Shown: in pieces, positions 1 through 64,000 of the stretch
How the letters are laid out: the number at the start of each line of letters is the position of its first letter
How positions within the stretch are numbered: position 1 is the stretch's first letter
Assembly (NCBI GenBank): GCA_000972765.1
Contig: CP011265.1
Span: forward strand, 1,488,001-1,552,000
Direction of reading: 5' to 3'
Length of the DNA: 64,000 bases
From: Verrucomicrobia bacterium IMCC26134
Lineage (GTDB): Bacteria; Verrucomicrobiota; Verrucomicrobiia; Opitutales; Opitutaceae
The notes under the pieces: model-generated
The model's input: only the letters and a program-made list of their open reading frames with translations
Database searches by the model: none
Told to the model about the DNA's origin: nothing
Translations under genes and position numbers: made by a program

Positions 1-59
1 GCGGCCGGCGGGAGGCAGGCGCCGGGAGAAAAAACTTCGGTGAGCGGAGACGGGCGCAT
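1..59 (-). CDS. Possible 5' end of an unidentified gene downstream of folK, truncated by the window edge
   Basis: An ATG at 59 opens a minus-strand frame with no stop for the remaining 19 codons, beginning MRPSPLTEVF. It lies just after the folK stop, so it could be the next gene of a folate or cofactor operon. There is too little sequence to assign a family, and the frame may be chance in this GC-rich DNA. Confidence 0.25.
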   Translation of the reverse strand, partial: MRPSPLTEVFSPGACLPPA

Positions 60-63
60 GGGC

Positions 64-585
64 TCAGGCGTAGGCCGGGAGGCGGACGATGCCGACGAGG
101 TCGAGCGCGGCGAGGTGGACGGAGACGGGGCGGCCGGCGAGGACGAGATCCGGCGCGACATCGGCGAGCGGGGCGAGCACGAAGGCGCGTTCCAACAGGC
201 GCGGGTGGGGCAGGGTCAGGCGCGGGTCGTCGAGCACGGTTCCACCGTGGAGGAGCAGATCCAGATCGAGGGTGCGTGGCCCCCAGCGTTCGCGACGGAC
301 GCGCCCCCGGGCCTGCTCGATGGCGAGCAGGTGGTCGAGCAGGGTGAGCGGGGCCAGCGAGGTGGCGAGGGCGGCGACGGCGTTAAAATAGTTTTGCTGG
401 CCGGCGGGGCCGACGGGAGCGGTCTCGTAGGTGGCGGAGACGGCGATCAGGCGGGTGCCGGGCAAGGCCCCGAGCGCGGTCACGGCGGCGGCGACATGGG
501 CGGCGCGGTCGCCGAGGTTGCTGCCGAGGGCGACGTAGGCGGTGACGCTGGTGGCTGGCGCGGATGAAGGGATGCCGGAACTCAA
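64..585 (-). CDS. folK: 2-amino-4-hydroxy-6-hydroxymethyldihydropteridine pyrophosphokinase (HPPK)
   Basis: Cytoplasmic folate enzyme that transfers pyrophosphate from ATP to 6-hydroxymethyl-7,8-dihydropterin. The 173-residue product fits the family length. It shows the N-terminal YVALGSNLGDR strand and loop, the central RGRVRRERWGPRTLDLDLLL block containing the paired Mg-binding aspartates, and the following LPHPRLLERAFVLAPLADVAP. No ATG is available in frame upstream of YVALGSN, so the start appears to be TTG at 585. The gene follows folB by about 19 bp on the same strand, and the two catalyse consecutive steps of folate synthesis, so a two-gene operon is likely. Identification is firm; only the start is uncertain. 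Confidence 0.93.
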   Translation of the reverse strand: MSSGIPSSAPATSVTAYVALGSNLGDRAAHVAAAVTALGALPGTRLIAVSATYETAPVGPAGQQNYFNAVAALATSLAPLTLLDHLLAIEQARGRVRRERWGPRTLDLDLLLHGGTVLDDPRLTLPHPRLLERAFVLAPLADVAPDLVLAGRPVSVHLAALDLVGIVRLPAYA

Positions 586-604
586 GGGGAGGGGAGCAGC
601 GAGC

Positions 605-967
605 TCAGCGGGCGAGCGAGACGGTGATGGCGACGCCGGAGTGGTTGCCCGGGATGGGGGCGTGGGGCTTGTGCAAAGTCAGGGTGGCGGAAAGCACGCG
701 GGGATGGGCGGCGAGCACGGCGGAGAGGATGCGTTGGGAGAGGGCTTCGATGAGGGCGTAGCGCTCCTTTTCGACGATGTCGCGGCACAGGGCTTGGACC
801 TCGGCGTAGTTGACGGTGTGGGCGAGATCGTCGCTGGCAGCGGCATCGGCGATGTTTACCCGCAGATCGAGATCAAGGATGAAGGGCTGGCCGAGCACGG
901 CCTCCTCTGGCAGCACACCGTGGCGGCCGTGAAAGCGAAGGGATTTGAGGTGAATGGTGGCGAGCAT
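605..967 (-). CDS. folB: Dihydroneopterin aldolase
   Basis: Converts 7,8-dihydroneopterin to 6-hydroxymethyl-dihydropterin and glycolaldehyde, the step before FolK. The 120-residue product matches the single-domain FolB fold. It has RFHGRHGVLPEE near the N-terminus, with the substrate-binding glutamate, then LAHTVNYAEV in the middle and the C-terminal TLHKPHAPIPG strand with the conserved lysine. The start is the ATG at 967. It lies directly upstream of folK in the same direction with a gap of about 19 bp, consistent with co-transcription. Nothing in the sequence looks degraded. Confidence 0.93.
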   Translation of the reverse strand: MLATIHLKSLRFHGRHGVLPEEAVLGQPFILDLDLRVNIADAAASDDLAHTVNYAEVQALCRDIVEKERYALIEALSQRILSAVLAAHPRVLSATLTLHKPHAPIPGNHSGVAITVSLAR

Positions 968-1048
968 GACGAAGGTGGGTTCAGGAGCGTGCCCGAAATC
1001 AAAGCGTTGGCCACCGCCTTAAAATGCCAAGGCTGGTGTAGCAGGCGC

Positions 1049-1900
1049 TCATTCTTTCGCCTCGGCTTCTTGTAGGTCTTTGAGTGTTTTTCCGTCTTTT
1101 GTCTTCCAGTCCACGCGGCCGTTGGCAGCTCGTCCCTGCACGACTCCGGCGGCGGTGGATGGCGATGGGAAAACGTAGTCCTGTGCGAACGCGTAGCCCT
1201 CACCCGCAGGCTTCAATACCCCGTTAGAAATCAAAGCGGCACGCAGCTCTTTCAGATACGCGTGGCAGGACGGGACTTCGCCTTTGACCGCACCACTGCC
1301 GGTGCGGACGACAAACCCATCGTGTGTTTCCATGCCTTCAGCTTTGATGCCTTTGGCGGTGATGAAGAGTAGCTTCGCGCTTTTTTGTATCAGGGCAGCG
1401 GCAGTGAATACGCTGAGTCCGAGCACGGGAAAGCAGAGCATCATCTCGGATAGGAATCCTTCGGCATCCGCAGCATCGGCTTCAGAGAGCGATGGTAGAG
1501 CGGGCGCGTTTCCATTATCCAAAACGCATCGCTTGGCTTGCGTGGCAAAGGAGATCAGGCGTGATTCTATATACTGCACATGCGCCTTGTTTAAATTCTC
1601 GTCTTTGCTCGTGAAGGCAATGCAACTTGTCCAAAAATCCTTCTTCGCTGCATGTTGCTCGAGGCGAGGTTTGATCGGGTCGCCTTCGCCTACATACACA
1701 CGCGGTAAGCCTGATTCTTCCGGCGGGCCGACCAACACGTAAACGCCGGTGCGGGATAATTCACGACGACTCTTTGCTTTGCCCATCAATGCCCTAGGGA
1801 TGACGATGCCAGCACCGCTCCAGTTTGATTTCTCGATAGTGCGCAGGCCGTCGGGGTCGCCGCCGGGAAGGAATATTTTGATTGAATAGGGTTTGTTCAT
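1049..1900 (-). CDS. GIY-YIG nuclease-like protein with C-terminal DUF4357
   Basis: A protein of about 283 residues when started at the ATG at 1900; a TTG at 1948 would add 16 residues that look unconserved. The N-terminal third carries a GIY-YIG-like core, with GVYVLVGPPEE, then RVYVGEGD, a downstream R and HVQYIESRLI, which contributes the metal-binding glutamate. The C-terminal 80 residues match DUF4357: DYVFPSPSTAAGVVQGRAANGRV is followed by WKTKDGKTLKDL. Proteins of this architecture are usually accessory genes near restriction or other defence loci, and the target is unknown. It sits next to a RhuM-family gene on the same strand, between folB and an unrelated phosphoesterase, which suggests an inserted accessory pair. 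Nuclease activity is inferred from the motif only. Confidence 0.8.
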   Translation of the reverse strand: MNKPYSIKIFLPGGDPDGLRTIEKSNWSGAGIVIPRALMGKAKSRRELSRTGVYVLVGPPEESGLPRVYVGEGDPIKPRLEQHAAKKDFWTSCIAFTSKDENLNKAHVQYIESRLISFATQAKRCVLDNGNAPALPSLSEADAADAEGFLSEMMLCFPVLGLSVFTAAALIQKSAKLLFITAKGIKAEGMETHDGFVVRTGSGAVKGEVPSCHAYLKELRAALISNGVLKPAGEGYAFAQDYVFPSPSTAAGVVQGRAANGRVDWKTKDGKTLKDLQEAEAKE

Positions 1901-2101
1901 TGATCGGAGAATGTTTCGGTTGGGCTTGCTACGCTCAAGTTTTACCAACGCAAAGCGCCGTAGTTTTGGAGCTAGTCGAAATTATCAAAGTGCTGATCGG
2001 TGTGGTCGTAGTCGCCTCGATGTCGCGAAGAGCGATAAGGCGTAAATATCGAAATCCGATTATCGAATACCGAAGGGGACTGCGGCTGATGGAGGGGCGG
2101 C

Positions 2102-3151
2102 TCATGGTTTCGGCGGATTGGGCTTCTTCGGCTTTGGAAGCTTCTTCAAATCCGTCACGGCCTTATCAAAATCAAAATCCACCGTGCGCGGCTGCGAATC
2201 CACGAATTTCCGGTAACGATCATATTCCAGCTCCGCCTTCATCTTCGCTTGCTCGGCGGAAATTTTACCCGCGTGGTCGAGCAGCTCGTGCTCGGAGAGC
2301 TTTAGGAAATCATCCAGCTTCGTGATCCAGTCGCGCATCGTCATCACCTTGCGCTGGAGCGCCCGCAATTCGGCAAATTCGATGTAGGCGTTCACGATCC
2401 GGTTCAGCGTGCCGAGCTCTTCGCCATCGAGATAGTTTTTGGCGATGGACACGTCCTCTTTGCGAACGATGCCGCCAGGGCGCGTCGTCTTCAGCCCCAT
2501 GAACGGCTGGCCCGCATCCACCCGCTCATGGATCACCTCCGCCGCCGTCTGTCCGTGTGCCGCCCAGTGCATTTTGTTCTGCACCGTGGCAAAGAACTGC
2601 TGTGACGCTTCCGTGTTCGGCGTGTAGTCCACACTCGTCGCGTAAATATCGAGCACCTTTTGGTAGAAACGACGTTCAGAGGAGCGGACGTCGCGGATAC
2701 GCTCCAGTTGCTCATCGAAGTAATCCTTCTGCCCCTTGCCCGGCGGGTTTTTAAGCCGTTCGTCGTCCATGGTGAAGCCCTTCACCAAATATTCGCTCAA
2801 GCGTGCCGTCGCCCACTGGCGAAACTGCGTGCCCCGATGGCTGCGCACGCGGAAACCGACGGCGAGGATGGCGTCCAGATTGTAGTGCTCTATCTCCCGT
2901 GCCACCTCCCGGCGTCCCTCGCTTCGAACTATTCGGAATTTCCGAATAGTTGCTGCTCTGGCCAGTTCCTCCTCTGTGTAAATTCCTTTCAGATGCTCGT
3001 TCACGGTCGGCACTGTGACTTGAAAAAGCTCGGCAATTTGCGCCTGCGTCAGCCACAGCGTTTCGTTCTCCAACCGGCACTGGATGCGGGTGCGGCCGTC
3101 CTCCGTCTGATAGAGGATGATTTCGGAATTGGGCAGTGGTTCGTCGCTCAT
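2102..3151 (-). CDS. RhuM-family (virulence RhuM) protein
   Basis: A 349-residue protein of the RhuM family, named after a Salmonella pathogenicity-island gene; the biochemical role is not established. Visible family features are the N-terminal ILYQTEDGRTRIQCRLENE, then LWLTQAQIAELF with helix-turn-helix character, TVNEHLKGIY, HYNLDAILAVGFRVRSHRGT, FRQWATARLSEYLVKGF, and the C-terminal FMGLKTTRPGG and AKNYLDGEELGTLNRIVNAY segments. The tail is lysine- and proline-rich. The ATG at 3151 gives the standard start MSDEPLPNSEI. A perfect 11-bp inverted repeat lies inside the coding sequence at 2927-2951. The gene precedes the GIY-YIG/DUF4357 gene on the same strand by about 200 bp. Family assignment is firm; function is open. 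Confidence 0.88.
   Translation of the reverse strand: MSDEPLPNSEIILYQTEDGRTRIQCRLENETLWLTQAQIAELFQVTVPTVNEHLKGIYTEEELARAATIRKFRIVRSEGRREVAREIEHYNLDAILAVGFRVRSHRGTQFRQWATARLSEYLVKGFTMDDERLKNPPGKGQKDYFDEQLERIRDVRSSERRFYQKVLDIYATSVDYTPNTEASQQFFATVQNKMHWAAHGQTAAEVIHERVDAGQPFMGLKTTRPGGIVRKEDVSIAKNYLDGEELGTLNRIVNAYIEFAELRALQRKVMTMRDWITKLDDFLKLSEHELLDHAGKISAEQAKMKAELEYDRYRKFVDSQPRTVDFDFDKAVTDLKKLPKPKKPNPPKP
2927..2951. repeat. Perfect 11-bp inverted repeat inside the RhuM gene
   Basis: AACTATTCGGA at 2927-2937 is mirrored by TCCGAATAGTT at 2941-2951 with a 3-nt spacer. Read on the minus strand, the element encodes TIRKFRIV within RhuM. It could form a hairpin in DNA or RNA or be a recombination-prone site. 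Codon constraint alone does not obviously require the symmetry. Confidence 0.7.
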
Positions 3152-3372
3152 AGAAGCCTAGTCTTTTCGTAACCGAAGCGAGCTATGCGCGCGCGCTGAG
3201 GTAGTGATCTTTGTGAGGTGCGCTTTGGGGCGGCGCAACAGCGGTTTCGTGAAAAACCGGACGCTGGAGGACGGAGGCGTAAACGACGGAAAGCGGGCGG
3301 CGAAGGTGGATGCGGAATTTTTCTTGGAAACGCAGTGGCGGAAAGTCGGGAACGTCGTTTGGCTGGGCGGAC

Positions 3373-4218
3373 ATGCGCATCGCCATCATCGCCGACATCC
3401 ACGGTAACCTCGCTGCATTGGAGGCAGTGCTGGCTGACGTTGAGGCGCTCAAACCCGACCGCTTGATGGTGGCGGGCGACGTGGTGGACGGCGGCCCGGA
3501 CTCGGCGGCGTGCTGGGAGCGGGTAAAGGCCCTCGGGTGCCCCGTGCTGCGCGGCAACCACGAGCGTTATGTTTTCGACTACGGGACACCCCGGGCGGAC
3601 CCCGCCTGGGCCTCGCCGCAGTTCGCTCCGCTTCGGGTGGCGTTGGCGGAACTCAGCACGGTCCAGATAGCGGAGATGGCGGCCTTGCCGACGATTTGGA
3701 GCGAGGCCTCGGCGCCTGGTTTGCTCGTGGTGCATGCCTCGCTGCGGAGCGACAACGACTCGATCTTTCCCTACACGGCGGATGCGCAGATAGACCCGAT
3801 GTTTCCCGGAATCGGCGCCGATGTGCGGGTGGTCGTGCGCGGGCATAATCACTTTTGCAGTCAACGGGAGTGGGGGACGCGCCGGATCGTGACGACGGGC
3901 AGCGTGGGGCTGGCGCAGGACGGGAATCCGGCGGCGCAATATGTGGTGCTCGAGCAAAGCAGCGCGGCGGAGGAGACTGGAGCGTGGTCGGTGCGGCACC
4001 GGATGGTGCGTTACGACGTGGGCGCTACGCTGAGGCGCTTTCACGAGAGCGGTTACCTCGAACGCTCCGGTCCGCTGGGGAAACTTTTTTATCGCGAAGT
4101 GGAGACGGCGACGCACCAGGTGGTGCCGTTTCTGCGATTTTACGGCGCGTCGCGGGCGCACGGGATGCACTGGACGCTGGAGGAGACGCTGCGGCGCTTT
4201 CAGGCGGGAATGGAGTGA
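3373..4218 (+). CDS. Metallophosphoesterase, calcineurin-like (YfcE/diadenosine-tetraphosphatase-like group)
   Basis: About 281 residues. The ATG at 3373 starts directly at MRIAIIADIHGNLAALEAVL, the first metal-binding block (DxH); the longer upstream frame adds an unconserved arginine-rich stretch. Further blocks are LMVAGDVVDGGP (GD), VLRGNHERYVF (GNHE), LLVVHASLRS and VVRGHNHF (GHxH), giving a complete dinuclear metal site. The family hydrolyses phosphomono- or phosphodiesters or dinucleoside polyphosphates, and the substrate cannot be told from sequence. It is transcribed towards the MacAB-TPR operon and away from RhuM, so it is probably monocistronic. The domain identity is certain and the exact function is not. 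Confidence 0.85.
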   Translation: MRIAIIADIHGNLAALEAVLADVEALKPDRLMVAGDVVDGGPDSAACWERVKALGCPVLRGNHERYVFDYGTPRADPAWASPQFAPLRVALAELSTVQIAEMAALPTIWSEASAPGLLVVHASLRSDNDSIFPYTADAQIDPMFPGIGADVRVVVRGHNHFCSQREWGTRRIVTTGSVGLAQDGNPAAQYVVLEQSSAAEETGAWSVRHRMVRYDVGATLRRFHESGYLERSGPLGKLFYREVETATHQVVPFLRFYGASRAHGMHWTLEETLRRFQAGME

Positions 4219-4233
4219 GCTTTAGCCGGGCGA

Positions 4234-5139
4234 TTAGTTTGGGGTTCCTGACACGCGTTGGAGTGCTTCGGTGGCGGGGGTGAAGGTGGGCGACTCGGTC
4301 AGGGCGAGGGTATAGGCGGCGCGTGCGGCGGGACGATCACCGCGTTTTTCGGCGATGAGACCTAGGTGGTAATTCACGTCGGCGCGGGCGGGTTCGCCGG
4401 GCTGCGGCGCGAGTTCCAAGCAACGTCGCAGTGCGGCTTCGCCGTCGGCGAGGCGCAGGCCGGACTCCGACACGGTGCGGCCGAGGAGAAAGAGGGCCAC
4501 GTAGTCGCCGGGCCGGGCGATGAGGGCGGCATCGCAGATGGCGAGGGCTTCGGGATAACGCTTGTCATCGATGAGCAACGAGGCGTTCCAGACCGCGCCG
4601 CGCACCGGGTCGATTTGGGCGAGGGCTTCCGCGTGGGCGCGGGCTTTTCCCCGGTCGCCACCGGCGAGGGCGGGGGCCTTGCGATAAAATTGAATCAGGC
4701 CCTCGCGCAATCTGGGGGCGCGCGGGTCGAGGGTGACGGCATGCTCCAGCGCGGCGCGGCCGCGGCGGGCGAGTAGAAGGGCGCGGAAGCCGGAGCCGAG
4801 CTCACCGGCTCGGAGCAGGAGCTGACCACCGTAGGCACCGAGCAGGGGGGCGTCCTCCGGGCGGGTTTCGACGGCGTCTTTTAACAACGTGATGGCCTCG
4901 TCGCGCCGGTGGAGACGGCCGAGCACCTCGGCGAGGAGAAGGCGGGCTTCGAGGTTGTCCGGTTCGCGGGCGAGGAGGGTGGCGAGGGGCTCGCGGGCCT
5001 CGGGGAGGCGGGAAGTGGCGATGAGGCGGCGGGCCTCGGCGAGGGTCTCGCTTGCGGGCGGCGAAGGGTAGGCTGAGAGCAGGCCGGTGGTGGCGATCAG
5101 AAGGAGGGCGAGCCGAAGACTGGCGGGCTTTTGCGACAC
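4234..5139 (-). CDS. Secreted or periplasmic tetratricopeptide-repeat protein
   Basis: 301 residues starting at a GTG at 5139. A signal peptide-like stretch LRLALLLIATTGLLSAYPSP is followed by TPR helices almost to the end, such as EARRLIATSRLPEAREPL, LLAEVLGRLHRRDEAITLL, ALAICDAALIARPGDYVALFLLG and YHLGLIAEKRGDRPAARAAY. There is no catalytic motif, so it probably acts as a protein-interaction module outside the cytoplasmic membrane. It starts 16 bp after the MacB-type permease stop on the same strand, so it is probably the last gene of the efflux operon and could help assemble or scaffold the export machinery. That role is inferred from position only. Confidence 0.75.
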   Translation of the reverse strand: MSQKPASLRLALLLIATTGLLSAYPSPPASETLAEARRLIATSRLPEAREPLATLLAREPDNLEARLLLAEVLGRLHRRDEAITLLKDAVETRPEDAPLLGAYGGQLLLRAGELGSGFRALLLARRGRAALEHAVTLDPRAPRLREGLIQFYRKAPALAGGDRGKARAHAEALAQIDPVRGAVWNASLLIDDKRYPEALAICDAALIARPGDYVALFLLGRTVSESGLRLADGEAALRRCLELAPQPGEPARADVNYHLGLIAEKRGDRPAARAAYTLALTESPTFTPATEALQRVSGTPN

Positions 5140-5155
5140 GGCGGGGGGCCGGGTT

Positions 5156-6364
5156 TTACTCGAAGCGGAGGGCTTCGATGGGGTCGAGCTGGGCGGCCTT
5201 GTGGGCGGGGTAGAAGCCGAAAAGCACGCCGACGATTGCGGAGAAACCGACGGCTAGAAGGATGGCGTTGGTGGAGACGAGCACGGGCCAGCCGTTGAGA
5301 ACGGAAAGGCTTTGGGAAATACCGATGCCGAGGAGCACGCCGATGATGCCGCCGAGACTGCTGAGCACCATCGCCTCGATGAGGAATTGCACGCGGATAT
5401 CGCGATCATGCGCGCCGATGGCGAGGCGGATGCCGATCTCGCGGGTGCGTTCGGTGACGGAGACGAGCATGATGTTCATGATGCCGATGCCTCCGACCAG
5501 GAGGGATACGCCGGCGATGGCGCCGAGCAGGCTGGTCATGACGCGGGTGGTGGCGGTGGCGGTCTGGGCGAGCTCGAGCTGGTTGCGCACGGTGAAGTCG
5601 GCCTCGCGGACGGCGTGACGCTGCAGGAGCAGGGCGGAGATGTCGTCCTGGATGCGTTGCATGGCCTCCGGCGCGCTGGCCTCGATCATGATGGAGCTGA
5701 CGGTGGTGCGGCGGTTGATGCGGCGCATGTGGGTGGTGTAGGGCACGACCACGGTGTCGTCCTGATCCTGGCCGAAGAAGTTAAAGCCCTTGCTCTTGAG
5801 GACGCCGCGAATGACGAAGGGTATGTTGCGCACGCGCAGGATCTGGCCAGCGGGATCTACGTCGGGGAAGAGTTGTTTGGCGACGGTCGAACCGAGGACG
5901 CAGACCTTGGCGGCGGAGCGGACATCGGCGTCAGAGAACATGGTGCCGGAGTCGATGTCCCAGGCGCGGATGCTGAGGAAGTCGGGGGATTCGCCGATGA
6001 TCTGGGTGTTCCAATTGAGGCCGTTGGCGAGGACCTGGTTGCGGTCGCGGACCTCGGGCGAGATGGAGACGACGCCGGCGACCTCGCGGGCGATGGCCTC
6101 GGTGTCCTCGACGGTGAGGGTGGAGGCGCTGCCCCAGCCGCCGCGCGCGCCGCCGCTGGAGAAAGATCCGGGGAAGACGGTGACGACATTGCGGCCGAGG
6201 GAGGCGACCTGGGCCTCGACCTGGGACTTGGCGCCGTTGCCGATGCCGACCATGGCGATGACGGCGGCGACTCCGATGATGATGCCGAGGGCGGTGAGGG
6301 CGGAGCGCAGCTTGTTGCGGCGCAGGGCGCGCAGCGCGATGACGGTGGTGGCGATGAGTCTCAT
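5156..6364 (-). CDS. MacB/FtsX-type ABC transporter permease
   Basis: 402 residues. The ATG at 6364 overlaps the stop of the ATPase gene (ATGA), and the protein starts [20 protein letters not shown], typical of MacB permeases. It has an N-terminal membrane helix (ALTALGIIIGVAAVIAMVGIG), a large periplasmic MacB_PCD domain that includes a glycine-rich stretch (PGSFSSGGARGGWGS), and three C-terminal membrane helices around LLGAIAGVSLLVGGIGIMNI, VLSSLGGIIGVLLGIGIS and LLAVGFSAIVGVLFGFYPA. The signature ERTREIGIRLAIGA and the terminal AAQLDPIEALRFE are present. With the ATPase and the MacA-like adaptor it forms a tripartite-type exporter for peptides, antibiotics or lipids. No outer-membrane TolC gene lies beside it. 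Confidence 0.92.
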   Translation of the reverse strand: MRLIATTVIALRALRRNKLRSALTALGIIIGVAAVIAMVGIGNGAKSQVEAQVASLGRNVVTVFPGSFSSGGARGGWGSASTLTVEDTEAIAREVAGVVSISPEVRDRNQVLANGLNWNTQIIGESPDFLSIRAWDIDSGTMFSDADVRSAAKVCVLGSTVAKQLFPDVDPAGQILRVRNIPFVIRGVLKSKGFNFFGQDQDDTVVVPYTTHMRRINRRTTVSSIMIEASAPEAMQRIQDDISALLLQRHAVREADFTVRNQLELAQTATATTRVMTSLLGAIAGVSLLVGGIGIMNIMLVSVTERTREIGIRLAIGAHDRDIRVQFLIEAMVLSSLGGIIGVLLGIGISQSLSVLNGWPVLVSTNAILLAVGFSAIVGVLFGFYPAHKAAQLDPIEALRFE

Positions 6365-7134
6365 GGCGCGACGCTGGTGAGTTTGGCGGCGGATTCGGCG
6401 GAGCGGAGCTTGGCCAGCTGCTCGGAGGCGATGAGCCGGTTGGCGACGGGTTCGTCGCGGACGACGAGGCCGTCGCGCACGACGAGGATGCGTTTGCAGT
6501 AGCTGGCGACGTCGAGCTCGTGGGTGACCATGACGAGGGTGATGCCCTGCTCGTTGAGGCTTTGGAAAACGCCCATGACCTCGATGGAGGTGCGGCTGTC
6601 GAGGTTGCCGGTGGGCTCGTCGGCGAGGAGCAGGCGGGGCTGGTTGACGAGGGCGCGGGCGATGGCGACGCGTTGCTGCTGGCCGCCGGAGAGCTGGGAG
6701 GGGAGGTGATCCGAGCGATCGGCCAGGCCGACGATGGCTAGGGCGGCGAGGGCGCGGCTTTTCATTGCCGCGCGGGCGGGACGCTGCGGGGCGTAGAGCA
6801 TGGGCAGCTCGACGTTTTCGAGGGCGCTGGTGCGGGCGAGCAGATTGAAACCCTGGAACACGAAGCCGAGCTTCTGGTTGCGCAAGTCGGCGCGGGCCTC
6901 GCGGTCCAGGCCGGAGACGTCCACGCCATCGAGGTGGTAGGAACCGGAGGTGGGGCGATCGAGGCACCCGAGGGTGTTCATCAAGGTGGATTTGCCGGAG
7001 CCGGAGGCACCCATGATGGCGACGAACTCGCCAGGCTGGATATCGAGCGAGATACCCCGCACGGCGTGGACCTCGAGGTCGCCGTTGCGGTAGGTTTTGC
7101 GAATATCGCGGAGCTGGACGACGGGCTGGGACAC
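6361..7134 (-). CDS. MacB/LolD-type ABC transporter ATPase
   Basis: 257 residues from a GTG at 7134. Walker A (GASGSGKST) is near residue 42, the Q-loop is [11 protein letters not shown], the ABC signature is [15 protein letters not shown], Walker B is [12 protein letters not shown] and the switch histidine is in [21 protein letters not shown] and DEPTGNLD are typical of the MacB/LolD subfamily. The ATPase is a separate polypeptide, unlike E. coli MacB where it is fused to the permease, and it is translationally coupled to the permease by a 4-bp overlap. It powers the adjacent export system from the cytoplasmic face. The leader contains a CTAG-rich 24-bp repeat at 7155-7178. Confidence 0.92.
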
Positions 7135-7154
7135 GAGGAGACGGGGAGGTGGGC

Positions 7155-7178
7155 TAGTTGCTAGGCGCCAGTTGCTAG
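7155..7178 (-). repeat. CTAG-rich 24-bp leader repeat, copy 1
   Basis: The segment begins TAGTTGCTAG and ends CTAG on the plus strand. It matches 19 of 24 positions of the segment at 47551-47574. Both copies sit just upstream (20-30 bp) of the start codon of a minus-strand gene. No function is known to me. Confidence 0.55.
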
Positions 7179-7188
7179 ATCGAAAGCG

Positions 7189-8559
7189 TTAGAAGCGGCG
7201 CTGGCCACCGCTGGGCGAGAAGGGATTGCTGGCGGGTTTGGCGGCGGAGCTGGCGTCGGTGGTGTCTTTGACGCCGGTGATGACGAGGGCCTTTTCCTCG
7301 AGGCCGGAGAGGACCTCGGTGCTGACGCCATCGGTGATACCGAGCTTCACCTCAACGGGTTTGGCCTTGGGGGAATCGGGCGTGCCAGCCGGGACGTAGA
7401 GGGTGCGGATGGTCTCGGTGGCTGGAGTGGATGAGGCAGTGCGGCCGCCGCGATGGCGCTCGGGCAGGACGATGCCGCGCTCGGTGGCGAGGGCGCGGGC
7501 CTTGCCGATCTGTTCGCGAGTGGGACGGGATCCGGGCTCCTCCTTGTAGCCGATCTCGGCGAGCAAGGCGCGGAGAGCGTCGGCGGGGTCTGGTTTGCCA
7601 TCGGCGGGGACCTTGGCCTCGGCGGGGAGCTTTACCTCATCGGGGATGCGGGAGCGGAGGGCGGAGTTGGAGATAAGCAGGGAGTCCACGCGTTCCTGGA
7701 CGGTGATGGAGACGTTGGCGGTCATGCCGGGCTTGAGGGTGAGGTTGTCGTTGTTGACGTCGATGATGGTGGCGTAGGTGACCACGTTGGACTGTGAGAC
7801 GGGCTGGTTGCGGATCTGGCGGACGAGGCCCTTGAAGGACTGGTTGGGGAAGGCGTCCACGGTGAAGGTGACGGACTGTTTTTCGCGGACATTGCCGATG
7901 TCGGCCTCGGCGATGGAGGCTTTGATCTGCAACTGGCTGAGGTCGTTGACCAAGACAAAAAGCACGGGGGCGGAGGTGCTGGCGGAGACGGTCTTGCCGG
8001 CGATGGCAGGGCGGTCAAGGACAAGGCCGTCGATCGGGGCGGAGATGGTGCAGCGGGACAGATCGACCTTGGCGGTCTCGACCGAGGCGGTGCGGATGAG
8101 GAGCTGGGCCTCGGCCTGGGCGAGCTGGGCGACGGATTGATCGGCCTCCTGTTGGGAGACGAGGTTGCGCTCGCGAAGGGATTTGATGCGCTCGGCGTTA
8201 AGGCTGACGAGCTGGTAGTTGGCGCGGGTGTTGGCGAGTTCGGCCTGGGCGGAGTTCAGGCGGGTCTCGTAGGTGGCGGGGTCGATGCGGGCGAGCACGT
8301 CGCCGGCGCGGACGGTGGAGTTGTAGTCAACGAGAACCTCCTTGATGAGGCCGGAGATCTGGGAACTGACCTCGACGGTGGAGACCGGCTGGAGCTCGCC
8401 GGTGGCGGTGACGCTCTGGGTGAGGGTGCCGATGGTGACGGCGCTGGTGCTGAAGACGACAGGGGCGAGCTTTTGCTCGTTTTTCCACCAGAAGTAGGCG
8501 GCGGTGCCGAGCACCACAATAACTGCGGGAAGGAGAAGGCGGCGGAGACGAAAGGCCAT
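7189..8559 (-). CDS. MacA/HlyD-type periplasmic adaptor subunit of an efflux system
   Basis: 456 residues from the ATG at 8559; a longer in-frame opening to 8730 adds unlikely sequence. One membrane anchor (LLLPAVIVVLGTAAYFWW) is followed by a biotinyl-lipoyl half (EVSSQISGLIKEVLVDYNST), a coiled-coil hairpin rich in Gln, Ala and Glu (SLRERNLVSQQEADQSVAQ), the second lipoyl half (CTISAPIDGLVLDRPAIAG), and beta-barrel and membrane-proximal domains. An insertion of about 80 residues (roughly PDEVKLPAEAKVPAD to TASSTPATE) separates the barrel from the final domain (TLYVPAGTP). The C-terminus is low-complexity (NPFSPSGGQRRF). It links the ABC pair to an outer-membrane channel. It is followed by the ATPase gene about 55 bp downstream. 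Confidence 0.88.
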   Translation of the reverse strand: MAFRLRRLLLPAVIVVLGTAAYFWWKNEQKLAPVVFSTSAVTIGTLTQSVTATGELQPVSTVEVSSQISGLIKEVLVDYNSTVRAGDVLARIDPATYETRLNSAQAELANTRANYQLVSLNAERIKSLRERNLVSQQEADQSVAQLAQAEAQLLIRTASVETAKVDLSRCTISAPIDGLVLDRPAIAGKTVSASTSAPVLFVLVNDLSQLQIKASIAEADIGNVREKQSVTFTVDAFPNQSFKGLVRQIRNQPVSQSNVVTYATIIDVNNDNLTLKPGMTANVSITVQERVDSLLISNSALRSRIPDEVKLPAEAKVPADGKPDPADALRALLAEIGYKEEPGSRPTREQIGKARALATERGIVLPERHRGGRTASSTPATETIRTLYVPAGTPDSPKAKPVEVKLGITDGVSTEVLSGLEEKALVITGVKDTTDASSAAKPASNPFSPSGGQRRF

Positions 8560-8631
8560 CGGGATCAGAGGAGGGAATGAGAGTTTGGAAAAAGACGCCG
8601 CCAAGAGGCGGACTAGGAGCAAGGCAGCTAT

Positions 8632-8659
8632 GCTATACGGCATGAAGACGCCTCCGCAA
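8632..8659 (-). promoter_or_regulatory. Candidate sigma-70-like promoter for the efflux operon
   Basis: On the minus strand, TTGCGG (8659-8654) and TATAGC (8637-8632) are separated by 16 bp, about 70 bp upstream of the adaptor ATG at 8559. The hexamers are a fair match to the consensus. Found by eye only. Confidence 0.35.
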
Positions 8660-8767
8660 CGCACCGGTTGCACAAAGTGCGACGATTTATCGACTCGCTT
8701 TGCGGAGACAAAGGGTGATCCGGTCGGCAAGAGGACCGGGACCTGCGCGCTGTGAGGGCGGAGCGGG

Positions 8768-9253
8768 TCAGGCTTTGGCGGCGTAGACGGTGCGCAAAGC
8801 CTCTTGCACCGACGGGGGCACGAAGTGGGAGACGTCGCCGCCGAGCTTGGCGACCTGTTTTACGAGGCTGGAGCTGGTGTAGCTAAAAGCCTCCCGAGGC
8901 ATGACGAAGAGCGTCTCGATCTCGGGTTCGAGGTGGCGGTTCATCAGGGCCATGTTGAACTCGAATTCGAAGTCGGAGAGGGCGCGCAGGCCGCGGATGA
9001 GGGCGACCGCCTTCTGCGCTCGGGCGAACTCGACGAGCAGGCCGTCGAACAGAGTGGCGCTGACATTCGGGAGGTGCGTGGTGCTGGCCTTGACCAACTC
9101 CAGACGGTGAGCCGGGGTGAAAAGAGGACCTTTGCCGGGGTTGTTGGCGATGGCGACCGTGACGTGGTCAAATAGCCTGGCCGCACGCTGCAAGACATCG
9201 AGATGCCCGAAGGTAAAAGGATCGAAAGTGCCTGGGTATATACAGTGGCGCAT
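8768..9253 (-). CDS. coaD: Pantetheine-phosphate adenylyltransferase
   Basis: Catalyses ATP + 4'-phosphopantetheine to dephospho-CoA + PPi, the penultimate step of coenzyme A synthesis. The 161-residue length is standard. The nucleotidyltransferase HxGH-type motif is present as YPGTFDPFTFGHLDVL at the N-terminus. The substrate-binding LIRGLRALSDFEFEFNMALMNRHL and the C-terminal YTSSSLVKQVAKLGGDVSHFVPP, with the ISSSxVR-like ATP loop, are all intact. The ATG at 9253 is the natural start. It is probably transcribed alone; the 2-hydroxyacid dehydrogenase gene upstream ends about 40 bp away on the same strand, so joint transcription is possible. Confidence 0.95.
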   Translation of the reverse strand: MRHCIYPGTFDPFTFGHLDVLQRAARLFDHVTVAIANNPGKGPLFTPAHRLELVKASTTHLPNVSATLFDGLLVEFARAQKAVALIRGLRALSDFEFEFNMALMNRHLEPEIETLFVMPREAFSYTSSSLVKQVAKLGGDVSHFVPPSVQEALRTVYAAKA

Positions 9254-9294
9254 GTCGGATAGAGGTGGGACGTTAATTCAGGCGTGGGCGGGCC

Positions 9295-10305
9295 TCAAGC
9301 CATGCGGGCGGCGGCTTCCCTGGTCACGCTCCAGAGGAGCGGCTCGCCATGGAGGTAGCGATGAAACTCGTCGATCATGTAGCGCGCCATGCGGGCGCAC
9401 TCGCCTTGCTCGGAGCCTGCGATGTGGGGGGTGAGAAAGACATTTGGCAAATCGTAGAGAGGGGAGTCGGCGGCTGCGGGCTCGGGCCAGGTGACATCGA
9501 GCACGGCGTTCAGATCGTGGCGCTTTTGCAGCACGGCGATCATCTCGGGTTCGTTGACGATGGCGCCGCGGGCGGTGTTGATAAACGTGCCGCCCAAGGG
9601 CATCGACTCCAGCAAGGCGCCGGTGATCAGGTTTTCGGTCTCTTTGAGCCACGGGGCGTGGAGGGAGACGACCCGGCTGCGGGCGAAAACCTCCTCGAGT
9701 GAGACAAGGGTGACGCCCAATTCTTTCGCGACGTGCGGCGGGCAAAAGGGATCGTAGGCCAGGACTTTGACTTCAAGTTGTTTTAGCATGCCGGCCACAC
9801 GCCGGCCGATCTGGCCGAGGGAAACCAGGCCTACGGTGGTGCCGAAGGCCCCGACCCCCTCGTAGTGCTCCGGCCAGGCCTTGGCCCGGGCGGAACGTAT
9901 CACGGCGCTGAAACGGTGCACCTGTTTCAAGCCAAGGATGATCTGGGCGAAGGTGAACTCGGTGACCGGCACCGCGTTGGCAGCCCAGGCTGAGCAGATC
10001 GGGATATCGCGCGACCAGAATTCGTCGGTGACGATGGCCTTGATGCTGCCTGCCGCGTAGAAGACGGCGCGAAGTTTCGGCATCAAGTTGAGGTTTGCCG
10101 CATCGAGCTTAGGCGCGCCCCAGCTGGTAAAAAGGAACTCAACCCCGCGCAAAGCGTCGGCGTGGAGGGCGAGATCAGGGGGAGTGACGCCATCGACCCT
10201 CAGCGAACAAAGTCCGGACAGCTCCTCTTTGATCGACTGGGGAAAAACGATATCGTAGGCGTGTTGACCGGTTAGAAGGGCGGCGGAGGGGAGCGATGTC
10301 GGCAT
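9295..10305 (-). CDS. D-isomer-specific 2-hydroxyacid dehydrogenase, NAD-dependent
   Basis: 336 residues from the ATG at 10305; a TTG at 10398 gives a longer, less plausible N-terminus. The Rossmann segment TVGLVSLGQIGRRVAGMLKQL holds the GxGxxG dinucleotide fold with an Asp-containing second strand (VLAYDPF). The catalytic region is HAPWLKETENLITG, then FINTARGAIVNEPEM, VLDVTWPEP and LTPHIAGSEQGE with the catalytic histidine. This superfamily includes phosphoglycerate, glyoxylate and lactate dehydrogenases, and the substrate cannot be assigned. The gene diverges from ribH; the roughly 135-bp gap must carry both promoters. Confidence 0.88.
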   Translation of the reverse strand: MPTSLPSAALLTGQHAYDIVFPQSIKEELSGLCSLRVDGVTPPDLALHADALRGVEFLFTSWGAPKLDAANLNLMPKLRAVFYAAGSIKAIVTDEFWSRDIPICSAWAANAVPVTEFTFAQIILGLKQVHRFSAVIRSARAKAWPEHYEGVGAFGTTVGLVSLGQIGRRVAGMLKQLEVKVLAYDPFCPPHVAKELGVTLVSLEEVFARSRVVSLHAPWLKETENLITGALLESMPLGGTFINTARGAIVNEPEMIAVLQKRHDLNAVLDVTWPEPAAADSPLYDLPNVFLTPHIAGSEQGECARMARYMIDEFHRYLHGEPLLWSVTREAAARMA

Positions 10306-10439
10306 GTTAAAGTAAGAGCGAACAGCGTCTACAAACGTGAAAGCCTCCGACCTGTAAAGCGCGAGGGCATCCCTCGGGCGTTTCTCTCTAGTCTTCAAAT
10401 GTCGCGATTTCCCGTTTGCCTAGCGCGAAGGCGGGACGC

Positions 10440-10934
10440 ATGGATGCACCTCTTTTCTTTGTCATGAGCCTCGACGCGCCCAAACACCTGTCCATCTCCG
10501 GAGCCGGATTATCCATCGGTATCGTAGCCTCGCGCTATAACAGCGAGCTGGTCGATGCCCTGGTCGAGCAGGTGAAAACACGCCTTCTTGCAGCGGGCGT
10601 TTCCGAAGCCGGCCTGCCGGTGGTGCGGGTGCCGGGGGCGAATGAATTGCCCAGTGGCGTCCAACTCCTGCTGCGCAAGACCAGGCTCGACGCCGTGGTG
10701 GCGCTCGGAGTCGTCATCCGGGGCGGCACCCTGCATTACGAGCTGGTGTCGTTCGCCGCCTCCGAGGGGCTGCAACGCGTCGCGCTGGACGCCGGCGTGC
10801 CGGTGATCGCTGGCGTGGTGGTGGCGGAGACGACTGCGCAGGCCGAGGATCGCTGCCGGGGCGTGATCAACCGCGGGGCGGAGTTCGCCGGTGCCGCCCT
10901 TGAGATGGCGGAGTTGAAACGTAAACTTTCCTGA
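10440..10934 (+). CDS. ribH: 6,7-dimethyl-8-ribityllumazine synthase
   Basis: Condenses 5-amino-6-ribitylaminouracil with dihydroxybutanone phosphate in riboflavin synthesis. About 164 residues with the ATG at 10440, which has a purine-rich GAAGGCGGGA ahead of it; the ATG at 10464 would also keep the whole fold. Motifs are GIVASRYNSELVDAL, the VRVPGANELPSGVQLL substrate loop, VVIRGGTLHYELVS with the catalytic histidine, and VPVIAGVVVAETTAQAEDR, a variant of the usual GVLT segment. The gene is followed after 2 bp by nusB, a common pairing in bacteria. The other riboflavin genes are not in this window. Confidence 0.94.
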   Translation: MDAPLFFVMSLDAPKHLSISGAGLSIGIVASRYNSELVDALVEQVKTRLLAAGVSEAGLPVVRVPGANELPSGVQLLLRKTRLDAVVALGVVIRGGTLHYELVSFAASEGLQRVALDAGVPVIAGVVVAETTAQAEDRCRGVINRGAEFAGAALEMAELKRKLS

Positions 10935-10936
10935 AA

Positions 10937-11389
10937 ATGAGTAACAAAGCCCTATTTGCCCAGCGCCGTGACGGCCGGGTGGTCGCCCTCCAATATCTCT
11001 ACGCCTGGAGCCTGAACATCCCGGAGAACCTGGTCGAAGATCTGACGACCTTCTTCACCCAGATGGAGAGCGAGAAGCCCCGCGAGCACTTCGCGTTTGG
11101 CGAAGAGCTCATCCATGGCGTGATCACCAATGTCGACGAGATCGACGGACGTATCCGCGGGCTGGCCCAGAACTGGGACTTCGACCGCATCGCCAAGATC
11201 GACCTCGCCATCCTGCGCCTCGCGATCTTCGAGATGATCCATCGCAAAGACATCCCTCCGGTCGTATCGATCAACGAGGCGATCGACCTCTCCAAACAGT
11301 TCTCCAACGCCGACGCCAAGCGCTTCATCAACGGCATCCTCGATAAGCTCAAGGACCAGGTCGGCCGCGATTCCCGCAAGATCACCTGA
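10937..11389 (+). CDS. nusB: Transcription antitermination factor NusB
   Basis: All-helical RNA-binding protein that joins S10 (NusE) at boxA during rRNA antitermination. The 150-residue product is family length. It carries the N-terminal RRDGRVVALQYLYAWSL helix, FAFGEELIHGVITNVDEID, and the C-terminal LAILRLAIFEMIHRKDIPP and SINEAIDLSKQFSNADAKRF block that is the best-conserved part of NusB. It lies 2 bp after ribH and about 30 bp before ftsY in the same direction, so ribH-nusB-ftsY is probably one transcript. Confidence 0.95.
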   Translation: MSNKALFAQRRDGRVVALQYLYAWSLNIPENLVEDLTTFFTQMESEKPREHFAFGEELIHGVITNVDEIDGRIRGLAQNWDFDRIAKIDLAILRLAIFEMIHRKDIPPVVSINEAIDLSKQFSNADAKRFINGILDKLKDQVGRDSRKIT

Positions 11390-11418
11390 GCGCACCGCTC
11401 TCCCCCTGGCGCACTCGC

Positions 11419-12345
11419 ATGTTCGGACTATTTAAGAAATTCAAAGAGGGTCTCGCCAAGACGGTCGCGGCGATCACCGCCAAGACGCACTCGCTCTTTG
11501 GCGGCCGCAAAATCGACGCCTCCTCGCTTGAAGAGCTCGAGGAAGCGCTCATCACCGCGGATTTCGGGGTCGAGACGACCACCGAGATCCTGTCCGAGAT
11601 CAAAGCGGCCTATCGCAAGGATCCGCTGCTCGCCGGCAAACAGGCCGCCGAGATCGGCGCGGCTGTGCTGACCCGCGTGCTGGCCGGCAGCGCAGGCACG
11701 CCCGCCCTCTGCAAACGCCCGGACGGCACGCCCGCCGTCATCGTCATGATCGGCGTCAACGGCTCCGGCAAAACCACCACCACCGCGAAGCTCGCCTGGG
11801 CCTTGCAGGAAGAGGGCAAGTCCGTGCTCGTAGCCGCCTGCGACACCTTCCGCGCCGCCGCCGTGGAGCAGTTAAAAGCATGGGCCGAGCGCTTAAAACT
11901 CGACGTCGTCGCCAGCCACACCGGCGCTGATGCCGCGGCAGTCGCCTATGACGCGCTCCAAGCCGGCAAAAGCCGCGGCAAGGACGTGGTCATCATCGAC
12001 ACCGCCGGACGGCTCCACACCAAGACCAACCTCATGGAGGAGCTGGCAAAGATCCGCCGCGTGCTGCAAAAGATCGACCCTGCAGCCCCGCATTACGCTT
12101 GGCTGGTGGTGGACGGTTCGCTCGGCAGTAACTCGATCGAGCAGGCGCGCGTGTTTCACCAGAGCTTCGGGCTGACCGGGCTCGTGGTTACCAAGCTCGA
12201 CGGCACCAGCCGTGGCGGCGCTGTGGTCGGCATCTGGCGGAGTCTAAAAATTCCCATCCACTACGTCGGCCTGGGCGAGCAGAAGGAAGACCTGCAACCC
12301 TTCGATCCCGAGGCTTATTCCCGGGCCGTGTTCGGGCTGGAGTAG
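11419..12345 (+). CDS. ftsY: Signal recognition particle receptor FtsY
   Basis: SRP-receptor GTPase that docks ribosome-nascent chain complexes at the membrane. The 308-residue protein has only the NG core and lacks the long acidic A domain of E. coli FtsY; a short amphipathic start (MFGLFKKFKEGLAKTVAAI) may bind membrane. The G motifs are GVNGSGKTTTTAKLAW (G1), DTFRAAAVEQL (G2), IDTAGRLHTKTNLMEEL (G3) and TKLDGTSRGGAVVGI (G4/G5), with the VGLGEQKEDLQPFDPE ending typical of FtsY. It is the last gene of the ribH-nusB-ftsY run. Confidence 0.95.
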   Translation: MFGLFKKFKEGLAKTVAAITAKTHSLFGGRKIDASSLEELEEALITADFGVETTTEILSEIKAAYRKDPLLAGKQAAEIGAAVLTRVLAGSAGTPALCKRPDGTPAVIVMIGVNGSGKTTTTAKLAWALQEEGKSVLVAACDTFRAAAVEQLKAWAERLKLDVVASHTGADAAAVAYDALQAGKSRGKDVVIIDTAGRLHTKTNLMEELAKIRRVLQKIDPAAPHYAWLVVDGSLGSNSIEQARVFHQSFGLTGLVVTKLDGTSRGGAVVGIWRSLKIPIHYVGLGEQKEDLQPFDPEAYSRAVFGLE

Positions 12346-12613
12346 GTGCGTGGCGGGTTAGGGCAGGAGCGTGATTGCACGCGATTTCGAAATGCGAATG
12401 GCGTGCGCCGATCAATTTCAAATGATCGGCTCCCGCCCGCTCCTAACTCTAACCGAAGTTATGCCAATGGCGTCGGGCCGGGGAATGTGTGTTTTTCACG
12501 GACTCGGAATCCCCGCCGTCTGATCGGAAATGTGATATTAAAATTAACAAATCACCGCCCAACCCCCTAGGTCGTCCTTCATCTCAACAGACCCAGATGG
12601 ATCGGGCGTTTTT

Positions 12614-14857
12614 TTATTTCGCGCCCTGCACCAAAAACCACTTGCACGAATCAGAGAGCGCTTTGCCGTTTGCGAGCGTGGTTGCCTCGATCGTGTTTAT
12701 ACCTGGTTGTAAGTTCACGACGGGCCAGCGCGCGATTTTCAAGCTGTCGGGTTTCATCACACCTTGGGATTTCCCGTTAACCTTGAGCTCCACTTCCGGG
12801 CAGTTGGAATACACTTTCACTTCGGTCACGGGTTGTAGGCGTGAAACCAAGCGGCGTGAAGTGATGTGGACCATGGGCTCGGGATTCCAGTTCGCTTTGT
12901 AGAAAAAGAAGGCGTCCTTTTTGACACGGCGGTCGTGGGTAACCATGCCCTTGTCGTTGAGCGCCAGGATGTTTCCTTCTTTGCGACCCTGTTTGGCGAA
13001 ATCGAACATGTTCCAGATGAAGGTGCCCCACAGGAGAGGATTGTCTCGCATGGTGCGCCATTCCTCTTCGTGGATGAAGGCCTGATACTCCTCCGGATGG
13101 AAAGCCCCTCTTGGCTCCGGCTGGAAAAGAGCGCCCTCGGTGTGGTGCGCGATATTGGCTCCGGCTCCGTATTCGCTGATGGCGATGCGTTTGCCGACTT
13201 CGGCCGATCGTTTCTCGATGTTCACCTTCATCTCGGACGGCGGGGTTGGGTGATACCAGCCCGGGTAGGTGTTGAAGCCTATCTGTTCGGTCACCAAGTT
13301 GAATGACTCCTGCATGCGACACGATGCTGAGACTACCAGGCGGTTCTGATCGATTTCTTTCACCACTGCCTGCAGGTGGGCGAGTTTTTCATCGCTGGGT
13401 GGCATGGGTCTGGTGCCGAGTTCATTAAAGATCCCCCACCAGGCGGCGCTGGGATGGTTGTAGAGCTGGCAAACCATCTCCCGGAGAGCCTCTTCGCTGT
13501 TTTGCCAGAAAGCACGGGTGTCGCGGGTGACATTGACCAGCGGCAGCTCATTCCACAGCAGCACGCCTTCGCGGTCATTGATCGCGTGCCAGTTCTCGCT
13601 CTGCGGATAGTGGGCATTTCGCACCGCATTGCCGCCCATCTCCTTTATGAACCGGGCATCGCTTTCCTCATCCTCGGGCGAGAGCGCCCAGCCCTTGTTG
13701 CGTATGTCTTGGTGACGGTTAACCCCATGCACGGCATAGGGTTTTCCATTGAGCAGGAAGCCCTGTTCCTGGGTGATGGCCACCGTGCGCAGGCCGAGGG
13801 ATTGGGTAACCTGATCCACGGTCTCGTCCGCACGCTGAACGCGGACCGTTGCGGTGTAGAGGTAGGGGTCCTGGCGGCCCTGCCAGCGGTGCGGCGCCGT
13901 GATGGTGAGCGACTGACTGACTGTCACGGATACTTCGGAGGGTATATCTTGTTCAGTGGAGGTCTTCGCCACCGTCTGGCCGGCGGAATCTTTGATTTCA
14001 GTGAAGATCGTGGCACGGACGGGCGCGGGGCGCGCGAGTCTGTTTCTTGGTTTCATACCAGTCTCTTGGCCGGGAGTCGTGTCCTTGCTTTTGGAAGCCG
14101 GCACCGCCTTTTCGCCGTTGGAGATGATGGAACGAACTTCCACGACGGCCTTCGCATCCTCCAAGGACTTCGTCGTCAGATAGATTCCCGACGACGCGTA
14201 ATCGAGCGGTGAGACGCAGACGTTATCCGTCACGATCAGCTGGGCGGGCCGATAAATACCGCCGAAAAGATTAAAGTCGCCGAACTGCGGGGGCACGTCC
14301 TCGCGGCGGCTGTTATCGACCTGAAGCCGGAGTTCGTTCTTACCTCCTTAGTTAAGGTAATCGGTGAGCTCGTAGCAAAAGGCCGTGAACGCCCCACGGT
14401 GCTCACCGAGTAGGGTCTTGTTGATATAGGTCTTCGCTACCAAACTGGCTGCTTCAAAGCGGATAAAGATACGTTTCTTGCCCTCCCAGTCCGAGGGGAT
14501 GGCAAGTGTGCGCTCATACCAGCAGGCGCCCTCATACAAACCGCGCCTCGTATGGGGATCCTGATCCCTCACAGATTTCAAAGCCGCCAATTTGCTCGCC
14601 ATCGCCTTGGTGGCTTCAGCAGCGCTCTCCTGTTTGTCGCTGATTTCAGCGGGGCCGTCCTGACCATCAAGGGCATTCCAAGTATGCGGAACAGTGATCT
14701 TCTCCCATGAATCACTGTCGGCGAAGATGCCGGCGTCTTCCTTAATGAACCGCCACTCGGAGCGAAGTGGAATCGTTTCACGATTGGCGTATGCTTGCGT
14801 CAGTAGCGCGATGGCAACGGGCAGGAGGAGTAGCTTACGGGAAATGAAGAACTTCAT
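12614..14857 (-). pseudogene. Secreted glycoside hydrolase family 2 (beta-galactosidase-like), interrupted by one in-frame TAA
   Basis: Read through, this is one 747-codon gene. It has a signal peptide (LLLLPVAIALLTQAYA), a jelly-roll sugar-binding domain (VPHTWNALDG, CWYERTLAIP, INKTLLGEHRGAFTAF), an Ig-like domain, a TIM barrel, and a C-terminal domain ending KWFLVQGAK. The barrel has HGVNRHQD, the general acid/base in WGIFNELG and the nucleophile in AISEYGAG, all intact. A TAA at 14350-14348 falls between YELTDYLN and GGKNELRLQVDNSRREDVPP in the same frame, so a single base change splits the protein inside the sugar-binding domain. Directly at the stop lies TAAGGAGGT, a perfect Shine-Dalgarno core, but no ATG, GTG or TTG follows at a usual distance. 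It could be a fresh pseudogene, a sequencing error or a recoded stop. The TonB receptor upstream suggests a sugar-uptake locus. Confidence 0.8.
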
Positions 14858-14965
14858 AAGGCGACCGTGGTTAGTTGTTTAAAACGGTATTGGGAGGTGT
14901 AATCCGAAGACCGGTTTGGCTCTCTGTCCAGTTGGAAAAAGAACGAGACACCGCCTGAGCCGCGC

Positions 14966-17194
14966 CTAGAAGGCCACGCGCCAGCCGAGGGTGAGGCTGC
15001 GACCGGCGCCGACGCGGGCGGTTTTGGCCAGCAGGTCCGTGTCGAAAAGATTGCCGATGCCGGCGTTCACCGAGTGCGCGAGTTTGCCGCTGGTCCAGCT
15101 GTAGCCGGTGTCGAGGCTGGCGACGGTGTAGGCCGGGTAGTCGAGCCGTTGGCGACCGGAGCGGGCGTAGCTTTGCACGACCTCGCCGATGTGGGTGACA
15201 TTGCCGCCCATGGAGAGTCCCTTCAGGCTGCTGGATTGAAAGGTGTGGCGCAGCCCGGCTCCGGCGGTGAAGCGCGGCAGCTGGGTGAGTTGCAGGCCCT
15301 CTTCCTCGGGAAGGTCGGGCGAGGACACGGTGTAGGCGTGAGTCCAGGAGGCGCGCGTCGTGGCGGTCCATTCCGGAGTGGGTTTGCAGCCGATCTGGGC
15401 GGTGATCCCGCGGAACTCCTCCTCGCCGCTGGTGACGAGCTGGGGCTGGGTCTGGTCGGCGTCGGCGACGGGGTCCTGGTAAAGGGGATTGCGCCGCACG
15501 ATGTCAGCGTTGGTGTAGGCGTAGCCCATGAGGCCAAGGGTGAGCTTGCGGTCGAGCAGGCTGGCGCGGGCGCCAAACTCCAGACCGCTGGTCGAGGCAT
15601 TATTCTGGATTTTGCCGGTGCGGGCATCGACACGGGTGGAGGGCTGCACGGCGGAACTGGCGGTGGCGAATAGCAGGACATGCCGGCCCAGACGTTGGTT
15701 GGCGCCGACGTGGGCGGAGGTGTTGGCGAGGTTTTTATCGGAGCGGGGCGTGGTGGCGCTGGCGCGATTGTCGTTCACCTCGATAAAGTTAAAGTCACGA
15801 CGCAGGCCGGTGGTGAAAACGGTGTTTCCGTGGTCGAAGGCGGAGCGCAGGGAAGTGACGAAGGCGGCATGGCCGAGGAGGTTTTGCCGATCGGTGATAA
15901 TTCTACGATAGATGTCGGGGGAGTAGTCCGGACGGTAGTAATCGGGAGAGTCTGGGTCGAAAGTCCGCACGGTTACCGGCAGCAACGTGTCGCGGTCTGC
16001 CGCAAGCAGGCCGCGAGTCTCGTCCTGGTCGCGTGAGGCGGTGAACTCAAAGCCGGCGAGGACCTTGTGTTCGGAGTTGAGCAGGTGGAAACGGCGTGTC
16101 AGGTCGGACTGGTGCGTGACGCCCTGAAAGCCCTCTTTGCGGTGGGAAGGTTCGCGCACGCCGGAGAAGACGCCGGTGCTGACGATGTATTGGCCGGTGG
16201 TGAAACGATCTTGGGTGGAGCGGCGGCCAAAAAGTTGGGTCGAGGAGCTAAGGGCGAGATCCGGGCTGAGCTGACTTTCGAGCTGCAAGCCAAAGGAGGC
16301 GGCCTGACGGCGGACATCGGCGCGAGGTCCGTAGGTGTGGAACCGAGCGAGTGGCAGATAGGGACCTATCACCGGCCCTCCTGGCACCAGCCGATACTCG
16401 GGTATACCCGGGGCGGGGTTGCCATGGTAATCCAGAATATCGAACGACCACAGCGTGCTGGTGGCACGAGTGTGTCTAATGGCCAGGGCCAGGCGTGCGG
16501 TGGCCTGCGAGCTATAGGAAAAGTATTGCGGACCATCCGAGCCGGACCAACCGCCGGAGACGAGATACCACGATTTTTTCGGAATGATCACGCCGGTGGC
16601 GCGGGCTTGGGCACGGCGACCGCCATTTGTGCCGGCGGAAACCTCCAGCTGGCGGGATTCGCGGCCTTTGGGGCGGGCGGTAAGGGTGTTGCGAATGCCG
16701 CCGGGAGCGGCGCGCCCGATGACTGGAACGAGCGACCCGATGACGAGTTCACCGCCCTCGCCGTTCAATACCTCGGGGATGCCGACCTGGGAAAAGCCGT
16801 TGCGCCGAAGCGGAGCGGGGAAGCCTCTCAGGTTGATGTTTTCCGAGCCGGCGGCGATCTCGGCGGCGTTGGCTCGCGATGCGATCAGGGCTTCGAGCTC
16901 CTGGTCGAGTTCATTGAGCGGCATCTCGGCGAAGGCGGGATCCGAGAGCAGGTCGTTGGCAAAGGGAGGCTCGCTGAGCTCCGCGCGGCTGCCGTCGAGT
17001 CCGGTAGGATCATAGTCGGGCGAGTGCTCGTCTTCGCCCTCCACGTTGAACGGCTCGAGCATGACGGGCGGTGCGGGAGCATCTTCGTCCATTGATTGAG
17101 CTCTCAATCCGTGCGCGGAAAATGCGGCGGCAACGAGAAGCAATAGACGGGGAGACAGGGCTCGAATCTTGGTGTGGGGGAGGGGCTGGGCCAT
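14966..17194 (-). CDS. TonB-dependent outer-membrane receptor
   Basis: 742 residues with a signal peptide (LLLLVAAAFSAHGLRAQS). A TonB-box-like segment (MLEPFNVEGEDE) is followed by a plug domain with INLRGFPAPLRRNGFSQVG, then a long run of alternating amphipathic beta strands ending in the aromatic terminus LTLGWRVAF typical of a 22-strand barrel. Such receptors import siderophores, vitamin B12 or oligosaccharides with TonB-ExbBD energy. The neighbouring family 2 glycosidase, on the same strand about 110 bp downstream, suggests a saccharide ligand, but that is inference. A small membrane-anchored protein lies upstream. The plug is shorter than in many family members. Confidence 0.88.
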   Translation of the reverse strand: MAQPLPHTKIRALSPRLLLLVAAAFSAHGLRAQSMDEDAPAPPVMLEPFNVEGEDEHSPDYDPTGLDGSRAELSEPPFANDLLSDPAFAEMPLNELDQELEALIASRANAAEIAAGSENINLRGFPAPLRRNGFSQVGIPEVLNGEGGELVIGSLVPVIGRAAPGGIRNTLTARPKGRESRQLEVSAGTNGGRRAQARATGVIIPKKSWYLVSGGWSGSDGPQYFSYSSQATARLALAIRHTRATSTLWSFDILDYHGNPAPGIPEYRLVPGGPVIGPYLPLARFHTYGPRADVRRQAASFGLQLESQLSPDLALSSSTQLFGRRSTQDRFTTGQYIVSTGVFSGVREPSHRKEGFQGVTHQSDLTRRFHLLNSEHKVLAGFEFTASRDQDETRGLLAADRDTLLPVTVRTFDPDSPDYYRPDYSPDIYRRIITDRQNLLGHAAFVTSLRSAFDHGNTVFTTGLRRDFNFIEVNDNRASATTPRSDKNLANTSAHVGANQRLGRHVLLFATASSAVQPSTRVDARTGKIQNNASTSGLEFGARASLLDRKLTLGLMGYAYTNADIVRRNPLYQDPVADADQTQPQLVTSGEEEFRGITAQIGCKPTPEWTATTRASWTHAYTVSSPDLPEEEGLQLTQLPRFTAGAGLRHTFQSSSLKGLSMGGNVTHIGEVVQSYARSGRQRLDYPAYTVASLDTGYSWTSGKLAHSVNAGIGNLFDTDLLAKTARVGAGRSLTLGWRVAF

Positions 17195-17228
17195 TTAAAA
17201 CCAGTGTGTGTTCGAGCGATCGATCGCG

Positions 17229-17543
17229 TTATTTGGCAAGCTGGGCGCGGAGCTGTTGCTGTGAACGATAACTGGTGATGGCGGTGCGGAAGTTGGTGGT
17301 GTCGGCATCGGCGGGAGCACTGGCAAGGTGGGCATCCGCTTTGTCCAAGTCTGCGTCGAAAGCCCTCCAGTCGTTGGATTGACTGGCTTTCAACAGATCG
17401 GAGAGAAGCGCGGTGAGCTCGACTTGCGCCTCGGCTGACCAGGCGGCCGAAGCAGTGCTGACTGGAGCCGAACGATCCACGAAGAGGAGGTAGGAGCCTC
17501 CGGCGAGCACTACGATTAAAATGAGGGTGAGAAAAAGTTTCAT
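17229..17543 (-). CDS. Small membrane-anchored protein of unknown function
   Basis: 104 residues: MKLFLTLILIVVLAGGSYLLF is an N-terminal membrane anchor or uncleaved signal, then comes a Ser/Ala linker (STASAAWSAEAQVEL) and a helical acidic region (DLDKADAHLASAPADADTT) ending QQQLRAQLAK. No family was recognised. It lies 34 bp upstream of the TonB receptor on the same strand, so it is probably co-transcribed and acts in the periplasm. A 12-bp perfect palindrome (GCGATCGATCGC, 17216-17227) follows its stop codon. Codon use matches the neighbours, which supports a real gene. Confidence 0.6.
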   Translation of the reverse strand: MKLFLTLILIVVLAGGSYLLFVDRSAPVSTASAAWSAEAQVELTALLSDLLKASQSNDWRAFDADLDKADAHLASAPADADTTNFRTAITSYRSQQQLRAQLAK

Positions 17544-17646
17544 GGGGTTGGTTGGAGCAATGGTTATCCGGTATACTCTGGCGACTTTATAGTGGGCTTA
17601 AAAGAAACGAGGGCGAGGGTCGGTCTGTGAATTCCAGAAATGGCCC

Positions 17647-17677
17647 TTGACTCAGGCGGACCGCTTTGAGGTTCTAA
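17647..17677 (+). promoter_or_regulatory. Candidate promoter of rpsT
   Basis: TTGACT (17647-17652) and TTCTAA (17672-17677) are 19 bp apart, about 30 bp before the rpsT ATG. The -35 is good; the -10 and the spacing are weak. Confidence 0.3.
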
Positions 17678-17707
17678 ACCTTTACTCAAACCAACACACC
17701 CACTCCC

Positions 17708-17968
17708 ATGGCTAATACCAAGTCCGCCATCAAAGCCGCCCGTAAGACCACTCGCCTCACCGCGCGTAACAAGGCGACCAAGACCCGCATCAAGACTCTC
17801 AGCAAGAAACTCGCCGCAGCCGTCGCCGGCTCCGACAAGGAAGCAGCCAAGGCTGCAGCCCAAGCCTATGTCGCCGCCATGGACAAGGCCACCAAGTCTG
17901 GCGTCGTGCACAAGAACGCCGCATCCCGCGCCAAGTCGCACACCGCGAAGATCGTCTTCGCGAAGTAA
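17708..17968 (+). CDS. rpsT: 30S ribosomal protein S20
   Basis: 86 residues, very rich in Lys, Ala and Arg. It starts MANTKSAIKAARKTTRLTAR, the standard S20 opening, and ends GVVHKNAASRAKSHTAKIV, the standard closing helix that binds 16S rRNA. The ATG at 17708 is unambiguous. It is transcribed alone, away from the minus-strand gene upstream, and is followed by an intrinsic terminator at 18028-18062. Codon use (AAG, CGC, GCC) fits a highly expressed gene. Confidence 0.97.
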   Translation: MANTKSAIKAARKTTRLTARNKATKTRIKTLSKKLAAAVAGSDKEAAKAAAQAYVAAMDKATKSGVVHKNAASRAKSHTAKIVFAK

Positions 17969-18027
17969 GCCCAGGCGCCTTCAGGCGCGAAGGCTTGGAG
18001 GCTGTCACGCTACGACTCCACTACCGA

Positions 18028-18062
18028 CCCCGTTTCCAGCTTATGGCGGAACGGGGTTTTTT
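18028..18062 (+). terminator. Rho-independent terminator of rpsT
   Basis: CCCCGTT (18028-18034) pairs with AACGGGG (18050-18056), followed directly by a six-T run. It lies 59 bp after the rpsT stop. Confidence 0.85.
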
Positions 18063-19053
18063 GCGTTCGTAACGCATCGCAGGGTTACAGCCTGCTCTGC
18101 TTTGAGTTGAATCTCCTGGGCGTGTCGTCGCTCGATGTTTCTAGGACTACAAGATTGGTCGATGGAGCTCGGTTGAGCTCTCACGTATGGAAATAGCAAC
18201 CGGCGGCGACGAAATCGAACTCTCCTGTTTTGACCTTCACGCTCTGCAAAAGAGGGCTAAGTGGATTGATAGTTTGGAGAGCTAAACCTGAAATCCGAAT
18301 TGGATCGCCATGATCTGGCGCAAGCTGCCGGGCATCTGCTCATGCGTTTACACTCGCTCGAATTGATTGGCGGGGCATACGAGGCGATCGCCACCCGCTT
18401 GGTATTAAGCGGCCTATCGCTACGGGGGAGGTTCCTTGAGAAGTGTGAGTAGAAGCTAATCCTTAGGTAGCGGTTGCGGCCATAACTCATAAATCCCGCA
18501 GTTGAGTTTCACGGGTCGGCATGAGCAGCAGGTCGTCGCGACTGATGATCGCCATGCGGTGACCTCCTCTTTGATAACGCGCATGAAAAGCCGCACAGGT
18601 TGTCCGTTGGCAACAACAGCGGCGCGGCGGTTTGGCTCACCGCGTCTCTTAACCGCTGCAAAAGCCGTCAAAGCCCCCAGATTCTTCATTGCTTAGAAGT
18701 TGGTTTCCGCTTCCCTTCGCTTGCGATAGCTTCGCAAGAGCTGCGCTGTCCGTAGATTGTTCCGGTTCCAGGTTGGTCACATAGGCGTAAAACGTCACTC
18801 TTGGCCTTCAATGCACCTTGTTTCTAAATTTAAAAGATAGGTAATCCGTTAAAATAAAGGAATATAAGTTATGGTTTATCGGATAACTGAAGGGTTTCCA
18901 ATGCAGGGATTTTATTTAGACCAGCGTTTGCCGAATGGAGGGAAGAGAGATAAAAATCAATTTTCAACATCAGCTAAAAAATAAGCTTTACAGCTGACCC
19001 GTGCTGGCATTCAACAAACCCTTTTTCTCTTACAACTCAAAACGTTTACAGCC
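18063..19053. other. Gene-poor spacer of about 1 kb with decayed reading frames
   Basis: No convincing gene. A plus-strand stretch around 18284-18450 reads as a protein-like fragment (ELDRHDLAQAAGHLLMRLHS continuing to RGRFLEKCE) between stops and lacks a start. A minus-strand frame at 18456-18689 (VVANGQPVRLFMRVIKEEV) is followed in another frame by MAIISRDDLLLMPTRETQLR. Both could be remnants of small genes. From about 18780 the DNA turns AT-rich and probably holds the promoter of the following small ribosomal-protein gene. Confidence 0.5.
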
Positions 19054-19155
19054 ATGGGCAACCTCAAGAAAAAGCGTCGTCTCCAAATGAACAAGCACAA
19101 GCGCAAGAAGCGCTTGAAGGCAAATCGCCACAAAAAGCGCACATGGCAGAAGTAA
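19054..19155 (+). CDS. Small AURKAIP1/COX24-domain ribosomal protein (bS22-like)
   Basis: A 33-codon gene with the product [20 protein letters not shown] followed by [13 protein letters not shown]. Over half the residues are Lys or Arg, and the KKRRxxMxKHKxKKxxKxxRxKK pattern is that of the AURKAIP1/COX24 domain. That domain is found in mycobacterial bS22, which binds the small subunit, and in mitochondrial mS38. The role here is presumably structural, in the 30S subunit near the decoding centre. It stands alone, with a perfect intrinsic terminator 33 bp after the stop, which supports independent and strong expression. Confidence 0.85.
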
Positions 19156-19187
19156 GGTAGTCTTTATTCTCTGTTAGCTGGCATTTT

Positions 19188-19220
19188 AAAGCCGTCAACC
19201 AAGGGTTGACGGCTTTTTTT
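19188..19220 (+). terminator. Perfect rho-independent terminator after the bS22-like gene
   Basis: GCCGTCAACC (19191-19200) and GGTTGACGGC (19204-19213) form a 10-bp perfect stem with a 3-nt loop, extended by AAA/TTT and followed by seven Ts. Confidence 0.93.
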
Positions 19221-19330
19221 ATCTGAAATGCAGCTGGATGTGGTTTATGAAAACTTCTCTCTTGCACGTGAACCTGCGACGTGACTTCATCCAAATCGCT
19301 GATTTGAACTACACTGCTAATTGATGTATT

Positions 19331-20377
19331 ATGCTGTTTTCTTCTAAACCTAAGGGATTTTTCATAGATTTGGGCGAAAAAAGTGCTTACGTGCTCAGGA
19401 CCTCCGCCTCATCTGGTGCAATGCAGGTTGAAGTCCTTAGGGAATTTCAACCAGACGACCTCCGTGGACTCGCTGCTATTTTAGTTGAATTGCAATCCAG
19501 GAAGTCCGCTGGTGGTTATACTCAAGCTTGTGTTGGAGTTAACTCAGATCAAGTTTTTGTTCGCAAGTCATCATTGGATGTTAAAAAACTAAAGGATCCT
19601 GATTATCTTACTGAATTTGCAATTACGCAGTTTAAGCTGGACCCGGTAATTAACTCTATAGCAGTTTTAAATGCTACCGATGGTCGTGACCATGACCAGC
19701 AAAGGTTAAACCCGGAAAAAGATGTAGTATTATGCGGACTACCAATTTCTGAGGTTAATAAATTTCAAGAGGACTTGCTTCAACGTGGTGTATATCCAGC
19801 CAGGCTAGAATTAAGCTCGGTGGCATCGTTAGGAGCGTTAATTGACTATCTGAAGTTTACCGATTCCACTAAGCCAACATTAGTCCTTGAGTTAGGTTCA
19901 CGACAAACTCAGTCATACATAGTCAGTTCGCGAGGCATAGAAGCTTCCAGACCTATTTCGGTCGGTTTGGATGATATGGTTCCTGTAGTTCAAAAAGAAC
20001 TTGGACTAAAAGACGAAGAATCTGCCCGAAAGCTGTTTTTTTCTAATACATTTGATTTCACGGGGATGGGTAACTCACTATGCAAAAGACTACTCAAGGA
20101 ATTGCAATCGTCCATGGGCTTTTATGAGGTTCAGACCGGTCAGTCCATCTCACAGCTGGTTTGCACCGTTTTGCCCGCAAAACTTAATTGGATAGAAGGC
20201 GTCATAGCTTCACAAATCGGAGTCACTATTTTGCAGCCAAATTTGTTACCTTGGCTAAATAAACGCGGGATTAGTGTGGTCGACGCTAGTATAATCAGTG
20301 CACTCGATGCCCGAAAGTTTGCTTTATGTGGTTTGATTGTCAATTTTAACTCTGAAATCAATGATCCAGCCGTTTAA
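19331..20377 (+). CDS. PilM-like actin-fold ATPase of a type IV pilus/type II secretion-like system
   Basis: 348 residues. The opening KGFFIDLGEKSAYVLRTS resembles the first phosphate loop of PilM/FtsA-like actin-fold proteins (IGIDIGssavK), and LVLELGSRQTQSYIVSSRG is the second. ISVGLDDMVPVVQKELGLKDEESARKL resembles the PilM GGdxlT-iA region. In characterised systems PilM binds the PilN cytoplasmic tail inside the inner membrane and links to the ring of PilO, PilP and the secretin. Here it is followed, with overlaps, by PilN-, PilO- and PilP-like genes and a secretin, which supports the assignment more strongly than sequence alone. Codon use is AT-rich compared with flanking regions. Confidence 0.75.
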   Translation: MLFSSKPKGFFIDLGEKSAYVLRTSASSGAMQVEVLREFQPDDLRGLAAILVELQSRKSAGGYTQACVGVNSDQVFVRKSSLDVKKLKDPDYLTEFAITQFKLDPVINSIAVLNATDGRDHDQQRLNPEKDVVLCGLPISEVNKFQEDLLQRGVYPARLELSSVASLGALIDYLKFTDSTKPTLVLELGSRQTQSYIVSSRGIEASRPISVGLDDMVPVVQKELGLKDEESARKLFFSNTFDFTGMGNSLCKRLLKELQSSMGFYEVQTGQSISQLVCTVLPAKLNWIEGVIASQIGVTILQPNLLPWLNKRGISVVDASIISALDARKFALCGLIVNFNSEINDPAV

Positions 20378-20987
20378 ACAATCACTGGAAAAGTCGGAAA
20401 GTAAGCAATTATTGTCCTGGCACCCCAACTTTTCAAATCCTGCAAGGTTGCCTGATATCAAAGTTGTTCGGACAACTTTTTTCTTTAATGGTGCTTCAAT
20501 AGCTATCCTAAGCGCATTTTTAGTGTATTTTGGTGATAAAGAATATAATTTGTATCAAATCAATAGTGATATTGCTATTAATGAATCTCTCATAAATATA
20601 GATAAAACTGAAAGCGCTAAAGCCGTTATTGAATATGGGAAATATATTGCTGAAGAGAAAAAACTGGTTGAAGTTTTGAATTTAACTAAAGATCCATTCA
20701 TATTTTCCGACTTTATTATCCACATTGGGAATACAGTTCCTAAACGTGTAACATTACAGCGAATTGTTTATCGTGGTGCAGGCCAATTGCTTTTGATGAC
20801 TGCAACGGTTCAAGGTTTAGATGACACTACGGGGGACGTAGCATCCGAATACGTAAAGCAACTTCAATCGGATAAATCCATCAAAGACTTTTTTGCCGAC
20901 GTTACGCTTACCGGAACGGTCAGAAATACCGATCGTTCTACCTTGAGTCTGGAAATTTCTATGCTGTCCAAGCCTATTAAAAAATGA
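20361..20987 (+). CDS. PilN-like inner-membrane assembly protein
   Basis: 208 residues from the ATG at 20361, overlapping the pilM-like stop by 17 bp. There is a cytoplasmic N-terminus of about 45 residues, one membrane helix (FFFNGASIAILSAFLVYFG), a coiled-coil region (NESLINIDKTESAKAVIEYG), then a ferredoxin-like periplasmic domain (FIIHIGNTVPKRVTLQRIVY, LMTATVQGLDD, VTLTGTVRN). This is the PilN/GspL-C topology. The start could also be the TTG-type codon at 20337, but the ATG keeps the usual short tail. It overlaps the next gene by 4 bp. Assignment rests on topology and position. Confidence 0.7.
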   Translation: MIQPFKQSLEKSESKQLLSWHPNFSNPARLPDIKVVRTTFFFNGASIAILSAFLVYFGDKEYNLYQINSDIAINESLINIDKTESAKAVIEYGKYIAEEKKLVEVLNLTKDPFIFSDFIIHIGNTVPKRVTLQRIVYRGAGQLLLMTATVQGLDDTTGDVASEYVKQLQSDKSIKDFFADVTLTGTVRNTDRSTLSLEISMLSKPIKK

Positions 20988-21535
20988 GCATACAAGGCAA
21001 AGATATTACTCGTATCGTAAAAAAGTATCCTCTCCCTTCTGCATGTCTGCTTGTCTTGATTATTGCAGTTATGGCGTTTTACCTCCGCACCGATCTGCTC
21101 ATTGAAGCAAATTCTAAATTAGAGGAACGTTCTACTGAGCTAAAAAGATACAAGACGAATCTTGCTGCCTCAGCGCAGTTGGACACACAGCTTTTGGTTT
21201 TACAAAAAGCAAACGCTCAATTGCAGGCATCAGCAATCCATATCACCGAGCTTGCTAAAAACCCACAGTTTTTTTATTCTTTAGAAAAAGAAACGGGTGT
21301 AAAAATTTCGGATGTTAGGCAGATGGCGGCTTCGGCGGCAAAGGGGCCTCTGGATGCTTTTATAGTTGTCCCATTTACTATTGTTGCAGAGGGTGAATAT
21401 ATTAATATTTTAAATTTCCTAAAGAGACTGGAGTATGGAAATAATATTGTTAAAATTTCAACGGCCTCGCTAGCTCCTTTCCAACAGACTAAACTCTCAC
21501 TTACTATTACAGTTGACGTTCTAGGATTAAGATGA
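20984..21535 (+). CDS. PilO-like inner-membrane assembly protein
   Basis: 183 residues. A short cytoplasmic tail is followed by a membrane helix (YPLPSACLLVLIIAVMAFYL), a coiled-coil stretch (LEERSTELKRYKTNL to KANAQLQASAIHI), and a beta-alpha domain (FVVPFTIVAEGEYINILNFL, YGNNIVKIS, LTITVDVLGLR), which is the PilO/GspM arrangement. It starts inside the stop of the PilN-like gene (ATGA) and ends in an ATGA overlap with the next gene, so the products are probably made in matched amounts. It would form a heterodimer with the PilN-like protein. Confidence 0.7.
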   Translation: MSIQGKDITRIVKKYPLPSACLLVLIIAVMAFYLRTDLLIEANSKLEERSTELKRYKTNLAASAQLDTQLLVLQKANAQLQASAIHITELAKNPQFFYSLEKETGVKISDVRQMAASAAKGPLDAFIVVPFTIVAEGEYINILNFLKRLEYGNNIVKISTASLAPFQQTKLSLTITVDVLGLR

Positions 21536-22014
21536 AAAAAATCCCCGGCAAATTCCTGGTGCTTTTAGTTTTCTATAGTTCGCACTGTTTGTGTGCTCAA
21601 ACTTCAGATATTCCAGACTCAGCAAATCGTGTTTCTACGGTTTCAAAAATTTCTGTGCTATTAGAAAATAGGGGTAAAAATGTTCGTGTTTCGGATGATG
21701 TTAAAAGCCCTTTTGTTACAAAATCAGCCCCAAATACTATTTCTACCGAAATCAAGATTTTGCAAGTTCCGATCGGTTTGTCTGGCCCGGAACTGTTGAG
21801 TCAGTTGTCTGCCAAAATTCCTTCGACGGCAACGTTAACTTTTGGCGGCAACGCCATGTTACTACTTGGAACAAAAAAAGTTAAAGTGGGAGAAAAGATT
21901 AATGTTTCACAAGATGGCATCAATTATGAGCTTACTCTAGTTAGTGTTACATCCACATCGTTCACGGTAAAGATGGGCGACTCTTTAAGCACTAGACCTG
22001 TTAAAAATCATTAA
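21532..22014 (+). CDS. Secreted PilP-like component preceding the secretin
   Basis: 160 residues with a signal peptide (FLVLLVFYSSHCLCAQT) and a later compact beta-rich part (TATLTFGGNAMLLLGTKKVK then GEKINVSQDGINYELTLVSV, VTSTSFTVKMGDSL). The last part resembles the PilP/GspC homology region (a small beta domain with a G-x-x-L pattern) that joins the inner ring to the secretin, but the similarity is weak. Position between the PilO-like gene and the secretin is the main argument. A cysteine is present at CLCAQT but the lipobox is not clean. Confidence 0.55.
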   Translation: MKKIPGKFLVLLVFYSSHCLCAQTSDIPDSANRVSTVSKISVLLENRGKNVRVSDDVKSPFVTKSAPNTISTEIKILQVPIGLSGPELLSQLSAKIPSTATLTFGGNAMLLLGTKKVKVGEKINVSQDGINYELTLVSVTSTSFTVKMGDSLSTRPVKNH

Positions 22015-22026
22015 AATTACTATAAT

Positions 22027-23769
22027 ATGAAAAAAAATACTGCCCAAAAAATATCACTTATTGTAGCATTGGCTGTTCCGTTACTGGTTAAGGCCCAAGA
22101 ACCGCAATCTGCTGCGACAGCACCGGCAAGTCCTGCACAGACTCTGACCGCACAATCCAAGGAAGGAGAAACGCCAGTCGTGGCGAATCCGGTTACTTCT
22201 TCAGAAGTAACATCCCCCGTTGCAGTCCAAGAAGGAGAGCAAAAAAATACGCAATTAAATGAAATTACCGCACCAGAGCGCGTAGAGCCTAAAGCGAGTG
22301 TTTCAATTATTACGGATTCAAGTAAATCTAAGGATACGCTTTCAGTCGACTTTCCTGATGAGGATATTCGCGCTATCTTGCGTAATGTTTCAGACTTATT
22401 CGAGTTGAATATAGTTATACCTGATACCTTGCAGGGCCGCACATCAATTAAACTGCGTGATGTAACTTGGCGTCAAATTTTTACAGTCACACTATCACCG
22501 GTGGGGTATACTTTCGTTGAAGACGGTAATATAATAAAAATCATCGATAAAAAAGCATTAGAGTTAGAGCCATTTATTACAAGTTCAATTGTTTTACAAA
22601 GCGTTGCTGCGACGAGTGTAGATGCTGTTTTACGCTCACTGCTAACACCTGCGGTTCCAGCAAGCGCTAGCTCGCCAGGATTACCTGCTGGTAGTCTGGT
22701 ATTAAATTCGCAAGCCAATGAATATATTATTACAGACAGGCCCACTGTAGTTGCGCGCGCTATCAAAACAGCACAAACGCTTGATACCGAACCGAGACAG
22801 GTCGTAATTGAGACGAAGTTCGTTGAGGTTACAGATGCAAATGCGCTAGAGTTTTCACTGAAGACTGAGGGTCGCATGGACCTTAATAAACCGTTTGGAG
22901 CCAATCAAGTTGGAGGCATAAATACGTTTAAGCAAACGCCTATTTCTCCATTATCAACCCTGCTGAGTGGGCCTGGCGGCGCCGGCGCAACAGGTGCTTT
23001 TAACGCAGTTTTGAATACAAAGGATTACTCCGTGCTGTTACAAGCCTTACAATCGAAAACCGATACTCGTATAGCGTCTAATCCCACGATTGTCGCTGTG
23101 AATGGCATGAAGTCTACGATTTCTGTGGGTAAAGAAATACAACTAGTTAAAACTACCCAGACGAATTCCGCTGGGAGCGATCCAATCTCGACCACCGAAA
23201 AAGATGGCGTCATATTTGAGGGTATCAAGATTGAGGTGACTCCTCAAATAACGAGTAAAAAGCTAGTATCCCTTGCCATAAACGCGAACAAAACAATTGC
23301 ATCGGAGAGCGCTTCTAAGGCTGAGGGAGGCACTATAAAGCAGGTTTTTTATGACATCAACAAACGTGAGGCCAATTTGACTATGCTGTTGCAAGATGGT
23401 CAAACCGCTGCGATCGGTGGTCTCGTGGACCGGAAAGCTGATAAAGTGACGACCAAAGTTCCATTGCTTGGCGATATACCAATAATCGGCAACTTGTTTA
23501 AAACCAAAAAGAATTCAGATCAAAATACTAATTTGATTATCTTTATCACTGCGAACATCTTAGAACCTTCTAAAACAACTTATAAAAACGTTTCGACCAG
23601 CGAGCAACTTTACGACCTTAATGTTACCGAGCGTGATATCAAAGGCATTTCATATGAGAAATCCGCCGAGGAAGCTCAACTATACGATGCTACTGACAAA
23701 AAGCGCCAGGATGAGCAAGATGCTAAAATACGGTTAAAGCTAAGGGTCCCTAATCAGAAATCTAAATAG
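22027..23769 (+). CDS. Secretin (PilQ/GspD family outer-membrane channel)
   Basis: 580 residues with a signal peptide (KISLIVALAVPLLVKAQ) and a Pro/Ser/Thr-rich linker. An STN/N0 domain (LSVDFPDEDIRAILRNVSDL, TSIKLRDVTWRQIF) and an N1-like domain (SIVLQSVAATSVDAVLRSLL) follow. The secretin core has QVVIETKFVEVTDANALEF, a Gly-rich gate loop (SGPGGAGATGAFN), RIASNPTIVAVNGMKSTISV and the signature KVPLLGDIPIIGNLFKTKK with NLIIFITANIL. The C-terminal tail is charged. It forms the outer-membrane pore of a type IV pilus or type II-like secretion machine. No assembly ATPase, pilin or prepilin peptidase is in the window. A terminator follows at 23802-23836. Confidence 0.9.
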   Translation: MKKNTAQKISLIVALAVPLLVKAQEPQSAATAPASPAQTLTAQSKEGETPVVANPVTSSEVTSPVAVQEGEQKNTQLNEITAPERVEPKASVSIITDSSKSKDTLSVDFPDEDIRAILRNVSDLFELNIVIPDTLQGRTSIKLRDVTWRQIFTVTLSPVGYTFVEDGNIIKIIDKKALELEPFITSSIVLQSVAATSVDAVLRSLLTPAVPASASSPGLPAGSLVLNSQANEYIITDRPTVVARAIKTAQTLDTEPRQVVIETKFVEVTDANALEFSLKTEGRMDLNKPFGANQVGGINTFKQTPISPLSTLLSGPGGAGATGAFNAVLNTKDYSVLLQALQSKTDTRIASNPTIVAVNGMKSTISVGKEIQLVKTTQTNSAGSDPISTTEKDGVIFEGIKIEVTPQITSKKLVSLAINANKTIASESASKAEGGTIKQVFYDINKREANLTMLLQDGQTAAIGGLVDRKADKVTTKVPLLGDIPIIGNLFKTKKNSDQNTNLIIFITANILEPSKTTYKNVSTSEQLYDLNVTERDIKGISYEKSAEEAQLYDATDKKRQDEQDAKIRLKLRVPNQKSK

Positions 23770-23801
23770 GACTTAGCTTAATCTTTATTGCTATTCAAGT
23801 G

Positions 23802-23836
23802 AAACGGGGTTGAGGCATGTCCTTGCCCCGTTTTTT
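23802..23836 (+). terminator. Terminator after the secretin operon
   Basis: AAACGGGG (23802-23809) pairs with CCCCGTTT (23826-23833), running into six Ts (23831-23836). It lies 33 bp after the secretin stop. Confidence 0.8.
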
Positions 23837-23989
23837 AATTTTATATACACGGATCATGAATGTTATAAGTAATCAATATCTAGTCATTCGATTTCTGGAT
23901 TACACCATGTGTGCTTGCCAGCTGCAATTCTGAGGTCTGATTGGTCTTGGGCGCTAATTCCTTGGATATAAATAAAACGACTTAAAGCG

Positions 23990-24571
23990 ATGTGGACTTT
24001 GCCGAATATTCTGACGCTTTCACGTATACCGTTGATGTTTTTGATCGTATGGTTAACTTATCAATCGTGGCAGGGCGCTGCTACCCTCGCATTTTCAATC
24101 TTTATATTAGCGGCATTAAGTGATTGGCTCGATGGAGCCATTGCTAGAAAGCGCGGTGTGGTCTCTAATTTCGGAAAGTTTATGGATGCCCTTACCGATA
24201 AAATACTCGTAATCGGGCTAATGGTTGCATTTGTGGAGCGGTTTGGGCTGCCATTACCTTTTGTTTTGGTTACTTTATGCCGTGAGTTTATAGTGTCCGG
24301 TATGCGTATGGTCGTAGCGGCAAAGGGTATTGTAGTTGCTGCTGATAGTGGTGGGAAAATTAAAACCGTCACCCAAATGATAGCCATCGGTTGTTTACTA
24401 TCGGTTCCTATGTTATCAAACGATATGTCGCATCTCACGCTATTTGATTCATTCAACTTTGTTGAGTGGATCCATAATTTGGGGTGGGTCGCCTTTATTT
24501 TAGGGACTTACTTGGCCGTTTGGACTGGATATCGCTATCTTAAGTCGAATTGGTTGGTTTTTACTAGTTAA
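23990..24571 (+). CDS. pgsA: CDP-diacylglycerol-glycerol-3-phosphate 3-phosphatidyltransferase
   Basis: Membrane enzyme that makes phosphatidylglycerol phosphate from CDP-diacylglycerol and glycerol 3-phosphate. 193 residues starting MWTLPNILTLSRIPLMFLIV, the standard PgsA opening. The CDP-alcohol phosphotransferase motif DG(x)2AR(x)8G(x)3D(x)3D is complete in SDWLDGAIARKRGVVSNFGK followed by FMDALTD. Several membrane helices follow, plus CREFIVSGMRMVVAAKG. It is followed after 8 bp by pgpA, the next enzyme. Sequence is AT-rich like its neighbours although this is a core gene. Confidence 0.94.
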   Translation: MWTLPNILTLSRIPLMFLIVWLTYQSWQGAATLAFSIFILAALSDWLDGAIARKRGVVSNFGKFMDALTDKILVIGLMVAFVERFGLPLPFVLVTLCREFIVSGMRMVVAAKGIVVAADSGGKIKTVTQMIAIGCLLSVPMLSNDMSHLTLFDSFNFVEWIHNLGWVAFILGTYLAVWTGYRYLKSNWLVFTS

Positions 24572-24579
24572 ACAAGACT

Positions 24580-25113
24580 ATGATAATTGGGCAACCAATC
24601 TGGCCGCGTTCACTATCTTCTCGCTGGGTAGTTGCGCTCGCTACTTTAGGTCCAGTTGGAAAAGTTAAAAAGGCACCGGGGACTTTGGGTTCTCTAGCTG
24701 GCTTGTTTTATTTTACTGTCTTTTTCGAGCCTTTATCTTGGTGGCTTACACTTCTATTGACATTGCCTATGCTGTATTTGGCAGTGGCTATTTGCGGTGA
24801 GGCAGAGGTTCGTCTCGGTTTGCGTGATCCCGGAATGGTCATTCTGGACGAATTTGTGGTGATGCCACTTTGTTTTCTGGGATGGCAGGCTTTACCCGAT
24901 TTACCCGATAGATGGTCAATACATACACCCTGGATAATTTTTTTAATCGGTTTCGGTTTTTTTCGTCTCTATGACATCACCAAGCCACTAGGAATAAGCA
25001 GGTTGCAGACCTTATCTAGTGGGTGGGGCGTGGTAGCCGATGACGTAGCCGCTGCCTTGGCGACTTGCGCCACATTGCACACGCTGGGATGGGTTTTGGA
25101 AAGCTTTATTTAA
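24580..25113 (+). CDS. pgpA: Phosphatidylglycerophosphatase A
   Basis: Dephosphorylates phosphatidylglycerol phosphate, directly after PgsA. 177 residues with LGPVGKVKKAPGTLGSLAGL (the GxxPxAPGTxGS motif of PgpA), DPGMVILDEFVVMPLCFLGW with the acidic pair, GFGFFRLYDITKPLGISRLQ (FRxFDIxKPxPI), and GWGVVADDVAAALA with the final metal-binding aspartates. There are about three membrane helices. The pgsA-pgpA order puts consecutive phosphatidylglycerol steps in one operon. Confidence 0.94.
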   Translation: MIIGQPIWPRSLSSRWVVALATLGPVGKVKKAPGTLGSLAGLFYFTVFFEPLSWWLTLLLTLPMLYLAVAICGEAEVRLGLRDPGMVILDEFVVMPLCFLGWQALPDLPDRWSIHTPWIIFLIGFGFFRLYDITKPLGISRLQTLSSGWGVVADDVAAALATCATLHTLGWVLESFI

Positions 25114-25157
25114 TAACGAATTCCGAATTTAATTCAGTGGAAATAATTATTTTTTGA

Positions 25158-25751
25158 TCAAGCCCACTCGGGAGGGTTCTGGAGGTGTGGCTTTAGGACA
25201 CCTATGCACGGCAGGTTTCGATAGCGCTCTGCAAAGTCTAAGCCGTAGCCTACTACAAATTTATCAGGTATCTGAAATCCAACGAGATCAGCCTCGAACT
25301 CAACTTCACGTCGGCCGCGTTTATCCAGTAGCACGCAGGTTCTAACCGTTGCCGGGTGCATTTTCTGGATCATGGACACTAGCATGGACAGTGTTTTTCC
25401 CGTATCTAGAATATCGTCTATTAGTAGCACGTGACGGTTTGCCAAGTCGAGCGAAAGGTGGCCCAAAACCTGTGGCTTACCGACTGATTTGGTATCGTTT
25501 CGGTAACTGGAGATACGTATGCAGTCGAGCCGAATGGGGTTTTCAATATGCCGAATGAGGTCAGCAGTGAAGAGAATAGCTCCGTTGATGACTGCAACAA
25601 TCGTAATTTCTTCTTGGCCGTAGAGCGCGGTTATCTCAGCGCCTAGTTTTTTAATGCGCTTTTTGATATCGAACTCGGAGACCAAGACCGAGTCTAGGTC
25701 AGCGTGAACTGCGACTGAGGAGGCGGAGGATGTTAGCTTTTCGATAGGCAT
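25158..25751 (-). CDS. hpt: Hypoxanthine phosphoribosyltransferase
   Basis: Purine-salvage enzyme making IMP/GMP from hypoxanthine/guanine and PRPP. 197 residues, somewhat longer than the usual 180 or so at both ends. It has [18 protein letters not shown] (cis-peptide PPi loop), [17 protein letters not shown] (flexible catalytic loop with the SY pair), the PRPP loop [18 protein letters not shown], and [20 protein letters not shown] then [17 protein letters not shown]. The start is the ATG at 25751. It is convergent with pgpA and divergent from the ABC ATPase gene, so it is probably monocistronic. Confidence 0.93.
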
Positions 25752-25912
25752 GGTGAGAAGATCGGCATTAAACTGGTTCTAGAATAGTCGGGATCAAGTC
25801 TGGTTATGCTTTTGAACGCAAAAGTTACTCGTTCCTTTTCAATGAAAATGCCTATTATTTTGACTCAGCTTACTTGCTGAAGTTTTTTTTATGGAAGCAC
25901 TCTGTGCGCTGC

Positions 25913-26989
25913 ATGATTACCATAGGCATTTCAAAACTAACGAAGCGATTTGGCCAGACAACCGCATTGCATGGGTTGGATCTCACGATTGAGGCGGGAG
26001 AGCTTTTTTTTCTCTTGGGACCGAGTGGATGCGGCAAGACTACCCTGTTGAGAAGTATTGCTGGTTTTTATATTCCGGAACAGGGAAAGATATCGTTCGA
26101 CGCGGATGACGTGACCCGTCTTGAGCCTCATAAACGAAACACAGGTATGATGTTCCAAAGCTATGCGCTCTGGCCGCATTTGACTGTGTCTGAAAATGTC
26201 GCCTTTGGTTTAGTTGAGCGAAAGGTAGATCGCGGGGAAATAGATCGCCGAGTGAATGAAGCACTTGAGTCCGTTCGTATGGGAAAGTATGCGGCGCGCA
26301 AACCGAACGAGCTTTCGGGGGGCCAACAGCAACGTGTGGCTTTAGCGCGAGCGCTGGTCATTCGACCGCGTTGTCTACTGCTTGATGAACCTCTTTCTAA
26401 TCTCGATGCCAAGCTTCGACTCGAAATGAGAGCCGAGATTCGGCGGGTTTGCAAAGAGTTCAAACTTACGACCGTTTATGTGACACATGATCAAAAGGAG
26501 GCGCTCTCAATTGCTGATCGTATGGCAATACTGGATGCCGGCCATATTCTTCAGGTGGGCTCACCCCGTGAAATTTACTGCCGTCCCAATTCTAGAACGG
26601 TGGCTCATTTCATAGGTGAAACTGATTTCATTGAAGGTAAAATCGTAACGATCGCTGACGGTTCAGTCGTTGTTGAGAGTTTAATCGGTCGATTCAACGG
26701 TGTGATGGGTGACGCTGCAGCACGACCTGCAGTAGGCTCCAGTGTAACACTTTCAATACGTCCAGAGTGCTGGCGACTGAGTAATGATAAAATGGATAAC
26801 AATTGCGTTCGTGGACGCATCGGGGAGTCGATTTATCTGGGGGAAGTAGCGCAATACGGCTTTGTTACGTCGGGCCCCGTCCTCAAAATTTTCGAGCTAA
26901 ACCCTCGCCATGTAAATACATCTGGTGGCATGGGGGAAGAGCTATTTGCCTGTGTTGAAAGGCAAGATGTGGTGGTTTTGGAGCGCTAA
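25913..26989 (+). CDS. ABC transporter ATPase, Fe3+/polyamine/sulfate-type (FbpC/PotA-like)
   Basis: 358 residues from the ATG at 25913. Walker A is GPSGCGKTT, the Q-loop is MMFQSYALWPHLTV, the signature is [15 protein letters not shown], Walker B is CLLLDEPLSNLD and the switch histidine is in YVTHDQKEAL. The DAKLRLEMRAEI and GSPREIYCRPNSRTVAHFIG segments mark the family of importers with a C-terminal TOBE domain, which here runs from about residue 240 to the end (SIRPECWRLS, FACVERQDVVVLE). It pairs with the solute-binding protein 13 bp downstream. No permease gene is adjacent, so the membrane subunit must be elsewhere. Confidence 0.9.
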   Translation: MITIGISKLTKRFGQTTALHGLDLTIEAGELFFLLGPSGCGKTTLLRSIAGFYIPEQGKISFDADDVTRLEPHKRNTGMMFQSYALWPHLTVSENVAFGLVERKVDRGEIDRRVNEALESVRMGKYAARKPNELSGGQQQRVALARALVIRPRCLLLDEPLSNLDAKLRLEMRAEIRRVCKEFKLTTVYVTHDQKEALSIADRMAILDAGHILQVGSPREIYCRPNSRTVAHFIGETDFIEGKIVTIADGSVVVESLIGRFNGVMGDAAARPAVGSSVTLSIRPECWRLSNDKMDNNCVRGRIGESIYLGEVAQYGFVTSGPVLKIFELNPRHVNTSGGMGEELFACVERQDVVVLER

Positions 26990-27002
26990 TCCGAGGCGAG
27001 AC

Positions 27003-28628
27003 ATGAGAAGGAATATTACGCTTCTGGTGTTTTTAATGGCTGTTTTGGCTCTGCCATTTTGGCTGAGAACTGGCGCATTGTCGGACGAAACGAAGTCGGA
27101 TCGCGTTTTGGTGATAATATCGCCGCACAACGAAGCCATACGCTACGAGTTCGAAGCTGGTTTTAAAAAATGGTATTTCGACCGGACGGGTAAGACGGTG
27201 GCCTTTGATTGGAGATTGATTGGTGGCACCAGCGAAATTGCCCGGTATCTTGAAGGTGAATACAGTGGTTCGTTTCAAAACTATTGGACCGGGAAACTTG
27301 GACGTCCATGGAGCACGGTAGTTGCTTCGTCTTTTGCAGATGGACGATTAGCGAAAGACGCTCCGCTAGAGGCTAAAGAAGCCCGTGAGGCATTTTTAGC
27401 CTCTTCAGTGGGCTGCGGGATCGATCTTTTTTTCGGTGGTGGATCATACGATTTCATTGTTCAGGCCAGGGCTGGCCGGCTTGTTTCCCCCGGACTGGAA
27501 AACGTCCACGCTGATTGGTTTCAAGATAGTGTTTTTCCGGTCAAACATGCCGGGGATGATTTTCGTGATCCACAGGGAAGATGGTTTGGCGCAGCCCTGA
27601 GCTCATTTGGGATAGTTTATAATCGAGATTCTTTGGCCCGTCTTGGAATGTCACCGCCCAGTCAATGGACTGATCTCGCTGATCCGCGTCTTATTGGACA
27701 GGTAGCATTGGCTGATCCAACCAAAAGCGGTTCTATGAACAAGGCGTTTGAAAATGTGCTTCAGCAGCAGATTCATCGCATAGTGGACGCCCGACTCGCG
27801 ACGACGCGGTTTTCATCGGAAGCGGATAAGCTCGTGGCAGAGCAAGATGCGGTAGCGGAAGGGTGGGTGGAAGGTCTTAGGCTGTTGCAGTATATTTCCG
27901 CCAATTCTCGTTATTTTACCGATAGTGCCCAAAAGGTTCCGATTGATGTCGCTGCGGGGAACTGTGCAGTAGGCATGTGTATCGATTTTTACGGACGTCA
28001 ACAGGTTGAGGCCCTCGAAAGACGTTCAGGTAGTGGCCGTATGGGGTATGTTTCACCGCAGGGTGGAACAGTTTATTCGGTTGACCCGATTGGTTTGCTC
28101 CGTGGTTCAACCAATGAGGATACCGCGCGTGCATTCATCGAGTATGTGCTCTCAGATAAAGGGCAGAGCCTTTGGAATCAAAAGCCTGGCACACCCGGAG
28201 GCCCCACTCGTTTTGCGTTGAGGCGATTACCTGTGCGTAAGGATGCCTATGGAGAGGCTGGGCTTGCGGTGTTGCGCAGCGATCCGGAAGAAGCGCCCTA
28301 TCAAATTGAAGCTCCTTTGGTTTACCGTCCCGAGTGGACTGCCGCGCTTTTCGGCGAATTACGCTTCATCATGCGGGTAATGTGTCTCGATTCGCAGCCG
28401 GAACTAGTCGCCGCTTGGCGGGATATCGTTGCCGCGGGCATGCCGCCTCAGGCAGTGGCGATATTTTCCGATCTCAGTGCAGTTGATTATTTGCAGTCAC
28501 AGGGGCGGATTAAAGCTGCCCTCAAAGCAAAGGACAAAGTTGAGGAGTTGAAACTCGCCAAGGAGCTGGGCGAGAAATTCCGTGCTCAGTATCTACGGGC
28601 GGGAGAGCTGGCCCGATCAGGTAAATAA
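27003..28628 (+). CDS. ABC transporter solute-binding protein, extracellular (family 1-like)
   Basis: About 541 residues from the ATG at 27003. There is an N-terminal membrane segment (NITLLVFLMAVLALPFWL), then VLVIISPHNEAIRYEFEAGF at the start of lobe 1. Later markers are GCGIDLFFGGGSYDFIVQAR, SSFGIVYNRDSLARLGMSPP (typical of iron and polyamine binding proteins), WTDLADPRLIGQVALADPTK, AVGMCIDFYGRQQVEALE and FIEYVLSDKGQSLWNQKPG. A C-terminal extension of about 130 residues ends in a charged helix (LKAKDKVEELKLAKELGEK). It is probably anchored in the periplasm and delivers its ligand to the ATPase-linked importer. The ligand is unknown; ferric iron is the usual one for this type. Confidence 0.82.
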   Translation: MRRNITLLVFLMAVLALPFWLRTGALSDETKSDRVLVIISPHNEAIRYEFEAGFKKWYFDRTGKTVAFDWRLIGGTSEIARYLEGEYSGSFQNYWTGKLGRPWSTVVASSFADGRLAKDAPLEAKEAREAFLASSVGCGIDLFFGGGSYDFIVQARAGRLVSPGLENVHADWFQDSVFPVKHAGDDFRDPQGRWFGAALSSFGIVYNRDSLARLGMSPPSQWTDLADPRLIGQVALADPTKSGSMNKAFENVLQQQIHRIVDARLATTRFSSEADKLVAEQDAVAEGWVEGLRLLQYISANSRYFTDSAQKVPIDVAAGNCAVGMCIDFYGRQQVEALERRSGSGRMGYVSPQGGTVYSVDPIGLLRGSTNEDTARAFIEYVLSDKGQSLWNQKPGTPGGPTRFALRRLPVRKDAYGEAGLAVLRSDPEEAPYQIEAPLVYRPEWTAALFGELRFIMRVMCLDSQPELVAAWRDIVAAGMPPQAVAIFSDLSAVDYLQSQGRIKAALKAKDKVEELKLAKELGEKFRAQYLRAGELARSGK

Positions 28629-28659
28629 CCAACTTTTTTTAAAAGATCACCAGTAGGTA

Positions 28660-29319
28660 TTACCAGCTGGCCACCTGACGCACGAATTCGGCTCGGTCCG
28701 GGGCTTTAAAAAATGCGGTTCCGGCCACGAAGGTGTCTGCGCCGCATGCGCGGCATTCGCGACCAGTTGCGAGATCGATTCCGCCGTCCACTTCCAACCG
28801 GAATGTCAGGTTTTCCTCACGACGCCATTTGTCCAAGCAGGTTAACTTGGGCAGCATATCGCGACGGAAGGGCTGTCCGCCGAAGCCGGGCTGGACGGTC
28901 ATGACAAGAACGAGGTCTATCGCACTCAGAAGGTGGCGGACTGCCTGGGGCGGGGTGTCGGGGTTGAGCACTATACCAGTTTGGCAACCCAGCCCGCTGA
29001 TTTCCTTTAGCAAATCTGCATGATCGATCCCGGGTTCAATGTGAAAACTAATCAGTTGGGCACCGGCCTGGGCGAACGCCTTCGCGTAGAGTTGGGGCTG
29101 ATCGAGCATCAGGTGGACATCGAAGAAGAGATCAGGGGTTTCACGTCTCAGTTCCGCGATCATTTGAGGCCCGAATGTCAGGTTCGGCACGAAGTGCCCG
29201 TCCATGATATCAAGATGTAGCCAAGGCGCACCAGCAGCGACCACCTGGAGTGCGCTTTCTGTTAAACGCGTATGCTTACCGGCAAGCAGGGACGGAGCGA
29301 GTAGGGGACGGTTTGTCAC
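28660..29319 (-). CDS. rpe: Ribulose-phosphate 3-epimerase
   Basis: Interconverts ribulose 5-phosphate and xylulose 5-phosphate in the pentose phosphate pathway, which would also serve xylose use by the xylose isomerase further along. 219 residues, GTG start at 29319. The motifs are LAPSLLAGKH, WLHLDIMDGHFVPNLTFGPQ (catalytic Asp and metal ligands), DVHLMLDQPQLY, ISFHIEPG, VLVMTVQPGFGGQPFRRDML and RLEVDGGIDLATGRECRACG. All metal and phosphate ligands are intact. It converges with the solute-binding protein gene. Confidence 0.95.
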   Translation of the reverse strand: MTNRPLLAPSLLAGKHTRLTESALQVVAAGAPWLHLDIMDGHFVPNLTFGPQMIAELRRETPDLFFDVHLMLDQPQLYAKAFAQAGAQLISFHIEPGIDHADLLKEISGLGCQTGIVLNPDTPPQAVRHLLSAIDLVLVMTVQPGFGGQPFRRDMLPKLTCLDKWRREENLTFRLEVDGGIDLATGRECRACGADTFVAGTAFFKAPDRAEFVRQVASW

Positions 29320-29424
29320 TTTAGGAATCTCTGTTTGCTAGTGGTGAAGGGCAGGCGCCCGCCATTTTTATCTAGATATGGTCTCGGGGCTTTTGACCTA
29401 TCAGGAATAGATCCCGGCATTTGC

Positions 29425-29973
29425 TTACCAAGTATCTAAAACTGCACTACGTGCCTGCTCGGCAAGCGGGGTGGCGAGCTGGGGCACGATCTGGTATTCA
29501 GCCTGGACTTGCTGCGTGGATACAATGGTGGCTGCGGTCAGACCGGTTCCACTTTCTGAAAAGATTTGGCGCTCAACAATCAAGGGACGGTCTGTGAAGT
29601 AGGCTTTGCCGTCCTTGGCCTGGATGAGTGTGCAACTCGCGTTAAGTTGCAGCCCGAATTTACGCGTTAAGCCGGTGTCGTTGGGCAGTGAGGTCAGGCG
29701 TTCACGCCTTAATGAACCTAGTTTTACACTGAGAATTGCATCGGCTTCTTGAGGCGTGTTTACCACGCGCAGTCTAGCGTCCTTGATGAAGGTATCGCGT
29801 AATTGTGTCGTAAAAATAGCAGCCGACTGGGGAATCACACCCTGAGTTTCTACTGCCTGAATGAATATGCTGTCATAGGGCCGTTCTGACCCTGTTCCCA
29901 TCCGATAGTGCGAGCATGCCGTGCTTGATAGCATTGCGATAGCAAGAATCAGGAATCCCAATGTGCGATGCAT
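29425..29973 (-). CDS. lptE: LptE-like LPS-assembly lipoprotein
   Basis: 182 residues with a lipoprotein signal: FLILAIAMLSSTAC puts the lipidated cysteine at residue 20. The rest (HYRMGTGSERPYDSIFIQAV, FTTQLRDTFIKDARLRVVNT, EADAILSVKLGSLRRERL, FGLQLNASCTLIQAKDGKA) follows the LptE pattern of a small alpha/beta domain that plugs the LptD barrel. It lies just downstream of the bamD-like gene on the same strand, which supports a role in outer-membrane assembly. LptE sequences are divergent, so the symbol rests on this pattern and context. Confidence 0.8.
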   Translation of the reverse strand: MHRTLGFLILAIAMLSSTACSHYRMGTGSERPYDSIFIQAVETQGVIPQSAAIFTTQLRDTFIKDARLRVVNTPQEADAILSVKLGSLRRERLTSLPNDTGLTRKFGLQLNASCTLIQAKDGKAYFTDRPLIVERQIFSESGTGLTAATIVSTQQVQAEYQIVPQLATPLAEQARSAVLDTW

Positions 29974-30023
29974 CGAAGTCTTGGAGAAGTAACGAAACGG
30001 CGGCGGATTGATTGCGTTTCAGC

Positions 30024-31082
30024 TTAGAAAAGCCAAAAACGTTTGGCGCGCGGAGCGGTTCTAGCCGCCTCGGGGGCGGTTGCTTGCCCAGCTTCGATCG
30101 CCTCGATGCTAGCCAGAAGTTTGCGAGCTCTTTCGGAAACGGGGGAGTCTGGATGAATGGTGATGGCCTCGTTGTAAAAAACTTTGGCCGCAACCCGGTT
30201 ATTACGTTTAAAAAAGTAGAAGTCACCGATGGTCATTTTGCTCTCGGCCAGCATGGTGCGCGTGTCGTTGTAGCCCTTGGTGGCGACGGAAGCATCCGAT
30301 TCACCCGGATAAAGAATCAGGTAGTCCTGATAATAGGTCATGGCCTGTTGGGTGGAGGCTTGATCGTAGGGAGGCCCTTGGGTGATCTCTGCCTGGGCGG
30401 AGGCGAGTTTCAAGTAGGCGTCGGCAGTGAGGAAGTTATCCGGGTAGTTGTTGATCATGCGATCCAGCGCATCGATCGCCATGTCCTTGTCCCCGAACTC
30501 GCTTTGGACCTTGGCTGTATTCATCAGTGCGAGCGGAGCATATTCGCTGTAGGGAGCGTTGCTTACTAGGATCTCGTAGTCCTCGATGCCTTTGTCGCGC
30601 TGCTTAAAGCCGGGGATTATGCCGAAATAACGCGGACGTTTTCCCTCCGCCAAGGCGTTTGCAATCTGGTATTGGGCACCCAGAACCTCCTTAAAGCGGG
30701 GGAAGTTCGGATGCTCGGTCACGATGCGCTGCAGGTTTCTGAACGCGTTGGTGTATTGACGACGTTGTTCGTAAAGGTGGGCCGAACGGAAGAGCGCCTC
30801 AGCCGCAAATACCGAGCTGCCAAATTTTTTATAGACGCGCTTGTAGGCCGAAAGTGCAGTGCCTGTTGATCCGGATTCTTCCGCGTTGCGTGCTTTGTCC
30901 ATGATCTCTTTGGCTGAGCGTCCTTCTGTGCTCGCGAAATATGCCGACAAAACTCCGCCATCGGCGCGCCATCCATTTCGGGCATCCCAGACCAAGTCTG
31001 CTCTCAAGCCTCCGCCAGATGCGCAGAGGAAGATAACTATTAGCAGGTAGGTGAAGCGGTATGGCGCGGAGAGCTTTAACAT
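30024..31082 (-). CDS. bamD: BamD-like outer-membrane assembly factor (TPR protein)
   Basis: 352 residues with an N-terminal secretion signal (YLLIVIFLCASGGGLRAD) but no clean lipobox, unlike proteobacterial BamD. TPR-like pairs follow: RNAEESGSTGTALSAYKRVY, FRSAHLYEQRRQYTNAFRNL, YEILVSNAPYSEYAPLALMN, ALDRMINNYPDNFLTADAYL, YYQDYLILYPGESDASVATK and MTIGDFYFFKRNNRVAAKVF. This is the BamD/ComL order. The tail (RTAPRAKRFWLF) is basic and aromatic. BamD supports beta-barrel insertion by BamA. It sits between fabH and the lptE-like gene. Confidence 0.83.
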   Translation of the reverse strand: MLKLSAPYRFTYLLIVIFLCASGGGLRADLVWDARNGWRADGGVLSAYFASTEGRSAKEIMDKARNAEESGSTGTALSAYKRVYKKFGSSVFAAEALFRSAHLYEQRRQYTNAFRNLQRIVTEHPNFPRFKEVLGAQYQIANALAEGKRPRYFGIIPGFKQRDKGIEDYEILVSNAPYSEYAPLALMNTAKVQSEFGDKDMAIDALDRMINNYPDNFLTADAYLKLASAQAEITQGPPYDQASTQQAMTYYQDYLILYPGESDASVATKGYNDTRTMLAESKMTIGDFYFFKRNNRVAAKVFYNEAITIHPDSPVSERARKLLASIEAIEAGQATAPEAARTAPRAKRFWLF

Positions 31083-31090
31083 AAGTCGAA

Positions 31091-32065
31091 TTAGAAGCGA
31101 ACCAGCGTGGCTCCGTAGGTCAAGCCCGCCCCGAATGCTACCAGCAGAACGAGATCTCCAGATTTGATCCTTCCAGCCCGGCGGGCTTCATCGAGGGCGA
31201 TGGGTATCGAGGCGGCGGAGGTGTTGCCGTAGCGATCTACATTAATAAAAAAGCGTTCGATCGGCACCTCGAGATACTGGGCGATTGCATCGATGATACG
31301 CCGGTTTGCTTGGTGTGGAATAATGCAGGCGACATCGTCGGCGGCTATGCCGTGGGCGGCCAGAATGTCGCGGGCTACATCGTCCATTGCCCTGACGGCG
31401 AGCTTGAAGACTTCCTTGCCCTTCATGGTTATGAAACGGGCTGCATCGGTCTGGACGGGTGAACTGCCGCCGCCTGGCACCATCAGGACGGCACTTGTTC
31501 CCGGGATGGCTCCTAGTTTTGAGCCTATAAAGCGACCGGTAGATCCGCTAGGGGCGGGACCTATGACTACGGCGCCGGCGCCATCTCCGAAGAGCACGCA
31601 GGTTGTTCGATCATTCCAATTAATCAAACTCGAGATTTTTTCCGCACCAATCACAACGGCGTGCTGATATCGACCGGAGGCCAGCATCGCCCATGCTGTA
31701 TCCAGTGCATAGACAAACCCCGTGCAAGCGGCGTTGATGTCAAAGCAGGCCGCTTTTGAGGGTATCCCGATCATGGTTTGAACCAGGCACGCGGTTGCCG
31801 GCATGGGCAAATCAGGTGTAAAGGTCGCGATGATGAGCAGATCTATCTGCTCAGCTTTCACGCCTGCGTCGATCAATGCGGCCGAAGCGGCGGCCGCGGC
31901 CATGTAAGAAGTGGACTCGGTTTCCGAGGCCAAACGGCGCTCTCGGATACCCGTGCGGGTGACTATCCATTCGTCGGACGTATCGACGATGCGCGACATA
32001 TCTTCGTTGGTTACAACCCGAGTCGGGGTAAAGGAACCGGATCCGATTATGGCGTGTGCGGTCAT
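31091..32065 (-). CDS. fabH: Beta-ketoacyl-ACP synthase III
   Basis: Initiates fatty-acid synthesis by condensing acetyl-CoA with malonyl-ACP. About 324 residues from the ATG at 32065 (MTAHAIIGSGSFTPTRVVTN). A GTG at 32086 overlapping the plsX stop (GTGA) is an alternative that would couple translation. The catalytic triad is visible: Cys in CFDINAACTGFVYAL, His in IIPHQANRRIIDAIA and Asn in GNTSAASIPIAL. DEWIVTRTGIRERR and GDGAGAVVIGP are also standard. It lies after plsX in the conserved rpmF-plsX-fabH order. Confidence 0.95.
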   Translation of the reverse strand: MTAHAIIGSGSFTPTRVVTNEDMSRIVDTSDEWIVTRTGIRERRLASETESTSYMAAAAASAALIDAGVKAEQIDLLIIATFTPDLPMPATACLVQTMIGIPSKAACFDINAACTGFVYALDTAWAMLASGRYQHAVVIGAEKISSLINWNDRTTCVLFGDGAGAVVIGPAPSGSTGRFIGSKLGAIPGTSAVLMVPGGGSSPVQTDAARFITMKGKEVFKLAVRAMDDVARDILAAHGIAADDVACIIPHQANRRIIDAIAQYLEVPIERFFINVDRYGNTSAASIPIALDEARRAGRIKSGDLVLLVAFGAGLTYGATLVRF

Positions 32066-32082
32066 GGCTTCTGTATGGCGTC

Positions 32083-33174
32083 TCACGAATCAGTGTTCGC
32101 GGGTGCACCGGACACGTTGTTGGTTTGGGGCGCTGCGGACAAGGTGTTGAGAAGAACGGCGTCGCGTGAAACCTGTCCTAGGAAGTCGGCGCGTATGACT
32201 TTGTCGGCGGCCAGGATGGCGTGGCGCAATGCATGGCGGTTGCTGGAACCATGGGCTTTCAGGACGTTGCCTCGCAAACCAAGCAAAGGGGCTCCGCTAT
32301 AGCGCTCGGGGTTGATTCGCGTCTTCATTTGCTTGAATGCACCTCGGGCTAGGAGGGCGCCCGCCATGCGAAGCGGATTGGCGGTGAGCTCCGACTTAAG
32401 CGTGCTGGTAAAGAATTTGGCGAGAGACTCCCAGCTTTTGAGCAGAAGGTTACCGGTGAAACCATCGCATACCGCCACATCACAGTGGTCGGTAAAAACC
32501 TGGAAGCCTTCGGTGGGGCCGACGTAGTTGATGACCTCACCGCACCGTTTAAGTATCTCGTGCGTGGCGCTGGTGAGCGCGTTGCCCTTGCCTTCTTCGG
32601 TGCCGATGGTGAGCAGCCCCACGCGAGGATTCTCAACGCCCAGAATGAGCCGGGCATAGTGGCTGCCAAGCAGTGCATTATGAACCAGGTGCCGGGGCTC
32701 GGCCTCGGGGTTGGCGCCCGCATCGATCAAGATGAAATAGCCGTTTGCTCGAGGGATAACGGCACCGAGTGCTGGACGGTCTATGCCGTCGAGCGTTCGC
32801 AAGCGGATCGCCCCTCCGGCCATGAGGGCTCCTGTGTTGCCGCAACTGACAACCGCACCGGCTTCTCCAGATTTAATAAGTTCTATCGCCCGGCCCATCG
32901 ACGAGTCCTTTTTACGGCGAAACGCCTGGAGGGGCTTGTCCTCCATGGTGACAACTTCAGAGGCTGCGTGGATTCTCAGGCGCGGGTTGTGGGAGAGGCC
33001 GTGCTCCTTGAGCAGCGGGGTCAGTAAGCCGGGTTGACCGACCAAAATCAGGTCGCTGAGCAGCGCCGGATCTTTAAGCGCCAAACCGGCGGCGGCCACG
33101 ACCTCTGAAGGGCCGAGGTCGCCGCCCATGGCGTCTACCGCGATGTGGCCGATGGGGCCGGTGGGCGTGCCCAT
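32083..33174 (-). CDS. plsX: Phosphate acyltransferase
   Basis: Makes acyl-phosphate from acyl-ACP for phospholipid synthesis. 363 residues starting near IAVDAMGGDLGPSEVVAAA, the PlsX opening. RRKKDSSMGRAIELIKSGEA, VVSCGNTGALMAGGAIRL, LIDAGANPEAEPRHLVHNAL, VGLLTIGTEEGKGNALTSAT, VCDGFTGNLLLKSWES and YSGAPLLGLRGNVLKAHGSS are all family blocks. The C-terminal 30 residues (QTNNVSGAPANTDS) are a low-complexity extension. It lies between rpmF and fabH, the usual bacterial arrangement, with a small gap to rpmF. Confidence 0.95.
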   Translation of the reverse strand: MGTPTGPIGHIAVDAMGGDLGPSEVVAAAGLALKDPALLSDLILVGQPGLLTPLLKEHGLSHNPRLRIHAASEVVTMEDKPLQAFRRKKDSSMGRAIELIKSGEAGAVVSCGNTGALMAGGAIRLRTLDGIDRPALGAVIPRANGYFILIDAGANPEAEPRHLVHNALLGSHYARLILGVENPRVGLLTIGTEEGKGNALTSATHEILKRCGEVINYVGPTEGFQVFTDHCDVAVCDGFTGNLLLKSWESLAKFFTSTLKSELTANPLRMAGALLARGAFKQMKTRINPERYSGAPLLGLRGNVLKAHGSSNRHALRHAILAADKVIRADFLGQVSRDAVLLNTLSAAPQTNNVSGAPANTDS

Positions 33175-33216
33175 CGGAGTTAAATCAGCGCGTAGGCTTG
33201 ATGGCTATCAAGACGC

Positions 33217-33396
33217 TCAGACTGTGACGTCGAGCACCTGGCGGCCACGATACATGCCGTTCTTGGCATTGACGTGGTGCGGGCGGAAAGCGGTGCCGTC
33301 CGTCGGGTCCTTGGCGTATTCAGGGGCCTTGAAGGCGTTGGCAGCGCGGCGGTTGGCGCTGCGGCGTTTGGATTGCTTGCGTTTCGGATTGGCCAT
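33217..33396 (-). CDS. rpmF: 50S ribosomal protein L32
   Basis: 59 residues: MANPKRKQSKRRSANRRAAN, then FRPHHVNAKNGMYRGRQVLD. It is a cysteine-free (non-zinc) L32, recognisable from the MAxPKRKxSKxRxxxRRA opening. It starts at the ATG at 33396 and is 42 bp upstream of plsX. rpmF-plsX-fabH is a widespread operon linking ribosome and lipid synthesis; the yceD gene that often precedes rpmF is absent here. Confidence 0.95.
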   Translation of the reverse strand: MANPKRKQSKRRSANRRAANAFKAPEYAKDPTDGTAFRPHHVNAKNGMYRGRQVLDVTV

Positions 33397-33514
33397 GATG
33401 AGGGCGGGTTAAGGGAGGGTGCGACGGATTTCTCCGACGCGGGTTGAAAGTTAGTAAAAGTTGATGGGATTAAGACCCGGAAGTGCGCTGGTCAAGTGCG
33501 ATGACGCAAGTGTT

Positions 33515-34519
33515 TCAGAAAATAAATAAAAAGCCCAAGACCACCGCGAGGGCCATACGATACCACGCAAACGAGGTGAGGCCGTGTTTATTCAGGAAAG
33601 AAATCAGGAATCTTACCGCTACGGCGGCACTGGCGAAGGCAATAATCAGCCCGATTATGATGTTGAACCAACCGAAGGCATTTATCACCGCGCTGCCACC
33701 ATCGAGGCTATCTTTTACCGCCGCCGCTCCGAGCAGGGGCAGACCAAGCAGAAAGCTAAATTCGGCGGCTCGCACGGGGCGAAGACCCACAAAATAGCCT
33801 GCCACCATCGCGGTCATCGAGCGACTCATGCCAGGCCAAAGCGCCAGACATTGCACGAAGCCGATGGTCAACGCTTGCAGGGGAGTCAGATCTGCACCGG
33901 TGAATTCGGGGGCCGAGGCGGTGGCTGGCGCCTGTGCCTCGGAGCGACGGCGCCACCACTCTGCGAATAACATCAAAAGAGCTCCGGCGAGCAATGCGCC
34001 GGCAACCGTGGGGACTGAGAAGAGTTTGGCTTTGATGAAGCTTTTAAACGCCAGTGCGGTGATAACAGGCGGAATACAGGCCAGTATAATATTCCGGAGC
34101 AAACGGATGCCGGCAGGATCTTTGCCGGCCAGGCCCGCCAAAATGCGCGAAAGCTGACTCCAGTAAATGAGCGCGACGGCGGCGATCGCTCCGACTTGAA
34201 TGATAACCGTGTAGGTATCGGCGGCATCTTTGAGCGTCATTGGACGGCCCTTGCGGTCGTTGCCCACCACGGTGTCGCCATCCAGTCCGAGCAGGTGTGT
34301 GGTGATGATGAGGTGTCCCGTTGACGAGATGGGGAGAAACTCGGTGATACCCTCGACCAGACCCAAAATGACGGAGTCGGTCGCATTGGGTAACACTGTA
34401 GCGGCCGCGGAGCTTGCTTTGGTCCCGATCACCACCGATGGCGTGCCGGTTTGTTCGGGCGAGTGAGCCGGGGTTTGCGCTGCGAGGGGACTTAGCAGCA
34501 GAAAAAGGAGGGCGATCAT
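33515..34519 (-). CDS. uppP: Undecaprenyl-diphosphatase (BacA/UppP)
   Basis: Recycles the undecaprenyl-pyrophosphate lipid carrier for cell-wall synthesis. About 334 residues from the ATG at 34519 (GTG at 34531 is an alternative). The two BacA motifs are intact: LGLVEGITEFLPISSTGHLI and WPGMSRSMTAMVAGYF. About eight membrane helices follow. The N-terminus is unusual: a signal-like segment (MIALLFLLLSPLAAQTP) and a Ser/Ala/Thr-rich stretch of about 35 residues precede the normal start of the family, and a loop of about 20 residues (GLDGDTVVGNDRKGRPMTL) sits after the first motif. It is divergent from trpD. Confidence 0.93.
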   Translation of the reverse strand: MIALLFLLLSPLAAQTPAHSPEQTGTPSVVIGTKASSAAATVLPNATDSVILGLVEGITEFLPISSTGHLIITTHLLGLDGDTVVGNDRKGRPMTLKDAADTYTVIIQVGAIAAVALIYWSQLSRILAGLAGKDPAGIRLLRNIILACIPPVITALAFKSFIKAKLFSVPTVAGALLAGALLMLFAEWWRRRSEAQAPATASAPEFTGADLTPLQALTIGFVQCLALWPGMSRSMTAMVAGYFVGLRPVRAAEFSFLLGLPLLGAAAVKDSLDGGSAVINAFGWFNIIIGLIIAFASAAVAVRFLISFLNKHGLTSFAWYRMALAVVLGFLFIF

Positions 34520-34616
34520 GTAGCGATGCACGGCAAAGCGCTCTCAGGGTCGGGACGATGTGTCGAGTTTATGCTTTCCCTCGGCTGCAAGATACGCCCA
34601 TTTCTCGCGACTACAC

Positions 34617-35669
34617 ATGATTCCGCTCGCTGAACTTACCCTGCAGTTGCGCCACAAACAAGACTTGCGGCGCGAGGAGATCGAGCAGGCCGCCTCCTGG
34701 CTCGCAGAGGCTGGTGTGGCTGATGAAGCGAAGGCGGATTTTTTGCGGGCACTTTCGGACAAGGGGGAAACCGCCGCTGAGGTCGCGGGTTTCGCCCTTG
34801 CGTTTCGGGCCCGGGCGGTAAATCCCGGCGTAGAGGCTTGGGCTGATCGCGCCATCGATATCGTCGGCACGGGCGGCGACCACACCGGAGCTTTTAATAT
34901 CTCCAGTCTGGTCGTGCTCACGCTGAGTTGCGCCGGAGTGCCTGTGATGAAACACGGCAACCGGGGCATCACCTCCAAGTGCGGAAGTGCGGATTTGCTG
35001 GCCGGGCTTGGTTTCCGCCTCGATTCACCGCCGGAAAAACTGCGCGGCGCGCTGGCCGAGCTCGGCTATGTGTTCTTCTTTGCCCAGGCCTTTCATCCGG
35101 CATTCAAGCACATCTCGGCCGCCCGCAAGCTTCTGGCGGCCGAGGGGCGGAGATCGGTTTTTAACGTGCTGGGACCTCTTATCAACCCGGGGCGGCCGGC
35201 CCACGTTTTACTCGGCGTTTTTTCGGAAATCTGGACTCCCTTGCTGGCCGATACGTTTCACGAATTGGGGGCCAGTGGCGGACTTGCCGCGCACGGACGG
35301 CTGGGCGAGGGGCGCGGGGTGGACGAATTGACGACCGCGACGGAGACGCGGGTGCGCGGTTTCGGCCGTCACCGTGATTTGGATACGGTGTGGACGCCAG
35401 AGCTCCTTGGATTTCAAAAGTCGGATTTTTCGCATTTGGCGGGCGGCGACTTGGTCGAAAATCTGGCGCTGGTTGAATTGTTGCTGGCGGGCAAGGGGCC
35501 GGCAGGTCTCGTCGATACCATCGTTTTAAACGCAGCGGTGGCGCTTTGGATCTGCGGCCGGACCGCGGCTCCGGCTGAGGGCGCGGGCCAGGCCCGTGAG
35601 CTGCTACTGGGAGGCGCGGTGCGCGCAAAGATCGCCGCGACGCGGGAGTTTTTCATTCAAAATCCATGA
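34617..35669 (+). CDS. trpD: Anthranilate phosphoribosyltransferase
   Basis: Transfers phosphoribose from PRPP to anthranilate in tryptophan synthesis. About 350 residues from the ATG at 34617; an upstream GTG adds unlikely sequence. Motifs are IDIVGTGGDHTGAFNISSLV (GTGGD and PRPP phosphate loop), VMKHGNRGITSKCGSADLLA (KHGNR with the anthranilate site), FFFAQAFHPAFKHISAARKL, FNVLGPLINPGRPAHVLLGV and VDELTTATETRVRGF. The stop overlaps the glmM start by 4 bp (ATGA). No other trp gene is nearby, so this is a stand-alone trpD. Confidence 0.94.
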   Translation: MIPLAELTLQLRHKQDLRREEIEQAASWLAEAGVADEAKADFLRALSDKGETAAEVAGFALAFRARAVNPGVEAWADRAIDIVGTGGDHTGAFNISSLVVLTLSCAGVPVMKHGNRGITSKCGSADLLAGLGFRLDSPPEKLRGALAELGYVFFFAQAFHPAFKHISAARKLLAAEGRRSVFNVLGPLINPGRPAHVLLGVFSEIWTPLLADTFHELGASGGLAAHGRLGEGRGVDELTTATETRVRGFGRHRDLDTVWTPELLGFQKSDFSHLAGGDLVENLALVELLLAGKGPAGLVDTIVLNAAVALWICGRTAAPAEGAGQARELLLGGAVRAKIAATREFFIQNP

Positions 35670-37000
35670 AGCGCGACTACTTTGGCACCGATGGTGTGCG
35701 CGGGCCCTATGGCGGGCCTGTGATTAATGAGGCCTTTGTCGCCAGGCTCGGGCAGGCTGCGGCGCGCTGGGCGGGCGGCACGGGCACCGTTTACATAGGC
35801 CGCGACACTCGCGCCTCGGGGGCCAGCCTGGCCTCGGCACTTGCCGCGGGGCTCGCGGCCGGCGGAATGCATCCGGTCTTGCTCGGCGTCACGCCCACCC
35901 CGGCGGTGGCCCGGGTGGTGGCGGCGAGTGGCGTGCGACTGGGCGCGGTGGTGACCGCTTCGCACAATCCCGCGTCCGATAACGGGATTAAATTTTTCGC
36001 CCACGGCGGATTAAAGCTGAGCGATTCTGACGAGGCTTTGATCGAGGCTCAGCTTCCGAATGCCCCTGCCGACCAGCTCGGGGCGGGGAGTCGCGTTTGG
36101 TCGGAAGAAGACGGGACTTCGGCCTATGTTTCTTCGATGGCATCCCGCCTCGCACCGGGTGCTTTGGCCGGACTCAAGGTGGTGACGGATACAGCTAACG
36201 GTGCGACTTGTGCGACCACGCCCGAGGTTTTGCGCAAGCTGGGGGCGACCGTGATCGAGCTCGCCGCTTCGCCTGACGGATCCAACATCAACGACGGGGT
36301 GGGTAGCGAGCATCCAGACGCCATGTCCGTCGCCGTGCGGCAGGCCGGGGCGAATCTGGGAGTGGCGCATGATGGCGATGGGGACCGCTGCGTGCTTTGC
36401 GACGAAACGGGGGCGATTTTGGATGGCGACGAGATACTCGTGCTCCTGGCGCTGGACGCATTGGATGGCAATCAACTGGCCGAGCGCACCCTCGTTGTGA
36501 CGGTGCAAAGCAATCTTGGTGTTGACGCGGCGCTGCAGCGGGCGGGCGGCCGCGTGGACCGCACCGATGTCGGCGACCGTTACGTGCTTGCACGGATGCG
36601 CGAGTGCGGAGCAAGGCTTGGCGGTGAGTCGAGTGGCCACATCATTAATTTGGACATGTCGCCCACCGGTGATGGCTTGGCGGCCGCGCTTGGTGTCCTG
36701 GCGGTGATGAAAAAGAGCGGCCGGCCGCTCTCTGATCTGCGCCGCGCCTTGACGAAGTTCCCGCAGGGCCAGCGCAACCTCAAGGTGACGGTTAAACGCC
36801 CCATGCAGGATTGCACCGCGCTGGTCGCCGTGCAGGCCGCCCTCACTCAGGAGTTCGGCCATCGGGGGCGGGCCATGGTGAGGTTTTCCGGGACTGAGCC
36901 GAAGTTACGCTTGCTGGCAGAGGGCGAGAGTGAGGCTTTGGTGAGAACGGCCCTTGATAGGTTGGAGGCAGCGGCGCGGACCGACTTGGATGTAATCTAG
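35666..37000 (+). CDS. glmM: Phosphoglucosamine mutase
   Basis: Interconverts glucosamine 6- and 1-phosphate for UDP-GlcNAc synthesis. 444 residues starting at MKRDYFGTDGVRGPYGG, the GlmM opening. The active-site serine loop is VTASHNPASDNGIKFF, the metal loop is AHDGDGDRCVLCDETG, sugar recognition is LGGESSGHIINLD, and the phosphate-binding loop is MVRFSGTEPKLRLLAEGESE. It is translationally coupled to trpD by a 4-bp overlap. All catalytic elements are intact. Confidence 0.95.
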   Translation: MKRDYFGTDGVRGPYGGPVINEAFVARLGQAAARWAGGTGTVYIGRDTRASGASLASALAAGLAAGGMHPVLLGVTPTPAVARVVAASGVRLGAVVTASHNPASDNGIKFFAHGGLKLSDSDEALIEAQLPNAPADQLGAGSRVWSEEDGTSAYVSSMASRLAPGALAGLKVVTDTANGATCATTPEVLRKLGATVIELAASPDGSNINDGVGSEHPDAMSVAVRQAGANLGVAHDGDGDRCVLCDETGAILDGDEILVLLALDALDGNQLAERTLVVTVQSNLGVDAALQRAGGRVDRTDVGDRYVLARMRECGARLGGESSGHIINLDMSPTGDGLAAALGVLAVMKKSGRPLSDLRRALTKFPQGQRNLKVTVKRPMQDCTALVAVQAALTQEFGHRGRAMVRFSGTEPKLRLLAEGESEALVRTALDRLEAAARTDLDVI

Positions 37001-37044
37001 CGTTGACCCTTGCTTGGGGTTGAAGTGTTTTTCGGTCCAACCCT

Positions 37045-38436
37045 ATGCAGGAAGTTACTCTCAACTCCCTCGAAGCTCGTTTGCAAAAACAGATCGAGAA
37101 CGCTCAAGTCGCACTCCAACGCGGCAACTTCGATTATGTAATCGAAATAACCACTCAAGTGCTGAAGCAAGAGCCTGGCTGTCTTCCGGTTCGCCGTTTG
37201 CAGCGGGTGGCGATGCTGAAGCGTGCCGACACCAAGAATAAGTTTTTCAGCAAGGCGATGGGGTCCGTCACCATGGCTGGTTTCATGCTCGCGAGTAAGA
37301 AGGACCCGTTGAAGTCGCTGGAGAACGCCGATAAGATGCTCCATGCGGACCCTTACAACATAATTGCCCTCAAGATGTTGTCCGAGGCATGCGCCGCCCT
37401 CGGGTTGCTTGAGACCGCGGCATTCGCCTGGGAAGCCGTTCGGGATATCAATCCCAAGGATCACGACACCTTGGTGACCTTGGCCAACGCTTACATCGCC
37501 GCCCACCAATACAAGGAGGCCGTGCAGGTAGCCGAGGATCTTTTGAAACTTCGTCCCCAGGACGGCGACGCTATCGCTCTCATGCGCAAGACCTCCGTCG
37601 CCCAGACGATGGACAAGGGCAAGTGGGAGTCGCAGGCCTCCTTCCGCACCAAGCTCAAGGACGAGACGCTTGCCGTTTCTTTGGAGCAGGCCGCCAAGGT
37701 GATCACATCGGCTGAGATGACGGAGCGCTTGATCGAGGAAGCCAAAGAGCGCCTCGCCCAGGAGCCCAATAACATCAACCACTACCGATCCATCATCGAG
37801 GGGTATCGGCGCATGGAGGATTCCGCTTCGGCCTTGGAATACGTTAAAAAAGCCCGTCTTTTGCCCTCTGCCGCGGGCGATTCCACGTTGGAGAAACTGC
37901 AGGGCGATCTCGCAATCGCCGTCTTGGACAAACAGCTGAAAACTCTCGTCGCACAGGCCGAGGCCGCCCCTGATGACGCCGCACTCAAGCAGTCTGTGCA
38001 AGCGGCCCGCGATGAACTCGCCAAGGTCAAACTCGCTGATGCCCACGCCTATGTGGAACGTTATCCGAACGACTACGCCGCACGCTATACCCTTGGCGTA
38101 TTGCTCTACGACGCGGGCGATTACCAGAGCGCCATCGCCAATTTCCAGCAGGCGCTCAAATCCCCCAAGGTGCGTATTTCCGCGCTCGGCGGCATGGGCA
38201 AGGCGCTCAAGGCCCGCAAGATGTTCGATCTGGCGGTGCAGCAGTTCCAAACCGCCAAGTCCGAGCTGCCCACCATGGACGACCTCAAGAAGGATGTCAT
38301 CTACCAGCTCGCTGAATGCTACGAGGGCATGGGCCGCAAAGACGAGGCCATCATTGAATATAAACTGATCTACAGCGACGATATCGGCTTCCGGGACGTG
38401 GCGGACAAGATCAACGAGTTCTACTCTAGCAAGTAG
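37045..38436 (+). CDS. Cytoplasmic tetratricopeptide-repeat protein
   Basis: 463 residues without a signal peptide. TPR-like repeats are scattered through it: NAQVALQRGNFDYVIEITTQ, LSEACAALGLLETAAFAWEA, LANAYIAAHQYKEAVQVAED, HYRSIIEGYRRMEDSASALE, LGVLLYDAGDYQSAIANFQQ and ALGGMGKALKARKMFDLAVQ. A middle part (QSVQAARDELAKVKLADAHA) is coiled-coil-like. Residues ASFRTKLKDETLAVSLEQAA are less regular. It resembles the TPR proteins often found in Planctomycetota and Verrucomicrobiota, with no known activity. It stands alone between glmM and a clear terminator at 38475-38504. Confidence 0.8.
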   Translation: MQEVTLNSLEARLQKQIENAQVALQRGNFDYVIEITTQVLKQEPGCLPVRRLQRVAMLKRADTKNKFFSKAMGSVTMAGFMLASKKDPLKSLENADKMLHADPYNIIALKMLSEACAALGLLETAAFAWEAVRDINPKDHDTLVTLANAYIAAHQYKEAVQVAEDLLKLRPQDGDAIALMRKTSVAQTMDKGKWESQASFRTKLKDETLAVSLEQAAKVITSAEMTERLIEEAKERLAQEPNNINHYRSIIEGYRRMEDSASALEYVKKARLLPSAAGDSTLEKLQGDLAIAVLDKQLKTLVAQAEAAPDDAALKQSVQAARDELAKVKLADAHAYVERYPNDYAARYTLGVLLYDAGDYQSAIANFQQALKSPKVRISALGGMGKALKARKMFDLAVQQFQTAKSELPTMDDLKKDVIYQLAECYEGMGRKDEAIIEYKLIYSDDIGFRDVADKINEFYSSK

Positions 38437-38474
38437 GGCCAGGCTTCTTTTAGCGCCCACCAGGCTTTTCCCAG

Positions 38475-38504
38475 GCCGCGTCCTTCGTTGGACGCGGCTT
38501 TTTT
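38475..38504 (+). terminator. Rho-independent terminator of the TPR-protein gene
   Basis: GCCGCGTCC (38475-38483) pairs with GGACGCGGC (38490-38498), loop TTCGTT, then a six-T run. It lies about 40 bp after the stop. Confidence 0.9.
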
Positions 38505-38561
38505 GCGCAGCCTTTAGCTGCATCACGAGGCAAGCTCAGGCGCACGCTTCCCTGCGCGGGC

Positions 38562-40958
38562 TCATTGGTTATCGAGCCACGACGACAGGTCTGCGTCGTT
38601 TACGACGTGGGTTCCCAACTGGTATTCTGGGGCGAGTAGAGCGGCGTAGGCGGGGTCGGCGAAGCGACGGCAGTGGAGCAGCACACGGCAGCGCTGGCCG
38701 GGGGCGCGCACGAGGCGGCCCAGAGCCTGGTTTACCTTTTGCAGGCCTGGCACGAGGTAGGTGCGGCGAAATGCTTCAGGCGCGGGCGCATGGCGGGCGA
38801 GAGCGGCTTCGCGGGCGCGTTGGAGGGCGTTGAGCTCGGGCAGGGCAGGGCCGACCACCATCGCGTGGGTGATACGACCACCGAGGTGGTCGATACCCTC
38901 GGCGAAGCTGCCTCCGAGCACGAAGACGAGGACGTCGGCGAGGGCGAGCTGCACGTCGATCCAGGCGGATTGGGTCGCGAGGTCGACGGCGCGGGGTTGC
39001 AGGGCGCAGCGCAGGCCGGGCTGGGTGCGGTCGAGGTGGTCGATGATGCGCTCGGCGTAGTTATAACTGGGGAAAAACACCACGACCGGCCCGGCCGAGG
39101 CCTCGCGCAGCGTGGCGAGCGTCGCGGCGGTGGCGGCGTGGTGGCTTTCGCGGCGGCGGTAGGTGGTGTCTACGCGCAGGTCGAGCGCGACGTCGTAGGC
39201 GCGATCCCGCCAGGGTGCGGCAGGGGTGAGCAAGGTGAGCGCAGGTCGTGCGATCCCGGGGGAGGGCTGCTCCAGGCCGAGCAACGCTCCAAAAACGTCC
39301 GGCGGCGGTGGCGTCGCGGTGGCGAGAATGACGGCCGCGAATTCGCGTAGTTGTTTGCCAATGACAGGCGCGGCATCTAGGCAGGTGAAGCGCAGCATCG
39401 CGGCGGCAGGGGACCAGAGGAGTTTTTCCAGGGTGTGATCCTCCAGCCAGGCCAGCAGCGCGGGCAGGCGGAAGAGCAGGTCGGCGGAGGGGGGCGGCAG
39501 TGCGGCGTGATCGGGCGGATGCTTGAGCAGCGCCTCGGTGGCGGTGCGCAAAGCGGCGGCGAGGTCGTCTTCGGTATCGAGGTCCAACGAATCGGCGGGG
39601 GGGAGTGCGGCCAGCAGGCGCCAGAGCGCTTCCAAGGCGCGGCGCAATGGACGTGCGGTAGCGTCGGTTAAATCAGCGAGCAGGCCGTGCAAATCGTCGG
39701 CGGCGAGGGCGTGCGAGTGGGCTTCGGCCACACGGGCGGGCAGGTGGTGGGCTTCGTCGATCACGAGCAGCGTGGCGGCGGGGTCCCAGGTGGGTTGATC
39801 GACGAAGACGCCGCGGTTGGCGGGGGCGAAGAGGTAGTTGAAATCGCCGAGCCAGACTGAGCAGGCGGGCAGGGTGGCGCGGGCGATTTCGTAGGGGCAG
39901 ATTTCGGCGGACAGGCCGGCGGCGCGTAGTGCGGGCAGGTCCCGGGCTTCGTCCGGAAAGAGATGGAAGCGCGACAGGCCGGCCTGTTGGTAGCGGCGGG
40001 GCAGATCGTGGAGAAAGCGGCAGCGTTCGCGGGTGCAGTGGAAGACGTCGTTGACGCAGTGTTCGCGTTTGGGGCGGATATTCCAAGCGGAGAGCTGCGG
40101 CGGGGCCGCGCCGGTGTTGGCGGCGGGCGGGGCCAGCATGGATTGCAGGGTGCTGAGCACGTGGAGTTGTCCCGTCGATTTGCCGGTCAGGTAAACGACG
40201 CGGTCGGCCCGTCCGGCGCGGAGCGCGGCGAAGGCGGCCTCGAGCAGGACGCCGGTCTTGCCGTAGCCGGTGGGGGCGGCGAGCACGACGGGTGGCGGTT
40301 GGGTGCCGTCGGCGGCGGGGTCGAGCGCGGCCGCGAGATCGGCGAGGATGGTTTCCTGGCCGGGGCGGGGGGCGGCGAAGGCGGGCTGCCAGGTGAGCGA
40401 GCGAAGGCGGGCGAGGCTGGCGTGGCGTTGTTCGATGAAATCGGCGACGAGATCGAGGTGGGCCTCGGTGGCGGCGAGGTCGCGGTCGTTGAAGTCGACG
40501 CCTTGTTGCAGGCCTGTGCCGGCCTCGACGAAGAGGAGTTGTCCTCGGAAAGACTGCCCGGGGTTGATGAGCTCACTGAGCCGGATGTAGAGACCGAGCT
40601 GGATAAAATGAGAGGGGTGGGCGGCGCGGAGCTCGTCGCTGTCGCGCGGGAGTTTTTCGAGGGTGGTCTTGATCTCGCGGACAACGTAGCCGGAGCCGGT
40701 GAGGTGGAGCTGGTCGATGCGGCCCTCGAGCTCAAAGCGCCAGCCGCGCCGGGCGAGCGTGCCGCGCACAACGGCCTCGTGCTGGCATTTGGAATCATCG
40801 GGGCCGGCGGCGGTGCGGAGCTCGCGATGCCAGTGCGAACCTATCTCCATGCGCCAGCGGGCGGAGGCGCCGTCGCTGGTGGCGCGGGGGCCGGGGGCGA
40901 AGGTGGCGAGTTCGCCTACGGCGAAACGGGCGATGCGGTTGGAGTGATCGAGGTTCAA
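38562..40958 (-). CDS. Fe-S DinG/XPD-like DNA helicase with N-terminal PD-(D/E)XK nuclease domain
   Basis: About 798 residues if started at the TTG at 40958; the open frame runs to a GTG at 41066, almost touching the divergent SDR gene, so the start is uncertain. The N-terminal part has GRIDQLHLTGSGYVVREIKT, a PD-(D/E)XK-type nuclease core (D then ExK). The helicase part has Walker A (LAAPTGYGKTGVLLEAAF), DEAH (LLVIDEAHHLPARVAEAHSH), four cysteines (REHCVNDVFHCTRERC and ICPYE) that match the XPD Fe-S cluster, and the C-terminal motifs VVVFFPSYNYAERIIDHL, GGSFAEGIDHLGG and QALGRLVRAPGQRCRVLL. Such proteins act in DNA repair or defence. Substrate polarity cannot be told. Confidence 0.82.
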   Translation of the reverse strand: MNLDHSNRIARFAVGELATFAPGPRATSDGASARWRMEIGSHWHRELRTAAGPDDSKCQHEAVVRGTLARRGWRFELEGRIDQLHLTGSGYVVREIKTTLEKLPRDSDELRAAHPSHFIQLGLYIRLSELINPGQSFRGQLLFVEAGTGLQQGVDFNDRDLAATEAHLDLVADFIEQRHASLARLRSLTWQPAFAAPRPGQETILADLAAALDPAADGTQPPPVVLAAPTGYGKTGVLLEAAFAALRAGRADRVVYLTGKSTGQLHVLSTLQSMLAPPAANTGAAPPQLSAWNIRPKREHCVNDVFHCTRERCRFLHDLPRRYQQAGLSRFHLFPDEARDLPALRAAGLSAEICPYEIARATLPACSVWLGDFNYLFAPANRGVFVDQPTWDPAATLLVIDEAHHLPARVAEAHSHALAADDLHGLLADLTDATARPLRRALEALWRLLAALPPADSLDLDTEDDLAAALRTATEALLKHPPDHAALPPPSADLLFRLPALLAWLEDHTLEKLLWSPAAAMLRFTCLDAAPVIGKQLREFAAVILATATPPPPDVFGALLGLEQPSPGIARPALTLLTPAAPWRDRAYDVALDLRVDTTYRRRESHHAATAATLATLREASAGPVVVFFPSYNYAERIIDHLDRTQPGLRCALQPRAVDLATQSAWIDVQLALADVLVFVLGGSFAEGIDHLGGRITHAMVVGPALPELNALQRAREAALARHAPAPEAFRRTYLVPGLQKVNQALGRLVRAPGQRCRVLLHCRRFADPAYAALLAPEYQLGTHVVNDADLSSWLDNQ

Positions 40959-41068
40959 GGCGGTGGATTTACCGTGAACACCGATTGCAGGGCTGCGCGC
41001 CGATGCAAGGGCTTGCGATAAAGCCTGTGTCGTTCGAGAGTATCCCCGCTGGTTTCCGGCGCGCACTC

Positions 41069-42499
41069 ATGGACTTAAAAAATCGAAAAACCGTGGTGGT
41101 CGCCGGGGCCCGCGGTTTTGTGGGGCAGGTCTTGTGCCTCCAGCTGGCAAAACGGTTTCGGGTGGTGGCCTTGACCCGGTCCCTTGCGCACGGGCAGGGC
41201 CTGGATGAGGAGGGGATCGAGTGGCGGCGGTGCGACATGTTTTCCCTGCTGGAGACTGAGGAGGCGCTGAAGGGCGCCGACTACGCGGTCTATCTGGTGC
41301 ATTCGATGCTACCCTCGTCACGACTTACCCAGGGGAGTTTTGTGGATATGGATCTCATCCTGGCGGATAACTTCGCTCGCGCGGCACGGCTGCACCAAGT
41401 GAAGCAGATCATCTATTTAGGCGGGTTGATCCCCAAGGATACAAAGCTTTCGCGGCATCTCGCGAGCCGTTTGGAGGTGGAGCAATCCCTCGGCTCGGGC
41501 TCGACGCCGGTGACAGCGCTGCGCGCGGGTTTGATCGTTGGTCCGGGCGGCTCTTCGCTGCGAATCCTTGTGAGTTTGGTGCACCGCCTGCCGGTGATGC
41601 TTCTGCCTCCCTGGGTAAACAGCCGGATGCAACCGGTCGCGATTCAGGAGGTGGTGCGTGCGGTGGATATGGTGATCGGCGAACCGGAGTATTTCGGTGC
41701 CAGTTACGACATCGGCGGGCCGGATGTGCTCACTTATCGCGAGCTGTTGCAGAAGACGGTGCGGCTCTTGGAGCGGCGCACATGGATGGTGAACGTGCCG
41801 TTTATCACGCCGGGCATGTCGAAGTTCTGGGTCGCGCTTTTCAGCGGTGCGCCGCGCACCTTGGTCGGTCCGCTGGTGGACAGCCTGAAGCACGACATGC
41901 TTGCGGAGCCGAATCCTTTGCTCGCCAGGTTGTCGGTGGGCGCGATGGGGTTTGAAGAGGCGCTGAGGCAATCGCTGGATGGTAAAAAACGGCTCATCCA
42001 CACGCAACTCGACCGCATGCGACCGCGCGATTTACAGGTGATGCGCGCGGCCAAGCGCGTTCGCTCGGTGCAGCGTCTGCCGCTGCCGGAAGGTATCTCG
42101 GCCGCCTGGGTCGCGGAGGAGTATTACCGCTGGTTGCCGCGCTTCGTCTGGCCGTTTTTGGAGTGCGTGGTGGAGGACAAGACCGGGCGCTGCCGCTTCT
42201 ATTTCGGCTCCCGCAGTGTGTTGTTGTTGGAACTGGCCTATTCGCACAAGCGCAGCACTCAGGATCGGGTGCTTTTCTACATCACGGGTGGCTTGCTCGC
42301 CAAAACCAGCGATAATAAAAAAGGCCGTCTAGAATTTCGAGAAATGCTCAATCGCACCTGCGTGCTGGCGGCCATTCATGATTTTTCCCCTACATTGCCG
42401 TGGTATTTTTATAATCTCACCCAAGCTATTGCGCATCTGATTGTGATGCGCCGCTTTGGCCGCAATCTCGCGCTGCAAAAAAAGCCGTCCGGTGCCTGA
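41069..42499 (+). CDS. Atypical extended SDR / NAD(P)-binding protein with a C-terminal domain of unknown function
   Basis: About 476 residues from the ATG at 41069 (MDLKNRKTVVVAGARGFVGQ); the frame is open upstream but the TTG/CTG region looks non-coding. The Rossmann motif VVVAGARGFVGQVLC is clear, then YAVYLVHSML, IIYLGGLIPKD, LRAGLIVGPGGSSLRI and YDIGGPDVLTYRELL, matching NmrA/NDUFA9-like SDRs. The last 130 residues (WLPRFVWPFLECVVEDKTGR, GRLEFREMLNRTCVLAAIHD) resemble DUF2867, a lipid-binding-like domain often fused to these SDRs. The substrate is unknown. Cytoplasmic; it diverges from the helicase gene. Confidence 0.72.
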   Translation: MDLKNRKTVVVAGARGFVGQVLCLQLAKRFRVVALTRSLAHGQGLDEEGIEWRRCDMFSLLETEEALKGADYAVYLVHSMLPSSRLTQGSFVDMDLILADNFARAARLHQVKQIIYLGGLIPKDTKLSRHLASRLEVEQSLGSGSTPVTALRAGLIVGPGGSSLRILVSLVHRLPVMLLPPWVNSRMQPVAIQEVVRAVDMVIGEPEYFGASYDIGGPDVLTYRELLQKTVRLLERRTWMVNVPFITPGMSKFWVALFSGAPRTLVGPLVDSLKHDMLAEPNPLLARLSVGAMGFEEALRQSLDGKKRLIHTQLDRMRPRDLQVMRAAKRVRSVQRLPLPEGISAAWVAEEYYRWLPRFVWPFLECVVEDKTGRCRFYFGSRSVLLLELAYSHKRSTQDRVLFYITGGLLAKTSDNKKGRLEFREMLNRTCVLAAIHDFSPTLPWYFYNLTQAIAHLIVMRRFGRNLALQKKPSGA

Positions 42500-42731
42500 T
42501 GGCCGCTTTCACCGTGCGCTCCGCCGAGAAGCCCGCCGCCGAGGTCGGCGTCGCCTCCGCTGCTCCGGGTCAAAAGTAATCGCCTCTGGCAAACTCACGT
42601 AGCGGAACGACGGAATCGTTTCGGGGGAGAAAAACGAAAGCGCTGCCGCGCTTCCGCTAAGCCAGAAGCAGCGGCAAGTATAGCACCCATCTCGTTTGCG
42701 TCCCGTCATTCTTTCTTTCACCGTCATTCCC

Positions 42732-43355
42732 ATGAAAAAAACCTTCATCATCCTCGGCATCCTCGGCGTGCTTGGCTTGTTCGCGCTCATCGCTGTCGTC
42801 GCCGCCGTCAGCAGCTACAACGGCCTCGTCAACCTCCAGCAGGGCGTCGATGCCCAGTGGGCCCAGGTGCAGAATGTCTATCAGCGCCGTGCCGACCTCA
42901 TCCCGAATCTGGTCAGCACCGTCTCCGGCGCCGCCAATTTTGAAAAATCCACCCTCACCGCCATTACTGAGGCCCGCGCCTCCGTCGGCAAGGTGACCCT
43001 CGACCCCAGCAAGGCCCCGACCGACGCCGCCCAGCTCGCCGAATTCGAGCGCGCCCAGGGCAGCCTCGGCTCCGCGCTCTCCCGCCTGCTCGTCGTCTCC
43101 GAACGTTACCCCGATCTTAAGGCAACCGGCAACTTCGCCACCTTGCAGGCCCAGCTCGAGGGCAGCGAAAACCGCATCGCGGTCGAGCGTGGCCGCTTTA
43201 ACGACACCGCTCTCGCCTACAACGCCGCCATCAAGCGCGTGCCCGCCGTGTTCTACGCTGCGATGCTCGGCTTTAAGGAGCGACCATACTTCGCCGCCGC
43301 ACCCGCCGCGCAAAACGCGCCCGAGGTGAAGTTCGACTTCTCCGCCAAACCGTGA
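42732..43355 (+). CDS. LemA family protein
   Basis: 207 residues from the ATG at 42732. One N-terminal membrane helix (FIILGILGVLGLFALIAVVA) is followed by the LemA helical domain: YNGLVNLQQGVDAQWAQVQN, YQRRADLIPNLVSTVSGAAN, LLVVSERYPDLKATGNFATL, ENRIAVERGRFNDTALAYNA and VPAVFYAAMLGFKERPYFAA. The family is anchored in the inner membrane with no settled function. The TPM-domain gene overlaps its stop by 4 bp (GTGA), forming the common lemA-TPM-TPM group. Confidence 0.92.
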   Translation: MKKTFIILGILGVLGLFALIAVVAAVSSYNGLVNLQQGVDAQWAQVQNVYQRRADLIPNLVSTVSGAANFEKSTLTAITEARASVGKVTLDPSKAPTDAAQLAEFERAQGSLGSALSRLLVVSERYPDLKATGNFATLQAQLEGSENRIAVERGRFNDTALAYNAAIKRVPAVFYAAMLGFKERPYFAAAPAAQNAPEVKFDFSAKP

Positions 43356-44128
43356 CCGTGCGCCGCCTGTGCCTCACCTTCCTTGCCTTGGTCTTTGGTT
43401 GCGTCGCGCTCGTTTCGCGCGGGGCCGAGACGCTCCCGCCCGCGCCTGCCGCGCATTTTAACGACTATGCCAGGCTCATCCCCGCCGCGAGCGCCAGCGC
43501 GCTCGATGCCCGCCTCGCCCAGTTCGAGCGCGAGACGTCCAATCAGATCCTCGTCGTCGTTTACCCTCGCATGGAGTCGAAATCCTCCGTCGAGGACTAC
43601 ACCGTGCGCATCGCCCAGAGCTGGCGCGTCGGCCAAAAGGCCCGCAACAACGGCGCCGTGCTTTTCGCCTTCATGGCCGAGCGCCAGCTCCGCATCGAGG
43701 TCGGCTACGGGCTCGAGGGCGCGCTGCCCGATGCCACCGCCTACGCCATCATCACGGATGAGCTGACGCCCCGCTTTCGCGCCGGGGATTTTACCGGCGG
43801 CTTTGATGCCGCCATCACCGCCATGATCTCCGCCACCCGCGGCGAATACACTGGCACCGGGCGCACCCGGGCCGAGCGCGACGGCACCGCCGGTGGCGGA
43901 CGTAAGGGCGCCGGCGAGCTGCCACCTTGGGTGGTGATCGTGCTCTTCTTTGTTTTTGTGATCGGCAGTCATTTTTTCCGTCGCCTAAACCCGCGCAGCT
44001 CTCGCTACGGCGGCGGCTCCGGATGGTCGTCCGGTTCCGACTGGGGCTCCGGCGGCGGCGGCTCCGGTGGCGGTTTCTCCGGTGGTGGCGGCAGTTTTGG
44101 CGGCGGCGGCGCCAGTGGAAAATGGTGA
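43352..44128 (+). CDS. TPM-domain protein, YgcG type, with C-terminal membrane anchor
   Basis: 258 residues from a GTG at 43352 that overlaps the lemA stop. It has a signal peptide (LTFLALVFGCVALVSRGAE) and a TPM domain (FNDYARLIPAASASALDARL, QILVVVYPRMESKSSVEDYT, NGAVLFAFMAERQLRIEVGY, FRAGDFTGGFDAAITAMISA). A membrane helix (PPWVVIVLFFVFVIGSHFF) and a Gly/Ser-rich tail (GSGGGFSGGGGSFGGGGAS) end it. TPM proteins have been described as phosphatase-like or chaperone-like with photosystem II, and the bacterial role is unclear. LemA-TPM pairs are widespread. Confidence 0.9.
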   Translation: MTVRRLCLTFLALVFGCVALVSRGAETLPPAPAAHFNDYARLIPAASASALDARLAQFERETSNQILVVVYPRMESKSSVEDYTVRIAQSWRVGQKARNNGAVLFAFMAERQLRIEVGYGLEGALPDATAYAIITDELTPRFRAGDFTGGFDAAITAMISATRGEYTGTGRTRAERDGTAGGGRKGAGELPPWVVIVLFFVFVIGSHFFRRLNPRSSRYGGGSGWSSGSDWGSGGGGSGGGFSGGGGSFGGGGASGKW

Positions 44129-44133
44129 TACCC

Positions 44134-44574
44134 ATGAACTCTTTCGAAACCCAACTCGACCACGCCCGCATCCGCCGCGCCATCGCCGCCGCCGAGCTGC
44201 GCACCTCCGGCGAACTCCGCGTCGTCGTGCACCAATTCCCGGCGGTGGACGCCCTCGCCGCCGCCAAGCAGGAGTTTGCGCGCCTCGGCATGGATCGCAC
44301 CCGCGAGCGCAATGCTGTGCTCATCCTCGTCGCGCCGCTCTCGCGCACCTTTGCTCTCTATGGCGATACCGGCATCCACGCCAAATGCGGCCCCGCCTTC
44401 TGGCGGGAAGTCGCGGAGACGATGAGCGGGCATTTTAAGCGCGAGGCCTTCACCGATGGCCTCGTCCACGCCCTGGAGTGCGCCGGTGAGTTGCTCGCCG
44501 TGCATTTCCCTCGCCGCACCGACGATCGCAACGAACTCTCCGACGAGGTGGTGGAGCGCTTTCCGGTGATTTGA
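44134..44574 (+). CDS. TPM-domain protein, second, without signal peptide
   Basis: About 146 residues with the ATG at 44134; an ATG at 44122 overlapping the previous stop is equally possible. The protein is the TPM fold alone: ARIRRAIAAAELRTSGELRV, VLILVAPLSRTFALYGDTGI, and WREVAETMSGHFKREAFTDG then LVHALECAGELLAVHFPR. There is no signal or membrane helix, so it would be cytoplasmic, unlike its neighbour. It is the third gene of the lemA-TPM-TPM run. Confidence 0.83.
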   Translation: MNSFETQLDHARIRRAIAAAELRTSGELRVVVHQFPAVDALAAAKQEFARLGMDRTRERNAVLILVAPLSRTFALYGDTGIHAKCGPAFWREVAETMSGHFKREAFTDGLVHALECAGELLAVHFPRRTDDRNELSDEVVERFPVI

Positions 44575-44730
44575 TGCAGGGCGGGCCCGCTGGGCCCGCC
44601 GGAGAATAACACTTGCCATTCGTCACTCCAAACGCGGCCGGGACGTATTAGCCGTCCGGCTTTCGCCGTGGAGTAGGGGTGGAAACCTGTCGCCAAGCGC
44701 AGCAAGCCTAGGCATGACCATGTTCATCAC

Positions 44731-45930
44731 ATGAAAAGCTTTGAAGAACGGCTGCGCGGTGAGTCGGCGGATTGGGTGAGCGAGGGGGTGATCACGGCCG
44801 ATCAGCGCGGCGCGTTGCTGGCGCGGCATTCCGATACGTCGGCGGCGGGGCGCTTCGCGGCCATCCTGGGCATTATCGGCGGCGGCTTACTGCTGGCGGG
44901 AGTCTGCCTGCTCATCGGCAACAACTGGCAGGAGATCGGCGACTGGGCAAAAATCATCGGGCTCGTGGCCTTGCTGGCGGGCGCTTACTTCGCGGGCTGG
45001 AAACTCAAGATCGAGCCCGGTCGCTACCCGAAAACAGGCGATGCGTTTTTCATGCTCGGGGCGGGCTTGTTCATGGCGGGCATCGCGCTGGTGAGTCAGA
45101 TTTTCCATCTCAACTCGCGGCCTCCGTCCGGGGTGCTGCTATGGTGGCTGGGCATCGTTGCGGTGCCGTGGCTGGTGCGGGCCAAGGGCGCGCAGGTCGT
45201 GAGCCTCTTTGCCTTACTCGCCTGGTTAGCCATGGAGTTCAACCTGCGGGGCGGGTGGCTCGAACTGCGGCCGGACACGCGGTTTTTCGATGATGAAATG
45301 CGCGTTTTCGCGATGATGACCGCACTGGGTCTGGCGGTTTGGCTGGCGGGGCTGGCCTTGCGGGGCACAAAGCACGAAGACTTTTCCGGACTGCACGAGA
45401 AGTGGGGCGCCATGATCGTGTGCACAGGGCTGTATGCGCTCGGGTTTCTCAAGCATGCGTGGGAGTGGCATGACGGGGATGCGCCGGTGCGGCTCTTGCC
45501 GGTTCTGGTGGTGGCGGCGCTCGTCGCCCTGGCTGGGTGGGGCGCGTGGCGCACCAGCCGGCGCGAGGTGGTCGCGCTCGGCGGGAGCTTCGTCCTCGCG
45601 CTGGTGCCGGTCGGCGTGGTGCTGCTGGGCGCAAGCGTGGGCGATGGCGGCTGGCTGTGGAGCGCGTGCGCGTGGACGGGCTTGTTTGTGCTCAATGTAT
45701 TTATGATTCGCTCCGGTCTGGCGAACGGACGCGAGGGCTGGGTGAACCTCGGGCTGGGCTTCATCGCGCTCAACATTGTGACACGCTACTTTGATCTTTT
45801 CGGCACGATGCTGGAGGGCGGGGTGTTTTTCCTCGTCTCGGGCGTGATTGTGCTGGTGCTGGGTTTTTATCTGGAACGGAAGCGACGGGGCTGGCTCGCC
45901 ACGATGCGCGCGGAAAAGGAGGTCGCATGA
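44731..45930 (+). CDS. DUF2157 multi-pass membrane protein
   Basis: 399 residues. A short cytoplasmic N-terminus (MKSFEERLRGESADWVSEGV) is typical of DUF2157, then about ten membrane helices from FAAILGIIGGGLLLAGVCLL and IIGLVALLAGAYFAGW to FFLVSGVIVLVLGFYLERKR. The soluble loop between helices holds FHLNSRPPSGVLLWWLGIVA. The function is unknown. Its stop overlaps the GDYXXLXY gene by 4 bp, a pair seen in many proteobacteria and verrucomicrobia, which implies that the two proteins work together in the membrane. Confidence 0.88.
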   Translation: MKSFEERLRGESADWVSEGVITADQRGALLARHSDTSAAGRFAAILGIIGGGLLLAGVCLLIGNNWQEIGDWAKIIGLVALLAGAYFAGWKLKIEPGRYPKTGDAFFMLGAGLFMAGIALVSQIFHLNSRPPSGVLLWWLGIVAVPWLVRAKGAQVVSLFALLAWLAMEFNLRGGWLELRPDTRFFDDEMRVFAMMTALGLAVWLAGLALRGTKHEDFSGLHEKWGAMIVCTGLYALGFLKHAWEWHDGDAPVRLLPVLVVAALVALAGWGAWRTSRREVVALGGSFVLALVPVGVVLLGASVGDGGWLWSACAWTGLFVLNVFMIRSGLANGREGWVNLGLGFIALNIVTRYFDLFGTMLEGGVFFLVSGVIVLVLGFYLERKRRGWLATMRAEKEVA

Positions 45931-46430
45931 CTACGAAAACAGCACGCTGGATCTGGGTGGTGGTGGCGGTGCAAGTGGCCTTTCTGCTCGGCTGGGCGGG
46001 CTTTCACGAGGTGGTGCGTCATTCCGCGCCGACGGTGCGGCTGAAAACCCAGCCGGTGGATCCGCGCGATATTTTACGCGGGGACTACATGACCCTGAAC
46101 TACGACATCAGCCGCGCGCCCAAGCCGGCGTGGTGGGGTAAATCGCAGGCGGAGGACGTGTTCGTGGTGCTGCGGGATGAAGGCGGCTACGCGGTGGTCG
46201 ATACCATCCTGGACACCGAACCGGCGGCGGAGGAGACGCGACACTGGGTCGCAGCCAAGGCGACTGAAAGCAACGAGTCCGTGCGCATCGAGTATGGCGT
46301 GGAGCGCTACTTCGTGCCGGAAGGCAAGGGCACGCCACACTTCACCAACATGGAGGTCGAGGCCTCGGTGAGTGCGACGCACCGCCTCTACATTCGCCGC
46401 CTCTGGCTCGACGGGAAAACGTATCCCTGA
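45927..46430 (+). CDS. GDYXXLXY-domain membrane-anchored protein
   Basis: 167 residues. An N-terminal membrane helix (WIWVVVAVQVAFLLGWAGFH) is followed by TVRLKTQPVDPRDILRGDYM then TLNYDIS, exactly the GDYxxLxY motif that names the family, and a beta-rich periplasmic part ending SATHRLYIRRLWLDGKTYP. It is translationally coupled to DUF2157 (ATGA overlap). Its biochemistry is unknown; the pair is probably a membrane complex. Confidence 0.9.
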   Translation: MTTKTARWIWVVVAVQVAFLLGWAGFHEVVRHSAPTVRLKTQPVDPRDILRGDYMTLNYDISRAPKPAWWGKSQAEDVFVVLRDEGGYAVVDTILDTEPAAEETRHWVAAKATESNESVRIEYGVERYFVPEGKGTPHFTNMEVEASVSATHRLYIRRLWLDGKTYP

Positions 46431-46471
46431 GGCGGCGGTCAGGCCGAGGGCGTATCTGAGCGGGAAACCGC

Positions 46472-47524
46472 TCAGGCCTTGACGGAGTAGAGGGCGACGA
46501 GGGCGGCGCCGATGGCCTGGGAGAGCTCGCCGAGGGTGGCGGGAACGATCTTCATGCGCTCGCGCTGGGCGGGGAAGAGGAAGGGCGCGGCGGCGTTACG
46601 GATGCCGTCAAGGTAGCGCTGGCGGAACTCGGGGGTGGTGCTCTCGGTATCGATGAGGCCGCCGCCGATCACGACGATGCCGGGGTCGAGTGCCATGGCG
46701 AGATTGGCGACGTGGATGCCGAGGGCGCGGGCCTGGGTGTCGAAAATCTCCAGCGCGAGGGCGTCGCCCTTCTGGGCGCGACCGCGGAGGGAGAGCGCCT
46801 TGTGCTTGGGCGTGTCGGTCGAGGTGGCGAGCTCGTGGCCGGGATACTTGGGCAGGAGGGTATCGAGATACTGGGGCAGGCCGGAGATGGTGGAGTAGGC
46901 CTCGATGCAACCCCAGGTGCGCCCGCAGCCGCAGCGGAAGGCGGGGGCCTTGTCCAGACCATGACCGAGGACATGCAAGGGCACGGGCATGTGGCCTGCT
47001 TCCATGCCGGCGAACTGGTCGCCGGTGAGCGGCAGTCCCTTGGCGTCGATGTAGGCGGCGCCTAGGCCGGAGCCAGGGGCGAGAAGAAGGACGGTGGCTT
47101 TACTGTCGCCGCGCACGCGGGCGGCCTCGCCGACGCCGCCGAGGTCGCCGTCGTTACCCACGGAAAGGGCGATGGGGCGGCCGGCGGCCTGGGCGAGGGC
47201 GGCGGAGTAGTCGGCGTGAAAGTTCCAGCCGATGAAGCTCTCGGGAAGGTTGGCGGACTTGGCCAACACGCCGTAGCTCTGGTAGGGGCCGGGGAGGGCC
47301 AGACCGACGCCGCGCACCTGCGACCAGGAGAGGTGATTCTCGGTGAGGAATCCCTGCACCCCTTCGACCCAACCGGCGATGACGGCGGCGGTGCCGGCCT
47401 GGGAGTTGGTGGAACTCTGGCGGAGCTGGGTGGAGATGGGCGTGCCGTCGGCGTAAATACCGCCGGTCTTGGACGTGGTGGCGCCGGAGTCGGTGCCGAG
47501 GTAGATATCGCGCGCGGTGGTCAT
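46472..47524 (-). CDS. ROK-family sugar kinase
   Basis: 350 residues. The ATP-binding start DIYLGTDSGATTSKTGGIYA is followed by VGLALPGPYQSYGVLAKSAN, LSVGNDGDLGGVGEAARVRG (catalytic Asp in the NDG element) and LLLAPGSGLGAAYIDAKGLP. The ROK zinc motif is intact in RCGCGRTWGCIEAYSTISGL, and GIVVIGGGLIDTE closes the nucleotide site. Substrates of ROK kinases include glucose, N-acetylglucosamine and fructose, and cannot be decided here. The leader carries the second copy of a CTAG-rich repeat. Confidence 0.88.
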   Translation of the reverse strand: MTTARDIYLGTDSGATTSKTGGIYADGTPISTQLRQSSTNSQAGTAAVIAGWVEGVQGFLTENHLSWSQVRGVGLALPGPYQSYGVLAKSANLPESFIGWNFHADYSAALAQAAGRPIALSVGNDGDLGGVGEAARVRGDSKATVLLLAPGSGLGAAYIDAKGLPLTGDQFAGMEAGHMPVPLHVLGHGLDKAPAFRCGCGRTWGCIEAYSTISGLPQYLDTLLPKYPGHELATSTDTPKHKALSLRGRAQKGDALALEIFDTQARALGIHVANLAMALDPGIVVIGGGLIDTESTTPEFRQRYLDGIRNAAAPFLFPAQRERMKIVPATLGELSQAIGAALVALYSVKA

Positions 47525-47550
47525 GGGAGGAGGTGTGGTGGGTGAGGATT

Positions 47551-47574
47551 TAGTTGCTAGAAGCCGGTGACTAG
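47551..47574 (-). repeat. CTAG-rich 24-bp leader repeat, copy 2
   Basis: It begins TAGTTGCTAG and ends CTAG, with 19 of 24 positions matching the copy at 7155-7178. It is followed by further CTAG-containing sequence to about 47595. It sits 27 bp upstream of the ROK kinase start. Confidence 0.55.
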
Positions 47575-47597
47575 TAGCTTGCGGCTAGTGGCTGGGC

Positions 47598-48125
47598 TCA
47601 CGCGCCGTGGCACTTTTTGAACTTCTTGCCGGAGCCGCAGGGGCAGGGGTCGTTGCGACCGGTCTTGGGCTCGGCGTGGCGGACGGGGACGGCTTTTTCG
47701 ACGACCTGGCCATCGTAAACCCAGGCACCGTCCTCGCGGATGAAGCGGGCGTTCTCAACGTGCTTGCGCTCCTCGCCGTCGGTGCGGAAGGAGGCGACGA
47801 AATCGACCGTGCCCTCGTTGTCCGCAGGGCCGCCGCCGGTGGTGGTGCGGATTTCGAGGCCCAGCCATTCGGAGGACTCGGCCCATTTCTTGGCGTCGGC
47901 GGCACTGAAGTCGGCGCGCTGGTCGGCTGAGAGGGAGCGCTCGAGGTGGATGAAGTGAAGTTTCCCATACGCGGTGTAGCGCGAGCGCATCAAGGCTTCG
48001 GGGGTGGCGGCCGGCGCGCCGGCGAGGAGAGGGCCGCAGCAATCGGCGAACGGTTTACCGGAGCCGCAGGGGCAGAGTTCGGCAGCAGAGGAGGCGGAGG
48101 TGGAGACTTTGGGCTTGGTAGGCAT
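47598..48125 (-). CDS. YchJ-like protein with two SEC-C zinc motifs
   Basis: 175 residues. The N-terminal SEC-C motif [20 protein letters not shown] and the C-terminal [18 protein letters not shown] bracket the YchJ domain: [55 protein letters not shown] and [21 protein letters not shown] binds zinc and ribosomes or SecB in SecA; the role of YchJ itself is not established. Two copies of the zinc motif are the standard arrangement of this family. It is transcribed towards the ROK kinase, with no overlap. Confidence 0.9.
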
Positions 48126-48286
48126 GTAAGTGACTCATCGCGCCGAAGGATGGCGCCGGCGGCAAGCGTGGAAACCAACCGTTCGTGCTGCAGTGTTCAG
48201 GGCGCACGGATGACCGGGACGCTAAGGAAGCAGTCCGCAGTGAATGGCTGGGCAAATCACCCGGCCATCAGATGCTGGGCGGGGAC

Positions 48287-49636
48287 CTACCGGAAGAGTT
48301 CCTGGTTGAGGAGGTTCTCGAGGTATTCCTGTTTGCCGCTCTTGAGGGTGGGCTCGCCGAGGGCGCCGAGGACGAGTTTTTCCAGGCTCTCGAAGCTGGC
48401 CTTTCCGGTCTCGATATCCTTTCCGTATCCCGAATCGTAGGTCGCATAGCGGGCGGCGACGTGGTTGGAGAATTTGCCTTCGGTGTTGATGCGGTGGGCG
48501 AGCTTGAGGGCCTGCGCATAGGTATCCATGCCGCCGATGTGGGCGTGGAAGAGGTCGGCGAGGTCGGTGGAGGGGCGGCGGAGCTTGGCGTCGAAGTTGA
48601 AGCCGCCCGAGCCGAGGCCGCCGTATTTGAGGATGCTCATCATCGCGAGGGTGAGCTCCTTGGTGTCGGTGGAGAACTGGTCGGTATCCCAGCCGACGAG
48701 TAGGTCGCCGGTGTTGGCGTCGATGGAGCCCAGCATTCCGGCGGAGCCCGCGACCTCGATCTCGTGCTGGAAGGTGTGGCCGGCGAGAGTGGCGTGGTTG
48801 GTCTCGATGTTGAACTTGAAATACTTGTGCAGTCCGTAGGTGCGCAGGAATCCGATGCAGGTGGCGACATCGAAATCGTATTGGTGCTTGGTGGGCTCCT
48901 TGGGCTTGGGCTCGATGAGGAACTGGCCCTTGAAGCCGATCTTCTTGGCGTAATCCACCGCGAGACCAAGGAAGCGGGCGAGGTGGTCCTGTTCGCGCTT
49001 GAGATTGGTGTTGAGCAGGGTCTCGTAGCCCTCGCGACCGCCCCAGAAAACGTAGTTCTCGCCGCCGAGTTCCTGGGTGACGTCGATGGCCTTCTTCACC
49101 TGTGCGGCGGCGTAGGCGAAGACGTGGGCGTCGGGGTTGGTGGAGGCGCCGCACATGAAGCGCGGGTTGCTGAAAAGGTTGGCGGTGCCCCAGAGGAGTT
49201 TGACGCCGGTGGCCTGTTGGAGGGACTTCGCGTGGGCGACGACGGCATCGAGGTTCTTGTTGGACTCGGCGAGGGAGGCACCCTCGGGGGCGATGTCGCG
49301 GTCGTGGAAGCACCAGAAGGGCGCGCCGATTTTTTGATAGAACTCGAAGGCGGCATCCATGCGAACCTTGGCGACGGAGACGGCGTCCTTTGAGGAGGAT
49401 TCCCATTTGCGGACGATGGTGCCTGGGCCGAAGGGGTCGGCGCCGGTGCCGCGGAAGGAGTGCCAGTAGGCGATGCCGAAGCGGAGATGCTCGGCCATGG
49501 TTTTGTCGCCGACTTTTTCGGATGCGTTGTAGTGTTTGAACGCGAGCGGATTATTGCTCTTAGGGCCTTCGTAGGCGATTTTAGGGACACCGGCGAAGTG
49601 CTCGACGGCTTTGGTGGTCGTGGTGGCTTTGGCCAT
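48287..49636 (-). CDS. xylA: Xylose isomerase, class II
   Basis: Converts D-xylose to D-xylulose. 449 residues from the ATG at 49636, the length of class II enzymes. [20 protein letters not shown] opens the barrel; [20 protein letters not shown] supplies the catalytic His-Asp pair. [20 protein letters not shown] has metal-ligand Glu and Lys, [20 protein letters not shown] supplies the next ligands, and [20 protein letters not shown] carries the Asp metal site. All are intact. It begins 32 bp after the LacI-type regulator on the same strand, which suggests an autoregulated lacI-xylA operon. No xylulokinase is present in the window. Confidence 0.96.
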
Positions 49637-49668
49637 GGTGGTGTGGGTTCGAGGGGGAAAGAGCGGGC

Positions 49669-50745
49669 TTAGGTGCGTGGTTTGGCCAGAGTGGCGCCGG
49701 CGTCCCAAGTGGGATCGACATGTATGACGCGCCGTGGCGATGTCGGCTCAAGCATGCGACTGATGAGGCGTGCGACGGAGGAGGCACCGATGTCCTCATA
49801 GGGAACACGGACGGTGGCGAGTGCGGGCAGGCCGGGCGGGGGGGGCTGACCGTCAAACCCGGCAAGGCTTAGGTCGCGGGGCACCTGGATACCCAACCGG
49901 GCGAGGTCGGCGAAAAGTGCGAAGGCCTGGTGGTCTGCGGCGCAGAGCCAGGCGGTGGGACCGGATTTTTTGCGAGAGAGGGAGGCGACTCGGGCGGCGA
50001 TCGATGCCGGCGTAGGATAGGCTGGCGCCGAGGCGTGGATATTGAGGACGTGATCGGCAACAAGATCGAGCCCATGTGCGGCCAGAGCGGCGGCGTAGGC
50101 CGCGTAGCGGTGCGAACCCCAGTGGCCGCCGGCAGGGTAGCGCCAGTGGAGGAATCCAATGTGCCGGTGGCCGAGCCGGACGAGGGCGGCGACGTGGCGG
50201 GCGACGGCGGTGTGGTCGGTGTCCACGAGGTCGGTGGCAGGCGCAGGCGCTGGATATTCCGTGAGCAAGGACACGAGGGGAAGCTTGCGCGCCAGCAAGG
50301 CCACGACGTCGTTAGGAAACGGATACAATAGAAGCGCTCCGCGCCAGCCGCCGGCCCGTATCCTCCTGAAAACCTCGCGGCGGCATTTCAGGGGATCGAT
50401 GTCGAGACCGCCGCCGGCGAGGTCGATCACATCCACGCGGGCTGATTCCACCGAGGCGCGGCGGTGAATGCCTTCGAGCAGACGCGGAAGACTCCGCCCG
50501 TCGGCTGGAACGAGAGGGCGACCCAGCAGGACGCCGAAAGCAAGGGAGCGGGCCTGGCGGGTGCGGGATACGGCGCGGCTTGGGCCGGGGCGGTAGCCAA
50601 GCTGGTCGGCGAGGGCCAAAACGCGGGCGCGGGTCGAGGCGTTTATGGCCGGATGGTTTGAAAGGGCGCGCGAGACCGTGGTGTGCGAGAGGCGCAGGTG
50701 GCGAGCCAGTTCCAGCTGATTTATGGATGGGTTCGGGGAGCTCAC
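49669..50745 (-). CDS. LacI-family transcriptional regulator, likely of xylose utilisation (XylR-type)
   Basis: About 358 residues with the GTG at 50745; the ATG at 50805 would add an unlikely cysteine-rich leader. The helix-turn-helix is [20 protein letters not shown] with the hinge [11 protein letters not shown], and the sugar-binding domain of periplasmic-binding-protein type follows ([72 protein letters not shown]). It probably senses xylose or a derivative and represses its own operon with xylA. Paired palindromes at 50796 and 50881 flank its promoter. Confidence 0.88.
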
Positions 50746-50782
50746 GGGCGACGGTGGACCGGAGTTAGGTCCGGCCGTGAAG

Positions 50783-50792
50783 ATTGTGCAAT
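50783..50792. promoter_or_regulatory. Imperfect operator-like half site
   Basis: ATTGTGCAAT, sharing the TGTGCA core with the two palindromes nearby and centred 13 bp from the first. It could be a weaker auxiliary site of the same regulator. Confidence 0.35.
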
Positions 50793-50795
50793 ATA

Positions 50796-50805
50796 ATGTG
50801 CACAT
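50796..50805. promoter_or_regulatory. Operator-like palindrome O1 (ATGTGCACAT)
   Basis: A perfect 10-bp palindrome overlapping the alternative ATG start of the LacI gene. Its core TGTGCACA recurs 85 bp away. It is a candidate binding site for the neighbouring LacI-family protein. Confidence 0.5.
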
Positions 50806-51167
50806 GATTTATTTTTAGTTACTTCAAAATAACTAATGCATTATTTGTTAACTATTTAAAAATACAAAAACTTAAAAAATATGTGCACACGATATGATAA
50901 AAAATGCCCTGTGTGATAGTATAACCTGTTTGGAGTGTCCGCGCGCGATGTTTGCCGGTAAGACGTGATGAACCCCTTCCAAGAATAATCCTCGCGACCG
51001 ATCACCCCCTTGCGCGGGATCAGTTCGGCCCAAGGAGTTGTGGACGACCTAATGCTACTTTTTTAAATGAGAATTGGCCGAACAGGTCGCTGAAGACGTA
51101 AAAAGAGACGGCTGTTTTCTTGTGCTTTTTTGCCTTTTCCAGGCCGTTATTAGGCGCTGATCAGCGC
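50806..51167. other. AT-rich promoter region of the lacI-xylA operon and spacer
   Basis: No gene found. Bases 50806-50930 are strongly AT-rich and hold runs of A and T that fit a promoter reading to the left; a TTGTAT/ATAATG pair on the minus strand is one candidate. The second operator-like palindrome is inside. The remainder to 51149 shows no clear signal; the giant exoprotein gene ends at 51168 within a 22-bp palindrome (51150-51171). Confidence 0.55.
50881..50890. promoter_or_regulatory. Operator-like palindrome O2 (TGTGCACA core)
   Basis: ATGTGCACAC, with the 8-bp palindromic core at 50882-50889, centred 85 bp from O1, about eight helical turns. The spacing would allow a DNA loop over the promoter. 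Confidence 0.5.
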
Positions 51168-51171
51168 CTAA
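51150..51171. repeat. Perfect 22-bp palindrome at the 3' end of the giant exoprotein gene
   Basis: TTAGGCGCTGATCAGCGCCTAA reads the same on both strands and overlaps the TAG stop codon at 51168-51170. No T-run follows on the coding strand, so it is not a classic terminator, but in RNA it would form a strong hairpin protecting the 3' end. Confidence 0.75.
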
Positions 51172-54100
51172 TCCTGCACGACTCTCAAGCGCAGGAAGGC
51201 GGTGCCGGTGGGGGTGTCTTCGAGCGGAGTGGTAAAGACGTAAGTGACAAGATCGAAGGCGCCGTCGGCGACGGGCAAGCCGACGGGGGCGGCGGCGGCG
51301 GCGGCCCCGGGCGCGGTCAAACCCGCGACGGTGGTTGCGGCCTCGGGGATGAAAGTGGCTCCGGGGCGGGAGCGGAGCACGCGGGTGGTGAGGGTCAGGT
51401 AGGTGCGCCCTGCGATGGCGGCGGGATACTCGGCGGGGTCGAGTGCGCGCAGCGCGAGTTGCGGATGGTGGGCGGCGGCATCGGAGATGACGGGGTCGCC
51501 GCCGAGGAGCCATTCGAGGGCGTTGGCAAGGCCGTCGCCATCGGGATCGGCGGCGAAGGCGGCGGCCTCGACGGGCAGGCCGCGCGGGGCGATCCAGTCG
51601 GCGAAGCCGGGGAGGGCGAGCACGCGCAGGGTGCCGTTGCTATCGAGGGTGGAGGAGTCCCAGGCGAGGAGGGAGGGAAGGGCGGGCAGGGCGAGGGTTA
51701 CGAAGGAACCGGAGCGCAGGCCGGCGGTGAAGAGGAGGAAGGAATCGCCGTCGGCCAAGGTGCCGCCGAGGTTGGTGACCTCGAGCGCGCCGCCGAGCGA
51801 GAGGGTGCCGCCGACGACGAGCTGGTCGCGCGTGGCGGCGGCGCGATTAAGTTCGAGGCGGGTGCTTGAGCCGGGAACGAGGGTGAGGTTGCCAGAGAAA
51901 GTCAGGGTGCCGACGCCGTCGGAGCCGGGAGCGAGCAGACCGCCCGAGAGGATCGCGGTCGCGCCGGCGAGAGAGCCTGTGCCGGTGAGGGAGCCGCCGG
52001 TATTCACGTTCACCGCGCCCGAAGCGGTGGAGCCGGTGACGCGCAGGGTGCCTGCGTTGACGGAGGTGGGGCCGGTGTAGGTGTTGGCGAGGGGAAGGGT
52101 CCAGACGCCGGGGCCGGTTTTGACCAGGGAGCCGGTGCCGGAAAGGACCTTGTCAAAGATGCCGTCGCCGACGCCGGCAAGGGTGAGCGCGCCGCCGGCG
52201 GTGCTGGTGATGTTGCCACCGCCGCGGGAGTCGCTTTTCACCGTCCAGGTGTCGCCGGCCTTGGCGGCTTCAAGGGTGGCGCCGCCGGCGCCGATGGTGA
52301 AGCCGGGGCCGTAGGGCGATTCGGCGGGGTTTTGGGGGACGCCGGCGGCGCCGCCGGTGTAACGGAGGGTGCCGCCGTTTATGATGAAGCGGGCGGGGTT
52401 GTAGGAGAGGCCGCCGAGAGCCTGGGTGCGGTAGGTGGTGTCGGTGATGCCGTAGCCCCAGCGGTCGAGCTCGAGGACGGAGCCGGCGTTGAGGGTGAGC
52501 ACGGCGGAGTTGTTCCACGCGCCGGCGTAGAGCGAGCCGGTGTTGGAAATAGCGAGGGTGCCGCCGTTGACGGTGAGGTTGCCGGTGAAGGTGTTGGAGG
52601 CGGTGAGGGACAGGCGACCGGCGCCGTTCTTGACGAGGACGAGGCCGGTGGTGGCGCTGCCGTTGGATGCTACGCCGGCGAGAGTGAAGTCGCCCCCGCC
52701 GGAGAAAGTCACGGTGCGCGTGCCGGAGGCCCCGGAAGTCAGTCCGCCGAGAACGAGGTTGCCGGCGTCGGACTGGATGAGGTAGCTCGCGCCGCCGATC
52801 TGGACGGAGAGGACGCCGAGGGTGTTGAGGCCGGAGAGATTGCGGACGGCGGGCACGGTGTTGTTGCGCCCGTTGAGGGAGAGGGAGGCTGAGGTGGCGA
52901 TGTCGCCGAGGGCGGCGCTGAGCTCGAGGGTGGAGGAGCCTGAGTTATTGGTGCGTATCTGGAGCGTCGATACGTCGGCGATGGCGTCGGAGTGGGCGAC
53001 GCGGACGACGCCCTGGGCGGCGGTGCTGCTGGCGTTGTCGATGTTGACGAGGCCGGAGAGGCTGCCGCCGCCGGCGAGAACAAGGGTGCCCGCGCCGGAT
53101 TTTGAGAAGCCGTTGGAGCCTTCGAGGGGTAGGGCGAGGGTGGCGGTGTTCTGGTTGACGGCGATGGCTGGCGAGGTGGAGGAGCCGGTGTCGAGGGTGA
53201 GGGAGGCGCCATCGGCGGAGAGGAGCGTCCAGCTTTGGGCGCCGGAGTTGTCGCCGAAGGAGAGGGAGCCTATGCCGCGCGAGCTGTCGAGGGTGACGGA
53301 GCGGTCGGCGGTGATGTCGAGGGTGGAGAAGTTGGCGGAGGCGTTGGCGCCATTGGCAGGGAAGGAGGATGTCCATTTGAGGACATCGCTCCAGTTGCCG
53401 TCGGTGTCGGTGAGCCAGGTGCCATTGCCGATGACGTAGGGCATGCTGATGGCGAGCACGGCGGAGTCGCTGGCGCCAGTGGCGTCGGTGGCGGAGACGA
53501 CGAACTCCTGAGGGCCATCGTTGGCGAAGCCGGGGGTGCCGGAGAGGGTGCCGTCGGCGGCGACGAGGAGCCAAGAGGGACCGGATACCTTGGCGTAAGT
53601 GAGGCTATCGGCCGGGTCGGCGTCGGTGGCGGAGCCGGCAAGGCTGCCTGAGTAGGGTTGATTTTGAGTGGCGGAGCCGCCGACGATGGTGGCGGAGGCG
53701 AATTGAGGGGCTACGTTGGCACTCTGCATCGCGGTGATCTGGGCGGGGGTAAAGGCGAAGTCGGCGATGCGCACATCGTCGAGCAGGCCGGCGAAGAGCG
53801 GGTCGGAGGAGAAGCGGCTTTTGCCGAGGTAGTTCAGGTCGGCGCTGACCTGCGACGGCGTGATGGAAATGGGGCCATTGGCGGCCTCGGTGCCGTTGAC
53901 GTAGAGGCGTGCGGTGCCCCCAGTGAGTGTGACGGCGACGTGGGTCCACTGCCCGATAGGGAGGGCGTTGGCGGTTTGCACGGTCTGTTCTGAGCCTGAG
54001 TTACGGGTGGCAAAACGCAGGTGGCCGCCGGTGGCGCTCGTGGTGAGGAACAGGTAGCGCGAGGTGTCTTTGCCGAAGTCGAAGATGCGTTGCCAGCTTG

Positions 54101-55691
54101 CTCCGCCGTCCCAGTAAACCCAGGCGGCGAAGCTGAAGGAGGACGAACCGGCGACATCGGGCGGGAGCTGGAGGTGTTGGGTGGTTCCGTCGAGGCGCAG
54201 GGCCTGGCCGGTGCGGCCGGAGGCAAAGGCGGGACGGCCGACGGCGATGGCGTTGTTGCCCTGGCCGGAAGAGTCGAGGGTGTCGCCGTCGAGGGCGAGC
54301 TGGGTGAGGGCGCGCGAGCCGGTGCGCGGGAGACGTTGGACGTAGCTCATAGGCGCGACGTTGTCGCGATATGCGATACCGGCCGGGGTGAGTCCGCCGG
54401 TGTCGTAGGTCATCTGGCGCATGTATTCAACTTTGCTGTAAATGGAGTAGCGCTCGATCCAGGGGGTGTCATCCATCATGGCGATGAACTCACCAATGCG
54501 AGTGGCGTTCTGGGCGTAGGAGGGGTCGGTGCAGGTGGTCCAGTCCGCGCCGTTGTTGAATTCGGTGACCCAGAGGGGACGGCCGGTCTGGACGTGGATG
54601 GCGTAGAGCCAATCGTAGAGCTGGGAGGCGGTGAAGCCGCAGCGGTAGAAGTGGACGGCGACGTAGTCCACGCGCAGCTTGGCGGCGTCGGCCTTGGTCA
54701 TGAAATCGTAGAGCCAGCTCAGGCCGCCGTCGGTGGTGACGGGGGAGCCGATACGCAGACCGCTGGCGAGGAGTTCTGGCCACACGGCGATGGCCGTATC
54801 CACGGAGCCATTATTGAGGGAGGTGTAGGAGTCCTCGACTGGGTTGTCGGGCTCGTTGTAGCCGAGGACATGGGTGGAGTCGGGCTTGTTGGTCGGGTAG
54901 GCGGGCCACCAGCGTTGTTGGCGGATGGGCACGTATTCCCAGTCGAGCGCGGAACTCAGGTTGTTGTCCCAATTGTAGTGCCAGGTGGCGTTCAGCGTGG
55001 TGGGGCCGACGTCGGCGGAGCCCTTTTTGGAGACCCAGCGCCAGGGGAAGACGCGCACGAAACGGATGGCGTTATCCATCGAAGAGGGCAGGCGACCGAT
55101 TTCGAGATCGGCGTCCTGGGCGATGTAAACCTGGCTGGGGCCGCTGCCGTTGGTCTGGGTCGAGAACGTCGCCATGTAGCCTCGTTTGAGTTTAAAGGAG
55201 CTGATGTCGCGGTTGAAGGTGCCGAGGGCGGTGGCGCTGTTATAGTAGGTGTATTGGGCGAAGGTGCGCGAGGAGCCGCTGAAATCTCGTCCGGTGAAGG
55301 CCTGGAGCGGCTCGTAGGAAGGCGCCTGCGGGATCACCATCGCGCCGAGTTCGTATTGGACGACGCGCACGTTGTAACCGGAGACTGCGGCGGCGGAGTT
55401 GACCCGTAGTTGAGCGAGGTAAGTGGAGACGACGACGGAGGGCTTGACGGAGGTGAAAAGAACCCAGGAGTTGGGCGAAGTGAGGTTGATGATGCTGCTG
55501 GAGAGCGGGGTGGCGGCGGTGAGGCGCAGCTCGGAATTACCGCTGAGGGTGACGGTGGCGGCGGTGAGGGACGCGTAGGTTTGCACGCCCTCCGAGAGCG
55601 TAATAAGCTGGGCGCTGGCGTAATGCGCCGCCGCGAAGGAAAGGAGCAGGGCAAGGCATGGCACGAGCCAGCGGGGCAACACAAGGGGCAT
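51168..55691 (-). CDS. Giant secreted protein: GH128-like glycosidase, LamG, Ig-like and autotransporter-type beta-strand repeats
   Basis: 1507 residues with a signal peptide (LVPCLALLLSFAAAHYASAQ). Residues about 200-460 form a barrel with TWHYNWDNN, the putative catalytic Glu280 in LGYNEPDN, VDYVAVHFYRCGF and Glu377 in PLWVTEFNNGA, as in GH128/Asl1-like beta-glucanases. About 470-660 is a LamG/concanavalin domain (FAAWVYWDGGASWQRIFDFG, GLLDDVRIADF), about 668-755 an Ig-like repeat, and about 756-1330 repeated Gly/Ser/Thr-rich beta strands with GAGTLVLAGGGSLSG and KTGPGVWTLPLANTYTGPTS, the autotransporter-associated repeat. The C-terminus ends TPTGTAFLRLRVVQD, and no autotransporter barrel is present. 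Probably a surface or extracellular polysaccharide-degrading protein. The substrate is unproven. Confidence 0.85.
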   Translation of the reverse strand: MPLVLPRWLVPCLALLLSFAAAHYASAQLITLSEGVQTYASLTAATVTLSGNSELRLTAATPLSSSIINLTSPNSWVLFTSVKPSVVVSTYLAQLRVNSAAAVSGYNVRVVQYELGAMVIPQAPSYEPLQAFTGRDFSGSSRTFAQYTYYNSATALGTFNRDISSFKLKRGYMATFSTQTNGSGPSQVYIAQDADLEIGRLPSSMDNAIRFVRVFPWRWVSKKGSADVGPTTLNATWHYNWDNNLSSALDWEYVPIRQQRWWPAYPTNKPDSTHVLGYNEPDNPVEDSYTSLNNGSVDTAIAVWPELLASGLRIGSPVTTDGGLSWLYDFMTKADAAKLRVDYVAVHFYRCGFTASQLYDWLYAIHVQTGRPLWVTEFNNGADWTTCTDPSYAQNATRIGEFIAMMDDTPWIERYSIYSKVEYMRQMTYDTGGLTPAGIAYRDNVAPMSYVQRLPRTGSRALTQLALDGDTLDSSGQGNNAIAVGRPAFASGRTGQALRLDGTTQHLQLPPDVAGSSSFSFAAWVYWDGGASWQRIFDFGKDTSRYLFLTTSATGGHLRFATRNSGSEQTVQTANALPIGQWTHVAVTLTGGTARLYVNGTEAANGPISITPSQVSADLNYLGKSRFSSDPLFAGLLDDVRIADFAFTPAQITAMQSANVAPQFASATIVGGSATQNQPYSGSLAGSATDADPADSLTYAKVSGPSWLLVAADGTLSGTPGFANDGPQEFVVSATDATGASDSAVLAISMPYVIGNGTWLTDTDGNWSDVLKWTSSFPANGANASANFSTLDITADRSVTLDSSRGIGSLSFGDNSGAQSWTLLSADGASLTLDTGSSTSPAIAVNQNTATLALPLEGSNGFSKSGAGTLVLAGGGSLSGLVNIDNASSTAAQGVVRVAHSDAIADVSTLQIRTNNSGSSTLELSAALGDIATSASLSLNGRNNTVPAVRNLSGLNTLGVLSVQIGGASYLIQSDAGNLVLGGLTSGASGTRTVTFSGGGDFTLAGVASNGSATTGLVLVKNGAGRLSLTASNTFTGNLTVNGGTLAISNTGSLYAGAWNNSAVLTLNAGSVLELDRWGYGITDTTYRTQALGGLSYNPARFIINGGTLRYTGGAAGVPQNPAESPYGPGFTIGAGGATLEAAKAGDTWTVKSDSRGGGNITSTAGGALTLAGVGDGIFDKVLSGTGSLVKTGPGVWTLPLANTYTGPTSVNAGTLRVTGSTASGAVNVNTGGSLTGTGSLAGATAILSGGLLAPGSDGVGTLTFSGNLTLVPGSSTRLELNRAAATRDQLVVGGTLSLGGALEVTNLGGTLADGDSFLLFTAGLRSGSFVTLALPALPSLLAWDSSTLDSNGTLRVLALPGFADWIAPRGLPVEAAAFAADPDGDGLANALEWLLGGDPVISDAAAHHPQLALRALDPAEYPAAIAGRTYLTLTTRVLRSRPGATFIPEAATTVAGLTAPGAAAAAAPVGLPVADGAFDLVTYVFTTPLEDTPTGTAFLRLRVVQD

Positions 55692-55973
55692 CGGGGTAGA
55701 AGGAATGGTTGTAGTGTATCCTGAAACCGGGACTAAAACAGGTGGGACTGACTTTAACGTAAACTAGCCCGGCCTCCCGCTCGGCGATGTGCACCCAAAT
55801 AATGCTGAGCTGGCTTAGGTCTGAGACATGGAGCGGTGAAAACGGGGTTGCGGCCGCGGTGCGCAAGAATGGCGCGGAGACAAGCCGCCAAGTTGTATCA
55901 GGGTCTGGGCTTTCGCGCCCGAGTGCCGATGCCTGGACAAGGTGTCAGGGGAGGAGGCGAATGCACTGGACAC
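55692..55973. other. Upstream region of the exoprotein gene
   Basis: No gene found. It includes the likely promoter of the exoprotein on the minus strand. ATGTGCAC at 55787-55794 resembles the lacI operator core but is not a palindrome. Confidence 0.45.
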
Positions 55974-56005
55974 AAAAACGGCGCCGCGCGGAGAGCACGG
56001 CGCCG
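55974..56005 (-). terminator. Rho-independent terminator of ilvD
   Basis: On the minus strand, CGGCGCCG (56005-55998) and CGGCGCCG (55986-55979) form the stem with an 11-nt loop, followed by TTTTT (55978-55974). It lies about 56 bp after the ilvD stop. Confidence 0.75.
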
Positions 56006-56061
56006 GAAGCGCGATAGGCGGGCCGGTCCTGGACTGCCGGAGACCGGGGCCGGGCAATGGA

Positions 56062-57783
56062 TTACAGGTATTTGTCGGTCACGGCGCCTTCGGAGGCGGT
56101 GCTGACGAGCTTGGCGTATTTGGCGAGCACGCCGCGGGTCTCACGAGGAGCGCGGGGCTTGTAGGATGCCATGCGGGCGGCGTAGTCGGCGTCGGGAATC
56201 AGGAGGCTGATCGTGTTTTTAACGGCGTCGATTTCGATGACGTCGCCATTTTTTACGATGCCAATGGGGCCTCCCTTGGCGGCTTCGGGCGTGATGTGGC
56301 CGACGTCGAAGCCGTGCGAACCGCCGGAGAAACGCCCATCGGTGATGAGGGCTACGTCCTTGATGAGGCCGCGACCGGCAATGGCGCTGGTAGGTGAAAG
56401 CATCTCGCGCATGCCGGGGCCGCCGACCGGGCCCTCGTTGCGGATGACAACGACGTCGCCCTTGACGACGTCGCCACGGAGCACGCCCTGGAGCGCGTCT
56501 TCCTCGCCCTCGTAAACCTTGGCGGGACCCTTGAAGTAGAGGCCTTCCTTGCCGGTGATTTTGCCAACGGCGCCGCCGGGGGCGAGGTTGCCGTGGAGCA
56601 CGCGGAGATGGGTGTCGGCCTTGATGGGTTGGTCCCAGGGGCGGATGACGTCCTGCTGGTCGGGATAAGATGGGTAGGGCTGCACTTCCTTCAGGGATTC
56701 GGCGATAGTCTCGCCGGAGACGGTGAGGGCGTCGCCGTGGAGCAGGCCGCGGTCGAGAAGGATCTTCATCATCGGGCGGATGCCGCCGATGCGGATGAGG
56801 TGGGCCATGCCGTATTTGCCGAAGGGTTTCACGTCGGCGAGGAGCGGGACGCGTTCGCCGATGGTCTTGAAATCCTGGAGGGTGAGCGGAACCTCTGCCG
56901 AGTGGGCGATGGCTAGGAGGTGGAGGATGAGATTGGTCGAACCGCCCAGCGCGAGGCAGACGGTGATGGAGTTCTCAAAAGCCTTCCGGGTGAGAATGTC
57001 GCGAGGTTTGATGCCATTTTTGAGCATGGCCATGACGGCGGCTCCGGCGCGTTCGCAGTCCTCGCGCTTCTCCTTGCCGACGGCGAGCTGGGCGCTGCTG
57101 TTGGGCAGGCTCATGCCGAGGGCCTCGATGGCGGTGGCCATGGTGTTGGCGGTATACATGCCGCCGCAGGAGCCGGGACCGGGGATGGCGGTGGCCTCGA
57201 CGTCGCGCAGGCCGGCGTCGGTGAGCTCGCCCTTGGCGTGTTTGCCGACGGCCTCGAAGACGGAAACGATGTCGAGGGGCTTCTGTTTGTCGCAGTCGGC
57301 GGCAGCGAAACCAGGGAGAATGCTGCCACCGTAGATGAATACGGCGGGGCGGTTGAGTCGCGCGATGGCAATCATGCAACCGGGCATGTTTTTGTCGCAG
57401 CCACCGATGGCAACCAGGCCGTCGAAGCCCTCGGCGGCGACTGCGGTCTCGATGGAATCGGCGATGACGTCGCGGGAGACCAGGGAGTAGCGCATGCCCT
57501 GCGTGCCCATGCTGATGCCGTCGGTGACGGTGATGGTGTTGAAGTAAACGGCCTTGCCGCCGGCGGCGTTGATGCCCTTTTGCGCGTGCTCGCTGAGATC
57601 GCCGAGGTGGACGTTGCAGGGCGTCATGTTACTGGCGGACGAAGCGACGGCGATCTGCGGCTTCTTGAAATCCTCGTCGGTGAAACCGACGGCGCGCAGC
57701 ATGGAGCGGGCGGGGGCGCGGTCATTGCCGTCGACAACGACGGAGGAGTGCGGACGAGGGGTGGAGGAGGGAATTTGGCACAT
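56062..57783 (-). CDS. ilvD: Dihydroxy-acid dehydratase
   Basis: Fe-S enzyme that makes the 2-keto acids of valine and isoleucine synthesis. About 573 residues from the ATG at 57783; an ATG at 57837 adds 18 residues that look unconserved. Conserved parts are SVVVDGNDRAPARSMLRAVG, SNMTPCNVHLGDLSEHAQKG, AIGGCDKNMPGCMIAIARLN, GSCGGMYTANTMATAIEALG and LITDGRFSGGSHGFDVGHIT. The three cysteines that bind the cluster (TPC, GGCDKNMPGC, GSCGG) are all there. It is transcribed alone and ends in a terminator. Confidence 0.96.
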   Translation of the reverse strand: MCQIPSSTPRPHSSVVVDGNDRAPARSMLRAVGFTDEDFKKPQIAVASSASNMTPCNVHLGDLSEHAQKGINAAGGKAVYFNTITVTDGISMGTQGMRYSLVSRDVIADSIETAVAAEGFDGLVAIGGCDKNMPGCMIAIARLNRPAVFIYGGSILPGFAAADCDKQKPLDIVSVFEAVGKHAKGELTDAGLRDVEATAIPGPGSCGGMYTANTMATAIEALGMSLPNSSAQLAVGKEKREDCERAGAAVMAMLKNGIKPRDILTRKAFENSITVCLALGGSTNLILHLLAIAHSAEVPLTLQDFKTIGERVPLLADVKPFGKYGMAHLIRIGGIRPMMKILLDRGLLHGDALTVSGETIAESLKEVQPYPSYPDQQDVIRPWDQPIKADTHLRVLHGNLAPGGAVGKITGKEGLYFKGPAKVYEGEEDALQGVLRGDVVKGDVVVIRNEGPVGGPGMREMLSPTSAIAGRGLIKDVALITDGRFSGGSHGFDVGHITPEAAKGGPIGIVKNGDVIEIDAVKNTISLLIPDADYAARMASYKPRAPRETRGVLAKYAKLVSTASEGAVTDKYL

Positions 57784-58070
57784 GGCGTTAAAAGAGGATA
57801 AACAAAGCCGGGTGGCGGGTGCCCGGGCAAGCGTCATGTCATGGCAACCATCTAGGTAGATTGTTATAGGCTTTCCTCATGTTATCGTGCAGCCCCCGCT
57901 GGAGATATCAGGACCTGCTTTATGCATCGTCGTCCAGAAAAGCGCCCAAATTTACCGATGAACTAGGCTCTAATTGTCAGGCTGGGGATAACGTGCTTAT
58001 GTAGAAATAATCCTCGTAGGATCATTTTCCTGTGGGCGCGGCGAGATCTTGCGCCCTAAGTTTTGTAAAA

Positions 58071-59519
58071 ATGAAAATCTACTTCATGGGAATCTGCGGC
58101 ACGGCGATGGGGAACGCAGCGCTTCTGGCGCGGGCGGCCGGGCATGAGGTGATCGGGGCCGATGCTGGCGTTTATCCTCCCATGAGCACGGTGCTGGCCG
58201 AGGCGGGCATCTCTCTGCACGAAGGCTACGATCCCGCGCGCCTGCACCAGCTCGCGCCTGATCTCGTGGTCATCGGCAACGCCATGTCGCGCGGCAACCC
58301 CGAGGTGGAGTGGTTGCTTGATACCCGCGCGCTCGCCTACACCTCCTTGCCGGCGCTGTTGCATGATACCGTGCTCAAGACCCGCAAGAACATCGTGGTC
58401 TGCGGCACGCACGGCAAAACCACCACGACAGCACTGGCTGCGTTTTTGCTGCGTGAGAACGGGCGCGATCCCGGTTTTCTGATCGGCGGCGTGCCGCTCG
58501 ATCCGCCGGTGGGGAATCACCTCGGCGCGGCGGGCGATCCTTTCGTGATCGAGGGCGATGAGTATGACAGCGCGTTTTTCGACAAACGGTCGAAATTCAT
58601 CCACTATGCTCCCCATGTGGCGGTGTTAAACAACCTCGAGTTTGACCACGCCGATATCTTCCGCGACCTCGCGGACGTGCAGAGGACTTTTTCGCATCTC
58701 ACGCGCATCGTCCCGCGTAAGGGCTGGATCGTGCTCAATGGCGACGACCACAACCTGAGAGCGCTCGGACCGCTGGCCTGGACCCGCGTGGTGCGCGTAG
58801 GTGTGGAAGAAGGGAACGATGTGCGAATCGAGAACTTTTCGGAGGATGCGACCGGCGTGCAGTTCACCCTGACTTGGGCGGGTAAAAAGTGGGGCGATGT
58901 CCGCTGGGCTTCTCCCGGGATTTTTAACGCCCGCAATGCCGCTATGGCCGCCACGGCGGTAGCACTTGCGACGGGAGGGGCGCCGGAGGCGGGGGCGCTT
59001 CCCGGTATTTCCCTGGCGCCACTGGCGCGGTTTCGCGGCGTAAAGCGCCGGCAGGAGATTCTGGTGGCCACCCCGAAGCTTACGGTCATCGAGGACTTCG
59101 GGCACCATCCGACGGCTCTGGCGGAGACCCTTACGAGCCTGACGAATCGTTACCCGGGTGCCTTGCTGACGGCCGTCTTTGAGCCGCGAAGCAACACGGC
59201 CCGAACGAAGACTATGCAAGTCGGATTCATGCGCGCGCTGGCCCAGGCCGATGAAGTGTTTCTTGGCGCGGTCAACCGGGCGGACAAGCTCGCGGAGTCG
59301 GAGCGTTTTGATGCCGAAGCCGTAGTCGAGCACCTCGAAACTCAGGGCGTGTATGCAGCGACAGCCGCAACCAATGCGGAAGTGCTAGTCAAGCTGCGTG
59401 AAGCCACGCTGGTCAGCGAAGGCGCACTGGCCGTGAAAAACCGTGTGGTGGTGTTTTTCTCCAACGGTAGTTTCGACGGCATCATCGCTGCCTTTGCGGC
59501 GGCGGCGAACGCGGAGTGA
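58071..59519 (+). CDS. mpl: UDP-MurNAc:L-Ala-gamma-D-Glu-meso-DAP ligase
   Basis: Recycles peptidoglycan by attaching the freed tripeptide directly to UDP-MurNAc. About 482 residues from the ATG at 58071, which starts MKIYFMGICGTAMGNAALLA, the Mpl/MurC opening. Motifs are ADAGVYPPMSTVLAEAGISL, the P-loop VVCGTHGKTTTTALAAFLLR, VIEGDEYDSAFFDKRSKFIH, LNNLEFDHADIFRDLADVQR, EDFGHHPTALAETLTSL and VFEPRSNTARTKTMQVGF. The EYDSAFFDKRSKF signature separates Mpl from MurC. Presence implies meso-DAP peptidoglycan. Single-gene unit. Confidence 0.94.
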   Translation: MKIYFMGICGTAMGNAALLARAAGHEVIGADAGVYPPMSTVLAEAGISLHEGYDPARLHQLAPDLVVIGNAMSRGNPEVEWLLDTRALAYTSLPALLHDTVLKTRKNIVVCGTHGKTTTTALAAFLLRENGRDPGFLIGGVPLDPPVGNHLGAAGDPFVIEGDEYDSAFFDKRSKFIHYAPHVAVLNNLEFDHADIFRDLADVQRTFSHLTRIVPRKGWIVLNGDDHNLRALGPLAWTRVVRVGVEEGNDVRIENFSEDATGVQFTLTWAGKKWGDVRWASPGIFNARNAAMAATAVALATGGAPEAGALPGISLAPLARFRGVKRRQEILVATPKLTVIEDFGHHPTALAETLTSLTNRYPGALLTAVFEPRSNTARTKTMQVGFMRALAQADEVFLGAVNRADKLAESERFDAEAVVEHLETQGVYAATAATNAEVLVKLREATLVSEGALAVKNRVVVFFSNGSFDGIIAAFAAAANAE

Positions 59520-59776
59520 AGGCTGGACTAACTGCTCCTGCGCACTGTTTTCTCTGTGACTAAGTAAACGCTCCTAGAAATACGAGATTTCTACCTGGAT
59601 ACAGGGCGTTACACACGGGTAGGGTTATTTTTAGCAACCACTCCATGAGTCTTTAAACGAATGGAAGCATTTTACGCGAAATTACTTAAAGCGATTGCAG
59701 GGGCATCTGGCATACACTCAGTAAACTCCTGCTTTCCTCTACTTGCCTTTCGGCCTGCTTTCGTAATTTCGATGAC

Positions 59777-60550
59777 ATGTCCCGCCTTGATTTCGTCCGT
59801 TCCCGTATCGCGCCAGCCCGCCAGCGCCTGCTTGCCCACCCGCTCTACGGGCGCATGTCCTCGCTCGATGACGTGCGCCTCTTCATGTGTTCGCATGTCT
59901 TCGCGGTCTGGGATTTCATGTCGTTGTTGAAACGACTCCAGCGCGATCTGACCTGCGTATCCATTCCGTGGGTGCCGGTGGGCGATGCGGAGGTCCGCTT
60001 CCTCATCAATGAGATCGTCTGCGGCGAAGAGTCCGACGTGGATCCGCAGGGAGGGCGTATCGCGCATTTCGATCTTTATTTGCGGGCCATGCGCGAGGCA
60101 GACGCCAACACTTCCGCGGTCGACAAGGCCTTGGCGTCCGTGCGAGCGGGCGGTTCTACCGCCTCCGCGTTGCTTTCTGCCGGCGTTCCGGTTGGAGCTG
60201 CCGCCTTCTCTGGTGCGACTTTCGCTTTGGCTAAGACTGGAAAATCGCACGAGGTCGCCGCAGCGTTCACCTTCGCACGCGAGGACCTGATTCCTGATAT
60301 GTTCACCGAGCTCGTCTCGCGTCTTAGTCGCGAATACCCGGGTAAGCTCGACACTTTCCGCTACTATCTCGAGCGGCACATCGAGGTCGATGGCGGGCAT
60401 CACGGTGCCATCTCGTTACGCATGGTCGAATTGCTGTGCGGCGATGACGACCACAAATGGGCTGAGGCCGCCGCCGCTTCCGTGGCGGCGATCGAGGCGC
60501 GCGTAGCGCTATGGGATGCGATCACCGGCGAATTACGCAGTCAGGCATAG
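59777..60550 (+). CDS. DUF3050 protein, heme-oxygenase-like fold
   Basis: 257 residues, DUF3050 by length and pattern: HPLYGRMSSLDDVRLFMCSH, VFAVWDFMSLLKRLQRDL, WVPVGDAEVRFLINEIVCGE, FAREDLIPDMFTELVSRLSR and YYLERHIEVDGGHHGAISLR. His40, Glu79, Glu84, Glu169, Asp170, His201, Asp205, His208 and His209 are candidate metal ligands. DUF3050 belongs to the heme-oxygenase-like clan; some members of that clan are diiron oxidases. The actual reaction is unknown. A single gene, downstream of mpl after a 257-bp spacer in which I see no gene. Confidence 0.85.
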   Translation: MSRLDFVRSRIAPARQRLLAHPLYGRMSSLDDVRLFMCSHVFAVWDFMSLLKRLQRDLTCVSIPWVPVGDAEVRFLINEIVCGEESDVDPQGGRIAHFDLYLRAMREADANTSAVDKALASVRAGGSTASALLSAGVPVGAAAFSGATFALAKTGKSHEVAAAFTFAREDLIPDMFTELVSRLSREYPGKLDTFRYYLERHIEVDGGHHGAISLRMVELLCGDDDHKWAEAAAASVAAIEARVALWDAITGELRSQA

Positions 60551-60696
60551 AGGGTATCCGGGGGATCTCCACGGCCTCCGCCGCTTTCGTGGTCGATGAG
60601 AGCGTCGGCCGTTTTTATGTCCGTGGGACTCACCTTGCGCAAACGCGGCGGCGTAAGTGAGGCAGGGTTGAGTGAAGGTCGATTTCCCCTGCGCTT

Positions 60697-61086
60697 TTAC
60701 CCGGCGCGGATTATGAGGTCGTTGACGTGGCCGCAACCGGGGAGGGCTTTGATGCGGGCGAGCACGGTGGCTTTGTGGAAATTTAACTCGGTGCGCACGA
60801 TGGCATGGCTGCACAGGATGGTGAGCTTGCCTTTGGGGTCGATGAGCCCGGGGTGCGAGTAGTGGGAGTTTCCCTGGCCTGCGAGCTGGGGCCATTGCTC
60901 GCGAATGGCGTCCTCGGGCGAGGCGCGGCCGATCCGGTGTTGAACCAGCAGCTCCTCTATAAGTGGCGAAAGGGATTGGGTGGGGCGCTTGATTTGACGT
61001 GCCGGTGTGCGGTCGGGGACGCCTCGGAAGGCCGCGATGAGCTGTCGCGCGACATGGTGAAAAGGATCTTTGGCAGGTGTGGCCAC
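60697..61086 (-). CDS. DUF721 (DciA-like) protein
   Basis: About 129 residues from the GTG at 61086, 22 bp after the stop of the oligopeptide permease gene. The DUF721 pattern is present: LSPLIEELLVQHRIGRASPE, REQWPQLAGQGNSHYSHPGL, and LTILCSHAIVRTELNFHKAT then VLARIKALPGCGHVNDLIIR. In other bacteria DciA recruits the replicative helicase DnaB. The N-terminal helix (AKDPFHHVARQLIAAFRG) is unusual but helical. The link to the transporter operon looks positional only. Confidence 0.78.
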   Translation of the reverse strand: MATPAKDPFHHVARQLIAAFRGVPDRTPARQIKRPTQSLSPLIEELLVQHRIGRASPEDAIREQWPQLAGQGNSHYSHPGLIDPKGKLTILCSHAIVRTELNFHKATVLARIKALPGCGHVNDLIIRAG

Positions 61087-61108
61087 GGAGTAAGAAACAG
61101 AACCGGCT

Positions 61109-62149
61109 TTAATCTTTGGCGGCGCGGACGTCGAGGGCGTCGCGCAGGCCATCACCGAGCAAGTTAAGCGAGAGCAACGTGGTGGCGAAGATACCTCCAG
61201 GGAAAATGAGGAGCCACGGGTAGTTTTCCATTTTGTCGGCACCGTCTTTGATAAGCGTGCCCCAACTACTGAGCGGCGCATCCACGCCCAGACCGAGGAA
61301 GCTGAGAAAACTTTCCAGCATCATCACGGCAGGAATGGTCAAGGTGGTGAAAACGATGACGGGGCCGAGCACGTTGGGAACGATGTGGCGGAAGATGATC
61401 CGCGTATGACTGTAGCCGAGGGTGCGGGCGGCCTCGATGTATTCCATTTTCTTCACCGTGAGGACCTGGCCGCGCACGATGCGCGCCATGGTGAGCCACT
61501 CGACTGCACCTATGGCGGCGAATAGACCGACAATCTTGCCAATGCCCTGCAGGTTGCCGAGGGGAGTATACCCAAAGACGGAAAATCCGCGTAGAGCGGA
61601 GTCGAGGTGGTTCATCGGTTCTTTGAGGAAGACCATCATTAAGATGACAAACACGGTGAAAGGCAGGGCGTAGAGGATGTCCACGACGCGCATCATGAAA
61701 GCGTCCAGTTTTCCGCCTGTATAGCCGGCGATGGCACCGTAAGACACGCCAATGGTGAGGGCGACGCAGGACGCGATTAGGCCGACCATAAGCGAGATGC
61801 GGCCACCGTAGAGCAGGCGGGCGAAGAGATCGCGTCCGAGTTCGTCAGTGCCGAACCAATGCACGGGCGATGGCGGGGTGGCGCCAAGGGCAAGGTTTTG
61901 GTCTTGGTAGGAGAGACCGAAAACGGTCGGCACCACCACGCAGAAAAAAGTCAGCGTGAGCACCACGATGCCGGCGATGACGGCGAGCCGGTTGCGACGC
62001 AGCCTTAACCAGGCATCGCGCCACGGCGAGTGGTGCTCATCGGCTGCGTTTGAATTGGAGATGGCCGAAACTTCGAACACGGAGCCGCCCGGAAGGCCGG
62101 AGCTTTTATCAACCAATGATTCACCAGATGGTTTGTCGTCTAAACTCAT
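61109..62149 (-). CDS. Oligopeptide/dipeptide ABC transporter permease, DppC/OppC type
   Basis: 346 residues. The cytoplasmic N-terminus (about 45 residues) leads to HSPWRDAWLRLRRNRLAVIA (OppC N-terminal domain) and GTDELGRDLFARLLYGGRIS. The transporter core has VGLIASCVALTIGVSYGAIA, MRVVDILYALPFTVFVILMM, and the coupling EAA-type loop VKKMEYIEAARTLGYSHTRI then FRHIVPNVLGPVIVF. LGLGVDAPLSSWGTLIKDGA ends it. A region of about 40 residues (KEPMNHLDSALRGFSVFGYT) is longer than usual. It overlaps nothing but follows the DppB-type gene by 8 bp. Confidence 0.92.
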   Translation of the reverse strand: MSLDDKPSGESLVDKSSGLPGGSVFEVSAISNSNAADEHHSPWRDAWLRLRRNRLAVIAGIVVLTLTFFCVVVPTVFGLSYQDQNLALGATPPSPVHWFGTDELGRDLFARLLYGGRISLMVGLIASCVALTIGVSYGAIAGYTGGKLDAFMMRVVDILYALPFTVFVILMMVFLKEPMNHLDSALRGFSVFGYTPLGNLQGIGKIVGLFAAIGAVEWLTMARIVRGQVLTVKKMEYIEAARTLGYSHTRIIFRHIVPNVLGPVIVFTTLTIPAVMMLESFLSFLGLGVDAPLSSWGTLIKDGADKMENYPWLLIFPGGIFATTLLSLNLLGDGLRDALDVRAAKD

Positions 62150-62157
62150 GGGGGTGT

Positions 62158-63156
62158 TTAGTCGAATTTGAGCCGCGGGTTGAGCCAGACCTGGATGACG
62201 TCTACAAGCAGGTTGAGGGCGATGATGAGCACGGCGTAGAGGAGGACGGTGCCGCTCACCAAAGTGTAGTCCCGGTTAAAGGCGGACGTAACGAACTCCC
62301 GTCCGAGGCCAGGAATCTGGAAGATGGTCTCGATGACGAACGAGCCTGAGATGATGCCGGCGATGGCGGGCCCCAGAAAGGTGACGACGGGCAGCAGGCC
62401 GCCGCGCAGGGCGTGCTTGAGCACGATGCGCGTTTCGGACGCGCCCTTGGCGCGCGCGGTGCGGATGAAGTCCTGATTAAGCACCTCCAACATGCCGCCG
62501 CGGGTGAGTCGGGCGATGTAGGCGGCGTAGACGAGGCCGAGGGTGGCGGCGGGCAGCACACGATCCGAGGCAAAATACCAGCCGGAGGCACTGAACCAGC
62601 CGAGCTTGAGGGAGAAGAAGAGCACGAAGAGAGGCCCCATGACGAACGTAGGCACACAGATGCCGACCATCGCAAACGTAGATGCGGCGTAATCGATGCC
62701 GGTGTTGCGCTTCATGGCGGCGATGACACCGAGCGGCACTCCGATAGCGAGAGCGACGCTAAGGGCGAGCAGTCCGAGTTCGAGCGAAGCGGGAAGTTTA
62801 TCCGCGATGATTTCGTTGACGGTGCGGCTCGGGTATTTGAACGAAGGTCCGAGATCCACGCCGAAGGAGCCCTTGAGGTCGAAGTCAGCCTTGGTGTCGA
62901 AGTCGGGGCCATCGGCCAGGCGCCAAGGCTCGAAACGTTTTGGGGTGATATCCCAGAGGTAGGCGCCGTATTGAGTGAGGAGCGGTTTATCGAGGCCGTA
63001 GTGGGCTTCCAGGTTTTTCATGATTTCCTTGGACACGGCCTTTTCCGCGGTAAAGGGCCCGCCGGGCACGAGGCGAAGCATAAAAAAGGTAACGGTCGCG
63101 AGCACGAAGAGAACCGGAATGGTCTCTAGCAGACGACGTAGGATAAAGCGGAACAT
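62158..63156 (-). CDS. Oligopeptide/dipeptide ABC transporter permease, DppB/OppB type
   Basis: 332 residues. FRFILRRLLETIPVLFVLAT and FFMLRLVPGGPFTAEKAVSK are the OppB opening. The core has LELGLLALSVALAIGVPLGV, GICVPTFVMGPLFVLFFSLK, TRGGMLEVLNQDFIRTARAK (the EAA loop with GAS) and FVIETIFQIPGLGREFVTSA. About six membrane helices. A loop with DITPKRFEPWRLADGPDFDT is lengthened compared with classic OppB. It forms a heterodimer with the DppC-type protein; the solute-binding protein gene lies upstream. Confidence 0.92.
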   Translation of the reverse strand: MFRFILRRLLETIPVLFVLATVTFFMLRLVPGGPFTAEKAVSKEIMKNLEAHYGLDKPLLTQYGAYLWDITPKRFEPWRLADGPDFDTKADFDLKGSFGVDLGPSFKYPSRTVNEIIADKLPASLELGLLALSVALAIGVPLGVIAAMKRNTGIDYAASTFAMVGICVPTFVMGPLFVLFFSLKLGWFSASGWYFASDRVLPAATLGLVYAAYIARLTRGGMLEVLNQDFIRTARAKGASETRIVLKHALRGGLLPVVTFLGPAIAGIISGSFVIETIFQIPGLGREFVTSAFNRDYTLVSGTVLLYAVLIIALNLLVDVIQVWLNPRLKFD

Positions 63157-63244
63157 GGCGCGAAAACGGAATGAAGTCGGGCTAGATTAGATTATCTGAT
63201 TCAAGTTGGAAAACAGCGCCGGTGGCGGGTATCTGGTGCGGAAC

Positions 63245-64000
63245 TCAAGTCTTCGTTTTTGCTGCACCATCCGGCGGTGCCGGTGAGATATCGATGTATT
63301 GCCATCCCCGGTTATCGAGGATGTTTGGCACCCAGTTTTGCACCCTCGGATTGATGAGGAAGACCCGTTTATAAAAGTAGACGGGGATGACGGGCACATC
63401 TCGCACGATCAGGTTTTCCATCTGACGGTAGACAGCGAGACGCTCTGCGGCACCTGCGGTGGCGAGGGCGGTGGCGAGGAGGTGGTCGTAGGCGGGATTG
63501 GCGTAGCCGGTGTCGTTGTTGCCTCCGTCGGTGATCCACAAGTCGAGGAAAGTCTCGGGATTGGGATAGTCGCCAATCCAGGCCGCGCGGCTGATGTCGA
63601 AATTGAGGTTGTGCTGGGAATCCAGATACACTTTCCACTCTTCGTTGCGAAGGGAGATATCGATGCCGAGATTGGTGCGCCACATTTGCTGTATCGCCTC
63701 GGCGATCTGCTTGTGGCCCTCGGAAGTGTTGTAGAGGAGTTCGATCGGGCGCATACCCTTGCCTTCGGGGAATCCGGCCTCGGCGAGAAGGCGGCGGGCC
63801 TCGATCAGATCGGACTTGAGCTCGGTGTCGGGCGTGAAACCGGCGTAGGCGGGGGTAATGTTATAGGCGGCAGTCTGGCCGGCGCGCAGGATGGTTTTGA
63901 TGATGGCTTCGCGATCAAAAGAAAGGGCCAGAGCGCGGCGCACCCGGGCGTCGTTGAGCGGAGGGCGGGTGGTATTCAGGCGGTAGAAATAAGTGCCGTA
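63245..64000 (-). CDS. Peptide ABC transporter solute-binding protein (family 5), partial
   Basis: Only the C-terminal 251 codons are in the window; the frame stays open through 64000. DARVRRALALSFDREAIIKT is the family 5 substrate-binding block. It continues with EARRLLAEAGFPEGKGMRPI, WRTNLGIDISLRNEEWKVYL, ISRAAWIGDYPNPETFLDLW, YANPAYDHLLATALATAGAA, and VPVIPVYFYKRVFLINPRVQ. It binds oligopeptides in the periplasm. It is followed on the same strand by the two permeases, so this is an operon; its ATPases are absent from the window. Confidence 0.9.
   Translation of the reverse strand, partial: YGTYFYRLNTTRPPLNDARVRRALALSFDREAIIKTILRAGQTAAYNITPAYAGFTPDTELKSDLIEARRLLAEAGFPEGKGMRPIELLYNTSEGHKQIAEAIQQMWRTNLGIDISLRNEEWKVYLDSQHNLNFDISRAAWIGDYPNPETFLDLWITDGGNNDTGYANPAYDHLLATALATAGAAERLAVYRQMENLIVRDVPVIPVYFYKRVFLINPRVQNWVPNILDNRGWQYIDISPAPPDGAAKTKT

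What the first reader, a model, noticed from the sequence alone, without database searches (positions are those of the whole stretch)
50783..50890. Paired TGTGCACA palindromes around the lacI-xylA promoter
Two perfect 8-bp palindrome cores (50797-50804, 50882-50889) are centred 85 bp apart, about eight helical turns, in the AT-rich promoter of a LacI-family gene followed 32 bp later by xylA. A third related site (ATTGTGCAAT) lies 13 bp from O1. This fits autoregulation by looping. Canonical LacI-family sites have a central CG, while these have a central GC, so the recognition may differ.
Basis: partly seen in the sequence, partly recalled or inferred. Interest (0 to 1): 0.5.

Follow-up and report, generated by a model that had tools for sequence, protein, structure and literature searches.

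The report
Operator boxes of a xylose repressor
The marked sites are most likely the DNA boxes by which a LacI-type sugar regulator controls its own gene and the xylose isomerase gene behind it; the boxes change together with one amino acid of the regulator, which points to direct contact, but the layout is unlike the textbook LacI operator.

Summary
In detail: two TGTGCACA sites 85 bp apart, plus ATTGTGCAAT, lie in the AT-rich promoter of a LacI-family gene 32 bp ahead of xylA. The 4.0 Mb genome (Opitutaceae-like, Verrucomicrobiota) holds only 22 such octamers. The reading is partly right. The core TGCACA is upstream of 16 of 16 xylA-linked orthologues with promoter sequence (2.45 expected), but the palindrome is in only 5; eleven carry asymmetric TTGCAC boxes, all 20 in gene direction. 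The best evidence that the regulator itself binds is covariation: over 53 promoters of the subfamily the base before TGCA is T when recognition-helix residue 22 is Ala (23/27) and G when it is Thr/Ser (25/26); a tree-based model supports it, a stricter independent-pairs test is too small to. The single Thr exception is the window's own third box. The regulator lacks the hinge Ala/Leu that meet the central CpG of canonical operators and the LacI tetramer helix, so a CytR-like mode (TGTGCAAC-type half-sites, flexible linker) fits better than palindromes with LacI-type looping. In this genome xylB also has three boxes; relatives do not keep them. Binding, effector and sign of control are inferred. 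New variant of a known kind; moderate interest.

The parts
50882..50889 (-). distal box, TGTGCACA
   Evidence: a distal box 55-89 bp upstream of the proximal one in 10 same-genus promoters incl. this one
50797..50804 (-). proximal box, TGTGCACA
   Evidence: proximal box in orthologues
50785..50791 (-). third box, TTGCACA in gene direction, 12 bp downstream of the proximal box; together TGTGCAC-N6-TTGCACA
   Evidence: a third box 12-14 bp on in L001 and L005-L009 (6 of 16)
49669..50745 (-). LacI-family regulator gene (xylR-like), likely GTG start
50668..50685 (-). recognition helix HTTVSR (residues 21-26); residue 22 (Thr) is the one that covaries with the box base
50563..50589 (-). linker PGPSRAVSR (residues 53-61) in place of the hinge helix: Arg57 and Ser60 where LacI, PurR and GalR have Ala and Leu
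48287..49636 (-). xylA, xylose isomerase
   Evidence: TIGR02630 700.4 bits

Best explanation
The sites are operator boxes of the LacI-family regulator encoded directly downstream, which most likely represses a regulator-xylA transcript until xylose or a related sugar binds. Each box is a half-site N-TGCAY-A in gene direction, read by the recognition helix; residue 22 (position 16 in GalR numbering) goes with the base before TGCA. Because the linker lacks the Ala and Leu that meet a central CpG in canonical members, dimers probably accept half-sites in varied spacing and order, as E. coli CytR does. Shown here: presence, conservation, direction, covariation, absence of the hinge residues. Inferred: binding, repression rather than activation, xylose as effector, flexible linker, co-transcription.
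For: TGCACA is the top 6-mer in an unguided count, 16 of 16 orthologous promoters (180 nt) against 2.45 in dinucleotide shuffles; in 51 further promoters of the subfamily GTGCAC is in 20 (1.79 expected) and TGCACA in 29 (6.09); neither is among the top 12 in 15 promoters of the SRCF group. The regulator-xylA order is kept in 17 loci within about 150 bp. Best-box base against residue 22, that base not scored: Ala 23 T, 4 G; Thr or Ser 25 G, 1 T; Fisher 6.8e-10. Correlated-evolution model LR 22.9; 0 of 100 uncorrelated simulations as high (maximum 11.4; 11.8 with the same starting points for data and simulations). Residue 22 has the highest corrected mutual information with the base of the columns tested, 0.50 of 0.99 bits, 55 rows. 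Hinge positions: Arg/Ser here, Arg/Arg in the other 16 xylA-linked proteins; CytR Gly/Val; LacI, PurR, GalR Ala/Leu. Model: no helix from 49 to 67, pLDDT under 50 at 55-58. CytR half-sites AYGTGCAAC / GTTRCATT are quoted in PMC3454398 (passages). xylB of this genome (TIGR01312 551 bits) has three TGTGCA cores within 100 bp of its ATG.
Against: The window is the one exception among the Thr/Ser rows: its best-scoring box is the third, TTGCACA; its two TGTGCACA boxes fit. Four Ala proteins (L052, L079, and the near-identical L090 and L091) have G. Independent pairs: only 4 on supported branches, on average 2.9 the same way, 0.1 the other, median p 0.25. I set the box score after seeing the promoters, though base 0 was left out of it. 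By z-score residue 22 ties for second behind column 27, a clade marker. xylB boxes are not kept: of 10 other same-genus genomes with both genes none has two or more boxes (4 have one), and G001 and G009, where no orthologue at E 1e-70 was found, share a TGTGCAAT there. Of the other four FGGY genes three have no box in 320 nt, one a single TGCACA at -302. Clustered direct boxes: 6 in this genome against 3 for the reversed control. The genus form of the box at up to 2 mismatches is little above its control, 69 against 42 in 7 genomes. No sigma-70-like promoter was found. Nothing here shows binding or the effector.
Confidence: 0.72

Rival explanations
1. Canonical LacI-type system: each TGTGCACA is a symmetric operator for one dimer and the two are bridged by a loop of about eight helical turns.
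For: Two perfect octamers 85 bp apart; 10 same-genus promoters have two boxes 55-89 bp apart; phases of these 10 are somewhat clustered, Rayleigh p about 0.02-0.03.
Against: TGTGCACA in 5 of 16 promoters; asymmetric TTGCAC boxes all in one direction, 20 of 20; hinge residues missing; the C-terminus ends like those of PurR and CytR, without the LacI extension (its role in tetramers is recalled); phasing p 0.15-0.18 with five clades counted once. Two helix-turn-helix domains could hardly each read a TGTG so close to the dyad (inference).
Confidence: 0.12
2. The boxes are bound by another regulator (a CRP-like protein or another LacI paralogue) and the linked gene is only a target.
For: G001 and G009 keep a TGTGCAAT upstream of xylB although no close orthologue of the regulator was found (assemblies 92% and 77% complete); CytR acts together with CRP in E. 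coli (PMC3454398, passages).
Against: Covariation of the base with the regulator's recognition helix; the core is enriched upstream of regulator genes of the same subfamily in other genera. The spacing does not fit TGTGA-N6-TCACA (recalled).
Confidence: 0.12
3. The TTGCAC...TTGC boxes are a core promoter, for instance sigma-54.
For: TTGCAC-N6-TTGC resembles TGGCAC-N5-TTGC (recalled consensus).
Against: The second box follows at 12, 13, 14 or 16 bp, and only in some promoters; the GG is missing; distal boxes 55-89 bp upstream would be unexplained.
Confidence: 0.03
4. Chance sites in AT-rich DNA.
For: Single octamers also occur inside genes, one of them in this window.
Against: Core in 16 of 16 orthologous promoters; 0.9% chance of such a close pair.
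Confidence: 0.01

Closest known systems
E. coli CytR (LacI family)
   Same: Lacks the hinge Ala/Leu (Gly/Val) and has ATVSRA in the recognition helix like the Ala-22 relatives; its half-site AYGTGCAAC (PMC3454398 passages) contains the reverse complement of the relatives' GTTGCACA; half-sites in direct or inverted order with varied spacing.
   Different: Far below the CytR model cut-off (62.3 against 436 bits); linked to xylA, not to nucleoside genes; CRP partner not tested; the window's protein has His21-Thr22.
Canonical LacI-family local sugar regulators (RegPrecise set, PMC4052901)
   Same: Mostly local and autoregulated; over 75% of sites 30-140 bp upstream of the start; about 20% of operons with more than one site (passages).
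   Different: Those are mostly even palindromes with a central CG (1173 of 1303 regulators); here half-sites without a central CG. 'Verrucomicrobi' has 0 occurrences in that paper's held main text.
EbgR-like LacI-family regulators (PMC2329647)
   Same: Absence of the hinge Ala and Leu goes with absence of the central CG pair (passages).
   Different: Those operators have a single central C or G (passages) and come from another lineage.
Other regulators named XylR
   Same: Control of xylose genes (search listing only, five papers).
   Different: None of the five listed concerns Verrucomicrobiota by title and start of abstract; none was opened.

Membership tests
LacI family | LacI helix-turn-helix (PF00356) and periplasmic-binding-protein-like domain (PF13377) | tested here: met
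   32.8 bits (cut-off 27) and 83.1 bits (cut-off 26.5); Foldseek top hits CcpA, PurR, LacI
LacI family, canonical operator mode | hinge Ala and Leu that contact the central CG | tested here: not met
   Arg57 and Ser60 at GalR positions 51 and 54; Arg/Arg in the other 16 xylA-linked proteins
LacI family, canonical operator mode | palindrome with central CG | tested here: not met
   conserved unit is N-TGCAY-A without a conserved second arm around a CG
LacI-type looping tetramer | C-terminal tetramer helix | tested here: not met
   protein ends 7 residues after the PF13377 match; C-termini listed beside LacI, PurR, GalR, CytR
CytR | equivalog model NF008269 | tested here: not met
   62.3 bits, cut-off 436
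CytR-like mode of binding | half-site TGTGCAAC / GTTGCATT | tested here: inconclusive
   Ala-22 relatives have GTTGCACA or GTTGCATA; the window has TGTGCACA twice and ATTGCACA once
CytR-like mode of binding | relaxed spacing through an unstructured linker | tested here: inconclusive
   box spacing 12-16 bp and 55-89 bp; linker without predicted helix, no control protein folded
CytR-like mode of binding | partnership with CRP | not tested
   no call
xylose regulator | responds to xylose | not testable with these tools
   only linkage to xylA in 17 loci

The most novel reading that the evidence does not exclude
A subfamily of LacI-type regulators in Opitutaceae has given up the hinge-helix/CpG mode and reads TGCA-centred half-sites one by one; a single recognition residue (Ala or Thr/Ser at position 22) switches the neighbouring base between T and G, giving a simple natural specificity code across dozens of paralogues.
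Probability: 0.5. Interest if true: 0.55.

Novelty: new variant of a known kind. Interest (0 to 1): 0.4.

Why it matters
If true, it adds a lineage with many paralogues in which LacI-type proteins bind without the canonical hinge, and gives a one-residue, one-base rule that can be tested by exchanging Thr22 and Ala. It would also help to predict regulons in Verrucomicrobiota; three searches of the open-licence library listed two, none and two papers, none of which looked by its listing like a report of a LacI-family binding motif there (not opened).

Tried and rejected
Exact palindrome as the unit: 5 of 16. LacI-type looping: no tetramer helix, phasing not significant by clade. Sigma-54: spacing varies. 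Sigma-70 scan: none found; the single terminator-like hit is the box pair itself. Conserved xylB control: not found in relatives; among the 51 xylB loci a few others, with no known regulator, also have one or two boxes (L249, L253, L256). Clustered boxes in the own genome: 6 direct places (control 3) and 6 inverted places (control 1). Three of the 6 direct ones are xylB (two overlapping pairs) and this promoter; of the others two lie in ORFs of 447 and 372 aa, one (1852235) is not clearly in a gene. Of the 6 inverted, one is this promoter, three lie in ORFs of 410-413 aa, one overlaps only short ORFs, one was not looked at. A CTTGAAA-like element 7-14 bp after many boxes was seen by eye and not tested.

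Rows dropped: L004 (contig edge, 12 nt upstream) from promoter counts. In the spacing list, boxes further out in L010 and L013 were set aside, L003 has only one box by that pattern, and the five loci of other genera were left out of the phasing (their gaps are 70, 33 and 89, 134, 48 and 16, 145 and 24). For the covariation, of 105 distinct rows I left out 27 SRCF rows, L004, L029, L030, L206, rows with residue 22 other than A, T or S, and rows with a weak box, no box or a base other than G or T, which left 53. One search gave the simulations fewer starting points than the data; one search repeats it with equal ones.

Full report
What is there. The window is G000:C1:1488001-1552000 of a 4.0 Mb one-contig genome. 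On the minus strand a LacI-family gene (49669-50745) is followed after 32 bp by xylA (48287-49636; TIGR02630). Upstream lie TGTGCACA at 50882-50889 and 50797-50804 and, in gene direction, TTGCACA at 50785-50791. The first two are part of a 13-nt direct repeat, the last two form an inverted repeat TGTGCA-N8-TGCACA. TGTGCACA occurs 22 times in the genome; two of 22 random sites within 85 bp has probability 0.009.

Conservation. Seventeen orthologues have xylA in the same direction within about 150 bp: in 12 of the 15 genomes of the genus, the window's included, and in five of other genera of the family. In the 16 with promoter sequence an unguided 6-mer count gave TGCACA first, 16 of 16 against 2.45 in shuffles; TGTGCACA itself is in 5. 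The 11 same-genus promoters carry TTGCAC boxes, 20 in all within 260 bp and all in gene direction; the five of other genera have GTGCAC or GTGCAT instead. Ten same-genus promoters, this one included, have a distal and a proximal box 55-89 bp apart, and six of the 16, this one included, a third box 12-14 bp further on. The gene strand of the gap between regulator and xylA has no box in 16 of 17; the 17th hit is inside xylA.

Who binds. In 51 further promoters of regulators of the same subfamily (SRSL type) the core is enriched too (GTGCAC 20 against 1.79), while in 15 of the SRCF type it is not among the top 12 words. I then picked the best box per promoter by a score that ignores the base before TGCA, and compared that base with the recognition helix. 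With Ala at residue 22 (position 16 in GalR numbering) it is T in 23 and G in 4; with Thr or Ser it is G in 25 and T in 1 (Fisher 6.8e-10). Relatedness inflates such a table: the tree has at least 8 changes of the residue and 6 of the base, and only 4 independent pairs on supported branches (on average 2.9 the same way, 0.1 the other, median p 0.25). A correlated-evolution model on the tree of the sugar-binding domain fits better by LR 22.9; 0 of 100 simulated uncorrelated sets reach this (repeated with equal starting points, maximum 11.8). Residue 22 has the highest corrected mutual information with the base among the columns tested, 0.50 of 0.99 bits over 55 rows; by z-score it ties for second behind column 27, a clade marker. 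The one Thr exception is the window, whose best-scoring box is the third, TTGCACA; its two TGTGCACA boxes fit. With all boxes of score 2.5 or more counted, Thr has 44 G, 5 T, 5 A, 3 C and Ala 50 T, 10 G, 8 A, 1 C.

How it may work. In canonical members a hinge residue, mostly Leu (82%), inserts into a central CG, with a conserved Ala beside it (PMC2978694, passages), and most known motifs are palindromes with a central CG (PMC4052901, passages). Here these positions are Arg and Ser, and Arg/Arg in the 16 other xylA-linked orthologues. Loss of these residues together with loss of the central CG has been described for EbgR-like proteins (PMC2329647, passages). E. coli CytR also lacks them and binds half-sites AYGTGCAAC / GTTRCATT with varied spacing and order (PMC3454398, passages). 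The relatives' GTTGCACA matches that half-site, and CytR has Ala at the residue in question with T before TGCA, as the rule would have it. The predicted model shows no hinge helix and low confidence at residues 55-58; no control protein was folded, so this is weak. I therefore favour a CytR-like mode. Looping by a LacI-type tetramer is unlikely because the C-terminal extension is missing.

Regulon. The genome has five FGGY kinase genes. Only the xylulokinase (551 bits to TIGR01312) has boxes near its start: three TGTGCA cores 98, 79 and 51 bp before the ATG. Three of the other four have none within 320 nt and one a single TGCACA at -302. The xylB boxes are not kept: of 10 other same-genus genomes with both genes, 4 have one box and none has more; G001 and G009, without a close orthologue of the regulator, keep a TGTGCAAT. 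I count xylB as a lead. The control for clustered boxes was not empty (3 against 6).

Verdict. Ordinary in outline (an autoregulated local sugar regulator), less ordinary in its operator. New variant of a known kind. Binding, effector and sign of control are inferred.

Noticed in passing
window 51151-51170: Perfect 20-nt inverted repeat TAGGCGCTGA/TCAGCGCCTA at the 3' end of the gene 51168-55691; no T run follows on the gene's strand.
   Followed up: no
window 51168-55691: 1507-aa protein with a glycosyl hydrolase core, a laminin-G-like domain and PATR repeats, upstream of the regulator in the same direction.
   Followed up: no
window 50745-50805: The regulator ORF is open to an ATG at 50805 that overlaps the proximal box; an ATG at the matching place in 9 of 17 orthologues favours the GTG at 50745.
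   Followed up: partly
L300, L301 (G000:C1:1624598 and 1624778): Two palindromic stretches CAATTGTGCA...TGCACAATT 180 bp apart inside a 410-aa ORF.
   Followed up: no
promoters listed (for instance L070, L073, L085, L014): Many subfamily promoters show CTTGAAA or CTTGTAA 7-14 bp after the box, perhaps a promoter element; seen by eye only.
   Followed up: no
L271 (G001) and L277 (G009), upstream of xylB: TGTGCAAT is kept although no close orthologue of the regulator was found in these genomes.
   Followed up: partly
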